Part shown: in pieces, positions 1 through 47,134 of the stretch | Layout: every line of letters starts with the position of its first letter | Numbering within the stretch: position 1 is the first letter of the stretch | From: Robiginitomaculum sp. | Lineage (GTDB): Bacteria; Pseudomonadota; Alphaproteobacteria; Caulobacterales; Maricaulaceae | DNA: 47,134 bases | NCBI GenBank assembly: GCA_021776595.1 | Contig: JAJFFP010000059.1 | Location: forward strand, 1 to 47,134 | Direction: 5' to 3' | Notes under the pieces: model-generated | Database searches by the model: none | Seen by the model: only the letters and a program-made list of their open reading frames with translations | What the model was told of the DNA's origin: nothing | Translations under genes and position numbers: made by a program

Positions 1-1260
1 TCCGGCGCCGCTGACCGAATTGCCAAGGCGGTCACCAGCGGAAAATGCTGTGCCGGAACGATCCCCGATCAAGGTAAAGCCGCTTGTAGCATCAATATCG
101 CCTATAGACATCGTGGCGGAAAAAGTGCTGCTGGAGCCAAAAATAACATCCGCCCGACCGGCCTGCGCACCACCTGGTGTACCAATGATAATATCGTCAA
201 CACCATCGCCATTAAAATCACCGGCGCCGTCCACTGATGTCCCTGTTTGTGAGAAACTGGGGGCAATACCGGTCACGGAAAATCCGTTTGTGCCATCCAG
301 CGTTGAAGGATCTAAAGCGGCAGCAAAGGCAGAGGCGGAGCCAAATATGATATACGCTGCGCCAGCAGAATTGGTGTCACCGATCTGGGTTCTTCTTGCC
401 CCAATGATGATGTCATCCACGCCATCATTATTGACATCACCAGCCGCAGCCAGGGCGCTGCCGGTAAAATCATTGGCGGTAACGTTGCTAATGGCAAAAC
501 CGTTGCTGCCATCCAGAGAGCCAAGATCAAATGGATGGGTAAAATTACTACTTTTCCCGAAAACCACATAACCACCAGCTGTTCGCGAACCAATCAGCAA
601 ATCAGCCTTGCCATCATTATTAAAGTCGCCGCGCCCCTTACCGCCAAGGGCCTCGCCAACCAGCAAGAATTTTACTGCCCCATCAATGCGAAAACCGTTG
701 GTGCCATCAATATCAGCAAGTGCCAGTTCAGCGCCAAAAGCAGTATTTTTGCCATAAATAATAAATACCTGACCGGCCTGTGCATTGCTACCGACTTTAT
801 TATTGCCAAGCCCGACAACCAGATCATCAATACCATCGCCATTCAGATCGCCAGGGCCGCTAATGGCGTTAAACTCGTCGCGCAATTCCGGCTGACGCGT
901 GACGCCTTTAATGACAAAACCATTGCTGCCGTCCAGCGTATCGGCCTTAAAACTCGCCGGAAGTCCGGTTGCCTTGCCAAAAACAACGGCAATCTGCGCG
1001 GCCCTATCATTACCGGTGTTATTTTGCGAAGCGGCAAAATCGCCAATGCCATCACCATTAATGTCACCGATGGCACTCAGAAATGCCCCCATATTATCGT
1101 TGAATACTGATCCGGTAATCACAAAACCATCGGTGCCATCCAGCGTAGGCAGGTGCACTTCACCCGGTGGTCCGGGGCGGTCTTTCGGGCTGGATTGGGC
1201 ATGTGCCTGTGCAAAACTCATACTGCAAAGGCAGGCAATAACACCAAGCGACTTTATCAT
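1..1260 (-). CDS. Exported FG-GAP (integrin alpha-type) beta-propeller protein, 3' end outside window
   Basis: The frame is open from an ATG at 1260 to base 1 without a stop, giving 420 codons; the C-terminus lies beyond the window. It begins with a Sec-type signal peptide (MIKSLGVIACLCSMSFAQAHA). At least five FG-GAP blades follow, each with a calcium-loop core such as GDINGDGIGDF, GDLNGDGIDDLVVG, GDFNNDGKADLLIG, GDVNNDGVDDIIIG and GDFNGDGVDDIIIG, alternating with strands of the form LDGTNGF and VIFGSSSTF. FG-GAP repeats fold as beta-propellers and are often found in secreted or surface adhesins and enzymes. No catalytic domain is visible in this part. The fold is clear; the ligand and anchoring mode cannot be told. 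The gene faces away from its upstream neighbour's 3' end at 1366 and may have its own promoter in the 105-bp gap. Confidence 0.88.
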   Translation of the reverse strand, partial: MIKSLGVIACLCSMSFAQAHAQSSPKDRPGPPGEVHLPTLDGTDGFVITGSVFNDNMGAFLSAIGDINGDGIGDFAASQNNTGNDRAAQIAVVFGKATGLPASFKADTLDGSNGFVIKGVTRQPELRDEFNAISGPGDLNGDGIDDLVVGLGNNKVGSNAQAGQVFIIYGKNTAFGAELALADIDGTNGFRIDGAVKFLLVGEALGGKGRGDFNNDGKADLLIGSRTAGGYVVFGKSSNFTHPFDLGSLDGSNGFAISNVTANDFTGSALAAAGDVNNDGVDDIIIGARRTQIGDTNSAGAAYIIFGSASAFAAALDPSTLDGTNGFSVTGIAPSFSQTGTSVDGAGDFNGDGVDDIIIGTPGGAQAGRADVIFGSSSTFSATMSIGDIDATSGFTLIGDRSGTAFSAGDRLGNSVSGAG

Positions 1261-1365
1261 CGGACGTTCTCCATCAATACTCTGATGAAAGAACAACCAT
1301 ACTGGCAGAAACCGGGCATCACCCCAAAAGGGTAAAGCACAGGTATTGCAGTGTATGCGAAGGCA

Positions 1366-2421
1366 TTAGGTTAAAAATGTCAGGCGTTCATTTTCTGGCA
1401 GAGGCACAAAATACGCAGAGACATCATCTTCATGAATGGCGGACAGGCTGTCCGGTTGCCAGTCTGGATGATTGTCACGATCCACCAGCAAGGCCCGAAC
1501 GCCTTCGGCAAAGTCATGCCCGGCGACAAATTTGAGGCTAAGGCCCAATTCCATATCCATGCACGGGCGAAATTTCATGTTTTGCCCTTCTCGCATTTGT
1601 TTACGCGTCACCTTCAATGCCGTTGGTGATTTACCGTGCAGGATGCTGATCTGCTTTTGCGCCCAGTCACTGCCATCAGTGTCCAGCCGATCCAGTATTT
1701 CCTCTACCGTGCTGGCGGCAAAGGCTTTATCAATCTGCTCTTTGTGCTCTACCACTGTGCCAGGGCCCGGCAAGCCGGTCAGACTATCGATAATTTCGGC
1801 AACATCGCCTTCTTCTTGCGCATCTTCGATCAGGCGCGCCAAAATCTGTGGGTGTTGGTCAGAGGGGGCATAATCTGTGGCAATGCCAAGGGTAAATACA
1901 TCCGCCGCCTTTAAGCGCGCCCCGGTAAGCGCCAACCAGGTGCCAAGCTCTCCCTCAAGGCGCGGCAAAAAGAAACTTCCACCTACATCGGGGTAAAACC
2001 CTATCCCTGTTTCCGGCATGGCAAACAGGGTTTTATCGCCGCAAAGTCTTCGCATTCCATGCACCGATATACCAACCCCTCCGCCCATAACAATGCCATC
2101 AATCATCGCCACATAGGGTTTGGAATATTCCTTGATCAGTGTATTCAGGCGGTATTCCTCGGCGTAGAATTGATGCGCGTAAGATGTTTCGCTGGCCGGA
2201 TCGACCAGCGCCCGTATGTCGCCACCGGCGCAAAAGGCTTTTTCCCCCGCAGCATCGACCACTACGCCAACGATATTATGATCATCTTTCCAGTCCAGCA
2301 ACGCGCTTGTCATCAGCCGGATCATGGAAAGGTCAAGTGCGTTCAACGCCTTGGGACGGTTCAATGTCAGGCGGCCAATACGTCCTTCGACCTTTACGAT
2401 TACGGGGGCGGTATCAGTCAT
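1366..2421 (-). CDS. 3-hydroxyisobutyryl-CoA hydrolase-like enzyme (crotonase superfamily)
   Basis: This 351-residue protein is a crotonase-fold enzyme, most like HIBCH, which hydrolyses 3-hydroxyisobutyryl-CoA in valine breakdown. An oxyanion-hole motif is at about residues 64-69 (CAGGDI). The GGGVG loop is at 113-117 and MPETGIGFYPDVGG at 135-148. This PET-x-IG-x-x-PDVGG signature distinguishes HIBCH from ordinary enoyl-CoA hydratases, and the length (about 350 rather than 260) also fits. The C-terminal region containing RALLVDRDNHPDWQP is another HIBCH trait. The ATG at 2421 gives MTDTAPVIVKVEG, a normal family N-terminus. It lies downstream of the acyl-CoA dehydrogenase at 2533-3669, same strand, a pairing expected for valine catabolism. 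A plain enoyl-CoA hydratase is less likely. Confidence 0.85.
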   Translation of the reverse strand: MTDTAPVIVKVEGRIGRLTLNRPKALNALDLSMIRLMTSALLDWKDDHNIVGVVVDAAGEKAFCAGGDIRALVDPASETSYAHQFYAEEYRLNTLIKEYSKPYVAMIDGIVMGGGVGISVHGMRRLCGDKTLFAMPETGIGFYPDVGGSFFLPRLEGELGTWLALTGARLKAADVFTLGIATDYAPSDQHPQILARLIEDAQEEGDVAEIIDSLTGLPGPGTVVEHKEQIDKAFAASTVEEILDRLDTDGSDWAQKQISILHGKSPTALKVTRKQMREGQNMKFRPCMDMELGLSLKFVAGHDFAEGVRALLVDRDNHPDWQPDSLSAIHEDDVSAYFVPLPENERLTFLT

Positions 2422-2443
2422 GTTATTCCCAGTTCTACTCTAT

Positions 2444-2513
2444 CGTCATTCCGGCGGAAAGCCGGAATCCAATGGTGACCCTTTACTGGATACCGATTTT
2501 CATCGGTATGACG
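2444..2513. repeat. Intergenic palindromic repeat, family B copy 1
   Basis: The element has inverted outer ends (CGTCATTCC at the left, GGTATGACG at the right) and two inner hairpins, CCGGC-GGAAA-GCCGG at 2451-2465 and ACCGAT-TTTC-ATCGGT at 2492-2507. It fills most of the gap between the two valine-catabolism genes. Three further copies in the window share the ends and the two-hairpin design. It may fold in the transcript and affect read-through or stability; that is inference. Confidence 0.8.
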
Positions 2514-2532
2514 TGTAAAATGATACACAACA

Positions 2533-3669
2533 TTATCCCAACTCATTTCGCGCGATAATAACGCGCATAATCTCATTTGTGCCCTCAAGGATTTGATGCA
2601 CCCGCAAATCGCGCACAATGCGCTCCAGCGGGTAATCTTTTAAGTAACCATACCCGCCGTGCAATTGCAGGGCATCATTGGCCACCTTAAAGCCCACATC
2701 GGTGGCAAAGCGCTTGGCCATGGCGGCGTATTTTCCCTTTTGCGGGTGCCCCTCATCAATCGCCGCTGCCCCGCGATAGAGCATCATCCTTGCGGCCTGT
2801 AATTCGGTGGCCATATCGGCAATTTTGAACTGGCTGGCCTGAAATGCGCCAATGGGTTTGCCAAACTGTGTTCGGCTGCCGATATATTCCCTGGCCAGAT
2901 TAAGCGCCTCACTGGCACCGCCCAGCGAGCAAGAACCAATATTGATGCGCCCGCCATCAAGGCCCGACATGGCAATCTTGAAACCCACGCCTTCATCAGA
3001 GAGGCGGTTGGCCACCGGCACTTTACAATCCTCAAATATAACCGCCGCCGTGGGTTGCGCATTCCAGCCCATTTTTCGCTCATTGGCCCCAAAGCCGAGA
3101 CCCTTCGTGCCCTTTTCCACTACGAAAGTGGAAATGCCCTTGGGTCCGGCCTCGCCAGTGCGCACCATCACCACATAAATGTCAGACACCCCGGCACCGG
3201 AGATAAAGGCCTTGGTGCCATTCAGGATATAATGATCCCCATCCCGCACTGCTTTGGTGCGAAGCGCCGCCGCATCGGATCCTGAACCTGGCTCTGTCAG
3301 GCAATAACTGGCGATCAGGTCCATGCTCATCAGGCCCGGCAGCCATTTGGCCCGCTGTTCCTCATTGCCATAGGTGTCGATCATCCACGAGGCCATATTA
3401 TGGATCGACAGATACGCCGCCGTGGCCACGCACCCCATGGAGAGCTGCTCGAATATCAATGCCGCATCAAGACGGCTCAGGTTCGAGCCGCCATGTTCCT
3501 CGCCCACATAAATCCCGGCAAAGCCAAGGGCCGCCGCCTCGCGCATCACGGAGACGGGAAAATGCTTTTCCTCGTCCCAGCGGGCGGCATTGGGGCGCAA
3601 TTTGTCACCAGCGAACCCGGCCGCCATGTCCTTGATCAAGGTTTGTTCTTCGGTCAGGGTGAAGTCCAT
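2533..3669 (-). CDS. Acyl-CoA dehydrogenase, isobutyryl-CoA dehydrogenase-like
   Basis: This 378-residue FAD-dependent acyl-CoA dehydrogenase would oxidise a short branched acyl-CoA and pass electrons to ETF. The core motifs are [12 protein letters not shown] (FAD and substrate binding), the [21 protein letters not shown] segment (split here as [12 protein letters not shown] and LERIVRDLR) and [10 protein letters not shown], whose Glu (about residue 362) is at the usual catalytic-base position. The ATG at 3669 is preferred: it yields MDFTLTEEQ, a typical family N-terminus, with AAGGG eight bases upstream. A longer frame reaching 3717 adds 16 unrelated residues. Isobutyryl-CoA is the favoured substrate because an HIBCH-like hydrolase follows directly; sequence alone does not exclude another short-chain acyl-CoA. 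Confidence 0.85.
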
Positions 3670-3724
3670 GCTTCGAGCCCTTTCATGATTGATGGAATTG
3701 CTCAGTTCCTGGTGCACAATTCAT

Positions 3725-3749
3725 CCGAAAACCGGTTCCCACTTTTCGG
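3725..3749. repeat. Short inverted repeat with CCGAAAA/TTTTCGG arms
   Basis: Seven-base perfect arms (3725-3731 and 3743-3749) flank CCGGTTCCCAC in the gap between the divergent acyl-CoA dehydrogenase and hemB genes. The pattern resembles a small element I recall as common between genes in Rhizobiales and relatives. There is only one copy here, so a repeat-family assignment rests on memory. It could equally be an operator for either gene. Confidence 0.45.
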
Positions 3750-3769
3750 CTTGTGCTTTACCGTGATAG

Positions 3770-4792
<1,023 letters not shown>

Positions 4793-4830
4793 TAAAAGAA
4801 GCTATGGACTTTTGCGGAAAAACGCCGCAC

Positions 4831-4853
4831 CCTTTGCAAAATAAAAGCAAAGG
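4831..4853 (+). promoter_or_regulatory. Hairpin reaching into the ribosome-binding site of the M28 peptidase gene
   Basis: CCTTTGC at 4831-4837 and GCAAAGG at 4847-4853 form a perfect seven-base stem with a nine-base A/T loop. The right arm overlaps the Shine-Dalgarno AGGGGAG at 4851-4857, just before the ATG at 4863. Such a hairpin could dampen translation initiation or act as a weak attenuator after hemB. There is no U-run immediately after it, so it is not a standard terminator. Confidence 0.45.
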
Positions 4854-4862
4854 GGAGCCATC

Positions 4863-6497
4863 ATGTTCAAGCCATCATTTAAGCTGGTATCCGTATGTGC
4901 CGTTTTGGCCATATCGGGGGCCGCGCTGGCCGAAGAAACCGTAAATCTTGATATGGTCAATCGTATTCGTGATGAGGGGTTTAATCACTCTCACGTCATG
5001 GATAATCTGGGCTATCTGACCGACGTCATCGGCCCGCGCCTGACCGGCTCGCCCCAATTACGCCAGGCCAATGACTGGACCTTGGCCAAATTTGAGAAAA
5101 TGGGCCTGAAAAACGGGCAATTGGACGGTTTTGATTTTGGTCGTGGCTGGTCATTTTCCAGCGTCAATGTCACCATGACCACACCGCGCACGGCGCATCT
5201 TTATGCCCTGCCCCTGGGCTGGCACCCTGGCACCGATGGTCCGGTAGCCGGCGAAGTCATGAAGGTGAATATAAACTCAAAAAAAGATTTTGAAAAATAT
5301 GAAGGCAAGCTGGAAGGCAAAATTGTGCTGCTTAGCAAAGCCAAAAAACGTAGCCCCGGTGAAGACCCCAGAATGCCCACCTTCAAGCGCTATTCCGATA
5401 AAGAGCTGGCCAAGCGTGAAAATTTCAATGTGCCCGTAGATCGCCCGCAAGGCCCGCGCGGGTTTGAGAAAAAATTCCTCTTTGAAGAAGACCTTTACGC
5501 ATTTTTGCACAAGGAAGGCGCGCTGGCGGCCATTAAACGAAGCCCCCGTGATGCGGCCCTGATCGAAGCCTCGGCCTATCTTTATAAAACCGGGCACACC
5601 CCGCAAATCCCGGCGGTTTCCATGTCCACCGAAGATTATGAGCGCATTTTGCGTCTGCTGGATCGTGATATTCCAGTTAACATCAACATGGAAGTTAAAG
5701 CGCAGTATTATGATGACGACCCCAAAGCCTATAACACCATTGCCGAAATACCTGGCAAAGGCTCCAACCCCGAAGTGGTTATGGCCGGGGCGCATCTGGA
5801 TAGCTGGTTTGTTGGCGATGGTGCCGCCGATAACGGTGCCGGATCAGCGGTGATCATGGAAGCGGCACGGATTTTAAGCGCGCTTGATATCAAACCCAAA
5901 CGCACCATCCGCTTTGCCCTATGGGGCGGCGAGGAACAGGGACTTTATGGCTCGGCCCATTATGTGCGCACCCATTTTGGCGACCGCCCTGTGGTTGATG
6001 ATGAGACACGCGCTCAATTGCCTTCCTTCTTCTGGTTTAATGAAACCTGGCCGATAACCACCAAGCCAGAGCACAAAAAACTCTCGGCCTATTTTAACTT
6101 TGATAACGGATCGGGAAAAATCAGAGGCATCTATGGCGAAGGCAATGCCGCCATCCGCCCCATTTTTGAAAGCTGGTTCAAGCCGTTTGAAGACTTGGGA
6201 GCGGGCACCATTTCGCTCAACAAGACCGGCGGCACGGACCATCTTTATTTTCAATGGGTGGGCCTGCCCGCGTTTCAGTTCATTCAGGACCCGCTGGACT
6301 ATGGCGCCCGCATTCACCACAGCCAGATCGATACGCTGGATCATGTTTCCGAAGCCGATCTGAAACAGGCCTCGGTCATTATGGCGACCTTCCTCTATAA
6401 TGCCGCCATGCGCAACGAGCGCCTGCCCCGTAAACCCCTGCCCACCGAGCCACCTAAAAGTAGGAAAAAGAAAGAGACCGAAGATGGTGAGGAGTGA
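4863..6497 (+). CDS. Exported M28-family zinc metallopeptidase
   Basis: This 544-residue protein begins with a signal peptide (MFKPSFKLVSVCAVLAISGAALA). The C-terminal half has the M28 co-catalytic zinc site: H311 in AGAHLDSW, bridging D323 in DGAADNG, catalytic E357 and ligand E358 in WGGEEQGLYGS, D414 in FNFDNGSG and a His in RIHHSQIDT (485 or 486). The region from about 110 to 290 is probably a protease-associated (PA) insert, with a VLLSKAKKR segment. The last 25 residues are Lys/Glu/Pro-rich. M28 enzymes are mostly aminopeptidases or carboxypeptidases, so a role in periplasmic or extracellular peptide breakdown is likely; substrate unknown. AGGGGAG precedes the start. Confidence 0.9.
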   Translation: MFKPSFKLVSVCAVLAISGAALAEETVNLDMVNRIRDEGFNHSHVMDNLGYLTDVIGPRLTGSPQLRQANDWTLAKFEKMGLKNGQLDGFDFGRGWSFSSVNVTMTTPRTAHLYALPLGWHPGTDGPVAGEVMKVNINSKKDFEKYEGKLEGKIVLLSKAKKRSPGEDPRMPTFKRYSDKELAKRENFNVPVDRPQGPRGFEKKFLFEEDLYAFLHKEGALAAIKRSPRDAALIEASAYLYKTGHTPQIPAVSMSTEDYERILRLLDRDIPVNINMEVKAQYYDDDPKAYNTIAEIPGKGSNPEVVMAGAHLDSWFVGDGAADNGAGSAVIMEAARILSALDIKPKRTIRFALWGGEEQGLYGSAHYVRTHFGDRPVVDDETRAQLPSFFWFNETWPITTKPEHKKLSAYFNFDNGSGKIRGIYGEGNAAIRPIFESWFKPFEDLGAGTISLNKTGGTDHLYFQWVGLPAFQFIQDPLDYGARIHHSQIDTLDHVSEADLKQASVIMATFLYNAAMRNERLPRKPLPTEPPKSRKKKETEDGEE

Positions 6498-6545
6498 GTT
6501 TGCGTTATACCTTAAACGAATGTTTTTGATGCTTTGTTCCACTCC

Positions 6546-6624
6546 TGTCATTACCCGGTTTATCCGGGTGATCCAGTTCAGCAAGGCAATTAGGACTGGA
6601 TTACCGAGACAGGCCCGGCAATGA
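6546..6624. repeat. Intergenic palindromic repeat, family B copy 2
   Basis: The left end TGTCATTACCCGG forms a hairpin with CCGGGTGATCCAG (ACCCGG-TTTAT-CCGGGT). The right part, read on the minus strand, is TCATTGCCGGGCCTGTCTCG, close to the left end of the copy at 15625. The right hairpin is degraded. It lies between the M28 peptidase and the convergent unknown gene at 6665. Confidence 0.7.
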
Positions 6625-6664
6625 AATGGCGGCGAGTTTCCCCCACAAAAACCTACCAATCGCC

Positions 6665-7240
6665 TCAGCTTTCCACATTATCAAGCACGGTTATAATGAC
6701 TTTTCGCTTCTCTGGGTCCGGCTCATCCTCAATGCATGAGCGAATTTTCTGCGCGATAACCTTGCCAAAACGAGACGACTTTACCACCGAGGCGTTCAGA
6801 TAAACTGACATGAAAGTCACAGGACAGGATACTATATCGTCCCGCTCACCTGCCATAGTCTGATAGTATTTGCTCAACGCCGCAAGCAGGTGCTTATCGT
6901 CCATAATCGGTCGTAGTAAAACGGTCGAACTTGTCAAGATTATTGGTATTTCACTATTGGAAAAGCGGCATGTTGCATGTTTTGACGCCTTATAGACAGC
7001 GCCGTCATAATGTGGGGCCTCTTTGCCGCGCTTCGTGTTGGCCTGTTGAAAATACTGATACTCATTCAGCAGTGACGTTGTAATCAATATGCCGCACTTA
7101 TCATGCATAGCCTCAAAATTTGTGCGCAAACGCTGCGTCCTTAAACTGACCTTATCCATGAATGAGAAGAACGTATCCAGACCCGCTTTTTTTGCTGCTT
7201 CCAACTCCTCTGCATCCGCCAGATCGGCGTAATTTTTCAT
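6665..7240 (-). CDS. Uncharacterised 191-residue cytoplasmic protein
   Basis: I do not recognise this protein. It has no signal peptide or membrane segment and is mixed in charge. Visible features are a helical N-terminal part rich in Ala, Leu and charged residues (to about 45), a middle section with aromatic and Lys-rich stretches, and a C-terminal part around VTFMSVYLNASVV followed by a charged helix. No catalytic motif stands out. The ATG at 7240 has TCAGG six to ten bases upstream. The gene is isolated from its neighbours by repeats on one side and a short gap on the other, and its composition is slightly more AT-rich than the metabolic genes, so recent acquisition is possible. Reality of the frame is supported by length and lack of a competing frame. 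Confidence 0.6.
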   Translation of the reverse strand: MKNYADLADAEELEAAKKAGLDTFFSFMDKVSLRTQRLRTNFEAMHDKCGILITTSLLNEYQYFQQANTKRGKEAPHYDGAVYKASKHATCRFSNSEIPIILTSSTVLLRPIMDDKHLLAALSKYYQTMAGERDDIVSCPVTFMSVYLNASVVKSSRFGKVIAQKIRSCIEDEPDPEKRKVIITVLDNVES

Positions 7241-7372
7241 CTGAACCTGACAAGAAGAGCCATCATCAAAAATTCTTGGAAATGATGAGAAACACGATTA
7301 CGTCCGCTCATTCGCAGAAGAGCACCCGTAAAGGGCAAGGCCGAGAATTATGATGATGAAATAACGCACACC

Positions 7373-7675
7373 CTAGTTCAACCTGCCCAGAGGCAATATC
7401 CGTCCAAAAACCCTCAACAACCCTGCGCCCAGCAATCCCGTGAAAGTCGCTTGCAGGAAGACAATCACCAAAGCCATCGGAAAGTATTTCAGGGCCTCAA
7501 TCGTCGTTCCCAGCGGTTTTCCAAACACGGCTATCTTTTCAGGGGCCATAATGGAAATGGGTAGCCAAAGCAGCATTACAAATGCCCATGGCAGGAGGGT
7601 CGCCCAAAATACAATCTTAAATAACCCAAAAAAGCTGACTTGAAAAAATTCTATAGTCCGGTTTTCTGTATTCAT
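7373..7675 (-). CDS. Small two-helix membrane protein of unknown function
   Basis: The 100-residue product has a polar N-terminus, a long hydrophobic stretch at about 17-45 (containing FWATLLPWAFVMLLWLP) and a second at about 67-88 (FPMALVIVFLQATFTGLLG), ending in a basic tail. That fits two transmembrane helices in the inner membrane. I recognise no family. The ATG at 7675 lacks a Shine-Dalgarno sequence; instead a TATAAT lies only seven bases upstream, which would put transcription start at or next to the ATG. It follows 130 bp upstream of the other unknown gene on the same strand and may be co-transcribed with it. Confidence 0.5.
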   Translation of the reverse strand: MNTENRTIEFFQVSFFGLFKIVFWATLLPWAFVMLLWLPISIMAPEKIAVFGKPLGTTIEALKYFPMALVIVFLQATFTGLLGAGLLRVFGRILPLGRLN

Positions 7676-7682
7676 GCACTGT

Positions 7683-7688
7683 ATTATA
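7683..7688 (-). promoter_or_regulatory. Candidate -10 box implying a leaderless transcript for the small membrane protein
   Basis: On the minus strand a perfect TATAAT ends seven bases before the ATG at 7675. With usual spacing the transcript would start at the A of the ATG, which agrees with the missing ribosome-binding site. The -35 region is poor (TGGAAT at 17-base spacing). This is a guess from one hexamer. Confidence 0.3.
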
Positions 7689-7810
7689 CAGGGGTGAATT
7701 TCTAAATTCCAGTGATTTTTATGATCACTACACTAAACATGATCACCTTATCTTGAAACCAAGAAACCTCACCCCGACGAAGGCAGGCACCGCAATGACG
7801 TAGGCGTCCC
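7689..7810. other. Non-coding stretch with a short hairpin and a decayed half of repeat family B
   Basis: No gene is visible between the small membrane protein (start 7675) and lpd (stop 7977). AGTGAT and ATCACT at 7711-7729 can pair across seven bases. The stretch at about 7770-7800 (ACCCCGACGAAGGCAGGCAC then GCAATGACG) looks like the right half of a family B repeat. The rest of the gap is repeat family C. Confidence 0.5.
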
Positions 7811-7921
7811 CCTTCTCCCTTTGGGAGAAGGTTGGGATGAGGGGGGAGGGTGAAGCGCGTCATGGCGCAAATTTTCCACGCCCCATCCCCTCACCTCAAT
7901 CCTCTCCCTCAAGGGAGAGGA
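7811..7921. repeat. Palindromic repeat, family C (CTCTCCC/GGGAGAG type)
   Basis: Two related hairpins face each other: TTCTCCCTTTGGGAGAA at the left and CTCTCCCTCAAGGGAGAG at the right. They are joined by complementary stretches (TGGGATGAGGGG against CCCCATCCCCTCACC). The whole can fold into one long stem with hairpin tips. Elements of this look are common between genes in many proteobacteria. It lies immediately downstream of lpd, so it may act as a transcription end or mRNA-stability structure for the PDH cluster. Confidence 0.75.
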
Positions 7922-7976
7922 AGCGCTGCTGGATATGCCGAATTCATGCCTTTCCCCTAGAGGAAAGCAAGGAAAG

Positions 7977-9392
7977 TTAAACGTGGATCACCTTGCCATA
8001 GGCATCCAGCACGCTTTCGTGCATCATTTCCGACAGGGTCGGGTGCGGGAACACCGTTTCCATAAGTTCAGCTTCGGTGGTTTCCAGCGTGCGGGCGATG
8101 GTGTAGCCCTGAATCAGTTCAGTGACTTCCGCGCCGATCATGTGCGCGCCCAAAAGCTCGCCGGTTTTGGCGTCAAACACGGTTTTGATCAGTCCTTCGG
8201 CCTCGCCCAGCGCGATGGCCTTGCCATTGCCCATAAACGGGAAGCGCCCCACCTTGACCGTGTGCCCGGCGGCTTTGGCGGCCGCTTCGGTAAGGCCCAC
8301 CGAGGCCACTTGCGGACGGCAATAGGTGCACCCCGGAATATTGCCAGATCTAAGCGGGTGCGGGTTTTTACCGGCGATCTTTTCAACGCAGATCACTCCT
8401 TCATGGGACGCCTTGTGCGCCAGCCAGGGCGGCGCGGTCAGATCGCCAATGGCATATAAGCCCGGCACGTTTGTGCGAGAGTATTCATCCACCACCACGT
8501 GGGTGCGGTCGGTTTTAACGCCCAACGCTTCAAGGCCAAGGTTTTCCACATTGCCGACAATGCCAATGGCCAGAATAATGCGCTCTGCCGCGATCTCTTC
8601 CATCTTGCCGTCTTTGGTCTTGATACTGGCGGTAATGCTTTCCTTGCCGGAGCTAACCTTTTCCACTTGTGCAGAGGTAAGGATATTCATACCCGCCTTT
8701 TCAAAGGCTTTTTGCGCGTGGCCGCTGATCTCAACGTCTTCGACCGGCAATACCCGGTCCATCATCTCGACCACAGTTACATCGGCCCCAAGGGCATTGT
8801 AAAAGCTGGCAAATTCAATGCCGATGGCACCAGAACCAATCACCAGCAGGGACTTGGGCATCACATCCGGGGTCATGGCCTCTTTGGCGGTCCAGATAAA
8901 TTTACCATCGGGGGCCAGGCCAGCGGCGGGGATGGTGCGCGCCCGTGCGCCAGTGGCCAGAATAACCTGGGCAGCGTTATAGGTCGCCTCTTTGCCTGCC
9001 TTGTCCTTGACGATAACCTTGGGGGCTTTTGCCCCGCGTTCCAGCCGCGCTGTGCCATCAATCACAGTGACTTTGTGCTTTTTGAGCAGGTATTTAACGC
9101 CGCCAGAAAGCTGACCTGCGATATCGCGCGAACGTTTAACCACCTTTTCCAGATCAAAATCCACCCTGGTGCAGCTCAGGCCAAATGATTTTGCATTTTC
9201 CATCAGCTCAAAAACTTCGGCGGAGCGCAACAACGCCTTGGTGGGGATACAGCCCCAGTTCAGACATACGCCGCCCAAATGCTCGCGCTCAACGATAGCG
9301 GTTTTCAGGCCCAATTGCGCCGCGCGTATGGCCGCAACATAGCCACCGGGACCGGCACCAATAATAATTAAATCAAAAGGTTGTGCACTCAT
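7977..9392 (-). CDS. lpd: Dihydrolipoyl dehydrogenase (E3) of pyruvate dehydrogenase
   Basis: The 471-residue flavoprotein reoxidises dihydrolipoyl groups with NAD+. It shows the N-terminal FAD fold (IIGAGPGGYVAA), the redox disulfide C43/C48 in GGVCLNWGCIPTK, the NAD-binding GSGAIGIEFA, the second FAD motif YAIGDLTAPPWLAHKASHEG, and the C-terminal catalytic pair H450/E455 in HPHPTLSE. The start has one base between it and the stop of the thioesterase gene, so the two are co-transcribed. Its place as last gene of a cluster containing pdhA, pdhB and pdhC assigns it to the PDH complex, though E3 subunits are often shared with other 2-oxoacid dehydrogenases. Confidence 0.96.
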   Translation of the reverse strand: MSAQPFDLIIIGAGPGGYVAAIRAAQLGLKTAIVEREHLGGVCLNWGCIPTKALLRSAEVFELMENAKSFGLSCTRVDFDLEKVVKRSRDIAGQLSGGVKYLLKKHKVTVIDGTARLERGAKAPKVIVKDKAGKEATYNAAQVILATGARARTIPAAGLAPDGKFIWTAKEAMTPDVMPKSLLVIGSGAIGIEFASFYNALGADVTVVEMMDRVLPVEDVEISGHAQKAFEKAGMNILTSAQVEKVSSGKESITASIKTKDGKMEEIAAERIILAIGIVGNVENLGLEALGVKTDRTHVVVDEYSRTNVPGLYAIGDLTAPPWLAHKASHEGVICVEKIAGKNPHPLRSGNIPGCTYCRPQVASVGLTEAAAKAAGHTVKVGRFPFMGNGKAIALGEAEGLIKTVFDAKTGELLGAHMIGAEVTELIQGYTIARTLETTEAELMETVFPHPTLSEMMHESVLDAYGKVIHV

Positions 9393-9393
9393 C

Positions 9394-10167
9394 TTAATCT
9401 TCCTTCTTCAGTGGCGGTGCTGGCGTGGGTTTGCCATCTTCATTCAGCGCCACCATAACAAACTCACCCTCCGTGGCCTGTCGGCGTGCACCAGTTTGCA
9501 AATCCTCGGCGCATAATGTCACCGCCACACGCATGGAGGAGCGCCCGACACCGGCCACACGGGCGGTGATTTCTATCATTTCGCCCACATGGATCGACGC
9601 GGCAAAGTCAATCTCTTTCAGCGCCGCCATCACCACCGAAGTTCGGGCATGGCGACTGGCGGCAACAAAGGCGGCCTTTTCCATGAGATTCAGCGCCCGG
9701 CCCCCGAACAACATGCCCCGGTGGTCGGTGTCACCTGGAAATACCAGCTCCGCTGTGCGCGTAACTCCCGCCGGTTCCGGAGCATAATCGGGCACTGGCG
9801 GTAATGAGGCCTTATTAGTTTTACGGTCGGTCGCCACCATGATGAAATCACCCTGGGTGGTCAGGCGGCGCTCGCCGGTAAGCAAATTCTCGGCAAACAG
9901 ACTGACCCGCACATTCATCGATGAGCGCCCGACGCTGCGCACTTCACCGGCCAGATCCACCAGTTCGCCAACCAAAACCGGTGATTTGAAATCCATGCGC
10001 TCAACGGCGGCGGTAACAAAGCCGCGCCGGGCCAGACGGGCGGCGGCCAAAAAGGCCACCTTGTCCATAAAGGCCAGCGCCGCGCCACCAAACATATCGC
10101 CTTGATGATTGGTCTGGTCCGGAAACACCAGATCCATCAGGCGCACTTTTTGGTGCCCCGCGCTCAT
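9394..10167 (-). CDS. Acyl-CoA thioesterase with two fused hotdog domains
   Basis: The 257-residue protein is a tandem duplication of a YciA/ACOT-type hotdog domain, residues about 5-115 and 134-245, with closely similar motifs (GRSSMNVRVSLFAE and GRSSMRVAVTLCAE). Such enzymes hydrolyse acyl-CoA to free acid and CoA. The first domain keeps the N20-x-x-G...FGG...M-D35 pattern seen in active YciA proteins. The second has D148 in place of the Asn and E163 in place of the Asp, so it may be degenerate or play a complementary role. It overlaps the marC stop by four bases and ends one base before lpd, so it sits inside the PDH cluster. The cytoplasmic substrate is unknown; a CoA-recycling role beside PDH is inference. 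Confidence 0.85.
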   Translation of the reverse strand: MSAGHQKVRLMDLVFPDQTNHQGDMFGGAALAFMDKVAFLAAARLARRGFVTAAVERMDFKSPVLVGELVDLAGEVRSVGRSSMNVRVSLFAENLLTGERRLTTQGDFIMVATDRKTNKASLPPVPDYAPEPAGVTRTAELVFPGDTDHRGMLFGGRALNLMEKAAFVAASRHARTSVVMAALKEIDFAASIHVGEMIEITARVAGVGRSSMRVAVTLCAEDLQTGARRQATEGEFVMVALNEDGKPTPAPPLKKED

Positions 10168-10808
10168 CCGCCGAAAAACACGTTTTTAACACCATCAAAA
10201 ATGAGTTGTACGGAAAGCGCCGCCAGTATGACCCCGAATACGCGGGTAATCAGCGCCCCCACCGTATGGCCCATAACCCTGAGCAACCAGGGGGCAATCA
10301 GCAGCAAAATCAACGCGATCAGCAAATTGGCAAGCATGGCACTGACCACCACCAATTGCGCCATCGGGTGGTCATGTTGTTGCGACATAAAGATCATCAC
10401 CGCCGCAATGGACCCCGGCCCTGCCAGCAGGGGAATAGCCAATGGGAAGACGGAAATATCTTCCGGCCCGTCCTCGTCCTCCAGCATGGTTTCGGCGCGA
10501 CTTTCACGCCGGGCCTGACGTTTCTCGAACAGCATTTCAATGGACATTAAAAGGAGCAGCAACCCGCCTGCCGTGCGAAACGCATCCAGGCTGACGCCCA
10601 TGCGGCTCAGCAGCCATTCGCCGCCAAAGGCAAAGGACAACAACAAACCGGCGGCATAGATGGTGCCCCGTATGGCCATGGAACGGCTATGCGCCGCACT
10701 GGCACCCGCTGTCAGGGTAGCAAAAATGGGCGCAACACCCAGGGCATCAATCACCACAAACAGGGTGACAAAACTCGCAATAAAAAGGTCCAGCATGGCC
10801 ATATCCAT
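10164..10808 (-). CDS. MarC-family integral membrane protein
   Basis: The 214-residue product has about six transmembrane segments and MarC-family features: the N-terminal FVTLFVVIDALGVAPIF and the central FPLAIPLLAGPGSIAAVM. MarC proteins are inner-membrane proteins of unsettled function; the original link to multiple antibiotic resistance has not held up. The start at 10808 (MDMAMLDLF) is chosen because it gives a normal family length and has GAGAG seven bases upstream; an open frame extends further to 10859 with polar, cysteine-containing residues unlike the family. A charged loop lies at about 95-115. Its stop overlaps the thioesterase start by four bases. Confidence 0.85.
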   Translation of the reverse strand: MDMAMLDLFIASFVTLFVVIDALGVAPIFATLTAGASAAHSRSMAIRGTIYAAGLLLSFAFGGEWLLSRMGVSLDAFRTAGGLLLLLMSIEMLFEKRQARRESRAETMLEDEDGPEDISVFPLAIPLLAGPGSIAAVMIFMSQQHDHPMAQLVVVSAMLANLLIALILLLIAPWLLRVMGHTVGALITRVFGVILAALSVQLIFDGVKNVFFGG

Positions 10809-10915
10809 CAGAAAACTCTCGTCTGATTTGCCGGTACAGGGCAAAGTGCAGATACGCAAGAGCGGGCTTGCGCTTCACAGGTCTGCATTTTTGCATAGAT
10901 CAGCATGGCTAGTCC

Positions 10916-12220
10916 TTATAGCAGCATCATCGCCGGGTTTTCGATATAGGCTTTGAAGTATTTCAGGAAGTTCGCGCCGATGGCCCCGTCCACCACCCGG
11001 TGATCACAGGTCAGCGTCACCGTCATCATTGTGGCAATGCCAAGCTCGTTTCCAATGACGACCGGGCGCTTTTCGCCCGCCCCCACTGACATGATACACC
11101 CTTGGGGCTGGTTAATGATCGAGGCAAAGGATTTAATGCCCATCATTCCCATATTGGAGATGGTAAACGTGCCGCCCTGATACTCCTCTGGCATGAGTTT
11201 GCGGGCCTTGGCACGCCCTGCCAAATCCTTGACCTCGGCAGAAATGGCCGCAAGGCCTTTGTGCTGTGCCTGGCGCACCACCGGGGTAATCAGGCCACCA
11301 TCAATGGCCACGGCTACGGCAATGTCCGCATCATGCCACAGCTTGATCCCATCGGGGGTATAGCTGGCATTGGCATTGGGTGCTTTTTTAAGCGCCAGCG
11401 CGCAAGCGCGGATGATGAAATCATTGACCGAAATTTTGATGCCATCATCGGCGGCGGCCTCGTTTATGGCTTTGCGGGCGCTCAAGAGCGCATCCAGCTT
11501 ACAATCAATGTTTAAGGGAAAATGTGGCACATCGCGAAAAGATTCGGTCATACGCGCAGCAATCACTTTGCGCATCCCGTCCAATGGAACCAGATCAAAA
11601 CTGCCGGGGGCTTGTGGGGCCGGTGTAGTGGTTATGACAAGGCTGGAAGGCGCATTTTCAATATCGCGTTTGACAATCCGGCCATTTGGCCCGCTGCCGG
11701 TAAGACTGGCAAGGTCCAGCCCGGCCTCTTTTGCCAGGCGTTTGGCCAATGGCGAGGCTTTGATGCGCGATGCCCCCTCTCCTTCGACAAGCTCAGGATG
11801 AGGGGAAGAGACGAGCTCAGGGTGAGGGGAGGCAGCAAGCTCAGGGTGAGATTGAGAGACAGGTTCATGGGGGGGAGAAACAGGAGAGGGTCTAGTGCCT
11901 TCAACCTCATCCTGAGCTTGTCGAAGGATGGGTTCAGGCGCACTCACATCAAAATCATTCAGCGCCGAAGCATCCTCGCCATCCTCCAGAAGAAGCGCGA
12001 TGACAGTATTAATGGCAACATTTTCAGCGCCTCCCGGCACCAAAATTTTGCCCAGCACCCCTTCTTCGACCGCCTCCACCTCCATGGTGGCCTTGTCGGT
12101 TTCAATTTCGGCAATAACATCACCTGAATGGATTTCATCACCTTCATTGACCAGCCATTTAGCCAGCGTTCCCTCTTCCATGGTTGGCGATAAAGCGGGC
12201 ATGAGAATTTTTATCGGCAT
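10916..12220 (-). CDS. pdhC: Dihydrolipoamide acetyltransferase (E2) of pyruvate dehydrogenase
   Basis: The 434-residue E2 transfers acetyl groups from lipoyl-lysine to CoA. It has one lipoyl domain (1-80, lysine K43 in [11 protein letters not shown]), a peripheral-subunit-binding domain (about 150-185, [13 protein letters not shown] and GRIVKRDIE), and the catalytic core ending with [14 protein letters not shown], which carries the catalytic His and Asp. The linker between lipoyl and binding domains, residues about 97-147, is encoded by a palindromic repeat and reads as repeated peptides ([28 protein letters not shown]) instead of the usual Ala/Pro-rich swinging arm. Other domains look intact, so the enzyme is probably functional. 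It starts nine bases after the GFA gene's stop. Confidence 0.96.
11781..11930. repeat. In-frame palindromic repeat, family A copy 1 (inside pdhC)
   Basis: Arms are at 11781-11802 (CCTTCGACAAGCTCAGGATG plus AG) and 11906-11930, with perfect complementarity over the shared core. Between them are two partial extra copies of the arm core (GAGCTCAGGGTGAGG at 11813-11827, GCAAGCTCAGGGTGAG at 11835-11850). The reading frame of pdhC passes through unbroken and the total insert encodes about 50 residues of linker. Confidence 0.9.
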
Positions 12221-12229
12221 GGCTCTTCC

Positions 12230-12610
12230 TTACGCCAGATGGGCCAACGTATCCACATTGGCCTCCCAGTTCTGGCCGTCAAACGGTTCGATGGTAATGG
12301 TGCGAAATTCGGCACCCTTGAGGCAACGCAAATTCACTGACCACCCATCTGGATTGGAGCGCGGCACATAAAACGGTTTCACCCCGCAGGTTTTGCAAAA
12401 GAGATGCCGCGCCACGCCGGTGTTAAAGCGATAATCGGTGAGGTTTTCTTTGCCCTCACGAAGGACAAAGCGATCCTTGGGCACTATCAGGTGTAAAAAG
12501 CCGGTCTTGGCACAAATGGAACAATTACATTCCTGCGCGGTGATCTCTTCTGGCAGGCAAGCGGCAAAACGCACCGCGCCACAATGGCAGGCCCCTTCGT
12601 GCCAGGACAT
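12230..12610 (-). CDS. GFA-family zinc-binding protein (glutathione-dependent formaldehyde-activating type)
   Basis: The 126-residue protein has the cysteine pattern of the GFA/CENP-V fold: C8 and C10 in GACHCGAVRF, C28, C30 and C33 in CNCSIC, and C72 and C75 in CKTCG. These bind one or two zinc ions. Some members have been proposed to join formaldehyde with glutathione, but most are uncharacterised. The ATG at 12610 gives the family N-terminus and lies ten bases past the pdhB stop; an in-frame GTG at 12628 would overlap pdhB and has GAAGG nine bases upstream, so it is an alternative. It lies between pdhB and pdhC, where no known PDH function requires it. Confidence 0.82.
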   Translation of the reverse strand: MSWHEGACHCGAVRFAACLPEEITAQECNCSICAKTGFLHLIVPKDRFVLREGKENLTDYRFNTGVARHLFCKTCGVKPFYVPRSNPDGWSVNLRCLKGAEFRTITIEPFDGQNWEANVDTLAHLA

Positions 12611-12620
12611 GTCAGATGTC

Positions 12621-14045
12621 TCAGTCACGATAACATACCTTCTTTGCCGCACGCACAATATCTTCCGCCCCCGGCAGAGCCAGCGCCTCCAGATTACCGG
12701 CATAAGCCAGCGGCGCCTCCACCTGATGCACACGCGCCGGCGGCGCATCCAGATAATCAAACGCACCAATGGTAACGGCAGCGGCAATCTCTGCGCCTAT
12801 GCCCATACAGCCCCAGGCTTCCTCGGCGGTGACCAGACGATTGGTCTTTTTAACCGAATTGATCACGGTTTCCATGTCCAGCGGGCGTATGGTGCGCAAA
12901 TCAATCACTTCGGCGTCAATGCCTTGACCGGCCAGGGTGTCGGCGGCGGCCAGCGCAAAACCTACCATACGCGAATAGGCAACAATGGTAACATCTGCGC
13001 CCTTACGAGCAATACGTGCCTTGCCGATGGGCAACACCCAGTCGTCCATCTCCGGCACATCAAAACTCTCGCCGTAAATCAGTTCATGTTCCAGAAACAC
13101 CACCGGATTGGGATCACGAATGGCGGCTTTAAGAAGCCCCTTGGCATCAGCCGCATCGTATGGCGCGATAACGATCAGGCCCGGCACATGGCCATACCAT
13201 GGCGCATAGTCCTGACTGTGCTGGGCACCCACACGGCTGGCCGCTGCATTGGGACCGCGAAACACGATTGGGCAAGACATTTGCCCGCCAGACATATACC
13301 TTGTTTTTGCTGCTGAATTTATAATATGATCAATGGCTTGCATAGCAAAGTTAAAGGTCATGAATTCGACGATGGGCTTTAACCCGCCAAAAGCAGCACC
13401 GACGCCAAGTCCGGCAAAACCATATTCAGTAATCGGCGTATCAATGACCCTCCTGGGCCCAAATTCGTCAAGCAAACCACGGCTGACCTTATAGGCACCC
13501 TGATACTGGGCGACCTCCTCGCCCATCAAAAACACCCGTTCGTCCCGGCGCATTTCCTCGGCCATGGCATCACGCAAGGCATCGCGCACCGTCACAGACA
13601 CCATATTTGTTCCTGCCGGGATGGCCGGGTCTTCAGCATGGGAGGCAGATTTGATTGCCCCCTCTCCTTCGACAGATGCAGGAATAGGGGCAGCAGAAGC
13701 GGGAGCGGCTTTATCACCCCCATCCTCATCCTGAGCCTGTCCAAGAATGGCGTTGGCAACGGGCGCAGAGATATCCACACCCTCCAGCGCTGAAGCGTCC
13801 TCGCCCTCTTCCAGTATCAGCGCAATGACCGTGTTAATGGAAACATTTTCCGAGCCACCGGGAATGAGGATTTTGCCCAGCACCCCCTCTTCGACCGCCT
13901 CCACCTCCATGGTGGCTTTATCTGTTTCGATTTCGGCTATCACATCGCCGGGAGAAACCGTATCGCCTTCTTTGACCAGCCATTTTGTTAATGTGCCCTC
14001 TTCCATAGTGGGTGAAAGCGCCGGCATAAGTATCTGAGTTGGCAT
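12621..14045 (-). CDS. pdhB: Pyruvate dehydrogenase E1 beta subunit with N-terminal lipoyl domain
   Basis: The 474-residue protein joins a lipoyl domain (1-80, lysine K43 in [11 protein letters not shown]) to a full E1 beta subunit from about 148 ([16 protein letters not shown]), with [20 protein letters not shown] and [15 protein letters not shown] for cofactor and subunit contacts. A lipoyl domain on E1 beta is known in several alphaproteobacteria. The ATG at 14045 ([10 protein letters not shown]) aligns with the pdhC N-terminus; an upstream TTG at 14075 adds unrelated residues. Residues about 99-127 come from a decayed palindromic repeat (ILGQAQDE and PASVEG peptides), in the same linker position as in pdhC. 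The two lipoyl domains are almost identical, suggesting duplication or gene conversion. Confidence 0.96.
13666..13750. repeat. In-frame palindromic repeat, family A copy 2, decayed (inside pdhB)
   Basis: The right arm (13725-13750, CTCATCCTGAGCCTGTCCAA then GAATGG) differs from the perfect copy by a few substitutions. The left arm (from 13666, CCTTCGACAGATGCAGGAAT) has more. The pairing is therefore imperfect, but the translated phase is the same as in the other two copies. Confidence 0.75.
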
Positions 14046-14093
14046 CGAGTTTTTTGTCCTGTTCAAACGCTTCAAAGCGGCAAATGAGTGAAC

Positions 14094-14489
14094 TTATTTA
14101 TTTTGGAGCCGGGCGCGCAGAAAATCCAGCTCATGCTTGATATTATCGATGTCGCGCTGTGAATGGGCGATGGCGTCCTGGCCACCGGTAAAGACCACTT
14201 CTTGCAAGACTTTCATATCCACACCGACCTCACGCTCCACACAATCGGCAAATTCATGCTGGGTAGAGGTATAAGCCTCAAAGGCAGCGACAGAAGCATT
14301 ATATTCCTCTTTAGAATTACCCTTGATTTTAGGCTTGTCCGGGCGTTCGCACGTTGAAATTTTATATTTCATACCGGGTTTTATTTTCTCACCCGCTATT
14401 TTACCGGCCAAAGCCGGCCCGGAAATTGATGCCGCCAAAATCATGGCCGTCACCAAAGTCAGTTGCTTGTTCTTCAAAGACAGGCTCAT
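14094..14489 (-). CDS. Small exported protein of unknown function within the PDH cluster
   Basis: The 131-residue product has a clear signal peptide (MSLSLKNKQLTLVTAMILA followed by ASISGPALA, cleavage before GKIAGE). The mature part, about 100 residues, has two cysteines (in ISTCERPDKP and FADCVEREVG) that could form a disulfide, and ends in a predicted coiled helix (RDIDNIKHELDFLRARLQ). I recognise no family. Its ATG overlaps the pdhA stop by four bases, so translation is probably coupled to pdhA, a cytoplasmic enzyme. That makes an envelope protein in this position odd. pdhB starts 48 bases after its stop. Confidence 0.8.
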   Translation of the reverse strand: MSLSLKNKQLTLVTAMILAASISGPALAGKIAGEKIKPGMKYKISTCERPDKPKIKGNSKEEYNASVAAFEAYTSTQHEFADCVEREVGVDMKVLQEVVFTGGQDAIAHSQRDIDNIKHELDFLRARLQNK

Positions 14490-15499
14490 GACGGGCTCCC
14501 TGGTGCCAGAATATCAGTTAATAGCTCACTTGCATCCGGTTCCGGGCTGCCTTGTGCAAAGTCAGCCGCATCGCCGACAATAGCGCGCACTTGCTTATCT
14601 ATAGCCTTGAGTGCCGCCTCATCGGCCCAGCCCTCCTCCAGAAGTCGTGCTTTGGCGTGGTCGATCGGGTCATGATGCTGGCGCACCTCATTGACTTCAT
14701 CACGAGTGCGATATTTGGCCGGGTCCGACATGGAATGGCCACGATAGCGGTATGTTTTCATCTCCAGAATCGTTGGCCCCTTGCCGGAGCGGGCATGTTT
14801 GACCGCCCGCACCCCCGCATCGCGCACCGCCAGCACGTCCATGCCGTCCACAGCCTCGCCAGGTATGCCAAAACTGGCGCCGCGCCGGCATAAATGCGTC
14901 TCGGACGAGGAACGCTCGATCGAAGTGCCCATGGCATATTGATTATTCTCAATGACAAAGACTACGGGCAGATCCCACAACTTGGCCATGTTGAAACTTT
15001 CATAAACCTGGCCCTGATTGGCAGCCCCGTCGCCAAAAAACGTCAAACTTACCTTGCCGTTATCCTTGTATTGATCAGCAAAGGCGAGGCCCGTGCCAAG
15101 GGGCACTTGCGCGCCAACAATGCCATGACCGCCATAAAAATTCTTCTCGACGGAAAACATGTGCATGGAGCCGCCTTTGCCACGCGAATAGCCGCCAACG
15201 CGCCCGGTAAGCTCGGCCATGACGCCAGCGGCATCCATCCCCAGCGCCAGCATATGCCCGTGGTCACGGTAGCCGGTAATCATCTGATCACCATCGATAA
15301 TGGCCGCTTTCATGCCGGTAACCACGGCTTCCTGACCGATATAAAGATGACAAAACCCGGCAATCAGACCCATGCCATAGAGCTGCCCCGCTTTTTCTTC
15401 AAACCGGCGGATCAGCAACATTTGCCGATAGTATTCCATCATTTCCGCTTTGTTGGTTTTGCCGGGCGTGGATGATTTTTTTTGAGTAGATTTTGCCAT
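14486..15499 (-). CDS. pdhA: Pyruvate dehydrogenase E1 alpha subunit
   Basis: The 337-residue subunit, with PdhB, decarboxylates pyruvate with thiamine diphosphate. The thiamine-binding motif is GDGAANQGQVYESFN followed by IENN; the E1 alpha signature GGSMHMFS and the phosphorylation-loop-like region YRYRGHSMSDPAKYRTRDE are present. Length and motifs are those of heterotetrameric E1. The ATG at 15499 is followed by MAKSTQKKSS; no Shine-Dalgarno sequence is evident, and a 12-base palindrome occupies its place. It is the first gene of an eight-gene minus-strand cluster running to lpd. Confidence 0.97.
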   Translation of the reverse strand: MAKSTQKKSSTPGKTNKAEMMEYYRQMLLIRRFEEKAGQLYGMGLIAGFCHLYIGQEAVVTGMKAAIIDGDQMITGYRDHGHMLALGMDAAGVMAELTGRVGGYSRGKGGSMHMFSVEKNFYGGHGIVGAQVPLGTGLAFADQYKDNGKVSLTFFGDGAANQGQVYESFNMAKLWDLPVVFVIENNQYAMGTSIERSSSETHLCRRGASFGIPGEAVDGMDVLAVRDAGVRAVKHARSGKGPTILEMKTYRYRGHSMSDPAKYRTRDEVNEVRQHHDPIDHAKARLLEEGWADEAALKAIDKQVRAIVGDAADFAQGSPEPDASELLTDILAPGSPS

Positions 15500-15502
15500 T
15501 AT

Positions 15503-15514
15503 TTCACATGTGAA
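15503..15514. promoter_or_regulatory. Perfect 12-base palindrome just upstream of pdhA
   Basis: TTCACATGTGAA reads the same on both strands and ends three bases before the pdhA ATG. Position and symmetry suit a repressor-binding site or an mRNA hairpin at the translation start. The binding protein cannot be named from sequence. Confidence 0.4.
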
Positions 15515-15624
15515 CTAGATTGCGCATATAAACCTGTCTAACCCAGCGTTCGTTTCTCTGCAAGCTATCGATTGCCGGGGTTGGCGCGTTTCGCATTGAG
15601 TTGTCTCTACCGTTCCCCCGCTGA

Positions 15625-15707
15625 TGTCATTGCCGGGCCTGTCCCGGTAGTCCAGAAAATGTGTATAAAACAAGAACTGGATCACCCGAACCAGTCGGGT
15701 GATGACG
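15625..15707. repeat. Intergenic palindromic repeat, family B copy 3
   Basis: The left end TGTCATTGCCGGGCCTGTCC forms a hairpin with CCCGGTAGTCCAG, and the right half (CTGGATCACCCGAACCAGTC then GGGTGATGACG) forms the second hairpin. With copy 4 it fills most of the 395-bp gap between pdhA and the TolB/TPR gene; I see no gene in that gap. A frame of about 100 codons at 15572-15877 runs through both repeats and is not credible. Confidence 0.8.
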
Positions 15708-15796
15708 ATATGGTGAATCGGGTGATGGCATTTGTGATGAATCAGGAGATGGCAATTGTGGGTAGTATTTCGAGTTTAGTCCAAAATCATATTCAC

Positions 15797-15879
15797 CGTC
15801 ATACCGGCGCAGGCTGGAATCCGATTTTTAACATATCTCACCTTGAAAGAACTGGACCCCGATTTTCATCGGGGTGACG
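15797..15879. repeat. Intergenic palindromic repeat, family B copy 4
   Basis: The ends are CGTCATACCGGCGCAGGCTG and CCCCGATTTTCATCGGGGTG followed by ACG; the right hairpin has the same TTTTCA loop as copy 1. It ends just beyond the stop codon of the TolB/TPR gene (15895) and lies 90 bases from copy 3, so two elements occupy one gap. Confidence 0.8.
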
Positions 15880-15894
15880 CGCTATCTATCGTCC

Positions 15895-18114
15895 TTATTT
15901 CACCCAGTTTGGCTTGGGATTGGCCAATTGTGCTTCAATGGCTGCGCGCTGCATGGCGATATTTTCCGCCATACGTTTTTCGCGGGCCTTGAATGCTGGT
16001 GTATCACGCAGTGTGTCAAAAGCCGGGTTTATGAAAAACAGCGCATCAGCCAATCCCATATCCAGATACCGGTCAATCCACGCATAAGCCTTTTTGGGAT
16101 GTTGCTTGGCCATCTGTAATATGGCCCCGACTTGCAGGTCTTGCGACAGCGTTACCCCGGATGGATCATCACTGCCCAGATATGCATCCACTTTGTTGAT
16201 GAAAACGTGCGCATCCGCATCGTTTTTATAGCGAAGCAGAAAGGCGACATTTGCCACCGAATATGCACCGCTGTTAATACTGGTAGAGGTGATCTCTTGC
16301 GACAGCCAGAATTTTCTGACGGCAGGAACGCTGAATCCCTGATAAAGCGTCTTAAACTCACGCATCATATACAAGAACACGCCCAGATTAGGGTCGTCTG
16401 GCTTGCCCTGATATAGCGCCTGTATTTTTTGATATTCCCCACGCAGCAAATAAATGAATGATTGGCTGAAATCGGTTTTGGCAAATTTCTCCGCTGTTTC
16501 CAGCATGCCAAGCTGGATATAAATAGCAGCCAGACTTTCCCGATTTTGACCGCTTTCAGCGTTCAGGGCTTGCGCATCCTTGAAAAGGCTATGCGCCCCG
16601 GCTAAACCCCCCTCCGTCAGCAGCAGATTACCAAGCCCTAATGCACCAAAAGGACTGTCCGGGTTCCAGCGCAGGTTGACCTCATAGGTTTTCCTGGCCC
16701 CGGCGCGGTCCCCAAGGGCGATTTGCGCATCACCAATATTGATCAAGATAACGGCGGAAAGCGGGTCCAACGCACGGGCTTGTTGCAACACCTTTAGCCC
16801 CTCGTTTAGTCGTCCAGACGAAATCAGTGCGCTGCCCTTTCTGAAATAGGCATCGGCATAGTTCGGATTGGCGGCGATGGCTTGATCAGCAAAGGCAATG
16901 GCCTCGTCATATTTTTCTTCGATATTGGCCAGCAATGAAGCGGAGGTAAGCGCCTCAGCAGAATTGGGAGCCAGTTCCAGCGCTTTCTTGACATTGGGTT
17001 TGGCCAGATCAAGTAATGCTTTTTTATCCATGCCCGTATACCAGGTCATCAACATATAGGTATCGGCCAACCCGGAATAGGCCGGAGCAAATTCCGGGTC
17101 CAGTGCGATCACCTGCTGGTAATTTTTTAAGGCTGCGCGCAAACTTTCCGGCAAGCGTTTGCTCATTTGCTGCCGCGCCCTTAAATAAAGCTCATAGGCT
17201 TCCAGTGACCCGGTGCGCGCCGTTGCTTTGCTTGCATCTATAGATAAACGCCCCTTGATTTTATCAACAATGGCGGCGGCAATCTCGTCCTGAATGGCGA
17301 ATATGTTTTCTGCGGTCAAAGGCCGGTCCCAGGTTTGTGACCACATATGCTCGTCAGATTTGGTGTTGATGAGTTGTGCGGTGATGCGCAGGGTGCTGCC
17401 AGCTTTGCGGATACTGCCCTCCAGAACATGGTCAACATTTAGCGCCTTGGCAATTTCACCAATACCGATATCACGCCCCTTAAAAGCAAAGGCCGAAGTG
17501 CGTGAGGCCACCCGCAAACCTTTGATGCGTGCCAATACATTGAGCAATTCCTCGGATATACCATTGGCGAAATATTCCTGATCCTTGCCTGAGGAAAAAT
17601 CTGCAAACGGCAATACGGCGATGGAGGGACCGGCGCTTGTTAGCGTAATTCCATCCTTCGAGACAATCGCCGCCGCCGACACTTCTGATCCTTCGACAAG
17701 CTCAGGATGAGGTGACGCTATACCTGAAGCTCCACCAACCTCATCCTGAGCTTGTCGAAGGATGGGCGCAGGTCGCAAGCCCAGCCAGACCACCAAAGCA
17801 CCCACCAGCACCAGCCCGATAACAATCACAACATCCAGTGTTCGTCCGGTCTTGGCGGTAACACTCTCGCCCTCTGCTACCGTTTCAGTGCGTTTGACGC
17901 CCTCTGGCGTCATCTCAAACGCCCAGGCCAAAAGCATGGCAACTGGAAAACCGATAAGCAAAAAACTGACCACGATTGTATCAAACCATGGCGGCAAACC
18001 AAGAGCACTTTCCAATACGCCTGCCAATTGCATCAGTATCCAGCCAACCACAGCATAGACACCGGCAACGCGGAAAATATTGCGGCGACGCAATTCAGTG
18101 AGCAATTTGTTCAT
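15895..18114 (-). CDS. Membrane-anchored TolB-like/TPR protein
   Basis: The 739-residue protein starts with ELRRRNIFRVAGVYAVVGW, the N-terminus common to a large proteobacterial group often labelled adenylate cyclase-like. Hydrophobic segments lie at about 15-35, 45-65 and 94-113, with AWAFEMTPEGVKR after the second. A TolB/FlgO-like domain follows (about 150-265: SIAVLPFADFSSGKDQEYF, VLEGSIRK). The remainder, to about 700, is TPR repeats. No cyclase or DNA-binding domain is present, so signalling enzyme activity is unlikely and a scaffolding role is more plausible. Residues about 118-142, right after the third hydrophobic segment, are encoded by a perfect palindromic repeat. No close operon partner is visible. 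Confidence 0.85.
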   Translation of the reverse strand: MNKLLTELRRRNIFRVAGVYAVVGWILMQLAGVLESALGLPPWFDTIVVSFLLIGFPVAMLLAWAFEMTPEGVKRTETVAEGESVTAKTGRTLDVVIVIGLVLVGALVVWLGLRPAPILRQAQDEVGGASGIASPHPELVEGSEVSAAAIVSKDGITLTSAGPSIAVLPFADFSSGKDQEYFANGISEELLNVLARIKGLRVASRTSAFAFKGRDIGIGEIAKALNVDHVLEGSIRKAGSTLRITAQLINTKSDEHMWSQTWDRPLTAENIFAIQDEIAAAIVDKIKGRLSIDASKATARTGSLEAYELYLRARQQMSKRLPESLRAALKNYQQVIALDPEFAPAYSGLADTYMLMTWYTGMDKKALLDLAKPNVKKALELAPNSAEALTSASLLANIEEKYDEAIAFADQAIAANPNYADAYFRKGSALISSGRLNEGLKVLQQARALDPLSAVILINIGDAQIALGDRAGARKTYEVNLRWNPDSPFGALGLGNLLLTEGGLAGAHSLFKDAQALNAESGQNRESLAAIYIQLGMLETAEKFAKTDFSQSFIYLLRGEYQKIQALYQGKPDDPNLGVFLYMMREFKTLYQGFSVPAVRKFWLSQEITSTSINSGAYSVANVAFLLRYKNDADAHVFINKVDAYLGSDDPSGVTLSQDLQVGAILQMAKQHPKKAYAWIDRYLDMGLADALFFINPAFDTLRDTPAFKAREKRMAENIAMQRAAIEAQLANPKPNWVK
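17688..17763. repeat. In-frame palindromic repeat, family A copy 3, perfect (inside the TolB/TPR gene)
   Basis: Arms at 17688-17713 and 17738-17763 are exact 26-base inverted copies, separated by 24 bases. The left arm begins ATCCTTCGACAAGCTCAGGA. The gene reads through in frame, giving ILRQAQDEV and HPELVEG. The lack of any mismatch suggests a recent insertion or continued homogenisation. Confidence 0.95.
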
Positions 18115-18193
18115 TCACATATATTCCAGCCAAGTGCATATCCGCACGTCTCTAACTACCGCATTACCTGCTCAACAGGCAAGGGTATCCAGA

Positions 18194-18532
18194 TTATGAG
18201 CAAGGCACGAGAGGTGAAAGGCGTGAATCTCTTTTTGTATCTGTGTTATAGGTCAGAACAATATCCTGCGGATCCGCAAGAAAAAGCACGGCATGGGCGC
18301 GTTCTTCCAAATAATCCAGGTCAAGATTGTTATCACTTAGCATTTCAATGCGCTTCTCATACCCCGCGCGACAGGATTGTAATTTTGATATTTGAAGCTC
18401 AAGTGCTGTTTCTTGTTGTTTATAGATCAACAGATTGCGCATGCCCTGCTCACCGGTAAAACCGTGATAGGCGAAATAAAGAATTGCCCAGACAAATCCG
18501 GCCACCGGCAAATACTGTTTGAATCGCGACAT
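18194..18532 (-). CDS. ftsB: FtsB/DivIC-type septum formation initiator
   Basis: The 112-residue protein has one N-terminal transmembrane segment (about 7-24), then FTGEQGMRNLL, then a coiled coil (about 35-70), and the C-terminal RIEMLSDNNLDLDYLEERA with LADPQDIVL. That is the alphaproteobacterial FtsB-like layout. FtsB bridges FtsL and FtsQ in the divisome. The ATG at 18532 gives MSRFKQYLP; a TTG two codons earlier is less likely. In relatives ftsB usually lies between eno and pdhA; here the order is kept but other genes are inserted on both sides. Confidence 0.82.
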   Translation of the reverse strand: MSRFKQYLPVAGFVWAILYFAYHGFTGEQGMRNLLIYKQQETALELQISKLQSCRAGYEKRIEMLSDNNLDLDYLEERAHAVLFLADPQDIVLTYNTDTKRDSRLSPLVPCS

Positions 18533-18636
18533 ATCCAACCATTCACCGCCACGCGTTCTGCATATCCGGCTTTTTTTTGCGCCATTTTTCTGCGCCTGTA
18601 ACAGTTAGAATCAAAATGTTAAAAAAGCGATTACCA

Positions 18637-18653
18637 TGACGTAAGAAACGTCA
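18637..18653. promoter_or_regulatory. Inverted repeat TGACGT-N5-ACGTCA in an AT-rich gap
   Basis: Perfect six-base arms flank AAGAA in the 290-bp gap between divergently read ftsB (start 18532) and the lipoprotein gene (start 18824). The position suits an operator. The rest of the gap, about 18660-18810, is markedly AT-rich and has no gene; I could not fix a convincing promoter. Confidence 0.35.
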
Positions 18654-18823
18654 CTGGGGGAATTTACTTTATTATCAGCATTGGCTTAGTAAAAATATTT
18701 AATTTTGTAGAATTACCCGTTTGTGGTATTTTGTGATTGAGAATGCGTATTGTATTTTTCTCTGCTTTGCAAACACAATGCACCACCCAATAACAATGTG
18801 CATTTTTGATCGGGGAATTATTC

Positions 18824-20335
18824 ATGTTCAGGACCATTAGAACCCTTACAATAACCCTCTTTGCTGCAGTTTCACTATCCTCTTGTTCAGAGATTGTTGG
18901 CGAGTTGATTTTAGGCACACCCTTAGGTGGACTTGCGGCGCCGTTTCTGGCTCCTCTGGTTTATCTGGTGCTGTTCACCAGTTATGCCCCAGGCGCAGAT
19001 ACCGGCTATAGCTTGCGCACTGAAATGACATTCGGGCAACGTGAAATATATTCAGCGGACATCACCATTCCTGATGGCTATACTTTTAACGGCTTTGATA
19101 AATACGGCGTAGGCGCCCGTATTGGCGCATACGGATTTGATTTTGCCGGTGATGATTCAATAGAGCGCTATCTGCCGATTTATGGGCTTAGCCACTCGCT
19201 ATCATATGTAGATAGCAATCTAAACAATACGTATGAGCAGGATATAGAGCCCAAAATTGAATATATTATGAGCCCCGGAAGCACCATCTGGATGCGGATC
19301 ACAGCACCCTATGGAGGCGATGCCAACCAGACCACGGCTACAGCACAATTTAGTTCTAAAATCGCGGCTGGATTTCGCACAGGTATCCTTACCAACCCGG
19401 TGATGACCGGCACTCATGTCGTATCGGGTGTCATCACCTCGATTGATCCCGATAACGATAATGAGGACGATAACACTGGCGGTGCGCCCATTGTTTTGAA
19501 TGCCATGACCAATGTGGCCATCAGAAATGATACCGTTTTTTCTTCTGTTTTACCACTTACCCGCAACCTCGATTTTGGAACCACCAGCACACATTTTGCA
19601 TCCATTTTTAATAATGGCTCTACGACCGCCATGAATTGCGGCATATCACTATCCCTGCCACTTCCGGCCCACTTGTCCTATACCCCAACAGACCCGGCCA
19701 CCAATCTTCCTAACGGTCCGGCGGACACGCCAGTGAATATTCCCCCCGGCATGTCTCAGTCGTTTGTCATTGGCCTAACCGCACAAAAAGAATTTTTGGG
19801 TGCCAACCAACGCCCCTTCCCCGATGGCGAGGTCGAATTTCTCTACCAGTGCGATAATCTGGTAACGGCCAGCACCTTTCCCGGCATCAACACCCTTGGA
19901 CTTTCCTATGCCAACACCGCCCAAACGGACATCATTCCGATCATTGCCGAACCCAGCGGGACGGGCATCTTTACAATTGACCCCAATTCGCGCACGGCTG
20001 CCTTTGCCGCAGCGGCTGTAAACATTGGTGCCGCAGGCCCGCAAATCATCGTAAAACCACGCCAATCCATGCCATATGACATGCTGAACCTGTCTATTTG
20101 TGATACCACCGGCCAGGCGGGCGGGGCCTGCATTGATCCGCCTACCGCCATGGTAACAACTGCCTTTGGGGCCAATGAAACCCGCACTTTTACGGTTTTT
20201 GCCTTGGCAGGGGAAATGCAGACGCCCATTATGCTTGATGCTTTGAAAAGCCGCATTTTTCTTGACTTTAATGATGACCAAGACAAACTTCGTGGCTCAT
20301 CCTCGGTTGCCTTGAAATATGAGCCTGCTTTTTAG
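18824..20335 (+). CDS. Large lipoprotein of unknown function
   Basis: The 503-residue protein has a lipoprotein signal (MFRTIRTLTITLFAAVSLSS followed by the lipobox Cys, about residue 21). Translation from 18824 is supported by GGGGA seven bases upstream; a TTG six codons earlier is out-competed. The mature part is rich in Thr, Asn, Pro and Gly and looks all-beta. A central segment with SIFNNGSTTAMNCGISLSLP and a following INIP-like PPGMSQSFVIGLTA resembles immunoglobulin-like beta-sandwich repeats, seen perhaps twice (also ending FGANETRTFTVFALAGEM). Paired cysteines lie in these segments. It is likely surface or periplasm-facing; no enzyme motif is visible. A good terminator follows. Confidence 0.78.
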   Translation: MFRTIRTLTITLFAAVSLSSCSEIVGELILGTPLGGLAAPFLAPLVYLVLFTSYAPGADTGYSLRTEMTFGQREIYSADITIPDGYTFNGFDKYGVGARIGAYGFDFAGDDSIERYLPIYGLSHSLSYVDSNLNNTYEQDIEPKIEYIMSPGSTIWMRITAPYGGDANQTTATAQFSSKIAAGFRTGILTNPVMTGTHVVSGVITSIDPDNDNEDDNTGGAPIVLNAMTNVAIRNDTVFSSVLPLTRNLDFGTTSTHFASIFNNGSTTAMNCGISLSLPLPAHLSYTPTDPATNLPNGPADTPVNIPPGMSQSFVIGLTAQKEFLGANQRPFPDGEVEFLYQCDNLVTASTFPGINTLGLSYANTAQTDIIPIIAEPSGTGIFTIDPNSRTAAFAAAAVNIGAAGPQIIVKPRQSMPYDMLNLSICDTTGQAGGACIDPPTAMVTTAFGANETRTFTVFALAGEMQTPIMLDALKSRIFLDFNDDQDKLRGSSSVALKYEPAF

Positions 20336-20363
20336 GAGCCTAAATTTTACCCTAAAAGCATTA

Positions 20364-20391
20364 AAAAAGCCCGGATTACTCCGGGCTTTTT
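20364..20391. terminator. Bidirectional rho-independent terminator
   Basis: AAAAAGCCCGG (20364-20374) pairs with CCGGGCTTTTT (20381-20391) around a six-base loop. The U-run on each strand makes it work both ways. It lies between the convergent lipoprotein gene and DUF2147 gene. Confidence 0.92.
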
Positions 20392-20411
20392 ATATTCTTT
20401 ATGGCTGTTGT

Positions 20412-20816
20412 TTAATTGGCCGGTGCCCGTGACCAGGTTTCGGATTTGCACATAATGCCCATCATGCAACCGGACATTTTTACAGTATTGTCATCCAGAA
20501 CCTTAACATGTCCTGCATAATTACCACCGCCTTTAGGGTCATACATTTTCCCTTTCCAGCGATTTTCATCAACCTTTTCCAGGTCAAACAGCATGTTCAC
20601 GCCAACCACCGGACCGCCGGTCTTTTTGTCCACACCTTCGCCTGATTTGACTTTGCCGCACAGCTTGTCACCGCACATATAAAAATTGACGACCCAGCCT
20701 TCTGATGTGCGCAACCAGTCGCCCAATGCCTTGTCTGCCATATCCGCCGATGCAGAACCGGCACTAAGGGCCGAAAGCGCAAACACCCCGGCCAGCATGA
20801 TTGATTTCAGTTTCAT
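20412..20816 (-). CDS. DUF2147 exported protein
   Basis: The 134-residue product has a signal peptide (MKLKSIMLAGVFALSALSAG then SASA). The mature domain matches the DUF2147 pattern: a GDWLRTSEGWVVNFYMCGDK opening, KMYDPKGGGNYAGHVKVLDD in the middle, and a Cys-containing end with MCKSETWSR. Four cysteines could make two disulfides. The family is a small beta-barrel-like periplasmic domain of unknown function, perhaps ligand-binding. GGGGAGGAC precedes the start. It follows eno on the same strand with a gap of 110 bases. Confidence 0.85.
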   Translation of the reverse strand: MKLKSIMLAGVFALSALSAGSASADMADKALGDWLRTSEGWVVNFYMCGDKLCGKVKSGEGVDKKTGGPVVGVNMLFDLEKVDENRWKGKMYDPKGGGNYAGHVKVLDDNTVKMSGCMMGIMCKSETWSRAPAN

Positions 20817-20926
20817 ATTATGTCCTCCCCGACATGATGATATTTACGCACCCGATATTACGGGCGCGGTGTATTCATAGCACCTAATATTAGAAAAACA
20901 AAATATGGTTAGGGGAAACCGGTAAT

Positions 20927-22240
<1,314 letters not shown>

Positions 22241-22347
22241 TTATTCACATTGCGCAAGTGAAAACATGAATATGAGAACACTCGCATTCCCTATGTGGTA
22301 ATAATTTGCTACACTAGGTGCAGGACAGAGATGTGGAGGCACAGCTA

Positions 22348-23280
22348 ATGCGCAAGAAGAACATTCTGCTTACCGGAACCATTGCAGTGACTTTAGCGAT
22401 GGCAGCTACAACACTGCCTGCAATGGCATCAGGCGGTGGGGGCGGCGGTTCCAGCACTCCATCTTCCTCAAGCGCGGCACCGCAAAGGAGTTTTGACCCG
22501 GCCCAGGAATACCGCACCGGCATTGCCGCCATGCAGGCGCAAAAATATCGTAACGCAGAACGAGCGTTTGCCAATGTGCTCTCGATAGCCCCGAAAGATG
22601 CCAACACAAATTACCTCATGGGTATGGCCAAGAAAGGCCGGGGTAAGACAAAATCTTCAAGGCGTTTCTTTGAAAAGGCCATTAAATACAAGCCGGGTTT
22701 CATCAACGCCCATAAGGAACTCGGTCGCGCTTATGCCCTTACCGGAAAAGCCGATAAAGCCCAAAAAGAACTAAACTGGTTCGATATGAAACTAGGTGCG
22801 TGTGCACAATCCTGTGCAGACGTGCAAGCGCTACAACGTGGCCAGCGTTTAATTTCCAAAGCCATAGCCGGCGAGGATGATCAAGAGACAGATAGTGGCG
22901 CACTGATACTGGCTCCACAACAGGGCGACACAGCCTATCTGAAAGCCATTCGCCTGATCAATGAAAAGCGTTATGAAGAAGCGCTGCTGGATCTGGAAGA
23001 AGCGGCCCTATTGATCGGCCCTCACCCTGACATTCTAAATTATCAGGGCTATAGCAGTCGCAAACTTGGACGATACAATATTGCAAAACGCTATTATCTT
23101 GCCGCATTGAAGCTAAACCCCGAACATCGCGGTGCCAACGAATATCTGGGTGAATTATATATCGAAACGGGTGAAATCAAAAAAGCCAGAAGGCAATTGG
23201 CCAAATTAGGCAGGATCTGCACTTTTGCCTGCGCCGAAGAAGAAGAGTTGAAACATTGGCTGTTCGCCTCAACGGAATAA
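22348..23280 (+). CDS. Exported TPR protein with two CX3C motifs
   Basis: The 310-residue protein has a signal peptide (MRKKNILLTGTIAVTLAMAA then TTLPAMA), a Gly/Ser linker, and two TPR blocks, about 50-150 and 195-290. Each block ends with a CX3C motif in a similar setting: LGACAQSCADVQAL and RICTFACAEEEELK. The start at 22348 is chosen because GGAGG lies nine bases upstream and the signal peptide begins there; earlier in-frame codons lack this. TPRs mediate protein contacts; the CX3C pair could bind copper or form disulfides, as in Sco-type proteins, but that is inference. It overlaps the start of the cytochrome-like gene by 25 bases, so the two are probably translated together. Confidence 0.85.
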   Translation: MRKKNILLTGTIAVTLAMAATTLPAMASGGGGGGSSTPSSSSAAPQRSFDPAQEYRTGIAAMQAQKYRNAERAFANVLSIAPKDANTNYLMGMAKKGRGKTKSSRRFFEKAIKYKPGFINAHKELGRAYALTGKADKAQKELNWFDMKLGACAQSCADVQALQRGQRLISKAIAGEDDQETDSGALILAPQQGDTAYLKAIRLINEKRYEEALLDLEEAALLIGPHPDILNYQGYSSRKLGRYNIAKRYYLAALKLNPEHRGANEYLGELYIETGEIKKARRQLAKLGRICTFACAEEEELKHWLFASTE

Positions 23281-24244
23281 ACCTCTGGGCTATTCCGGCT
23301 TTCTTATCACTATGTATGAGTGCCTGCACTCCCGGCGGACACCAACAGGTCCATCCGCAAGAAGTAATGCCCCTGCGCGCACTGCAATGGGTTATATCCG
23401 ATCAGAATACGGCCAGAATAATCAGCGAAGCCCCCGTTGAATGCCTTAAACTTCCAGAAGAGCCAAACAAACGCGCTTTAATCAATATCGGGCGAACGGC
23501 TTTTAACAGCCCGTTATTATTGGGTGGGCGTGCAGCAAAGACCGGACTGACATGCCAGACCTGCCACACCAACGGTCATGCCAACCCGCACTTTTTTCTA
23601 ACCGGCTTATCAGATCTGCCAGGTCGTGCCGATGTGACCAGCTCCATTTTTCCAAAAGCCGTGAAGACGGGGTATTTAACCCCAAACCTATCCCATCACT
23701 TTCAGACAGAAATGCGCACACCGTTTCACGCGATCAAACGACACAGGAATTACCTGTATTTTTGCACAGCCTGATTGAACAGGAATTTGCAGGGTTTGAA
23801 CCTCAGCCGCTTATTTTTGAAAGTGTATTGGCATACCTTGGTGCACTGGATGATACGGCATGTGTTGATGGAATTGCCATTTCTAAACAGGGCCTGGAGC
23901 CAGCGTTAAAGCAACTGGACCTCGCACTCAACGGCGCGCAATACGCCATTGAGCATAAAAATGATCCAAAAAGCGCACAGTTTTTACTGACCTCTGCCCA
24001 AGTGCAAATCGGTGAGATCGCAACGCGCTATAATATGCCACAGCATAAGGCTTTGCAAGTCGATCTGGGTAAAGCCAGCGCAGCATTACGCAAGCGCAAA
24101 CTAAATCTCCAAAAGGGAAAAACAGTCGATCAAATACAAGTATGGCGCAAGAACTGGCAACGCACAGAAAAAGAATTGCGTATTGAAGAGGCAAATTCGC
24201 TATATCAATACGACCGGTTGCAGGAATATCTGCAATCCGATTAA
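23256..24244 (+). pseudogene. c-type cytochrome lipoprotein gene with a frameshift
   Basis: The first frame (from TTG 23256) encodes a lipoprotein signal ending in the lipobox LCMSAC, then GRTAFNSPLLLGGRAA and a heme c motif TCQTCHTNGHANPHFF. After TSSIF the frame loses sense. The -1 frame from about 23651 continues naturally with SKSREDGVFNPKPIPSLSD, then an electron-transfer-like domain and a charged helical C-terminus, stopping at 24244. A run of five T at 23647-23651 is the probable site: one more T restores the frame. Only one CXXCH is seen, unlike diheme peroxidases. Causes may be a real mutation, sequencing error, or -1 slippage on TTT. No canonical slippery heptamer is present. Confidence 0.8.
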
Positions 24245-24253
24245 GACCTGACT

Positions 24254-24433
24254 TTAGTCTTTCGGCTCAAGTATCTGTTTGCCGCGATACATGCCGGTTT
24301 TCAGGTCAATGTGGTGCGGGCGGCGCAGTTCGCCTGAATCTGCATCTTCAATATAAGTAGCAGCGGCCAGACGGTCGTGACTACGGCGCATGCCGCGGCG
24401 GGATTTGGTAATTTTACTTTTGGGGACAGCCAT
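24254..24433 (-). CDS. rpmF: 50S ribosomal protein L32
   Basis: The 59-residue protein has the L32 N-terminus [20 protein letters not shown] and the bacterial L32 [15 protein letters not shown] ending. It belongs to the large ribosomal subunit. The ATG at 24433 is required by the family start; the frame runs on to 24532 but those residues do not belong. It lacks the zinc-binding cysteines of the C-plus form. Its stop is nine bases from the convergent cytochrome pseudogene. Confidence 0.97.
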
Positions 24434-24751
24434 AGGACCTATCCTTATCTTGAATGAGAATCTCGTGGGCGCAATATATCCGCCAAGCGCGCGGACATAG
24501 CGCATGAAGTGACATTCCACAAGCGTTTTCATCCGGCTTTTGCAGCCCGCCTCCTCTGGGGGTGCAATTTACTGTAAAATATGTTATGGTTTCTCACGGT
24601 CGTCCACTCTGACGCACAATCGCAAACGATTCAAGGGACCCAGGATTGTCGCGGCTCAGAAAGAGACGGCCGTTCTTTTGCGTTTTCTTTTGTAGATTGC
24701 CAAAGACATGGTTAGGTATTGCGACAGATTCGCACACCGGAGCATTTCACC
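24434..24751. other. 318-base intergenic stretch between divergent rpmF and the DUF819 gene
   Basis: I find no protein-coding gene or tRNA. It should contain the promoters of both neighbours. A palindromic ACGGCCGT followed by T-rich sequence (about 24667-24690), and CGGTCGTCC near 24598 that partly pairs with it, hint at a folded RNA but are too weak to call. Confidence 0.5.
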
Positions 24752-25879
24752 ATGTCCTTAATTCCTGCCGATAATGCCCTGGCCGTTATGGCGGCTCTCT
24801 TTGTTGTCGCCTCGTTAGGTTTTGCTGCGGAGCGGACAAAATGGGGCAGAACCCTGACCGGTGCGGTCTGGACCATATTGGGGGCCATCGCCCTTTCAAA
24901 CCTTAACATTATCCCCAAAGCCTCCCCGGCCTATGACTTTGTGTTTGGTTACATGGTTGCCATTCTGATCCCGTTGTTTTTGTTTCAGGCCAATCTGCGA
25001 CGTATTTTTATGGAAACCAGCCGCATGGCACTGGCCTTTATGGTGGCTAGTCTGGGCAGCGTTCTTGGCACCATCCTTGCGTTTTATCTGGTTGACCTTG
25101 GGCCGCAAAGCGCCGATCTGGCCGGTATTTTCACCGCCACCTATATTGGCGGTTCAGTGAATTATGCGGCCACCATTGAAACGCTGAACTATACCAATTC
25201 GTCGATGATTTCCGCCGCCACCGCTGTTGACAATCTCGCCAGTGCATTATTTCTGGCCATGCTGGCTGTGCTGCCTGCCTGGAATTTTGTCGCCAAACGA
25301 TTTGTAAAGATTGATCATACCCAGGCCCCCGTTAAAGAAGACATCTCGATCAAATCAGAAACCATTACCAGTGCTTCGATGGCCTGGGCACTGACGGTCT
25401 CATTGGTTATTGTTGCGGTTGGCACCATGACTGCCAATGCCCTTGGTATGCCCTCCATGAAATATCTGGTCATTACTGTGCTGACCATTATTCCGGCGAC
25501 TTTCGTTCCGGCATTGATGGACCGCCTGAAAGGTGCGTTTGAAATCGGCACGGTTCTCGCTTACGTCTTTTTCGGCGCGATCGCTGCCGGGGCGGATATT
25601 GGCCAGCTTATATCGGTTGCCCCCATGCTTCTCATATTCGTGCTCGTAGTGCTCAGCACACACAGTCTTGTCACTTTTGGCCTTGGCGCGTTCTTGAAGC
25701 TCTCATTACCGGAACTGATTATTGCCTCCAATGCGGCAGTTCTTGGTGCCACCACAGCCCCGGCGCTTGCGGCAGCGCAAGGCTGGCGCGATCTGGTGAC
25801 GCCGGGGGTTCTGGTTGGCGTGTTGGGCTATGCCATAGGTACTTTTCTAGGTGTGGGTGTTGCCCGCCTATTGGGATAA
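24752..25879 (+). CDS. DUF819 family integral membrane protein
   Basis: The 375-residue protein has about ten transmembrane helices and the family's conserved glycine-rich segments: IFTATYIGGSVNYAAT, SAATAVDNLASALFLAML, and the C-terminal ASNAAVLGATTAPALAAAQG with RDLVTPGVLVGVLGYAIGTF. DUF819 proteins look like secondary transporters of unknown substrate. The ATG at 24752 (MSLIPADN) has GGAG nine bases upstream; the frame opens earlier without a start of equal quality. It stands alone, followed by a separate transcription unit. Confidence 0.85.
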   Translation: MSLIPADNALAVMAALFVVASLGFAAERTKWGRTLTGAVWTILGAIALSNLNIIPKASPAYDFVFGYMVAILIPLFLFQANLRRIFMETSRMALAFMVASLGSVLGTILAFYLVDLGPQSADLAGIFTATYIGGSVNYAATIETLNYTNSSMISAATAVDNLASALFLAMLAVLPAWNFVAKRFVKIDHTQAPVKEDISIKSETITSASMAWALTVSLVIVAVGTMTANALGMPSMKYLVITVLTIIPATFVPALMDRLKGAFEIGTVLAYVFFGAIAAGADIGQLISVAPMLLIFVLVVLSTHSLVTFGLGAFLKLSLPELIIASNAAVLGATTAPALAAAQGWRDLVTPGVLVGVLGYAIGTFLGVGVARLLG

Positions 25880-25942
25880 TACAGGTTCAATTCCATAAAT
25901 TATCGCGCAAATTCATCTCGATGCAATTTCGCAAACTTATTG

Positions 25943-25970
25943 CTTGTCGATATGTGTATTATCGTATAAC
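25943..25970 (+). promoter_or_regulatory. Candidate promoter for the ABC transporter genes
   Basis: CTTGTC (25943-25948) and TATAAC (25965-25970) are 16 bases apart, close to the alphaproteobacterial CTTGAC/TATA pattern. The gap is AT-rich. The leader to the GTG start at 26053 would be about 75 bases. Not verified by a second signal. Confidence 0.35.
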
Positions 25971-26052
25971 AATATTTTTTTATCGAAACCCAAGTGGCTA
26001 TTGAGTCGGCGCACCAGCCCTCACCACATTATTTCAGCAGCGGGGTTGCAGC

Positions 26053-26919
26053 GTGCTAAGCATTTCCAACATTTCCAAATCATTTGGTAAAATCAAAGCT
26101 ATCAAGGATGTGTCCCTTGACCTTAAACCCGGCATGTTCGGACTTTTGGGCCCAAACGGGGCGGGTAAATCCACCCTGATGCGCTCTATCGCCACTTTGC
26201 TGCAGCCCGATAGCGGCACCATTACCTTAAACGGCACTGACATTACCAAAAACCCGCAGGTTATGCGCGAAACCCTTGGATATCTGCCCCAGGATTTTGG
26301 TGTCTATCCACGGATGAGTGCCATCGCCCTTTTGGACCACCTGGCTATTCTAAAAGGCGTCAGCAATGCCAAGGAACGGCGCAAACAAGTCGAAGAGCTT
26401 CTGCGCGCCGTCAATCTTTGGACTATGCGCGGGGCGGCAGTTTCCACCTATTCCGGCGGTATGCGGCAACGCTTTGGCGTGGCCCAGGCCATGCTGGGTG
26501 ATCCCAAAGTGCTGATTGTGGATGAACCCACGGCCGGGCTTGACCCGTTTGAGCGACAGCGCTTTTTGGACCTCCTGAGTGAAGCCGGTGAGGACAAGAT
26601 TATCATTCTTTCCACCCATATTGTTGATGATGTGCGCGATTTGTGCCCGGACATGGCCATTATGGGCGAGGGCGAGATTGTCGCCCGCGGGGCACCTGAA
26701 GACCTGATTGCCAAGATCAAGGGTAAAGTCTGGCGCAAAAAAGTCGAAAAAGCCGATGTTGATGCTCTGAAAGAAAAACACAAGGTGCTGTCCACACGCC
26801 TGCTTATGGGCGGCGTGATTATCAGTGTGCTGGCCGATGCCGCGCCAGAAGCGGGGTTTGAGGCCGACGAGCCCAACCTTGAAGATGCCTATTTCGCGCA
26901 CCTCTATCGCCTAGTCTAG
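26053..26919 (+). CDS. ABC transporter ATP-binding protein
   Basis: The 288-residue ATPase shows Walker A GPNGAGKST, Q-loop YLPQDFGVYP, signature YSGGMRQRFGVAQAML, Walker B VLIVDEPTAGLDP and H-loop STHIVDDV. It is of the ABC-2/export subclass, with a C-terminal domain of about 70 residues. The start is a GTG at 26053 with a GGGG stretch about nine bases upstream; no better ATG is available. Nine bases separate its stop from the permease/peptidase fusion, so they form one transporter unit. Confidence 0.92.
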   Translation: MLSISNISKSFGKIKAIKDVSLDLKPGMFGLLGPNGAGKSTLMRSIATLLQPDSGTITLNGTDITKNPQVMRETLGYLPQDFGVYPRMSAIALLDHLAILKGVSNAKERRKQVEELLRAVNLWTMRGAAVSTYSGGMRQRFGVAQAMLGDPKVLIVDEPTAGLDPFERQRFLDLLSEAGEDKIIILSTHIVDDVRDLCPDMAIMGEGEIVARGAPEDLIAKIKGKVWRKKVEKADVDALKEKHKVLSTRLLMGGVIISVLADAAPEAGFEADEPNLEDAYFAHLYRLV

Positions 26920-26928
26920 GAGCGCATC

Positions 26929-29900
26929 ATGCTAAGTAAACTTATCGGTTTTGAAATCAAATACCACACCCGGCAGGTTGGCTTTTGGGTAACCATAGCC
27001 ATCATGTTTCTGTTAGGCGTTTTGGTTATGTCCACGGACATCATCTCCATTTCTTCCAGTGCCGGGGAAAAGGTCAAGGCCAACGGGGCCATCACCCTTG
27101 CCTTGCAGGTCTCGGTATTAAGTCTGGCCTCTATTTTCTTTGGTGCTATTTTTGTGGTTAGCGGCGTTATGCGGGACCAGGTGCACAAAGCGCTGGAAAT
27201 GGTCCATTCCACGCCGGTTTCCACGCGGGACATGACTTTATCACGCATGATTGGCGTCTATGTCGCTACATTTTTATGTATTTTCGGGGCAGTCATTGGC
27301 TTGTTTGCAGGACAATTTGCCCCCTGGATCGATAAGGAAATCCTGGGGCCAGTTAATCCGCTTTATTTCTTTCAGCCATTACTGGTTTATGTGGCCATAA
27401 ATGTCTTGCTGGTAAGCGGACTTTTCACGCTGGTGGCGGCAATCACCCGCGACCGTGCGTTGGTTTATGTTAGCGCGGTTGCCTTGTTCATTCTCTATAC
27501 CGGCAGCGGCTTCTTCGTCGGACAGGATGCCTCTGATCTGGCTACCGCACTTGTCGATCCTTTTGGGGCAAATGCCCTGGCAGTGACAACCGAGTTCTGG
27601 CCAGCGGCCGAACAAAACACTCATATGTCTCCACTCACCGGCTATGTTGGTCTAAACCGCCTGTTATGGGGTGGCATTGGGCTTGCGCTCTATCTGACCA
27701 CGTTCAGCCTGTTTCGGCGCGGCCTGGTATCCGGCAAAAGCAAGAGACGCGAGATTGAATCGGACAATCATACCGGACGCATCATTCTGCAAGGTTCGGC
27801 AACACGCCAGGCACCCTTAACCGCTTTCTGGACACGGTTGAAGTATGAATATCTGACCACCGTGCGCAGTATTCCGTTTATTATACTCACGCTGCTGGCG
27901 GTCGCCCTGTTTGGCCTGACCGTTTATGTGCAGATGAAATTCCTGCCCAACCCGGCATTACCTACCAGTCTTTTGATGGCGCAAACCGTGATAGGCTCTC
28001 TGGCCATTCCATTGCTGATTATCATGGTGTTTTTCAGCGGCGAAATCATCTGGCGTGACAAAACCGCCGGGGTTACAGAGATTCTGGATGCCAGCCCGGT
28101 CAGCAACTGGCCCCTGATGGCCAGCAAATGGCTGGCGCTGATTCTGGTTGCCCTGACGATTATGGCAGTAGGCGTTGCATTTGGCATGATCACCCAGATG
28201 GTGATCGGAGATATTCCTGTGCATCCGGGCACCTACCTTGAATTCACCTTTATATCTTTTGCCCCGCGCATTGTCCTCTTTTGCCTGCTGGTATTGTTTA
28301 TCCAAAACTTTATGCCCAATCGAGTGGTTGGTATGCTGACCTCTGGCGCTTTTCTGATCTTTTTCTTCTTCTTTGTTGGTGCCCTGCCCTTCACCCACCC
28401 TTTGATGCAATACGGCAATGTTTCCACCGGACGGCTATCCGAGCTTAATGGCTTTGCTGATCTGACCAATTTCAAATGGTTTGGCCTTTATTGGGGCTCG
28501 CTTGGTGCTCTCTTTGTGGTGCTTAGCATCTGGTTATGGCGCCGTGGTTTGCAAAGCAGCCTGTTCAGTCGTTTCAAATCCCTCGGTAAACGTCTGAATG
28601 CTGCCTCTGTGGCTATGGCCAGCGTCTTACTGGTCGCTTTTGTCGGCTCTGGTGCCTATATCTACAAGGCGTATAATATTGACAATCATTACCGTACCCC
28701 AAAGCAGAACGAAAAACGTCAGGTTAAATGGGAAAAACTGCTTGGTGATGAGCTGAAAACCGTGCAACCCAAAGTGCGTTCGGTTGAGGCAGATGTCACC
28801 TTTAATCCATCGGAAAAAACGGCTCTGATTAAAGGCCGCTACGAGATTGAGAACACTACCGGCAAGCCATTGCAAGAGGTTTATATCTCTATGCCGGCGC
28901 AAAAAAAGATCGATAACCGCAATTTGGTTCTGGAAGGTGCAAAGGTAGTTACTGATGGAGATAACATAACTGACATCAATAGTTACGGCATTCGCATTTA
29001 CCGTTTCGATCCACCGCTTCCCCCTGGCGCAAAAACACAAATGCGGTTTGAAACCTTTATCCGCGCCCCCAGCCTGGGCGACGGGCAGCCGATTCTTCAT
29101 AATGGCACCTTTGTCAATAATTTTGCAGTCATGCCGCAAATCGGGGTTCAGGACAACCGTCTTGCCAACCCGGACAAACGCCGTAAATATGACCTGCCCA
29201 AGCGCGAAAAGCGGGCCGAGCGCGCTGATATGCAGGCGCGTCAACGCCATTTCATCAGCGCCTCATCCGACTATGTGGATTTCAAGGCCAAAGTCTGCAC
29301 CGATAAGGGACAAATCCCCATCGCGCCCGGCAAGCTGGTCCGCGAGTATGAAGAAAATGGAAAGACTTGCCGCGATTATCAGGCGATCAACCCGATATTG
29401 AATTTCTTCTCATTCCTTTCTGCGGACTTCACCGTCAAACGCGATGTTTGGGCAAACCCTGATGGCAAAGATGTAAAACTGGCGATTTATTATCACAAGT
29501 CCCATGATTATAACGTCGATCTGATGATCAAAGCGATGAAAAGCTCTCTGGAGACTTATACCAAAACCTTCGGTCCGTATCAGTATAGCCAAATCCGCAT
29601 TATGGAGTTTCCCTATGGCGGGTTTGCGCAATCATTTGCCGGCACCATACCGTTTTCAGAACGCATTGGTTTTGTTATGGATCCGGGTGATCCAAAGGAT
29701 AATGAAAATCTGGACCTTGCCACCTATGTGGTGATGCACGAGATTGGCCACCAATGGTTTGCGCACCAGATTGTGCCGGCCAATACCAAGGGCTTTAATG
29801 TCCTCTCTGAAGGTCTGACCGAGAATGCGGCCATGACGGCTTATGAAAATGCGCTGGGCTGGCAAAAGGCCCGCCGGGTGTTGGAAACCCGTGCCATTCA

Positions 29901-30567
29901 GGCTTATCTGACCGCCCGTGCCGGCGACCGTGACACAGAACCACCGCTGGCGCTTGCCGAGCAACAGCAATATCTGGACTACAACAAGGCAAGCTGGGTA
30001 TTCTGGGGCCTGAAGCAATATATGGGCAAAGACAAGATGCAGGGGGCCATTCGTGGTTTCTTGCAAGAATTTGGCTCCAAGGGACCACCCTACCCGACCA
30101 CCAAAGAGCTTGTGGATGCCCTGCGTGCCGCTGCCGGACCAAAGTGGCAAGGCCTGATTACCGACTACTGGGATCGCATCACTTTTTGGGATTTGAAATA
30201 TGATGGCGATATAAAAATAAAACCCAATAACAAGGGCGGCTATACCGTTACCCTTACCGCCATTGTCGATAAACGCATTGCCTCTGAAGAAGACGGCAAG
30301 GAAACCTCTGTTACTGAAATGGATGGCGAGTCCCTTGATGAATGGGTTGAGATTGGATTCTACAAAGACGACCCCAAAAAGACCCTTGGTGATGACTGGA
30401 TCAAGCTGGAACGGGTGCATATCACCAAAGCCAAAACACCGTTGACGTTTGAACTGGATGAGCGCCCGGCATACGTCCTCCTGGACCCCAGACGCCTGTT
30501 AATTGAGCGTAATGTCAAAGACAACGTAAAATCAGTTCCCAAAGACAAACTGGCTTCCAATGAGTAA
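26929..30567 (+). CDS. ABC-2 permease fused to an M1-type aminopeptidase domain
   Basis: This 1212-residue protein joins two functions. Residues 1 to about 580 carry roughly a dozen transmembrane helices in two ABC-2 permease halves (helices from about 15-230 and 315-580). After a last helix near 565-580 comes a soluble region of about 620 residues with an M1-like metalloprotease. Its zinc site is HEIGH at 937-941, with the third ligand in LSEGLTEN (E961), giving 19 residues between the second His and the Glu, one more than classical M1 enzymes; related fused proteins share this. The GAMEN motif is replaced by YGGFAQSF. The peptidase would face the periplasm. The ATPase partner is just upstream. 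Substrate unknown; peptide export or processing is an inference. Confidence 0.9.
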   Translation: MLSKLIGFEIKYHTRQVGFWVTIAIMFLLGVLVMSTDIISISSSAGEKVKANGAITLALQVSVLSLASIFFGAIFVVSGVMRDQVHKALEMVHSTPVSTRDMTLSRMIGVYVATFLCIFGAVIGLFAGQFAPWIDKEILGPVNPLYFFQPLLVYVAINVLLVSGLFTLVAAITRDRALVYVSAVALFILYTGSGFFVGQDASDLATALVDPFGANALAVTTEFWPAAEQNTHMSPLTGYVGLNRLLWGGIGLALYLTTFSLFRRGLVSGKSKRREIESDNHTGRIILQGSATRQAPLTAFWTRLKYEYLTTVRSIPFIILTLLAVALFGLTVYVQMKFLPNPALPTSLLMAQTVIGSLAIPLLIIMVFFSGEIIWRDKTAGVTEILDASPVSNWPLMASKWLALILVALTIMAVGVAFGMITQMVIGDIPVHPGTYLEFTFISFAPRIVLFCLLVLFIQNFMPNRVVGMLTSGAFLIFFFFFVGALPFTHPLMQYGNVSTGRLSELNGFADLTNFKWFGLYWGSLGALFVVLSIWLWRRGLQSSLFSRFKSLGKRLNAASVAMASVLLVAFVGSGAYIYKAYNIDNHYRTPKQNEKRQVKWEKLLGDELKTVQPKVRSVEADVTFNPSEKTALIKGRYEIENTTGKPLQEVYISMPAQKKIDNRNLVLEGAKVVTDGDNITDINSYGIRIYRFDPPLPPGAKTQMRFETFIRAPSLGDGQPILHNGTFVNNFAVMPQIGVQDNRLANPDKRRKYDLPKREKRAERADMQARQRHFISASSDYVDFKAKVCTDKGQIPIAPGKLVREYEENGKTCRDYQAINPILNFFSFLSADFTVKRDVWANPDGKDVKLAIYYHKSHDYNVDLMIKAMKSSLETYTKTFGPYQYSQIRIMEFPYGGFAQSFAGTIPFSERIGFVMDPGDPKDNENLDLATYVVMHEIGHQWFAHQIVPANTKGFNVLSEGLTENAAMTAYENALGWQKARRVLETRAIQAYLTARAGDRDTEPPLALAEQQQYLDYNKASWVFWGLKQYMGKDKMQGAIRGFLQEFGSKGPPYPTTKELVDALRAAAGPKWQGLITDYWDRITFWDLKYDGDIKIKPNNKGGYTVTLTAIVDKRIASEEDGKETSVTEMDGESLDEWVEIGFYKDDPKKTLGDDWIKLERVHITKAKTPLTFELDERPAYVLLDPRRLLIERNVKDNVKSVPKDKLASNE

Positions 30568-30606
30568 AAGGCGATCATAGAATAAGGGCTAATTTTCGGG
30601 GGAAAT

Positions 30607-31188
30607 ATGTCCAAACTCTATTTCAGTTATGCCGCCATGAACGCGGGCAAATCCACAGTGTTATTGCAAGCCGCGCACAATTATGAAGAACGCGGCATGC
30701 GCGCCTGCCTGTTTACGGCGCTGGTAGATCAACGGGCCGGCAAAGGCCGTATTGCCTCACGAATTGGCATTGCCAAGGATGCACATACCTTCACCAGTGA
30801 GGATGATTTACGAGCAAGAGTTCAGCAAGTGCATGCCGCTACACCACTGGATTGCGTATTGATTGATGAAGCACAATTCCTGACACCGGCTCAAGTCTGG
30901 CAATTGGCTGGCATTGCTGATGACCTTCACATTCCTGTGCTGTGCTATGGTCTGCGTACGGATTTTCAAGGAAAATTGTTTCCGGGCAGCGAGACCCTTC
31001 TGGCCATAGCCGACCAGTTACGTGAAATACGCACCATTTGCTGGTGCGGTGCCAAAGCCATTATGGTTTTACGGCTGGACGAGCGTGGACAGCCCGTAAA
31101 ACAAGGCGAGCAGGTGCATATTGGCGGCAATGAACGTTATATATCCTTATGCCGTAAACACTGGAGAATTCAGAAACTTTCTGCTTAA
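30607..31188 (+). CDS. tdk: Thymidine kinase
   Basis: The 193-residue type II thymidine kinase phosphorylates thymidine to dTMP in nucleoside salvage. It has the P-loop AAMNAGKST, the DEAQF motif (catalytic Glu), the lid GLRTDFQGKLFPGS, and zinc-binding cysteines in CWCGAK and CRKHW. The length is normal. GGGGG precedes the ATG. It is downstream of the transporter fusion by 39 bases and may be read from the same transcript, without obvious functional link. Confidence 0.97.
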   Translation: MSKLYFSYAAMNAGKSTVLLQAAHNYEERGMRACLFTALVDQRAGKGRIASRIGIAKDAHTFTSEDDLRARVQQVHAATPLDCVLIDEAQFLTPAQVWQLAGIADDLHIPVLCYGLRTDFQGKLFPGSETLLAIADQLREIRTICWCGAKAIMVLRLDERGQPVKQGEQVHIGGNERYISLCRKHWRIQKLSA

Positions 31189-31230
31189 TTGCTGGCTCCA
31201 TATACCAAAGTAACCCTGTCGGAGGTTTTC

Positions 31231-32442
31231 ATGCTCACTAAATTCGCAATTGCCATTATCAGCTTTATGATGACAATCATATTTGCTTCGCCGACGCTGG
31301 CACAGATGGACACGAAAACCTGCAATGCGCTGACAGGCAAGCTGGAAGTCTCCCAAGCCGACATTGATCACACGCGTGATGCCTATGACAATGCCGCCAA
31401 AAATATTGACGAGAAAATTAGCGCGGCCAATGAAGCCTTCCAAAAAGACGAAAACCTGGATGTGATCTGGGGCCAGGTCATGGCTGCCCGCGATAAAGCA
31501 AAGCCCCGTGCACAGGAAGCCCTTAGAACCCTTAATGCCGGGTTCGAGCTGATGCACACCTATATTGATGCGGGATGCACGACCATTACAGCCGAAGAAA
31601 TAGAACGTCGACGCGAAGTTGGTGCAAGCCGTTATGAAAAAGGCTTGGAAATGTTAGATGCTCTGCCCACAGACTGGCACGAGCGTTATCGCAAACCAGC
31701 CGATATTACCAATCCGGCTTTATGCAAATCCCTGGAAGAGCAACGCAAAAAAGCCGATGCTGCTGCGCGCGCGCACAGCCTGAAATATGATGATCTCATT
31801 GCAGCTTATCGCAAGACTGCTCGAACCATTAATGAAGCCATTGACCTTGAACGCCCCTTTGATGAGAAATGGGAAGCCCTGCTTGCCACCCGTGAAGCTG
31901 CCTTGCCAGGCGTTGAAGGCTACGCGCCTCTTATCAGGGCCATGTTTGCCCCGGTTGAGAAAGCCTATGAAGTCGGGTGTTCTAACCTGATAACAGCACC
32001 AAAAGAGGCTTTTGAGCAAAACAAAAGAGAGGTTCTTAAAGATATTGCTTACAGTTATGCACGCATGTCTAATATGCCTTTAAAGGCTGCGGATTATTTA
32101 ATAAAACGCCGTCAAACGACGACACCACGTGTAGGCATTATCAACGAGACGGATCAGGTAATATGTATTCACAAAAATGCAAAACCCAAAGGTAATTGCG
32201 TTATTAAACCCCATGGCACCCGTATTGTGGAACTCATGGAGAAGAATGGCGATGCACCCATAAAAACTCTCCTGATTACCGGCGGAACCCACTGGCTCAA
32301 ATCTGCAGATGGCAATGCACAGGCGAAGGATTTGAAAGTCTGTGTGCGCCGCGACTTTGAACATAAAACCGGCAGCAAGGCATGGGTCATAAAGGAAGGT
32401 GTTGAAGAGGGGTGCACTTTGCCAAAAATCGCTGAGCAGTAG
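31231..32442 (+). CDS. Exported protein with an internal duplication, unknown function
   Basis: The 403-residue protein starts at 31231 (GGAGG eight bases upstream) with a signal peptide (MLTKFAIAIISFMMTIIF then ASPTLAQ). Two long helical segments, about 30-150 and 165-275, share a layout: an opening Cys (TCNALTG, LCKSLEE), Ala-rich heptads, a Trp followed by basic and acidic residues (VIWGQVMAARDKAK, EKWEALLATREAAL) and a distal GC (DAGCTTI, EVGCSNL). The C-terminal part (from about 300) is a beta-rich domain with four cysteines. I recognise no family. The repeated Cys spacing suggests a disulfide in each copy. A mixed helical sensor or binding protein is possible. Confidence 0.75.
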   Translation: MLTKFAIAIISFMMTIIFASPTLAQMDTKTCNALTGKLEVSQADIDHTRDAYDNAAKNIDEKISAANEAFQKDENLDVIWGQVMAARDKAKPRAQEALRTLNAGFELMHTYIDAGCTTITAEEIERRREVGASRYEKGLEMLDALPTDWHERYRKPADITNPALCKSLEEQRKKADAAARAHSLKYDDLIAAYRKTARTINEAIDLERPFDEKWEALLATREAALPGVEGYAPLIRAMFAPVEKAYEVGCSNLITAPKEAFEQNKREVLKDIAYSYARMSNMPLKAADYLIKRRQTTTPRVGIINETDQVICIHKNAKPKGNCVIKPHGTRIVELMEKNGDAPIKTLLITGGTHWLKSADGNAQAKDLKVCVRRDFEHKTGSKAWVIKEGVEEGCTLPKIAEQ

Positions 32443-32536
32443 GGACAACACACCCACCTTGCAAGAGTGCATTTGCCGCATGTTCTATCTTGTAGATATG
32501 AGGTAGTTTTTTGCAAACCTTACAGGAGAAAAATGT

Positions 32537-32779
32537 ATGTCACACGTCCAGCATGAACTGGCCCAGAAATTTCCAGATAAATCAGAGCTTATTCATCAGC
32601 TTAAACTCGACAATGCCCATTTTTCCAAACTATTTGAAGACTATCATCAAATTAACAGACGAATCCACCGTATCGAGGCGCAGGACAGCAACCGCAGTGA
32701 TATGCTGATGCAAGAGTTGAAAGCCAAACGCATAGTCTTACTGGATCAATTAACGTCAATATTGAATGCAGGCGCTTAG
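32537..32779 (+). CDS. YdcH/DUF465 family small helical protein
   Basis: The 80-residue protein is mostly helix. The region LKLDNAHFSKLFEDYHQINR and RIEAQDSN then LKAKRIVLLDQL match the DUF465 pattern, where an antiparallel helical hairpin is likely. Function is unknown; family members are small cytoplasmic proteins common in alphaproteobacteria. AGGAG lies about ten bases upstream of the ATG. Its stop is 13 bases from the convergent Tad-like gene. Confidence 0.88.
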   Translation: MSHVQHELAQKFPDKSELIHQLKLDNAHFSKLFEDYHQINRRIHRIEAQDSNRSDMLMQELKAKRIVLLDQLTSILNAGA

Positions 32780-32792
32780 GGTATTTGGGACG

Positions 32793-34145
32793 TTATTTGC
32801 TAAGACGCAGATTACTGATGTCCCCACCGATTTTGGCAAAGGCGGCTTCCAGCGCCGCATTGTTTTGCGCATCAAAATAACTTCCGGGCGTGGTCGCGCA
32901 ATCTTCAAGCATTTTACGTGTGCTGCTGGAACTGACCTGAAAAGCAACCGTGTAAACTATAATGCCTTGTGCCTTGATTTTCGTGCACAAACTTTTTGTC
33001 TTGCTATTTCCCGTAGAGCTGGAAGCCCCGGTTTGCGCAGTAGGTTTTCCGCCTGGCCAGGACCACCGCACAGTATTCGCGCCGTCTGTCATCAACACCA
33101 GAACCTTGGTCCAGTCAGTATCTGAATACACCACCCCTTCATTGTAGGGTAATGTTGAAGAAAGAACGCGCCACCCCCAGGCAAGGCCTTCAGGGATATA
33201 AGTCCAGCCAACATCGCGCATGTCGCTGATCTTGTTTAACAGGTCTGTCTTATTATTGGTCAGTGGCAGAATGGAAGCAATCTGGCACGATGTTTGATCG
33301 TCAAATATCGGGATTATTTTATTTACGCCTTTCGCTGCAGAATCATCGACATCCTTATTTGGTACACGTGGACCGACACAACCTTTCCAGACCGGGCCGT
33401 TGCCACCTCCCCCACCTTTCTTCTTCTTTTTTTTCTTCTTTTTCTTCTTTTTCTTCTTTTTCTTTTTCTTTTTTCCGTTTGTTCCGCTTGGATTATTATT
33501 GCTTTTGGGATTAACAAGCCAGGAAGCGTTGGCATATTGTGTGCCAACCTTTACGCCTATATCAAATGGTACAATGCCAATTTTAACATTTTTCGTAGTT
33601 GCATTGCCCGGCAAGAGTTGATTGACCAGATCCGTTGATGCGGAACGTAAAGTTTGTATTTTCCCGCCATTGCCCATGGAACCGGTATTATCAAGAACCA
33701 GCACCAACTCGATCTTGTTGGTGCTGTATACCGCTTCGCTTTTCGCAGAGACCTCAAAGTCATTGATACCGGCAAGCGATACCAAAGTGGTTTTTACTTT
33801 GGCGGTTATATCAATACGTACGCCGCCGCCCCCGGCAATTTCTTTTGCCTTGATTACGTAATTGCTGCCAAAAGAATTATTTTGCACGTTTGCCAGAAAA
33901 AAGGCTTCTGCGCGCTGTTGCAAATTTTTAGGAGTAACATCCGGGTCACGTGCCGTGGCCAATGCCGCTGCATCAGCCGCTGCGCCCAGTTTTGCCTGAA
34001 CATTCATGGCACGGCCGTAATCCAGTGACAGGCCGATCAAGGTCATGATGGCAATCAGGGACAAGGCAAAATACACCGCCACACTACCTTGGCGATTATC
34101 TCGCAAAGAATCGAGTAAATGGGGTGTTTTTCGTATTACGTGCAT
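32793..34145 (-). CDS. Tad-like pilus-assembly protein with vWA domain and a polylysine tract
   Basis: The 450-residue protein has the TadE/TadG-type N-terminus (RDNRQGSVAVYFALSLIAIM, one hydrophobic helix) and a vWA domain with MIDAS start LVLDNTGSMG (D152). Residues 225-243 are 19 consecutive lysines followed by five glycines, set between ASWLVNP and VWKGCVGPR, where relatives have a short polar loop. The ATG at 34145 has GAGGA six bases upstream and gives the expected N-terminus; another well-supported ATG at 34187 adds 14 residues. Such proteins are minor pilins or assembly factors in the inner membrane or periplasm. No other tad gene is near. Four cysteines remain in the vWA domain. Confidence 0.85.
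   Translation of the reverse strand: MHVIRKTPHLLDSLRDNRQGSVAVYFALSLIAIMTLIGLSLDYGRAMNVQAKLGAAADAAALATARDPDVTPKNLQQRAEAFFLANVQNNSFGSNYVIKAKEIAGGGGVRIDITAKVKTTLVSLAGINDFEVSAKSEAVYSTNKIELVLVLDNTGSMGNGGKIQTLRSASTDLVNQLLPGNATTKNVKIGIVPFDIGVKVGTQYANASWLVNPKSNNNPSGTNGKKKKKKKKKKKKKKKKKKKGGGGGNGPVWKGCVGPRVPNKDVDDSAAKGVNKIIPIFDDQTSCQIASILPLTNNKTDLLNKISDMRDVGWTYIPEGLAWGWRVLSSTLPYNEGVVYSDTDWTKVLVLMTDGANTVRWSWPGGKPTAQTGASSSTGNSKTKSLCTKIKAQGIIVYTVAFQVSSSSTRKMLEDCATTPGSYFDAQNNAALEAAFAKIGGDISNLRLSK
33417..33473 (-). repeat. Homopurine microsatellite coding for 19 lysines
   Basis: On the coding strand the tract is only AAG and AAA codons, 57 bases, largely in nine-base units of two AAG and one AAA. The mixed codons argue against a simple sequencing homopolymer. 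Repeat-length change in steps of three would alter the lysine count without breaking the frame. Pure purine tracts can form triplex DNA and poly-Lys can slow ribosomes. Confidence 0.95.
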
Positions 34146-34298
34146 GATCGTCCTCAAAGACATACCCCTAAAATGAAGTGAAAACATTAATCTCTTCCTC
34201 ATGGAAAAGGTTTTCAAACTCTTAACGCGCAGACGGTTCTCCTACGGCCTCTGAAAAAAGATGATGCATGGTGAACCCCTGCATGCTATCGCAGCAAT

Positions 34299-35471
34299 AT
34301 GATGAAAAATGCTATATCGCCATTCGATTTTAACCTCGGTGAAACGGCGGATATGATCCGCGACACCGTTCATAATTTTGCTGATGATTGCATAGCGCCG
34401 CGCGCTGCAGAAATTGATGAAACCAATGTTTTCCCACGGGACTTATGGCCACAAATGGGGGCATTAGGCTTGTTGGGCATTACCGTTGATGAAGAAGATG
34501 GCGGTTCCGGCCTTGGCTATCTTGAGCATGTGATCGCTATGGAAGAAATCAGCCGGGCATCAGCATCGGTTGGTCTTTCTTATGGCGCGCATTCCAATCT
34601 GTGTGTTAATCAGATCCGGCGCTGGGCCAATCCGGCACAAAAAGAAAAGTATCTGCCCGGTCTGATTTCCGGTGATCATCTTGGCGGTCTGGCCATGTCA
34701 GAAACAGGCGCTGGCTCAGATGTGGTATCCATGCGCCTCAAAGCCGAGAAAAAGGGCGATAATTATATTCTGAACGGGACCAAAATGTGGATCACCAACG
34801 GTCCGGGCGCAGATGTCCTGGTGGTATATGCCAAAAACGACCCGGATGCCGGTTCAAAAGGCATCACCGCTTTTTTAATTGAAAAAAACATGCCTGGTTT
34901 TTCCACCGCGCAGAAACTCGACAAACTGGGCATGCGTGGCTCAGACACTTGCGAACTTGTGTTTCAGGATTGCGAAGTTCCTGCCCAGAACATCATGGGT
35001 CCGGTTGGCGGCGGTGTGCGAATATTGATGTCCGGCCTGGATTATGAGCGCGCCGTGCTGGCTGCCGGCTCGCTTGGCATTATGCAAAACTGCATGGATA
35101 TTGTTTTGCCCTATGTGCATGAACGTAAACAGTTCGGTAAACCCATTGGCGAATTTCAACTGATGCAAGGCAAACTGGCCGACATGTATGTGCGCATGAA
35201 TTCTGCCCGTGCTTATGTTTATGCCGTAGCCCAGGCTTGTGACCGGGGAAAGACCACCCGCAAAGATGCGGCGGGCGCGATTTTGCTGGCCGCCGAAACC
35301 GCCACATGGATGGCTTTGGAAGCCATACAGATTTTGGGAGGCAATGGCTATATCAATGAATATCCGACCGGTCGCCTCCTTCGCGATGCCAAGCTCTATG
35401 AAATCGGTGCCGGCACCTCTGAAATTCGCCGCTGGCTGATCGGGCGGGAATTATTTGCTGAAGCTGGTTAG
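34299..35471 (+). CDS. Isovaleryl-CoA dehydrogenase
   Basis: The 390-residue FAD enzyme oxidises isovaleryl-CoA in leucine breakdown. The family marks are [29 protein letters not shown], and the C-terminal [20 protein letters not shown] with [18 protein letters not shown]. The catalytic base is placed as in isovaleryl-CoA dehydrogenase: E250 in [10 protein letters not shown], while the position used by other members (EGT) reads GAGT. The start at 34299 (ATGATG) has no strong Shine-Dalgarno. The enzyme stands alone here, without the methylcrotonyl-CoA carboxylase genes that usually follow. Confidence 0.95.
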
Positions 35472-35495
35472 GGGCTGTTTTGAAAGATACAGAAT

Positions 35496-36350
35496 GTGAA
35501 TAACACCGAGCCAATAAACCTGAGCCGTCTATTGTTAATTGGTGGTGTTGTGTCGGGCCTGGGACTGGCTTCGCTTCGTGCTCTGACCGGCGGAGCTCAT
35601 ATAGAACCTCCACTGCCCCTGCCCCCAGGTGCGGTCGCCCGCATAAATGGCACCGTTATCCTGCGTGCCGACCTGGCTTTGCAAAAAAACCAGGAGACCG
35701 GGCAAACGCAAACCGCGATGTTGGAATCTCTCATAAATGATGAGCTTCTGGTGCAGTATGCCTTAAAGATGAATTTAACCGCAGAATCCCCAAAATTGCG
35801 ACAAGAACTGATCGCGGCGGCCAGCGGCGATATTATTTCACGTGCTCACGCCAAGCCGATCAGCCCGGTCAGCCTCCGCGATTATTATTTCAAAAACAAA
35901 ACTCGTTACACCCGCCCGGTAAGAGTGCGTGTGCGTATCGTTTTCTTTCCAACGCCAGAAGCAGGTTTGAAAAAAAATGCGTTTGAACAAGCCCTGCAAA
36001 ATGGCGCAACAGCGCAAACCCTTATCAAGCGTTTTGCAGGTGAGGCACCAGTTATCCAAGCTGGTCTTATCTCACTGCAAACCCTCAAGAGCCTAATAGG
36101 AGAAGCCCCGGTCCATTCCCTGCAAGGCTTGCCGTCAGGGCAATGGTCAAATTGGGTTGATACTGATGAGGGGACATGGCGGCTATATCTTGCCAACCGT
36201 ACAAGAGCTCGCACACCAGAATTGGAAAGTGTACGTGATCAGGTGGAAAAAGACTATCTAGAGGAGCGTGGCAAATTGGCGCTGCGCGCCTATCTAAACC
36301 GGCTTAGAAGAAAATCTGATATTGCGCTGCGTTTGGTTTCACCACAATGA
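35496..36350 (+). CDS. Membrane-anchored PpiC-type peptidyl-prolyl isomerase
   Basis: The 284-residue protein has an N-terminal hydrophobic anchor (LLLIGGVVSGLGLASLRAL), a SurA-like helical part (about 50-130, with VARINGTVILRADLAL and LINDELLVQYALKMNL) and a diverged parvulin-like domain (about 140-250). The parvulin signature is weak, so isomerase activity is uncertain. The start is a GTG at 35496. It overlaps the HupE/UreJ-like gene by four bases. Pairing of such proteins with HupE/UreJ-type genes suggests it helps fold or insert that membrane protein; this is inference. Confidence 0.72.
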   Translation: MNNTEPINLSRLLLIGGVVSGLGLASLRALTGGAHIEPPLPLPPGAVARINGTVILRADLALQKNQETGQTQTAMLESLINDELLVQYALKMNLTAESPKLRQELIAAASGDIISRAHAKPISPVSLRDYYFKNKTRYTRPVRVRVRIVFFPTPEAGLKKNAFEQALQNGATAQTLIKRFAGEAPVIQAGLISLQTLKSLIGEAPVHSLQGLPSGQWSNWVDTDEGTWRLYLANRTRARTPELESVRDQVEKDYLEERGKLALRAYLNRLRRKSDIALRLVSPQ

Positions 36351-37570
36351 GTCGCATATTCTGGACTTTACTCATTCTAATTACAGTTAGCACCTCTGCG
36401 TTTGCCCATACCGCCAGCCGCTCTTTTTCCATATGGGAAGAGCAGGGAAAGGTCATTCTGGGTCGCTATAGCATTGACCAAACACAGGCCACACTGCTCA
36501 TTCCAAAGAACACTCAGAATACTGAATTAAGCGCTTTGCTGGTCCGTCATCTGGCAGGCAGGCTTCATGTCATACAAAAAGGGGCAAGGTGCACCACCGA
36601 CCAACCGGTCCAAACACAATCCCTCTCAGGTAAATTAGAGGTATCCATACGGTTTACCTGCCCTGACCAGGTGAATAAAGCGGGCTGGACGTTACAAAAT
36701 AACGCCTTTTTTGACCTTGCCTCAACCCATATTCATATTGCACAGATAGAAAACGATCCTGAGGCACGGGAATTTATATTCACCAACGCACAACGCCAAC
36801 ACATTATGCGTAATAAAGCGGGGGAAAGCGAAGGGCGGGCGCGGGTCAGTTTTTGGGTAAACTTTACGACCTATATTCGCTTGGGCATCACCCATATTTT
36901 ATCGGGGTTTGATCATCTTGCCTTTGTTACAGCACTAATCCTGCTTGCCAAAACCTATAAGGATGTGGCTTTTCTGGTCACAGGTTTCACCCTTGGCCAT
37001 AGCATTACTCTCAGCCTGGCCGCCTTGGGCATTATCCACCCCTACGGGGCCGCCATAGAGGCCCTGATCGGGTTCTCTATCGCCTTTATTGCCCTTGAAT
37101 TGCTGCTACCTCCCGGTAGCCCGGACTGGCAAAGGCTGGGCCGTTTCATACCGATTGCTTTTATTGTGCTGGCAGGCGTTTCAGCGTATTATCCTGGTGC
37201 TTTGGCCCCGTTAAGCTGGATAGGGCTGGCGCTCTTTATTTATTGTTATTTTCAACTCGTTGAGAATACGCAAACCGCATTGAAAGCCAGCCTTGCCTTG
37301 ACCATAGCGTTCGGGCTTGTTCATGGAGCTGGTTTTGCCAGCGTATTATCTGAAGCAGGACTTCCAGCCGGGCAGCGCATATCAGCCCTTGCCGGATTTA
37401 ATATCGGCGTAGAAATTGGCCAGTTGGCGGTCGTGGGACTATGGCTTGTCATTTTTGCCCTGCTTGGCCAGTTTATGACCATCAGCGCCACAACAAGGTT
37501 CAAAATGTTGATTGGCACGGTTGTTTTTACTTTAGGCATATACTGGTTTGCAAGCCGCGCATTTATTTGA
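36347..37570 (+). CDS. HupE/UreJ-like membrane protein with periplasmic N-terminal domain
   Basis: The 407-residue protein has a signal peptide (MSRIFWTLLILITVSTSAFA), a soluble domain to about 175, then six or more transmembrane helices with the HupE/UreJ marks: GITHILSGFDHLAF, FTLGHSITLSLA, FGLVHGAGFASVL and FNIGVEIGQ. The conserved His and Asp residues in the membrane suggest metal (nickel or cobalt) binding or transport. The extended N-terminal domain is typical of the longer subfamily. No hydrogenase or urease gene is near, so the metal and partner are unknown. Translation is probably coupled to the upstream gene. Confidence 0.83.
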   Translation: MSRIFWTLLILITVSTSAFAHTASRSFSIWEEQGKVILGRYSIDQTQATLLIPKNTQNTELSALLVRHLAGRLHVIQKGARCTTDQPVQTQSLSGKLEVSIRFTCPDQVNKAGWTLQNNAFFDLASTHIHIAQIENDPEAREFIFTNAQRQHIMRNKAGESEGRARVSFWVNFTTYIRLGITHILSGFDHLAFVTALILLAKTYKDVAFLVTGFTLGHSITLSLAALGIIHPYGAAIEALIGFSIAFIALELLLPPGSPDWQRLGRFIPIAFIVLAGVSAYYPGALAPLSWIGLALFIYCYFQLVENTQTALKASLALTIAFGLVHGAGFASVLSEAGLPAGQRISALAGFNIGVEIGQLAVVGLWLVIFALLGQFMTISATTRFKMLIGTVVFTLGIYWFASRAFI

Positions 37571-37586
37571 AACAACTACATATTTA

Positions 37587-37616
37587 TTGTTACAGAGTAG
37601 ATGATTATGGTATAAG
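37587..37616 (+). promoter_or_regulatory. Candidate promoter for glmS
   Basis: TTGTTA (37587-37592) and TATAAG (37611-37616) are 18 bases apart. The predicted leader is about 50 bases. No glmS ribozyme is seen in it, in line with a Gram-negative host. Confidence is low because the hexamers are imperfect. Confidence 0.3.
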
Positions 37617-37670
37617 GATTGCTTTGGTGATATCGGGGTGTCCCAAAAGTTTCTCGTTGGAGTAAGCATT

Positions 37671-39494
37671 ATGTGCGGTATTGTAGGTATTGTTAGCAAC
37701 CGTCCAGTCAGAGCGCGTCTTGTAGAAGGCTTGATCAGGTTGGAATATCGCGGATACGACTCTGCAGGTATTGCCGTGGTCAATGGGCAGGGCATTGTGC
37801 GCCGCCGTGCCCCTGGAAAAATTCTTAACCTGCAAAGTGTTCTGGATGATGCCCCCATCGATGGCACCTGCGGTATCGCCCATACCCGCTGGGCCACCCA
37901 TGGTCGCCCCAATACAGAAAATGCACATCCGCATCAGACTGGCAATGTTGCCATTGTCCACAACGGAATTATTGAAAACTTCAAGCCATTACGTGAAGAA
38001 TTGGCCAGATCAGGGCATATTTTTGCCACCCAGACCGACTCAGAAGTCATTGCCCACCTTATCCAGTATCATCTGGATAAGGATATGGATGAAGAAAGCG
38101 CCTTTCTTGCCTCTGTGGACCGTCTGGAAGGAGCTTATGCGGTTGCGGCACTGGTCGGGGATGCCAACCAGACATTATATGCGGCACGTCACGGCAGCCC
38201 GCTGGTCGTGGGTTTTGGTGATGGAGAAATGTTTATCGGTTCCGATGCCTTTGCGCTGGCGCCGTTTACCAAGCGTGTGCTGTATCTTGAAGAAGGCGAT
38301 AGTGCGGTGGTAAAAATTGATGCCGTTTGTGTGCGTGATAACACTGGCAAACCAGTGGAACGCCAAATCCAGATGGCCAGCATTTCCGCAGCAATGGCTG
38401 AAAAAGGCAATTACAGCCACTTCATGGAAAAAGAAATTCATGAACAGCCGGAAGCTCTGGCCAGAACCATGGCCGCCTATATCGATCCGCAAAGCGAAAT
38501 GCCCTTACTCGCAGAGTCGGCCCCATTATTGGAAAACGCCGATCGCCTGGTGGCCATTGCCTGTGGCACAGCATACCTCGCCGCTTCTGTCGCTAAATAC
38601 TGGTTTGAGAGCCTGGCGGGCGTCCATGTTGAAACCGATATTGCCTCAGAATTTCGCTACCGCACCCCTGCCCTGCCAGAAAATGGCACCGCACTCTTTA
38701 TTTCACAATCCGGTGAAACCGCCGATACCCTGGCTGCCATGCGTTATTGCAAACGTGCCGGCCTGAACACCATTGGTGTTCTGAACGCCCCGGAATCATC
38801 TATTGCCCGCGAGACCACTGCCGTAATGCGCACATTGGCCGGGCCGGAGATTGGCGTTGCCTCCACCAAGGCCTTTACCGCGCAACTGGCCGTGCTGGCT
38901 ATCAGCGCCATTGGCACGGCGCAGTTACGCAAAAAATTGAACGCAGTAGAAGCACAGCGGCATATCAAGGCGTTTGAGCATCTGCCGGAGCTGGTCAGAC
39001 AAGCCATTGCCACCAAGGAACAATGCCGGACCATTGCACCCACACTGGCCAAAGCCAAACAGGTATTTTTCATTGGGCGCGGTGTTTATTATCCGCTGGC
39101 TCTTGAAGGTGCCCTAAAGCTAAAGGAAATCACATACTTACCCGCAGAAGGTTATGCGGCTGGTGAGTTAAAGCACGGCCCCATCGCCCTGATCGAGGAA
39201 GGCACACCCGTTATCGTTATCGCCCCCAGCGATCCACTGATGGAAAAGACCATCTCCAATGTGGAAGAAATGGCTGCACGCGGTGCTAAAATCATAGCCA
39301 TTACAGATGAAGCCGGGGCTCCACAATTTGAGGCACGCGCCGAGCATACCATCGTGTTGCCGGACATGCCGGGCCTGACCGGACCAATAGTGGCTGCAAT
39401 TCCCTTGCAATTACTGGCGTATTATACGGCATTGGAACTTGGCACAAACCTGGATCAACCACGTAATCTGGCAAAGTCCGTTACGGTTGAATAG
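37671..39494 (+). CDS. glmS: Glutamine-fructose-6-phosphate aminotransferase (isomerising)
   Basis: The 607-residue enzyme makes glucosamine-6-phosphate, the entry to peptidoglycan and lipid A precursors. After Met removal, Cys of MCGIVGI is the nucleophile; this fixes the start at 37671, with GGAG eight bases upstream. The glutaminase domain has RLEYRGYDSAGIA, HTRWATHG and the ammonia-site NGIIEN. Two SIS domains follow (CGTAYLAASVAKYW, SQSGETADTL, GRGVYYPLALEGALKLKE) and the C-terminal ends with NLAKSVTVE. Length is standard. It precedes kdsD, another sugar-phosphate enzyme for the envelope. Confidence 0.98.
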   Translation: MCGIVGIVSNRPVRARLVEGLIRLEYRGYDSAGIAVVNGQGIVRRRAPGKILNLQSVLDDAPIDGTCGIAHTRWATHGRPNTENAHPHQTGNVAIVHNGIIENFKPLREELARSGHIFATQTDSEVIAHLIQYHLDKDMDEESAFLASVDRLEGAYAVAALVGDANQTLYAARHGSPLVVGFGDGEMFIGSDAFALAPFTKRVLYLEEGDSAVVKIDAVCVRDNTGKPVERQIQMASISAAMAEKGNYSHFMEKEIHEQPEALARTMAAYIDPQSEMPLLAESAPLLENADRLVAIACGTAYLAASVAKYWFESLAGVHVETDIASEFRYRTPALPENGTALFISQSGETADTLAAMRYCKRAGLNTIGVLNAPESSIARETTAVMRTLAGPEIGVASTKAFTAQLAVLAISAIGTAQLRKKLNAVEAQRHIKAFEHLPELVRQAIATKEQCRTIAPTLAKAKQVFFIGRGVYYPLALEGALKLKEITYLPAEGYAAGELKHGPIALIEEGTPVIVIAPSDPLMEKTISNVEEMAARGAKIIAITDEAGAPQFEARAEHTIVLPDMPGLTGPIVAAIPLQLLAYYTALELGTNLDQPRNLAKSVTVE

Positions 39495-39537
39495 CCACAT
39501 TTTACCAGCGGCAGAACTCTAGAAGCGGGCCTACCCT

Positions 39538-40503
39538 ATGAGCAGCCACGATGAGATTGAGATTGCAAGAAGCCTAATTATGGCCGAAGCCTCTGCGCTT
39601 AAAATGCTGGCTGATCAACTTGATGGAAAAGCATTTTCACAAGCCGTGAATATACTGCTTGATACAAAAGGCCATTGCATCGTGCTTGGTGTCGGCAAGT
39701 CCGGTCATATCGGGCGGAAAATTGCCGCCACTCTAGCTTCCACAGGGACGCCAGCGTTTTTTGTCCACCCCGCCGAAGCCAGCCATGGTGATCTGGGCAT
39801 GGTGACAACAAATGCGACGGTGATCGCCATTTCTAATTCAGGTGAAAGCCGCGAACTGATCGATGTGATCCGCTATTGCCAGTTAAACAATATAGCAATG
39901 ATCGCCATCACCTGCCGGGAAAACTCTGCATTGGGCAAGGCGGCCAGGGTGCCCCTTATTCTGCCGGAAATTGCTGAAGCCTGCCCCAATGGTCTGGTGC
40001 CAACCACCTCGATGGTTATGGCACTGGCCATGGGCGATGCGCTGGCCATTGCGGCCATGCAAAAAAGGGGCTTTACGCATCGTGACTTTGGTGACCGCCA
40101 TCCGGGTGGGAAACTTGGCCTTCAGTTACAGCATGTTGGCGATTGGATGCAGACCCATAAAGCCACGCCACCACTGATTTCTGCCAACGCATCCGCACAG
40201 GATGTATTAAGCGTTATTACCGAAGGGCGAATGGGTTGCGCCGCCGTAATCAATGCACAAAACACCATGGTTGGCATTATAACTGATGGCGATCTGCGCC
40301 GGGCAATTTCGCCAGGCTTTTTTGATAAAACGGCAGAGGAAATAATGACGTCTGAACCCTATATGGTTACACCGCAGGACCGCATCAGTGATGTCATTGC
40401 TCAACTGATGCAAAGAAGAATTACCAATGTATTTGTCGTTGACAATGGCCAGGCCATCGCCGCCATGCATCTGAAAGACTTGTTGGAAGAAGGCTACATC
40501 TAA
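39538..40503 (+). CDS. kdsD: Arabinose-5-phosphate isomerase (KpsF/GutQ family)
   Basis: The 321-residue enzyme converts ribulose-5-phosphate to arabinose-5-phosphate, the first step to Kdo for lipopolysaccharide. It has an SIS domain (about 40-180: GVGKSGHIGRKIAATLASTG, HPAEASHGDLGM, ISNSGESRE, PTTSMVMALAMGDALA) and two CBS domains (about 205-320, with GIITDGDLRRA). H193 near HPGGKLGL fits the proposed catalytic region. It follows glmS by 43 bases and may be co-transcribed. The gene for the next Kdo step is not in the window. Confidence 0.93.
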   Translation: MSSHDEIEIARSLIMAEASALKMLADQLDGKAFSQAVNILLDTKGHCIVLGVGKSGHIGRKIAATLASTGTPAFFVHPAEASHGDLGMVTTNATVIAISNSGESRELIDVIRYCQLNNIAMIAITCRENSALGKAARVPLILPEIAEACPNGLVPTTSMVMALAMGDALAIAAMQKRGFTHRDFGDRHPGGKLGLQLQHVGDWMQTHKATPPLISANASAQDVLSVITEGRMGCAAVINAQNTMVGIITDGDLRRAISPGFFDKTAEEIMTSEPYMVTPQDRISDVIAQLMQRRITNVFVVDNGQAIAAMHLKDLLEEGYI

Positions 40504-40512
40504 GCCATCATA

Positions 40513-41127
40513 TCAGATTTTATTGAAGAACATTAAATAGACCAGGCGGCCATTTTCCACGCTATCGCCAAAGCCTGGGCAGGCCGTGTGCCATAACCAG
40601 GGGCGCAATAATATCAAACGATTATAACGCATGGGGACCCGCATGGTGTGCTCCCATTTATCATAATCATGGGCATCATTGGCCAGAATGTTATTATAAA
40701 TTTCTGAGGCTTCTGCCGGGGTGGTCACGCCCAGTTTTTCCAAGTCTTTCGGGGCCAGCGTGGCCTGTTCCATACCCGTTGCACGGTGGCGGAAAAAATC
40801 CGTGCCGCCCTGACAATCTTTCGGACGGTTCAGGTACAAGATACCGGACCAATAACAATCGTCCACATGAATATCAGCCGCCCCGACTTCGCCTTCCAGT
40901 GTGAGCCGGGATTTTGCATGCCCTGCCCCCTCTTTAGGGGCGAGACGTTCCTGCACCAGTCTTGAAATTTCCTGCTCAATCCCCGGAATGGTAATCCGGT
41001 TTGCCGAATTTCGCCCTGGATACCCTTTGACGACATTGACCTCCGGGTAATCCACCTTGAGCAAGGCATCTCGCATAGCATCGACATTGCTCAGAAAATC
41101 ATCAATGACCATCAAGGAAACCGGCAT
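40513..41127 (-). CDS. DUF6445-like protein, candidate Fe(II)/2-oxoglutarate oxygenase, copy 2
   Basis: The 204-residue protein is a tandem paralogue of the next gene upstream. A possible iron-binding facial triad is visible: HVD in ADIHVDDCYWSGILYL and a distal His in LLRPWLWHTACPGFG, then an Arg in NGRLVYLMFF that could bind 2-oxoglutarate. The YPGRNSAN stretch is also conserved in both copies. The ATG at 41127 (MPVSLMVIDDF) is chosen because it aligns with the paralogue start; one at 41139 would overlap the upstream stop. The family name is from memory and the oxygenase role from motif layout. Confidence 0.6.
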   Translation of the reverse strand: MPVSLMVIDDFLSNVDAMRDALLKVDYPEVNVVKGYPGRNSANRITIPGIEQEISRLVQERLAPKEGAGHAKSRLTLEGEVGAADIHVDDCYWSGILYLNRPKDCQGGTDFFRHRATGMEQATLAPKDLEKLGVTTPAEASEIYNNILANDAHDYDKWEHTMRVPMRYNRLILLRPWLWHTACPGFGDSVENGRLVYLMFFNKI

Positions 41128-41131
41128 TGGT

Positions 41132-41752
41132 TCACCCATCCACCAGATCAAAGAACAAGAGATAAATCAGCCGGCCATTTTCCAGATTGGTTCCAAAGCC
41201 CGGTCCCGCCGTATGCCATAACCAGGGCCGGAGCAACACCAAACGGTTAAAGCGCATCGGCACACGCATGGTGCGCTCCCAGGCATCATCATTATGGGTA
41301 TCGTTCAGGAGAATGTTATTGAATATTGTGTTGGCTTCGCTCTTGTCCGAAATGCCAAGGTTTTCAAGATCTTCTTTTTCCAGCAATGCCCGCTCGGTTC
41401 CTGTTTCTTTATGACGGAAAAAGTCTGTGCCGCCCTGACAGTCTTCCGGCTTGCTAAGATATAAAATACCGGACCAATACCCCTGATCAATATGGATGTT
41501 CGCGGCCCCTTTGTCCCCGGCAAGGGTAATGCGCGCACCACCATGGCCGCAATCCAGTTTCGGCTTTAACGGCTCCTGCACAATGCGCGATATCTCATGC
41601 TCCAGACCTGGTATTTGCACCCTTTGTGCAGAATTTCGCCCCGGATAACCTTTAGGCTGGTCATCTTCTGGATATTCCAGATTGAGCACCGCTTGGCGAA
41701 ACGCAACCGGGTCATCCAGAAAATCATCAATTACAATAAATGAAGTGGTCAT
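41132..41752 (-). CDS. DUF6445-like protein, candidate Fe(II)/2-oxoglutarate oxygenase, copy 1
   Basis: The 206-residue protein shows the same layout as its neighbour: MTTSFIVIDDFLDDP start, YPGRNSAQR, HID in ANIHIDQGYWSGILYL, the distal His in LLRPWLWHTAGPGFG, and Arg in NGRLIYLLFF. The two are about half identical by eye, so the duplication is not recent. Its stop is four bases from the start of copy 2, so they form one unit. It lies 21 bases downstream of hutU on the same strand, so both may be read from the hutU promoter. The substrate is unknown. Confidence 0.6.
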   Translation of the reverse strand: MTTSFIVIDDFLDDPVAFRQAVLNLEYPEDDQPKGYPGRNSAQRVQIPGLEHEISRIVQEPLKPKLDCGHGGARITLAGDKGAANIHIDQGYWSGILYLSKPEDCQGGTDFFRHKETGTERALLEKEDLENLGISDKSEANTIFNNILLNDTHNDDAWERTMRVPMRFNRLVLLRPWLWHTAGPGFGTNLENGRLIYLLFFDLVDG

Positions 41753-41773
41753 TCGCTTTCACCCGCTGGGCCC

Positions 41774-43429
41774 TTAAACAGAAGGGAGATTCAACCCATG
41801 TTCATGCGCGCAGTCAATGGCAATGTCATAACCCGCGTCAGCATGGCGCATCACACCACTTGCCGGGTCATTCCATAATACGCGGCGCAATCGCACCTCC
41901 GCATCTTTTGTGCCATCTGCAAGGACAACCAGGCCAGCATGTTGTGAATAGCCAATGCCAACACCGCCGCCATGGTGCATGCTAACCCACGTGGCCCCCG
42001 ATGCCGTTGCCAATAAAGCATTAAGCAGAGGCCAGTCGGCCACCGCGTCCGAGCCGTCTTTCATCCCTTCAGTTTCACGATTGGGGCTGGCTACCGAGCC
42101 ACTGTCCAGATGATCGCGACCAATTACAACCGGTGCCGATAACTCTCCCGAAGCCACCATATCATTAAATGCCACACCAAGACGGTCGCGCTCGCCCAGC
42201 CCAACCCAGCATATCCGGCTGGGCAGGCCCTGAAACTGGATTCTCTGGCGCGCCATATCCAGCCAGTTATGCAAATGCGGATCATCAGGGATCAGTTCTT
42301 TTACCTTGGCATCGGTTTTATATATATCCTCCGGGTCACCAGACAGCGCCGCCCAGCGGAACGGTCCAACACCACGGCAAAACAAGGGCCGGATATAAGC
42401 GGGCACAAAACCTTCAAAATCAAAGGCACTGTCACATCCTGCTTCAAGGGCCATCTGGCGGATATTATTCCCATAATCAAAAGTCGGTATGCCTAGCGCA
42501 TGAAAGTGTAACATCGCCTCTACCTGCTCGCGCATACTCTGCATTGCCGCCTTTTCTACGCCCTTGGGATCAGACTGGCGGCGCTCTTCCCACTCTGCCA
42601 ACGTCCAGCCTTTGGGCAGATAACCATTTAATGGATCGTGAGCAGAGGTTTGATCCGTTACAGCATCGGGGCGGATACCACGTTTGACCAGTTCTGGAAA
42701 AACACCGGCGGCATTACCAGGAAGTCCAACGGAAACAGGAATTTTACTGGTCCTGATTATGCTCAAGGCTTCGTCCAGCGTATCAGCCTTTTGGTCCAGA
42801 TAACCTGATTTCAGACGCATTTCGATGCGCGAAGGCTGACACTCCACCGCCAACATGCTGGCCCCGGCCATGGTCGCGGCCAGAGGTTGCGCCCCCCCCA
42901 TACCACCAAGCCCGCCGGTTAATATCCATTTACCGGATAGATCACCGCCAAAATGCTGGCGGCCCATTTCCACAAATGTCTCATAAGTGCCCTGCACAAT
43001 GCCTTGACTGCCAATATATATCCAGGACCCGGCTGTCATCTGGCCATACATCATCAGGCCTTTTTTATCCAACTCATGATAATGGTCCCAATTGGCCCAT
43101 TTACCCACCAGATTGGAATTGGCAATCAGAACACGCGGGGCATCCTTGTGTGTGCGAAAAACACCAACCGGCTTTCCGGACTGGATCAGCAGGCTTTCAT
43201 CATCATTGAGTGCTTTAAGAGACGAAATAATCCGGTCATAACTATCCCAGTCACGCGCCGCCCGGCCAATACCACCATAAACCACTAGTTCATTCGGGTT
43301 TTCCGCCACCATAGGGTCAAGGTTATTCATCAACATACGAAGCGGGGCTTCGGTTTGCCAGCTTTTGGCGGTCAGCACATTGCCAGTCGGGGCTTTGATA
43401 TTCCGTGCATTATCCAAGCGTTTAATCAT
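41774..43429 (-). CDS. hutU: Urocanate hydratase
   Basis: The 551-residue enzyme hydrates urocanate to imidazolonepropionate with tightly bound NAD+. It has the N-terminal [22 protein letters not shown] (split [20 protein letters not shown]), the NAD fold [19 protein letters not shown], and the C-terminal active-site region [18 protein letters not shown]. The ATG at 43429 (MIKRLDNAR) has AGGA nine bases upstream; two upstream ATGs in frame have poorer signals. Length is standard. It belongs to the histidine utilisation set with hutG and hutH, but is separated from them by a kinase gene on the other strand. Confidence 0.96.
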
Positions 43430-43621
43430 TATATTCATCCTGCCCATGGTGCCAAACTTCGTCGAATCCCCTCAATTTATACACCGGTAAACCCTTAATC
43501 TAAACCTGCGTAATGTGCGCAAGAAATACTACAGGTATTCAGCCAATCCTGTGGGTAATGTTGTGACTAAACATGTTCAAATTTACGTGAATTTAATCCA
43601 TACATGGTTAAGAGCTAAAGG

Positions 43622-45991
43622 ATGAGGCAAAAGATAAAATTTCCGGGCCGCAAAGGGCTTACGCTTAAGTCCAGCATCATAACCATGATGACGGTTTTTA
43701 TTCTCACGACACTCACGATGTGTGCCATAACGCTGGGGGCGGTGCAGACAACCAGCCGGGCCATTGGTAAAGAAGGCGAATTGCTGGAACGTTATCGTTT
43801 GGCCTACGACCTTAGTGATGCCGTCACAGAACTTTTGTATCGCAGTGCCGACCTGTCTAACTCGCTATCCGACCAGGCGCTTAATGCCTTTTATCAAGCG
43901 CAAGGCAAACTTCAGGGTTTGGGGGATGCGTTGCAAGACCCGGCTCTTGCCGCTTTTATTGATACAAAAACTGAAGAAATTTCCCGTCAATCCCTGGCCG
44001 CTCTTGACCATTATATTGCCAATGACCGCAAGGCCGGCGATGCCAATATGGCAGAGGTTCGTTCCATCTCAACGGCTTTGCGCTCAAAGGTCCTTTCGCA
44101 CCAATCCACACGCTTGCAAGAACTTGAACATATTCAGGCTAAAAACTTATCTACGAATGGCTTTGTCGGAAAAACTACATTCGCGTTTACCATGCTGGCA
44201 ATTTTACTCGCCGGGTCGATCATGTTGTTACTATACCGGATTACCATCAAACCAATTCATGGCTTTATTACTTCATTAAAAAAGGCGGCACTTTCACCTG
44301 AAAAAGCCAACCGCCACAGACTCAGTAATGTTGTGGCCGGCGAAATTGGCGAGGCCACGACTGCATTAAATACCTTACTGGATGCCACGCAAAATGCACT
44401 GGAAAACGCGCGCGCACAGGCAGAGATGGCAAATCATTCCGAAGCACGCTGGAAAGCCATTTTTAATCTCTCTCCGGATGCTATCCTGCTGATTGAACGA
44501 GACACGACTAAAATTGTTGATTGCAATCCTGCTGCACTGGACATGTTGGGGCAAGCAGAAGCCGACATCACGCAATACTCCGCCTTTGACTTTCATCCAC
44601 ATGAGAAAGAGTCTCTGAACGCGTTTTTATCAAATATCCATGCAAATGGTCACGCCCGCGTGGACGACCTTTCCTGTAAGCTGGAGGATAAAACAATTCC
44701 GGTTTCGGTTGTCGGCGTCGATGTGCCTGGCGACACTATAGATGCGACCATGCTCTATGTTCGCGACATGTCAGAGTTTGTATCGCAACAACAAGCCTTG
44801 AAAACCGCCCGCAGGGAAGCCGAACAGGCCAGTGAAGCCAAAGGTGCCTTTTTGGCCACAATGAGCCACGAAATCCGCACACCTCTCAATGGCATGTTGG
44901 GGATGGCACAGGCATTGAAGACCAGCAAACTGTGCGGTGATGACGCCGATAAGGTTGAAACCATTATTGAATCTGGCGATATGCTGATGACATTGCTTAA
45001 TGATGTGTTGGACATTTCAAAAATCAATGCCGACCAGATGCAACTAAGCTCCATACCGTCAAACCTGTCCCAATTGGCAAGTCGGACGCACAAACTTTTC
45101 TCTGCACAGGCAGAAGATAAAAATATTGATTTCAGGTTATCGATCAGCAAGGACGTGCCTGAAATTGCCATGTTTGATCAGGTTCGTGTCAGGCAATGCC
45201 TGTCCAATCTGGTTTCAAACGCTTTGAAATTTACAGATAAAGGCGAAGTGGCCATCGAGGTTTTTGTGCACTCCGTAAAAGACAAGGTATGCACACTGGG
45301 ATTGCGGGTCCGTGATAGCGGTATTGGCATGAATGTGGAAACACAGGCGCGTATTTTCTCTCCCTTTATTCAGGCGGATAGCTCTACATCACGTAAATTT
45401 GGTGGAACCGGGCTTGGCTTGTCGATTACACGTGAACTGGCACAGATGATGGATGGAAACATCGAAGTGCAAAGCACAGCGGGTAAAGGATCCTGCTTTA
45501 CCTTCACATTCAGCGCAACGATCGAACAAGCGGATGGCGATGCTCTGCAAAAGGTCGAAAAGAAATCTGTAAAAACCGGGCTGTCAGACTATACCGTCCT
45601 GATTGTTGACGATAGCGATATAAATCGCAAGGTCATCAGGACATTGTTATCCGCAACCGGTATTGGCATAGCCGAAGCGGTAAATGGTCGTGAAGCGCTG
45701 GATATGTTACACAAACAGGCATTTGACGTTGTTCTTCTGGACATGCACATGCCTGTTCTTAATGGACCCGATACTATTGCGCACATCCGTTCCTGTGGGG
45801 AACCGTGGAGCGATATTGCTGTGCTGGCCGTAACCGCCGATACAGAAATGAGTAAGAAAGAAACGTATCTGCCCATGGGACTGGACGGTTATATCTCCAA
45901 ACCCATTGACCAACGCATTTTATTTACGCGCGTCTTTGAAGCGGTTAACAAGCAACACAGCAACACGTCCAATGCTATGAAATATGCTTAG
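43622..45991 (+). CDS. Hybrid sensor histidine kinase with receiver domain
   Basis: The 789-residue protein has two membrane helices (about 17-40 and 182-204) around a periplasmic helical domain, then a HAMP-like linker (to about 265), a PAS domain (about 272-390), the HisKA dimer with SHEIRTP (phospho-His H416), the ATPase domain (N box near LSNLVSNALKF, G boxes DSGIGM and GGTGLGLS) and a C-terminal receiver with D707 in VVLLDMHMPV. The cognate output partner is not in the window. The ATG at 43622 has only a weak ribosome site. It is divergent from hutU, and its last 17 bases overlap the hutG stop, so it may sense a hut-related signal; that is inference. Confidence 0.93.
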   Translation: MRQKIKFPGRKGLTLKSSIITMMTVFILTTLTMCAITLGAVQTTSRAIGKEGELLERYRLAYDLSDAVTELLYRSADLSNSLSDQALNAFYQAQGKLQGLGDALQDPALAAFIDTKTEEISRQSLAALDHYIANDRKAGDANMAEVRSISTALRSKVLSHQSTRLQELEHIQAKNLSTNGFVGKTTFAFTMLAILLAGSIMLLLYRITIKPIHGFITSLKKAALSPEKANRHRLSNVVAGEIGEATTALNTLLDATQNALENARAQAEMANHSEARWKAIFNLSPDAILLIERDTTKIVDCNPAALDMLGQAEADITQYSAFDFHPHEKESLNAFLSNIHANGHARVDDLSCKLEDKTIPVSVVGVDVPGDTIDATMLYVRDMSEFVSQQQALKTARREAEQASEAKGAFLATMSHEIRTPLNGMLGMAQALKTSKLCGDDADKVETIIESGDMLMTLLNDVLDISKINADQMQLSSIPSNLSQLASRTHKLFSAQAEDKNIDFRLSISKDVPEIAMFDQVRVRQCLSNLVSNALKFTDKGEVAIEVFVHSVKDKVCTLGLRVRDSGIGMNVETQARIFSPFIQADSSTSRKFGGTGLGLSITRELAQMMDGNIEVQSTAGKGSCFTFTFSATIEQADGDALQKVEKKSVKTGLSDYTVLIVDDSDINRKVIRTLLSATGIGIAEAVNGREALDMLHKQAFDVVLLDMHMPVLNGPDTIAHIRSCGEPWSDIAVLAVTADTEMSKKETYLPMGLDGYISKPIDQRILFTRVFEAVNKQHSNTSNAMKYA

Positions 45992-46769
45992 CCTTTGCCT
46001 GTATGACCTCTAGCACATCGTTAAGCACTGCTTGCAATCGCTTTGCACGGGCTGCGCGCCATAACCAGGGTGGGCACTCCTCCATATAGGCACGTTGCGC
46101 GATTTCCATTTGCACAGCATACACATTATCATTCGGTTTGGCATAATGGCGGGTAATCCACCCGCCGCGAAACCGGCCATTTACGACATGTGTGAACGGG
46201 CTTGCTTGCAGGATGTTTGCGATGCCCGCCTGTAATGCCGGACCGCAGGAACGCCCCTGATTAGTGCCCAGGTTCAGCACCGGTAAATCCCCTGAAAACA
46301 AGCGAGGCACCGTGCCACGTATGGAATGGCAATCATAAAGCACAGCATAACCATGCAATGTTTTTACACGGATGATCTGTGCGGCTAATGCCTCATGATA
46401 TGGATTAAAATAGCGTTGCGCACGGCGCTTGATTTCATGCACATCAGGGGCTTTGCCTTCACACCAGAGCGGTTTGCCATCAAAGTCTTCCAGCGGGCAA
46501 AGCCCGGTAGTGTTTTGCCCCGGATACAGTGATTTTCCTTCCGGATCACGATTGAGGTCAATGACATAACGCGAATACCTGGCCTGCAACCAGGTGACAT
46601 CCTTGGTTTTGGCAAATTCATATAATCGCGACACATGCCAATCTGTATCGGTTAGCTTTTTACCCTCATGGTTAAGGTTCTGCGCTATATCTTCCGGAAC
46701 ATCGGTACCAGAGTGCGGGAAGCTAAGAATGAGGGGGGATTGCCCCTCTGTCAGGTCAAATGGGCGCAT
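45975..46769 (-). CDS. hutG: N-formylglutamate amidohydrolase
   Basis: The 264-residue enzyme hydrolyses N-formylglutamate to glutamate and formate, the last step of the five-step histidine pathway. Motifs are [46 protein letters not shown] and [17 protein letters not shown], with His, Asp and Glu that could hold zinc. The ATG at 46769 ([10 protein letters not shown]) has AAAGG six bases upstream and lies within the end of hutH (14-base overlap); an ATG at 46793 adds eight residues. The presence of this form implies that formiminoglutamate is first deiminated by a HutF-type enzyme, not seen here. Confidence 0.93.
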
Positions 46770-47134
46770 CACAAACCTTTGGCAGCACTTCATTCATACC
46801 TTCCAGATTTACCAATGCGCCTGTGTGCGCCATTTGCCCGGCAATGGCCATGTCCGGCGCCATCATGCGATCCTCTTTCAACACTGGCACCTTTTCGCGT
46901 ATTGCGTCATAAACAGCTTCTATCAGGTCTGAGCTTTTCTCCTCGCCAACGTGTAAATCCATGGCCTGCGCCGAGGCCAGTAACTCTATACCCACAACGT
47001 TTGCTGCGTTATCTGCCATCTCCAGCAAACGCCGTGCGCCATGCGTCGCCATGGAAACATGATCCTCCTGATTGGCGGAGGTTGGAATACTATCCACACT
47101 GGCAGGCATGGCGCGTTGTTTATTTTCTGAAACC
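46756..47134 (-). CDS. hutH: Histidine ammonia-lyase, C-terminal fragment (5' part outside window)
   Basis: The last 125 residues of HutH are present, running in from the window edge. [16 protein letters not shown] is a signature of the histidine and aromatic ammonia-lyase family; the Gln and Glu here are near the active site, while the MIO-forming Ala-Ser-Gly is outside the window. The enzyme removes ammonia from histidine to give urocanate, feeding HutU. The gene is only partial because of the window limit; there is no sign of damage. Its stop overlaps hutG, so they are one operon. Confidence 0.95.

Follow-up and report, generated by a model that had tools for sequence, protein, structure and literature searches.

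A mostly intergenic REP-like palindromic repeat recurs in protein linkers of Robiginitomaculum

The window, that is the whole stretch of 47,134 nucleotides analysed here (Robiginitomaculum sp., assembly GCA_021776595.1, contig JAJFFP010000059.1), holds three genes of the reverse strand, each containing a copy of one palindromic element:

10916..12220, reverse strand: pdhC, dihydrolipoamide acetyltransferase E2 (lipoyl domain, linker with element, E3 binding domain, catalytic domain)
11780..11928, reverse strand: element copy 1, HH dimer in the pdhC linker (arms 11780-11803 and 11905-11928)
11788..11883, reverse strand: degenerate 24-nt tandem part-copies of the arm, inside element copy 1
12621..14075, reverse strand: pdhB, E1 beta with N-terminal lipoyl domain
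13665..13750, reverse strand: element copy 2, decayed, in the pdhB linker
15895..18114, reverse strand: membrane-anchored TPR protein (anchor recognised by eye), belonging to a family with many members in the genus
17651..17670, reverse strand: possible remnant of another REP type (type B, ...IVSKDG), adjoining copy 3 and recognised by eye
17688..17763, reverse strand: element copy 3, HH dimer in the juxtamembrane linker of the TPR protein

A sequence-only reading had proposed that the three copies form a single family with shared arms, that they are read in frame in the same phase to give peptides close to ILRQAQDE and HPELVEG, and that they range from perfect to decayed; all of this was borne out. 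The arm CCTTCGACAAGCTCAGGATGAGG has five matches at up to three mismatches in the window, with 0 expected from 100 shuffles. The arms of the pdhC copy (24 nt each) and of the TPR copy (17688-17713 and 17738-17763, 26 nt) are 100% complementary, and both copies translate to ILRQAQDE...PHPELVEG. The pdhB copy, with one arm at 13665-13691 (74% like the reference) and the other at 13724-13746 (three mismatches), gives ILGQAQDE...ASVEG. The F arm is in phase 2 and the R arm in phase 0 in every recognised arm of the window. An Rfam search returned 0 matches at the gathering score. The stretch at 17651..17670 is a possible type B remnant when read against type B linkers.

Each copy was also correctly placed in a linker and not in a fold. 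The element stands between Biotin_lipoyl (5-76) and E3_binding (153-188) in PdhC, between Biotin_lipoyl (14-87) and Transket_pyr (161-334) in PdhB, and in the TPR protein directly after a hydrophobic segment (by eye), ahead of the conserved SIAVLPF domain. Because Pfam gave TPR-type matches, downstream of the SIAVLPF region, the name TolB is not confirmed for the latter protein. Among 80 named loci, lipoyl linkers proved only weakly enriched in palindromes overall: of 134 linkers, 8 have stems of at least 11, against none of 132 catalytic windows and 23 of 670 codon-shuffled linkers, the longest stems (at least 13) being the exception, with 3/134 vs 1/670.

The element had been thought to live inside genes, but most copies do not: a codon score, calibrated on the window and used instead of annotation, left 21 of this genome's 24 clusters without an in-gene call, and likewise 192 of the 218 clusters from the six genomes with genome-wide sampling, the other 26 being scored in genes. 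The census of the genus comprises at least 223 clusters in ten genomes, 30 of them scored in genes (31 with the G010 pdhC copy added). It covers the arm matches listed and the places fetched, the counts of G017 and other genomes being at least those given, and G001, G010, G012 and G015 are represented by their pdh or TPR regions alone. Its places came from listed arms at no more than one mismatch, supplemented by selected pdh and TPR regions, and it therefore misses any cluster consisting of decayed arms only; within it, arms were detected at up to four mismatches, and decayed copies are therefore under-counted. The 31 in-gene clusters comprise 19 in 18 genes of the TPR family, five in pdhC, three in pdhB, two in lipoyl E2 genes and two in Mu-like prophage genes. 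Sixteen are HH dimers and 15 have a single arm at up to four mismatches. The arm spacing is in frame in 16/16 in-gene HH dimers and in 12/51 intergenic ones. The element thus looks like a dispersed REP-like repeat and not like a protein-inserting element as such.

Intragenic REP dimers are already known: those of the CGTC REPs of alphaproteobacteria span 20-30 residues and are possibly neutral in flexible linkers (PMC3733652). The same study states that many CGTC repeats have the motif changed to CCTC, and that RPE-4 and RPE-6 of R. conorii correspond to CGTC REPs (PMC3733652). The resemblance to Rickettsia palindromic elements suggested by the sequence-only reading consequently goes further, the head here being CCTC, one of the accepted forms (CGTC/TGTC/CCTC), in 307 of 339 census arms. 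Compared by described features and not by consensus sequence, the element and the CGTC REPs also share a stem starting with AT, a mainly intergenic location, intragenic copies and the lack of a dedicated transposase. They differ in the stem and loop (8-9 bp and 4-5 nt there; 6 bp and 11 nt in the monomer fold here, which 26 of 200 shuffles equalled) and in the CCA tail, which is found in 0 of the 218 arms keeping the closing AT, GGA, GAA and GGG being the commonest. HH dimers, predominant among CGTC REPs, also lead here, but TT dimers, described there as rare, are not rare: they number 22 vs 51 HH among intergenic clusters and 22 vs 67 over all two-arm clusters.

Similarly to RPE-4/RPE-6 and RPE-1, the element forms in-frame palindromes in unrelated, otherwise intact genes and is tolerated by the host protein, whereas its host is not Rickettsia and most copies are intergenic; its sequence is a different one according to the sequence-only reading. 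In Rickettsia, the repeats of such palindromes become less identical with time (PMC6649704), whereas the arms detected here are near the consensus though neighbouring synonymous sites differ widely. The same paper describes the coding palindromes of nematomorph mitochondria as long and probably actively maintained (PMC6649704); these are likewise inverted repeats within coding sequence, but the present repeats form a dispersed family whose arms do not clearly covary. GTAG REPs with their RAYTs share the short palindromes arranged as HH/TT dimers; the head here, however, is CCTC with no GTAG tag, and nine Y1 transposase-like (Y1_Tnp) gene loci of the genus (1.8-3.4 kb) contain no arm at up to four mismatches, and mobilisation by RAYT was rejected on this ground. 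In G017, the congener with the most elements, no Y1 gene reached E<=0.001. Neither the 15-base arm core nor HPELVEG was found as text in the literature searched.

In congeners the element occupies the same positions of pdhC, pdhB and the TPR family, and the likeness of the PdhB linker to PdhC linkers extends to spacer and flank, so that three separate fresh insertions are not supported. Descent in orthologues, which the sequence-only reading had set against its own proposal, is seen in part. The pdhC spacers of G000 and G006 are alike (z 4.7), as are the G000 pdhB and G006 pdhC spacers (z 4.0), and the pdhB and pdhC linkers have an 18-base identity at their right end. The G000 pdhC spacer shows no similarity to its G010 counterpart (p 0.78) and no clear one to the G000 pdhB spacer (p 0.054, z 1.7). 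Between the TPR orthologues of G000 and G004 the spacers differ as well (p 0.28), which makes re-insertion at the same site possible. Intergenic copies are found at like places in other genomes in 75 of 193 cases with both flanks (G010 pdhC still counted); their arms have 0.81 differences per arm and share variants in excess (9 vs 1.4, p 0.001). In-gene arms at like places show 2 shared variants vs 1.79 when shuffled (p 0.55).

A recent gene conversion spanning the entire lipoyl domain was rejected as the origin of the twin pdhB/pdhC copies, since synonymous-codon identity of these domains is low (0.52 between G000 pdhB and pdhC; clade means of 0.517 for domains of one genome and 0.457 for those of different genomes). 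The linker alone may possibly have been copied between the two genes, and an element variant flanked by CCCTCTCC could be an alternative source of their common flank. Different REP types occupy the same juxtamembrane site, and the TPR family has mixed-type linkers. These linkers and the alike pdhB and pdhC linkers could be read as marks of a DNA unit that acts as a joint for recombination or conversion and so shuffles modules (TPR N-anchor and C-domain; lipoyl linker of pdhB and pdhC). Element pairs are also more alike in the N-part than in the C-part (G017 L196/L197, synonymous-codon identity 0.71 vs 0.52), and type A needs at least seven changes (starred branches) on the C-part tree and four on the N-part tree. 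Yet element-free pairs have the same contrast (G000 L200 pair, 0.69 vs 0.41), the G000 pdhB and pdhC lipoyl domains are far apart, and long branches weaken the C-part tree; we regard such a joint as unlikely.

Within the genus, the in-gene copies are not spread at random over phases, 30 of the 31 clusters being read in one. This phase is stop-free and the most hydrophilic; the other open phase available to the right arm gives the hydrophobic LILSLSK and is absent from the in-gene clusters of the genus census. We infer that the uniform phase results from descent together with a filter by tolerance, and our account of how the elements spread and stay uniform is of the same conditional kind. The explanation that we consider probable is a mainly intergenic REP-like repeat that is tolerated in linkers, with its phase set by this filter. 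Its unit, of 23-26 nt and headed by CCTC, mostly stands alone or in an HH dimer and is dispersed over the genome; the minority of in-gene copies would survive where an added stop-free, hydrophilic stretch is harmless. Such places would be linkers that follow a lipoyl domain, as in pdhC, pdhB and a branched-chain-type E2, and the juxtamembrane linker in the multi-copy TPR family, where a dimer in the phase seen would add a peptide beginning with ILRQAQDE. Copies would then be inherited by orthologues and duplicated genes and at times exchanged in place for another REP type. Against the filter, the independent events are few (at most four gene families with dimers, pdhB and pdhC perhaps being one event), and the two Mu-like prophage cases sit inside Pfam matches, one of them in another phase. 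Furthermore, tolerance alone leaves unexplained why arms are near the consensus while synonymous sites have drifted far.

It had also been suggested that the elements are selected to be translated, i.e., that the element is kept for a useful linker peptide. The single prevailing phase, the openness of both arms and the hydrophilic stretch placed in linkers fit this idea. Nevertheless, the peptide changes as freely in genes as in intergenic copies. In-gene arm changes are 9 synonymous to 23 non-synonymous, where the intergenic spectrum predicts 8.3 to 17.2 (opportunity 29:91); no synonymous excess of in-gene over intergenic arms was found, and the mismatch load is 0.74 in in-gene and 0.71 in intergenic arms. 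Selection for the peptide is therefore not supported, and the persistence of arms inside genes cannot be taken as a sign of it. Many arm residues are altered in some copy or other, and element-free orthologues exist, for example in the TPR pair of G004 L193 (with element) and G000 L201 (without), which have a C-part identity of 0.91. A useful peptide is thus very improbable.

A selected hairpin, in mRNA or as cruciform DNA, might for instance pause translation between domains. The predicted RNA folds are very stable for the TPR copy (17688..17763, -53.3 kcal/mol, z -10.5) and for the pdhC copy (11781-11930, -56.8 kcal/mol, z -6.9), less so for the pdhB copy (13666-13750, z -2.5; 4/200 shuffles equally good). 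The HH arrangement of 16 in-gene clusters and the variants shared between HH arms (3 vs 0.84 shuffled, p 0.049) point the same way. However, no clear covariation between the two arms was found in 88 arm pairs (4 shared variants vs 1.64 expected, p 0.10), the in-gene HH dimers have 1 shared variant vs 0.19 (p 0.19), and 15 in-gene clusters show a single arm at up to four mismatches. Correction of one arm by the other was likewise rejected for want of clear covariation. Selection for the hairpin is supported weakly at best, and we find it quite unlikely.

The arms inside genes are nevertheless kept almost base for base. Same-residue codons equal the element consensus in 166/174 (F arm) and 134/136 (R arm) cases, 300/310 in total, whereas mean pairwise synonymous-codon identity of the flanks is 0.43-0.60 in three sets, whose labels mix TPR with pdhB, and 0.71 in the single E2 pair. 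A rather doubtful idea is that certain protein linkers in this genus are long-term housing for REP sites, in which the DNA unit, and neither peptide nor hairpin, is kept base for base, REP types are swapped in place and the phase is set by linker tolerance. If true, some sequence-specific function of REP units as DNA, such as binding or homogenisation, would take precedence over codon drift within genes. What is new here is that the same linkers are occupied recurrently, with exchange of types, and that the element persists at base level in genes. With intergenic copies of the same element as a yardstick, the peptide, hairpin and DNA-unit explanations, usually mixed for coding palindromes, can be separated, and in-gene REPs with drifted flanking synonymous sites make the question of REP uniformity directly testable.

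An active element that repeatedly hits the same linkers is rather unlikely. It would account for the differing REP types at one juxtamembrane site, the other repeats occupying pdh linkers of other alphaproteobacteria, the unlike TPR and G010 pdhC spacers and the missing shared-variant excess of in-gene arms, but not for the alike G000/G006 pdhC spacers, the variants shared by descent among intergenic arms or the absence of arms beside Y1 transposase-like genes. Nor does this linker pattern appear in element-rich genomes from outside the genus. Lipoyl linkers of 16 such element-carrying genomes hold no arm in 37 rows (at most 30 loci, L454 repeating L444 and G426 giving one linker), one doubtful case aside, a single right-arm-like stretch with five mismatches in L450; these linkers are therefore not a general landing site. 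Clusters scored in genes number 1/35 in G426 and 1/40 in G266, counted over 40 regions and 30 loci that are part of those genomes' places. Both candidates are weak and have the right arm as LILSLSK, the other open phase; the G426 ORF resembles, by eye, an antisense shadow ORF, and the G266 ORF has 143 residues with a weak left flank. As a separate observation, seven stretches of viral contigs have an exact arm.

Five arms of one repeat were found in the window at three mismatches or fewer, and shuffled sequence gave none. Three copies of the element are translated on the minus strand in a common phase, ILRQAQDE ... PHPELVEG:

Copies of the element in the window
pdhC: minus-strand reading, perfect inverted repeat with 24-base arms
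pdhB: minus-strand reading, decayed inverted repeat
TPR membrane protein gene: minus-strand reading, perfect inverted repeat with 26-base arms

The arm search and the translations show that the three in-frame, same-phase copies of one palindromic family, first proposed in the sequence-only reading, are real. Their placement in linkers holds for pdhC (between the lipoyl and E3-binding domains) and pdhB (between the lipoyl and transketolase domains) according to Pfam; the TPR-protein copy directly follows a hydrophobic segment judged by eye, and the name TolB given to this protein found no support in Pfam. The pdhC copy also contains 24-base tandem part-copies. In genome G017 the arm has grown into tandem arrays (loci L195-L197, L327, L340, L381), with 24-nt part-copies in genes and periods of 47, 30 and 22 nt elsewhere.

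The genome of the window (2.63 Mb) has 31 arms at one mismatch or fewer (control 0), and 17 congeners have from 0 to 108 per genome. The arm is absent from seven searched genomes of other genera in the same family, and at one mismatch or fewer it occurs in 32 of 385 sampled genomes of the class (the window's genome included), i.e., in 22 of 277 genera. Genome G025, which matches Maricaulis alexandrii at 100%, belongs to the host's family, taken here to be Maricaulaceae. Ten genomes of the genus, six sampled genome-wide and four covered at the pdh or TPR regions only, hold at least 223 clusters (places with one or more arms) at four mismatches or fewer. With a cluster counted as in-gene if codon usage scores coding on both flanks, 30 are in-gene, or 31 with the G010 pdhC added; the six genome-wide samples account for 26 in-gene among 218 listed clusters. 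The genome-wide arm search with coding position tabulated, which had been proposed as a check, places 3 of 24 clusters of the host genome in genes, all three inside the window.

We consider it likely that the element is a dispersed, REP-like repeat and that protein linkers tolerate its in-gene copies. One study describes intragenic REPs, with dimers adding 20-30 residues, as possibly neutral in flexible linkers, reports REPs at about the same site in two Xanthomonas recB genes, and classes RPE-4 and RPE-6 as CGTC REPs (PMC3733652). The element resembles CGTC REPs in its head and broadly in its dimer habits (head-to-head dimers lead, though tail-to-tail dimers are not rare) but differs in stem, loop and tail, and is therefore said to work like a CGTC REP and not filed as one. 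Other palindromic repeats of CGTC appearance in the window (2485-2513, 6547-6627, 15624-15706 and 15851-15879; GTCATTGCCGGGCCTGTCCCGG...CCAG and ACTGGACCCCGATTTTCATCGGGGTGACG) are, as labeled by eye, probably ordinary CGTC REPs.

In-gene clusters of the genus by host gene
TPR family: 19 clusters in 18 genes
pdhC: 5 clusters
pdhB: 3 clusters
Lipoyl-linker E2 adjoining its own E1 beta: 2 clusters
Mu-like transposase A gene, G003: 1 cluster, single arm within the Pfam match
GemA gene, G003: 1 cluster, single arm within the Pfam match, other open phase

The last two are Mu-like prophage genes (L356, L375) with one single arm apiece, and Mu-like phages could carry the repeat from genome to genome. 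The random spread over phases against which the sequence-only reading had set its claim does not appear in the genus, where 30 of 31 in-gene clusters have a single phase; these 30 belong to few gene families and do not equal 30 events. For either arm one of the three phases has a stop. For the left arm the observed phase is more hydrophilic than the other open one (-1.84 vs. -1.13); the right arm scores -0.77 in it, against +1.49 for the avoided LILSLSK phase. Arm spacing fits the frame in all 16 in-gene dimers compared with 12 of 51 intergenic ones. Descent within few families, together with a filter for hydrophilic, stop-free readings, would be enough to account for the common phase.

In-gene identity of the arms is at the DNA level, beyond the peptide alone. 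Arm codons for consensus residues are the consensus codon in 166/174 and 134/136 cases in the two arms; in the flanks, agreement at synonymous codons ranges over 0.43-0.60 for three sets and reaches 0.71 for the only E2 pair. With intergenic arms of the same element as the yardstick, mean mismatches are 0.71 over 293 intergenic and 0.74 over 46 in-gene arms, both detected at four mismatches or fewer, a threshold that hides decayed copies with the same bias on either side, so that absolute conservation is overstated. Changes in the in-gene arms are 9 synonymous to 23 non-synonymous (8.3 to 17.2 predicted by the intergenic spectrum), with no sign in these 46 arms that the peptide is guarded. Selection for translation, suggested earlier, is thus not supported. 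Variants common to both arms of one element number 4 in 88 pairs vs. 1.64 expected (head-to-head dimers alone, p 0.049), and no convincing hairpin covariation is seen over these pairs although the predicted hairpin is strong.

The element lies at the same post-lipoyl place in pdhC of G000, G006 and G010 (left arm intact) and of G001 and G017 (right arm), and right arms are recognizable in pdhB of G002, G004 and G012. Spacer likeness is clear between the pdhC genes of G000 and G006 (z 4.7) and between G000 pdhB and G006 pdhC (z 4.0), weak between pdhC and pdhB of G000 (z 1.7), and not detected between the pdhC spacers of G000 and G010. Descent of the insert in orthologues therefore holds in part, for the shared sites in congeners and the G000/G006 pdhC spacers, and does not extend to the spacers of G010 pdhC or of the G000 and G004 orthologues in the TPR family, which are unlike, so that re-insertion may have occurred. 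Among clusters not scored as genic, 75 of 193 have both flanks in common with an element of another genome (a count that includes G010 pdhC), and these like-placed arms share variants in excess (9 vs. 1.4 by shuffling, p 0.001); in-gene arms show no excess over shuffling (2 vs. 1.79). The lack of excess and the unlike G010 spacer raise the standing of repeated insertion at the same linkers, which still seems unlikely, and lower that of tolerated copies of a dispersed repeat, which we continue to prefer.

Classed by peptide motif, the juxtamembrane linkers of 38 TPR genes contain this element in 15 cases, a different REP type in 4 (PFEAAK..APQDE ... PHPEER..SKDA, its head read in the phase of this element's head), a mixture in 3 and none in 16. 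On a C-part tree of 37 of the 38, which carried long-branch warnings, linker states are scattered, with 11 changes vs. a shuffled mean of 16.9. Likeness between genes is greater in the N-part than in the C-part, both with and without the element, which is thus not required for this contrast. The family is expanded in tandem at L189 (G004:C48:16500-34500; eight TPR genes in a row), L190 and L194, and its turnover between congeners is strong.

Elsewhere in the class, pdhB and pdhC linkers hold apparent translated repeats, recognized by peptide and by eye, among them the other REP type of the TPR linkers, read in an identical frame (L035, L061, L077 and genomes G028, G029, G040). Congener linkers L144, L145, L146 and L153 have, by eye, other translated repeats (SPSPQPSPQGEG and PPLLAGEV..SEGG), and three of the four show one type in both the pdhB and the pdhC linker of a genome. 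A general rule of the element in linkers was contradicted outside the genus: the 37 linker rows listed from 16 element-carrying genomes contain no arm, except for a right-arm-like stretch at L450 (5 mismatches, ten codons past a lipoyl match). In-gene clusters there are 1 of 35 in G426 and 1 of 40 in G266, both with the right arm in the LILSLSK phase and both in a doubtful gene.

Two further repeats were noted in the window. Near its start, degenerate repeats about 200 bases long stand in tandem (182-1147; families D2, D4 and D5) and probably encode a repeat protein, and an adjacent pair of paralogous genes (40513-41752; D3) is 73% alike over 188 bases.
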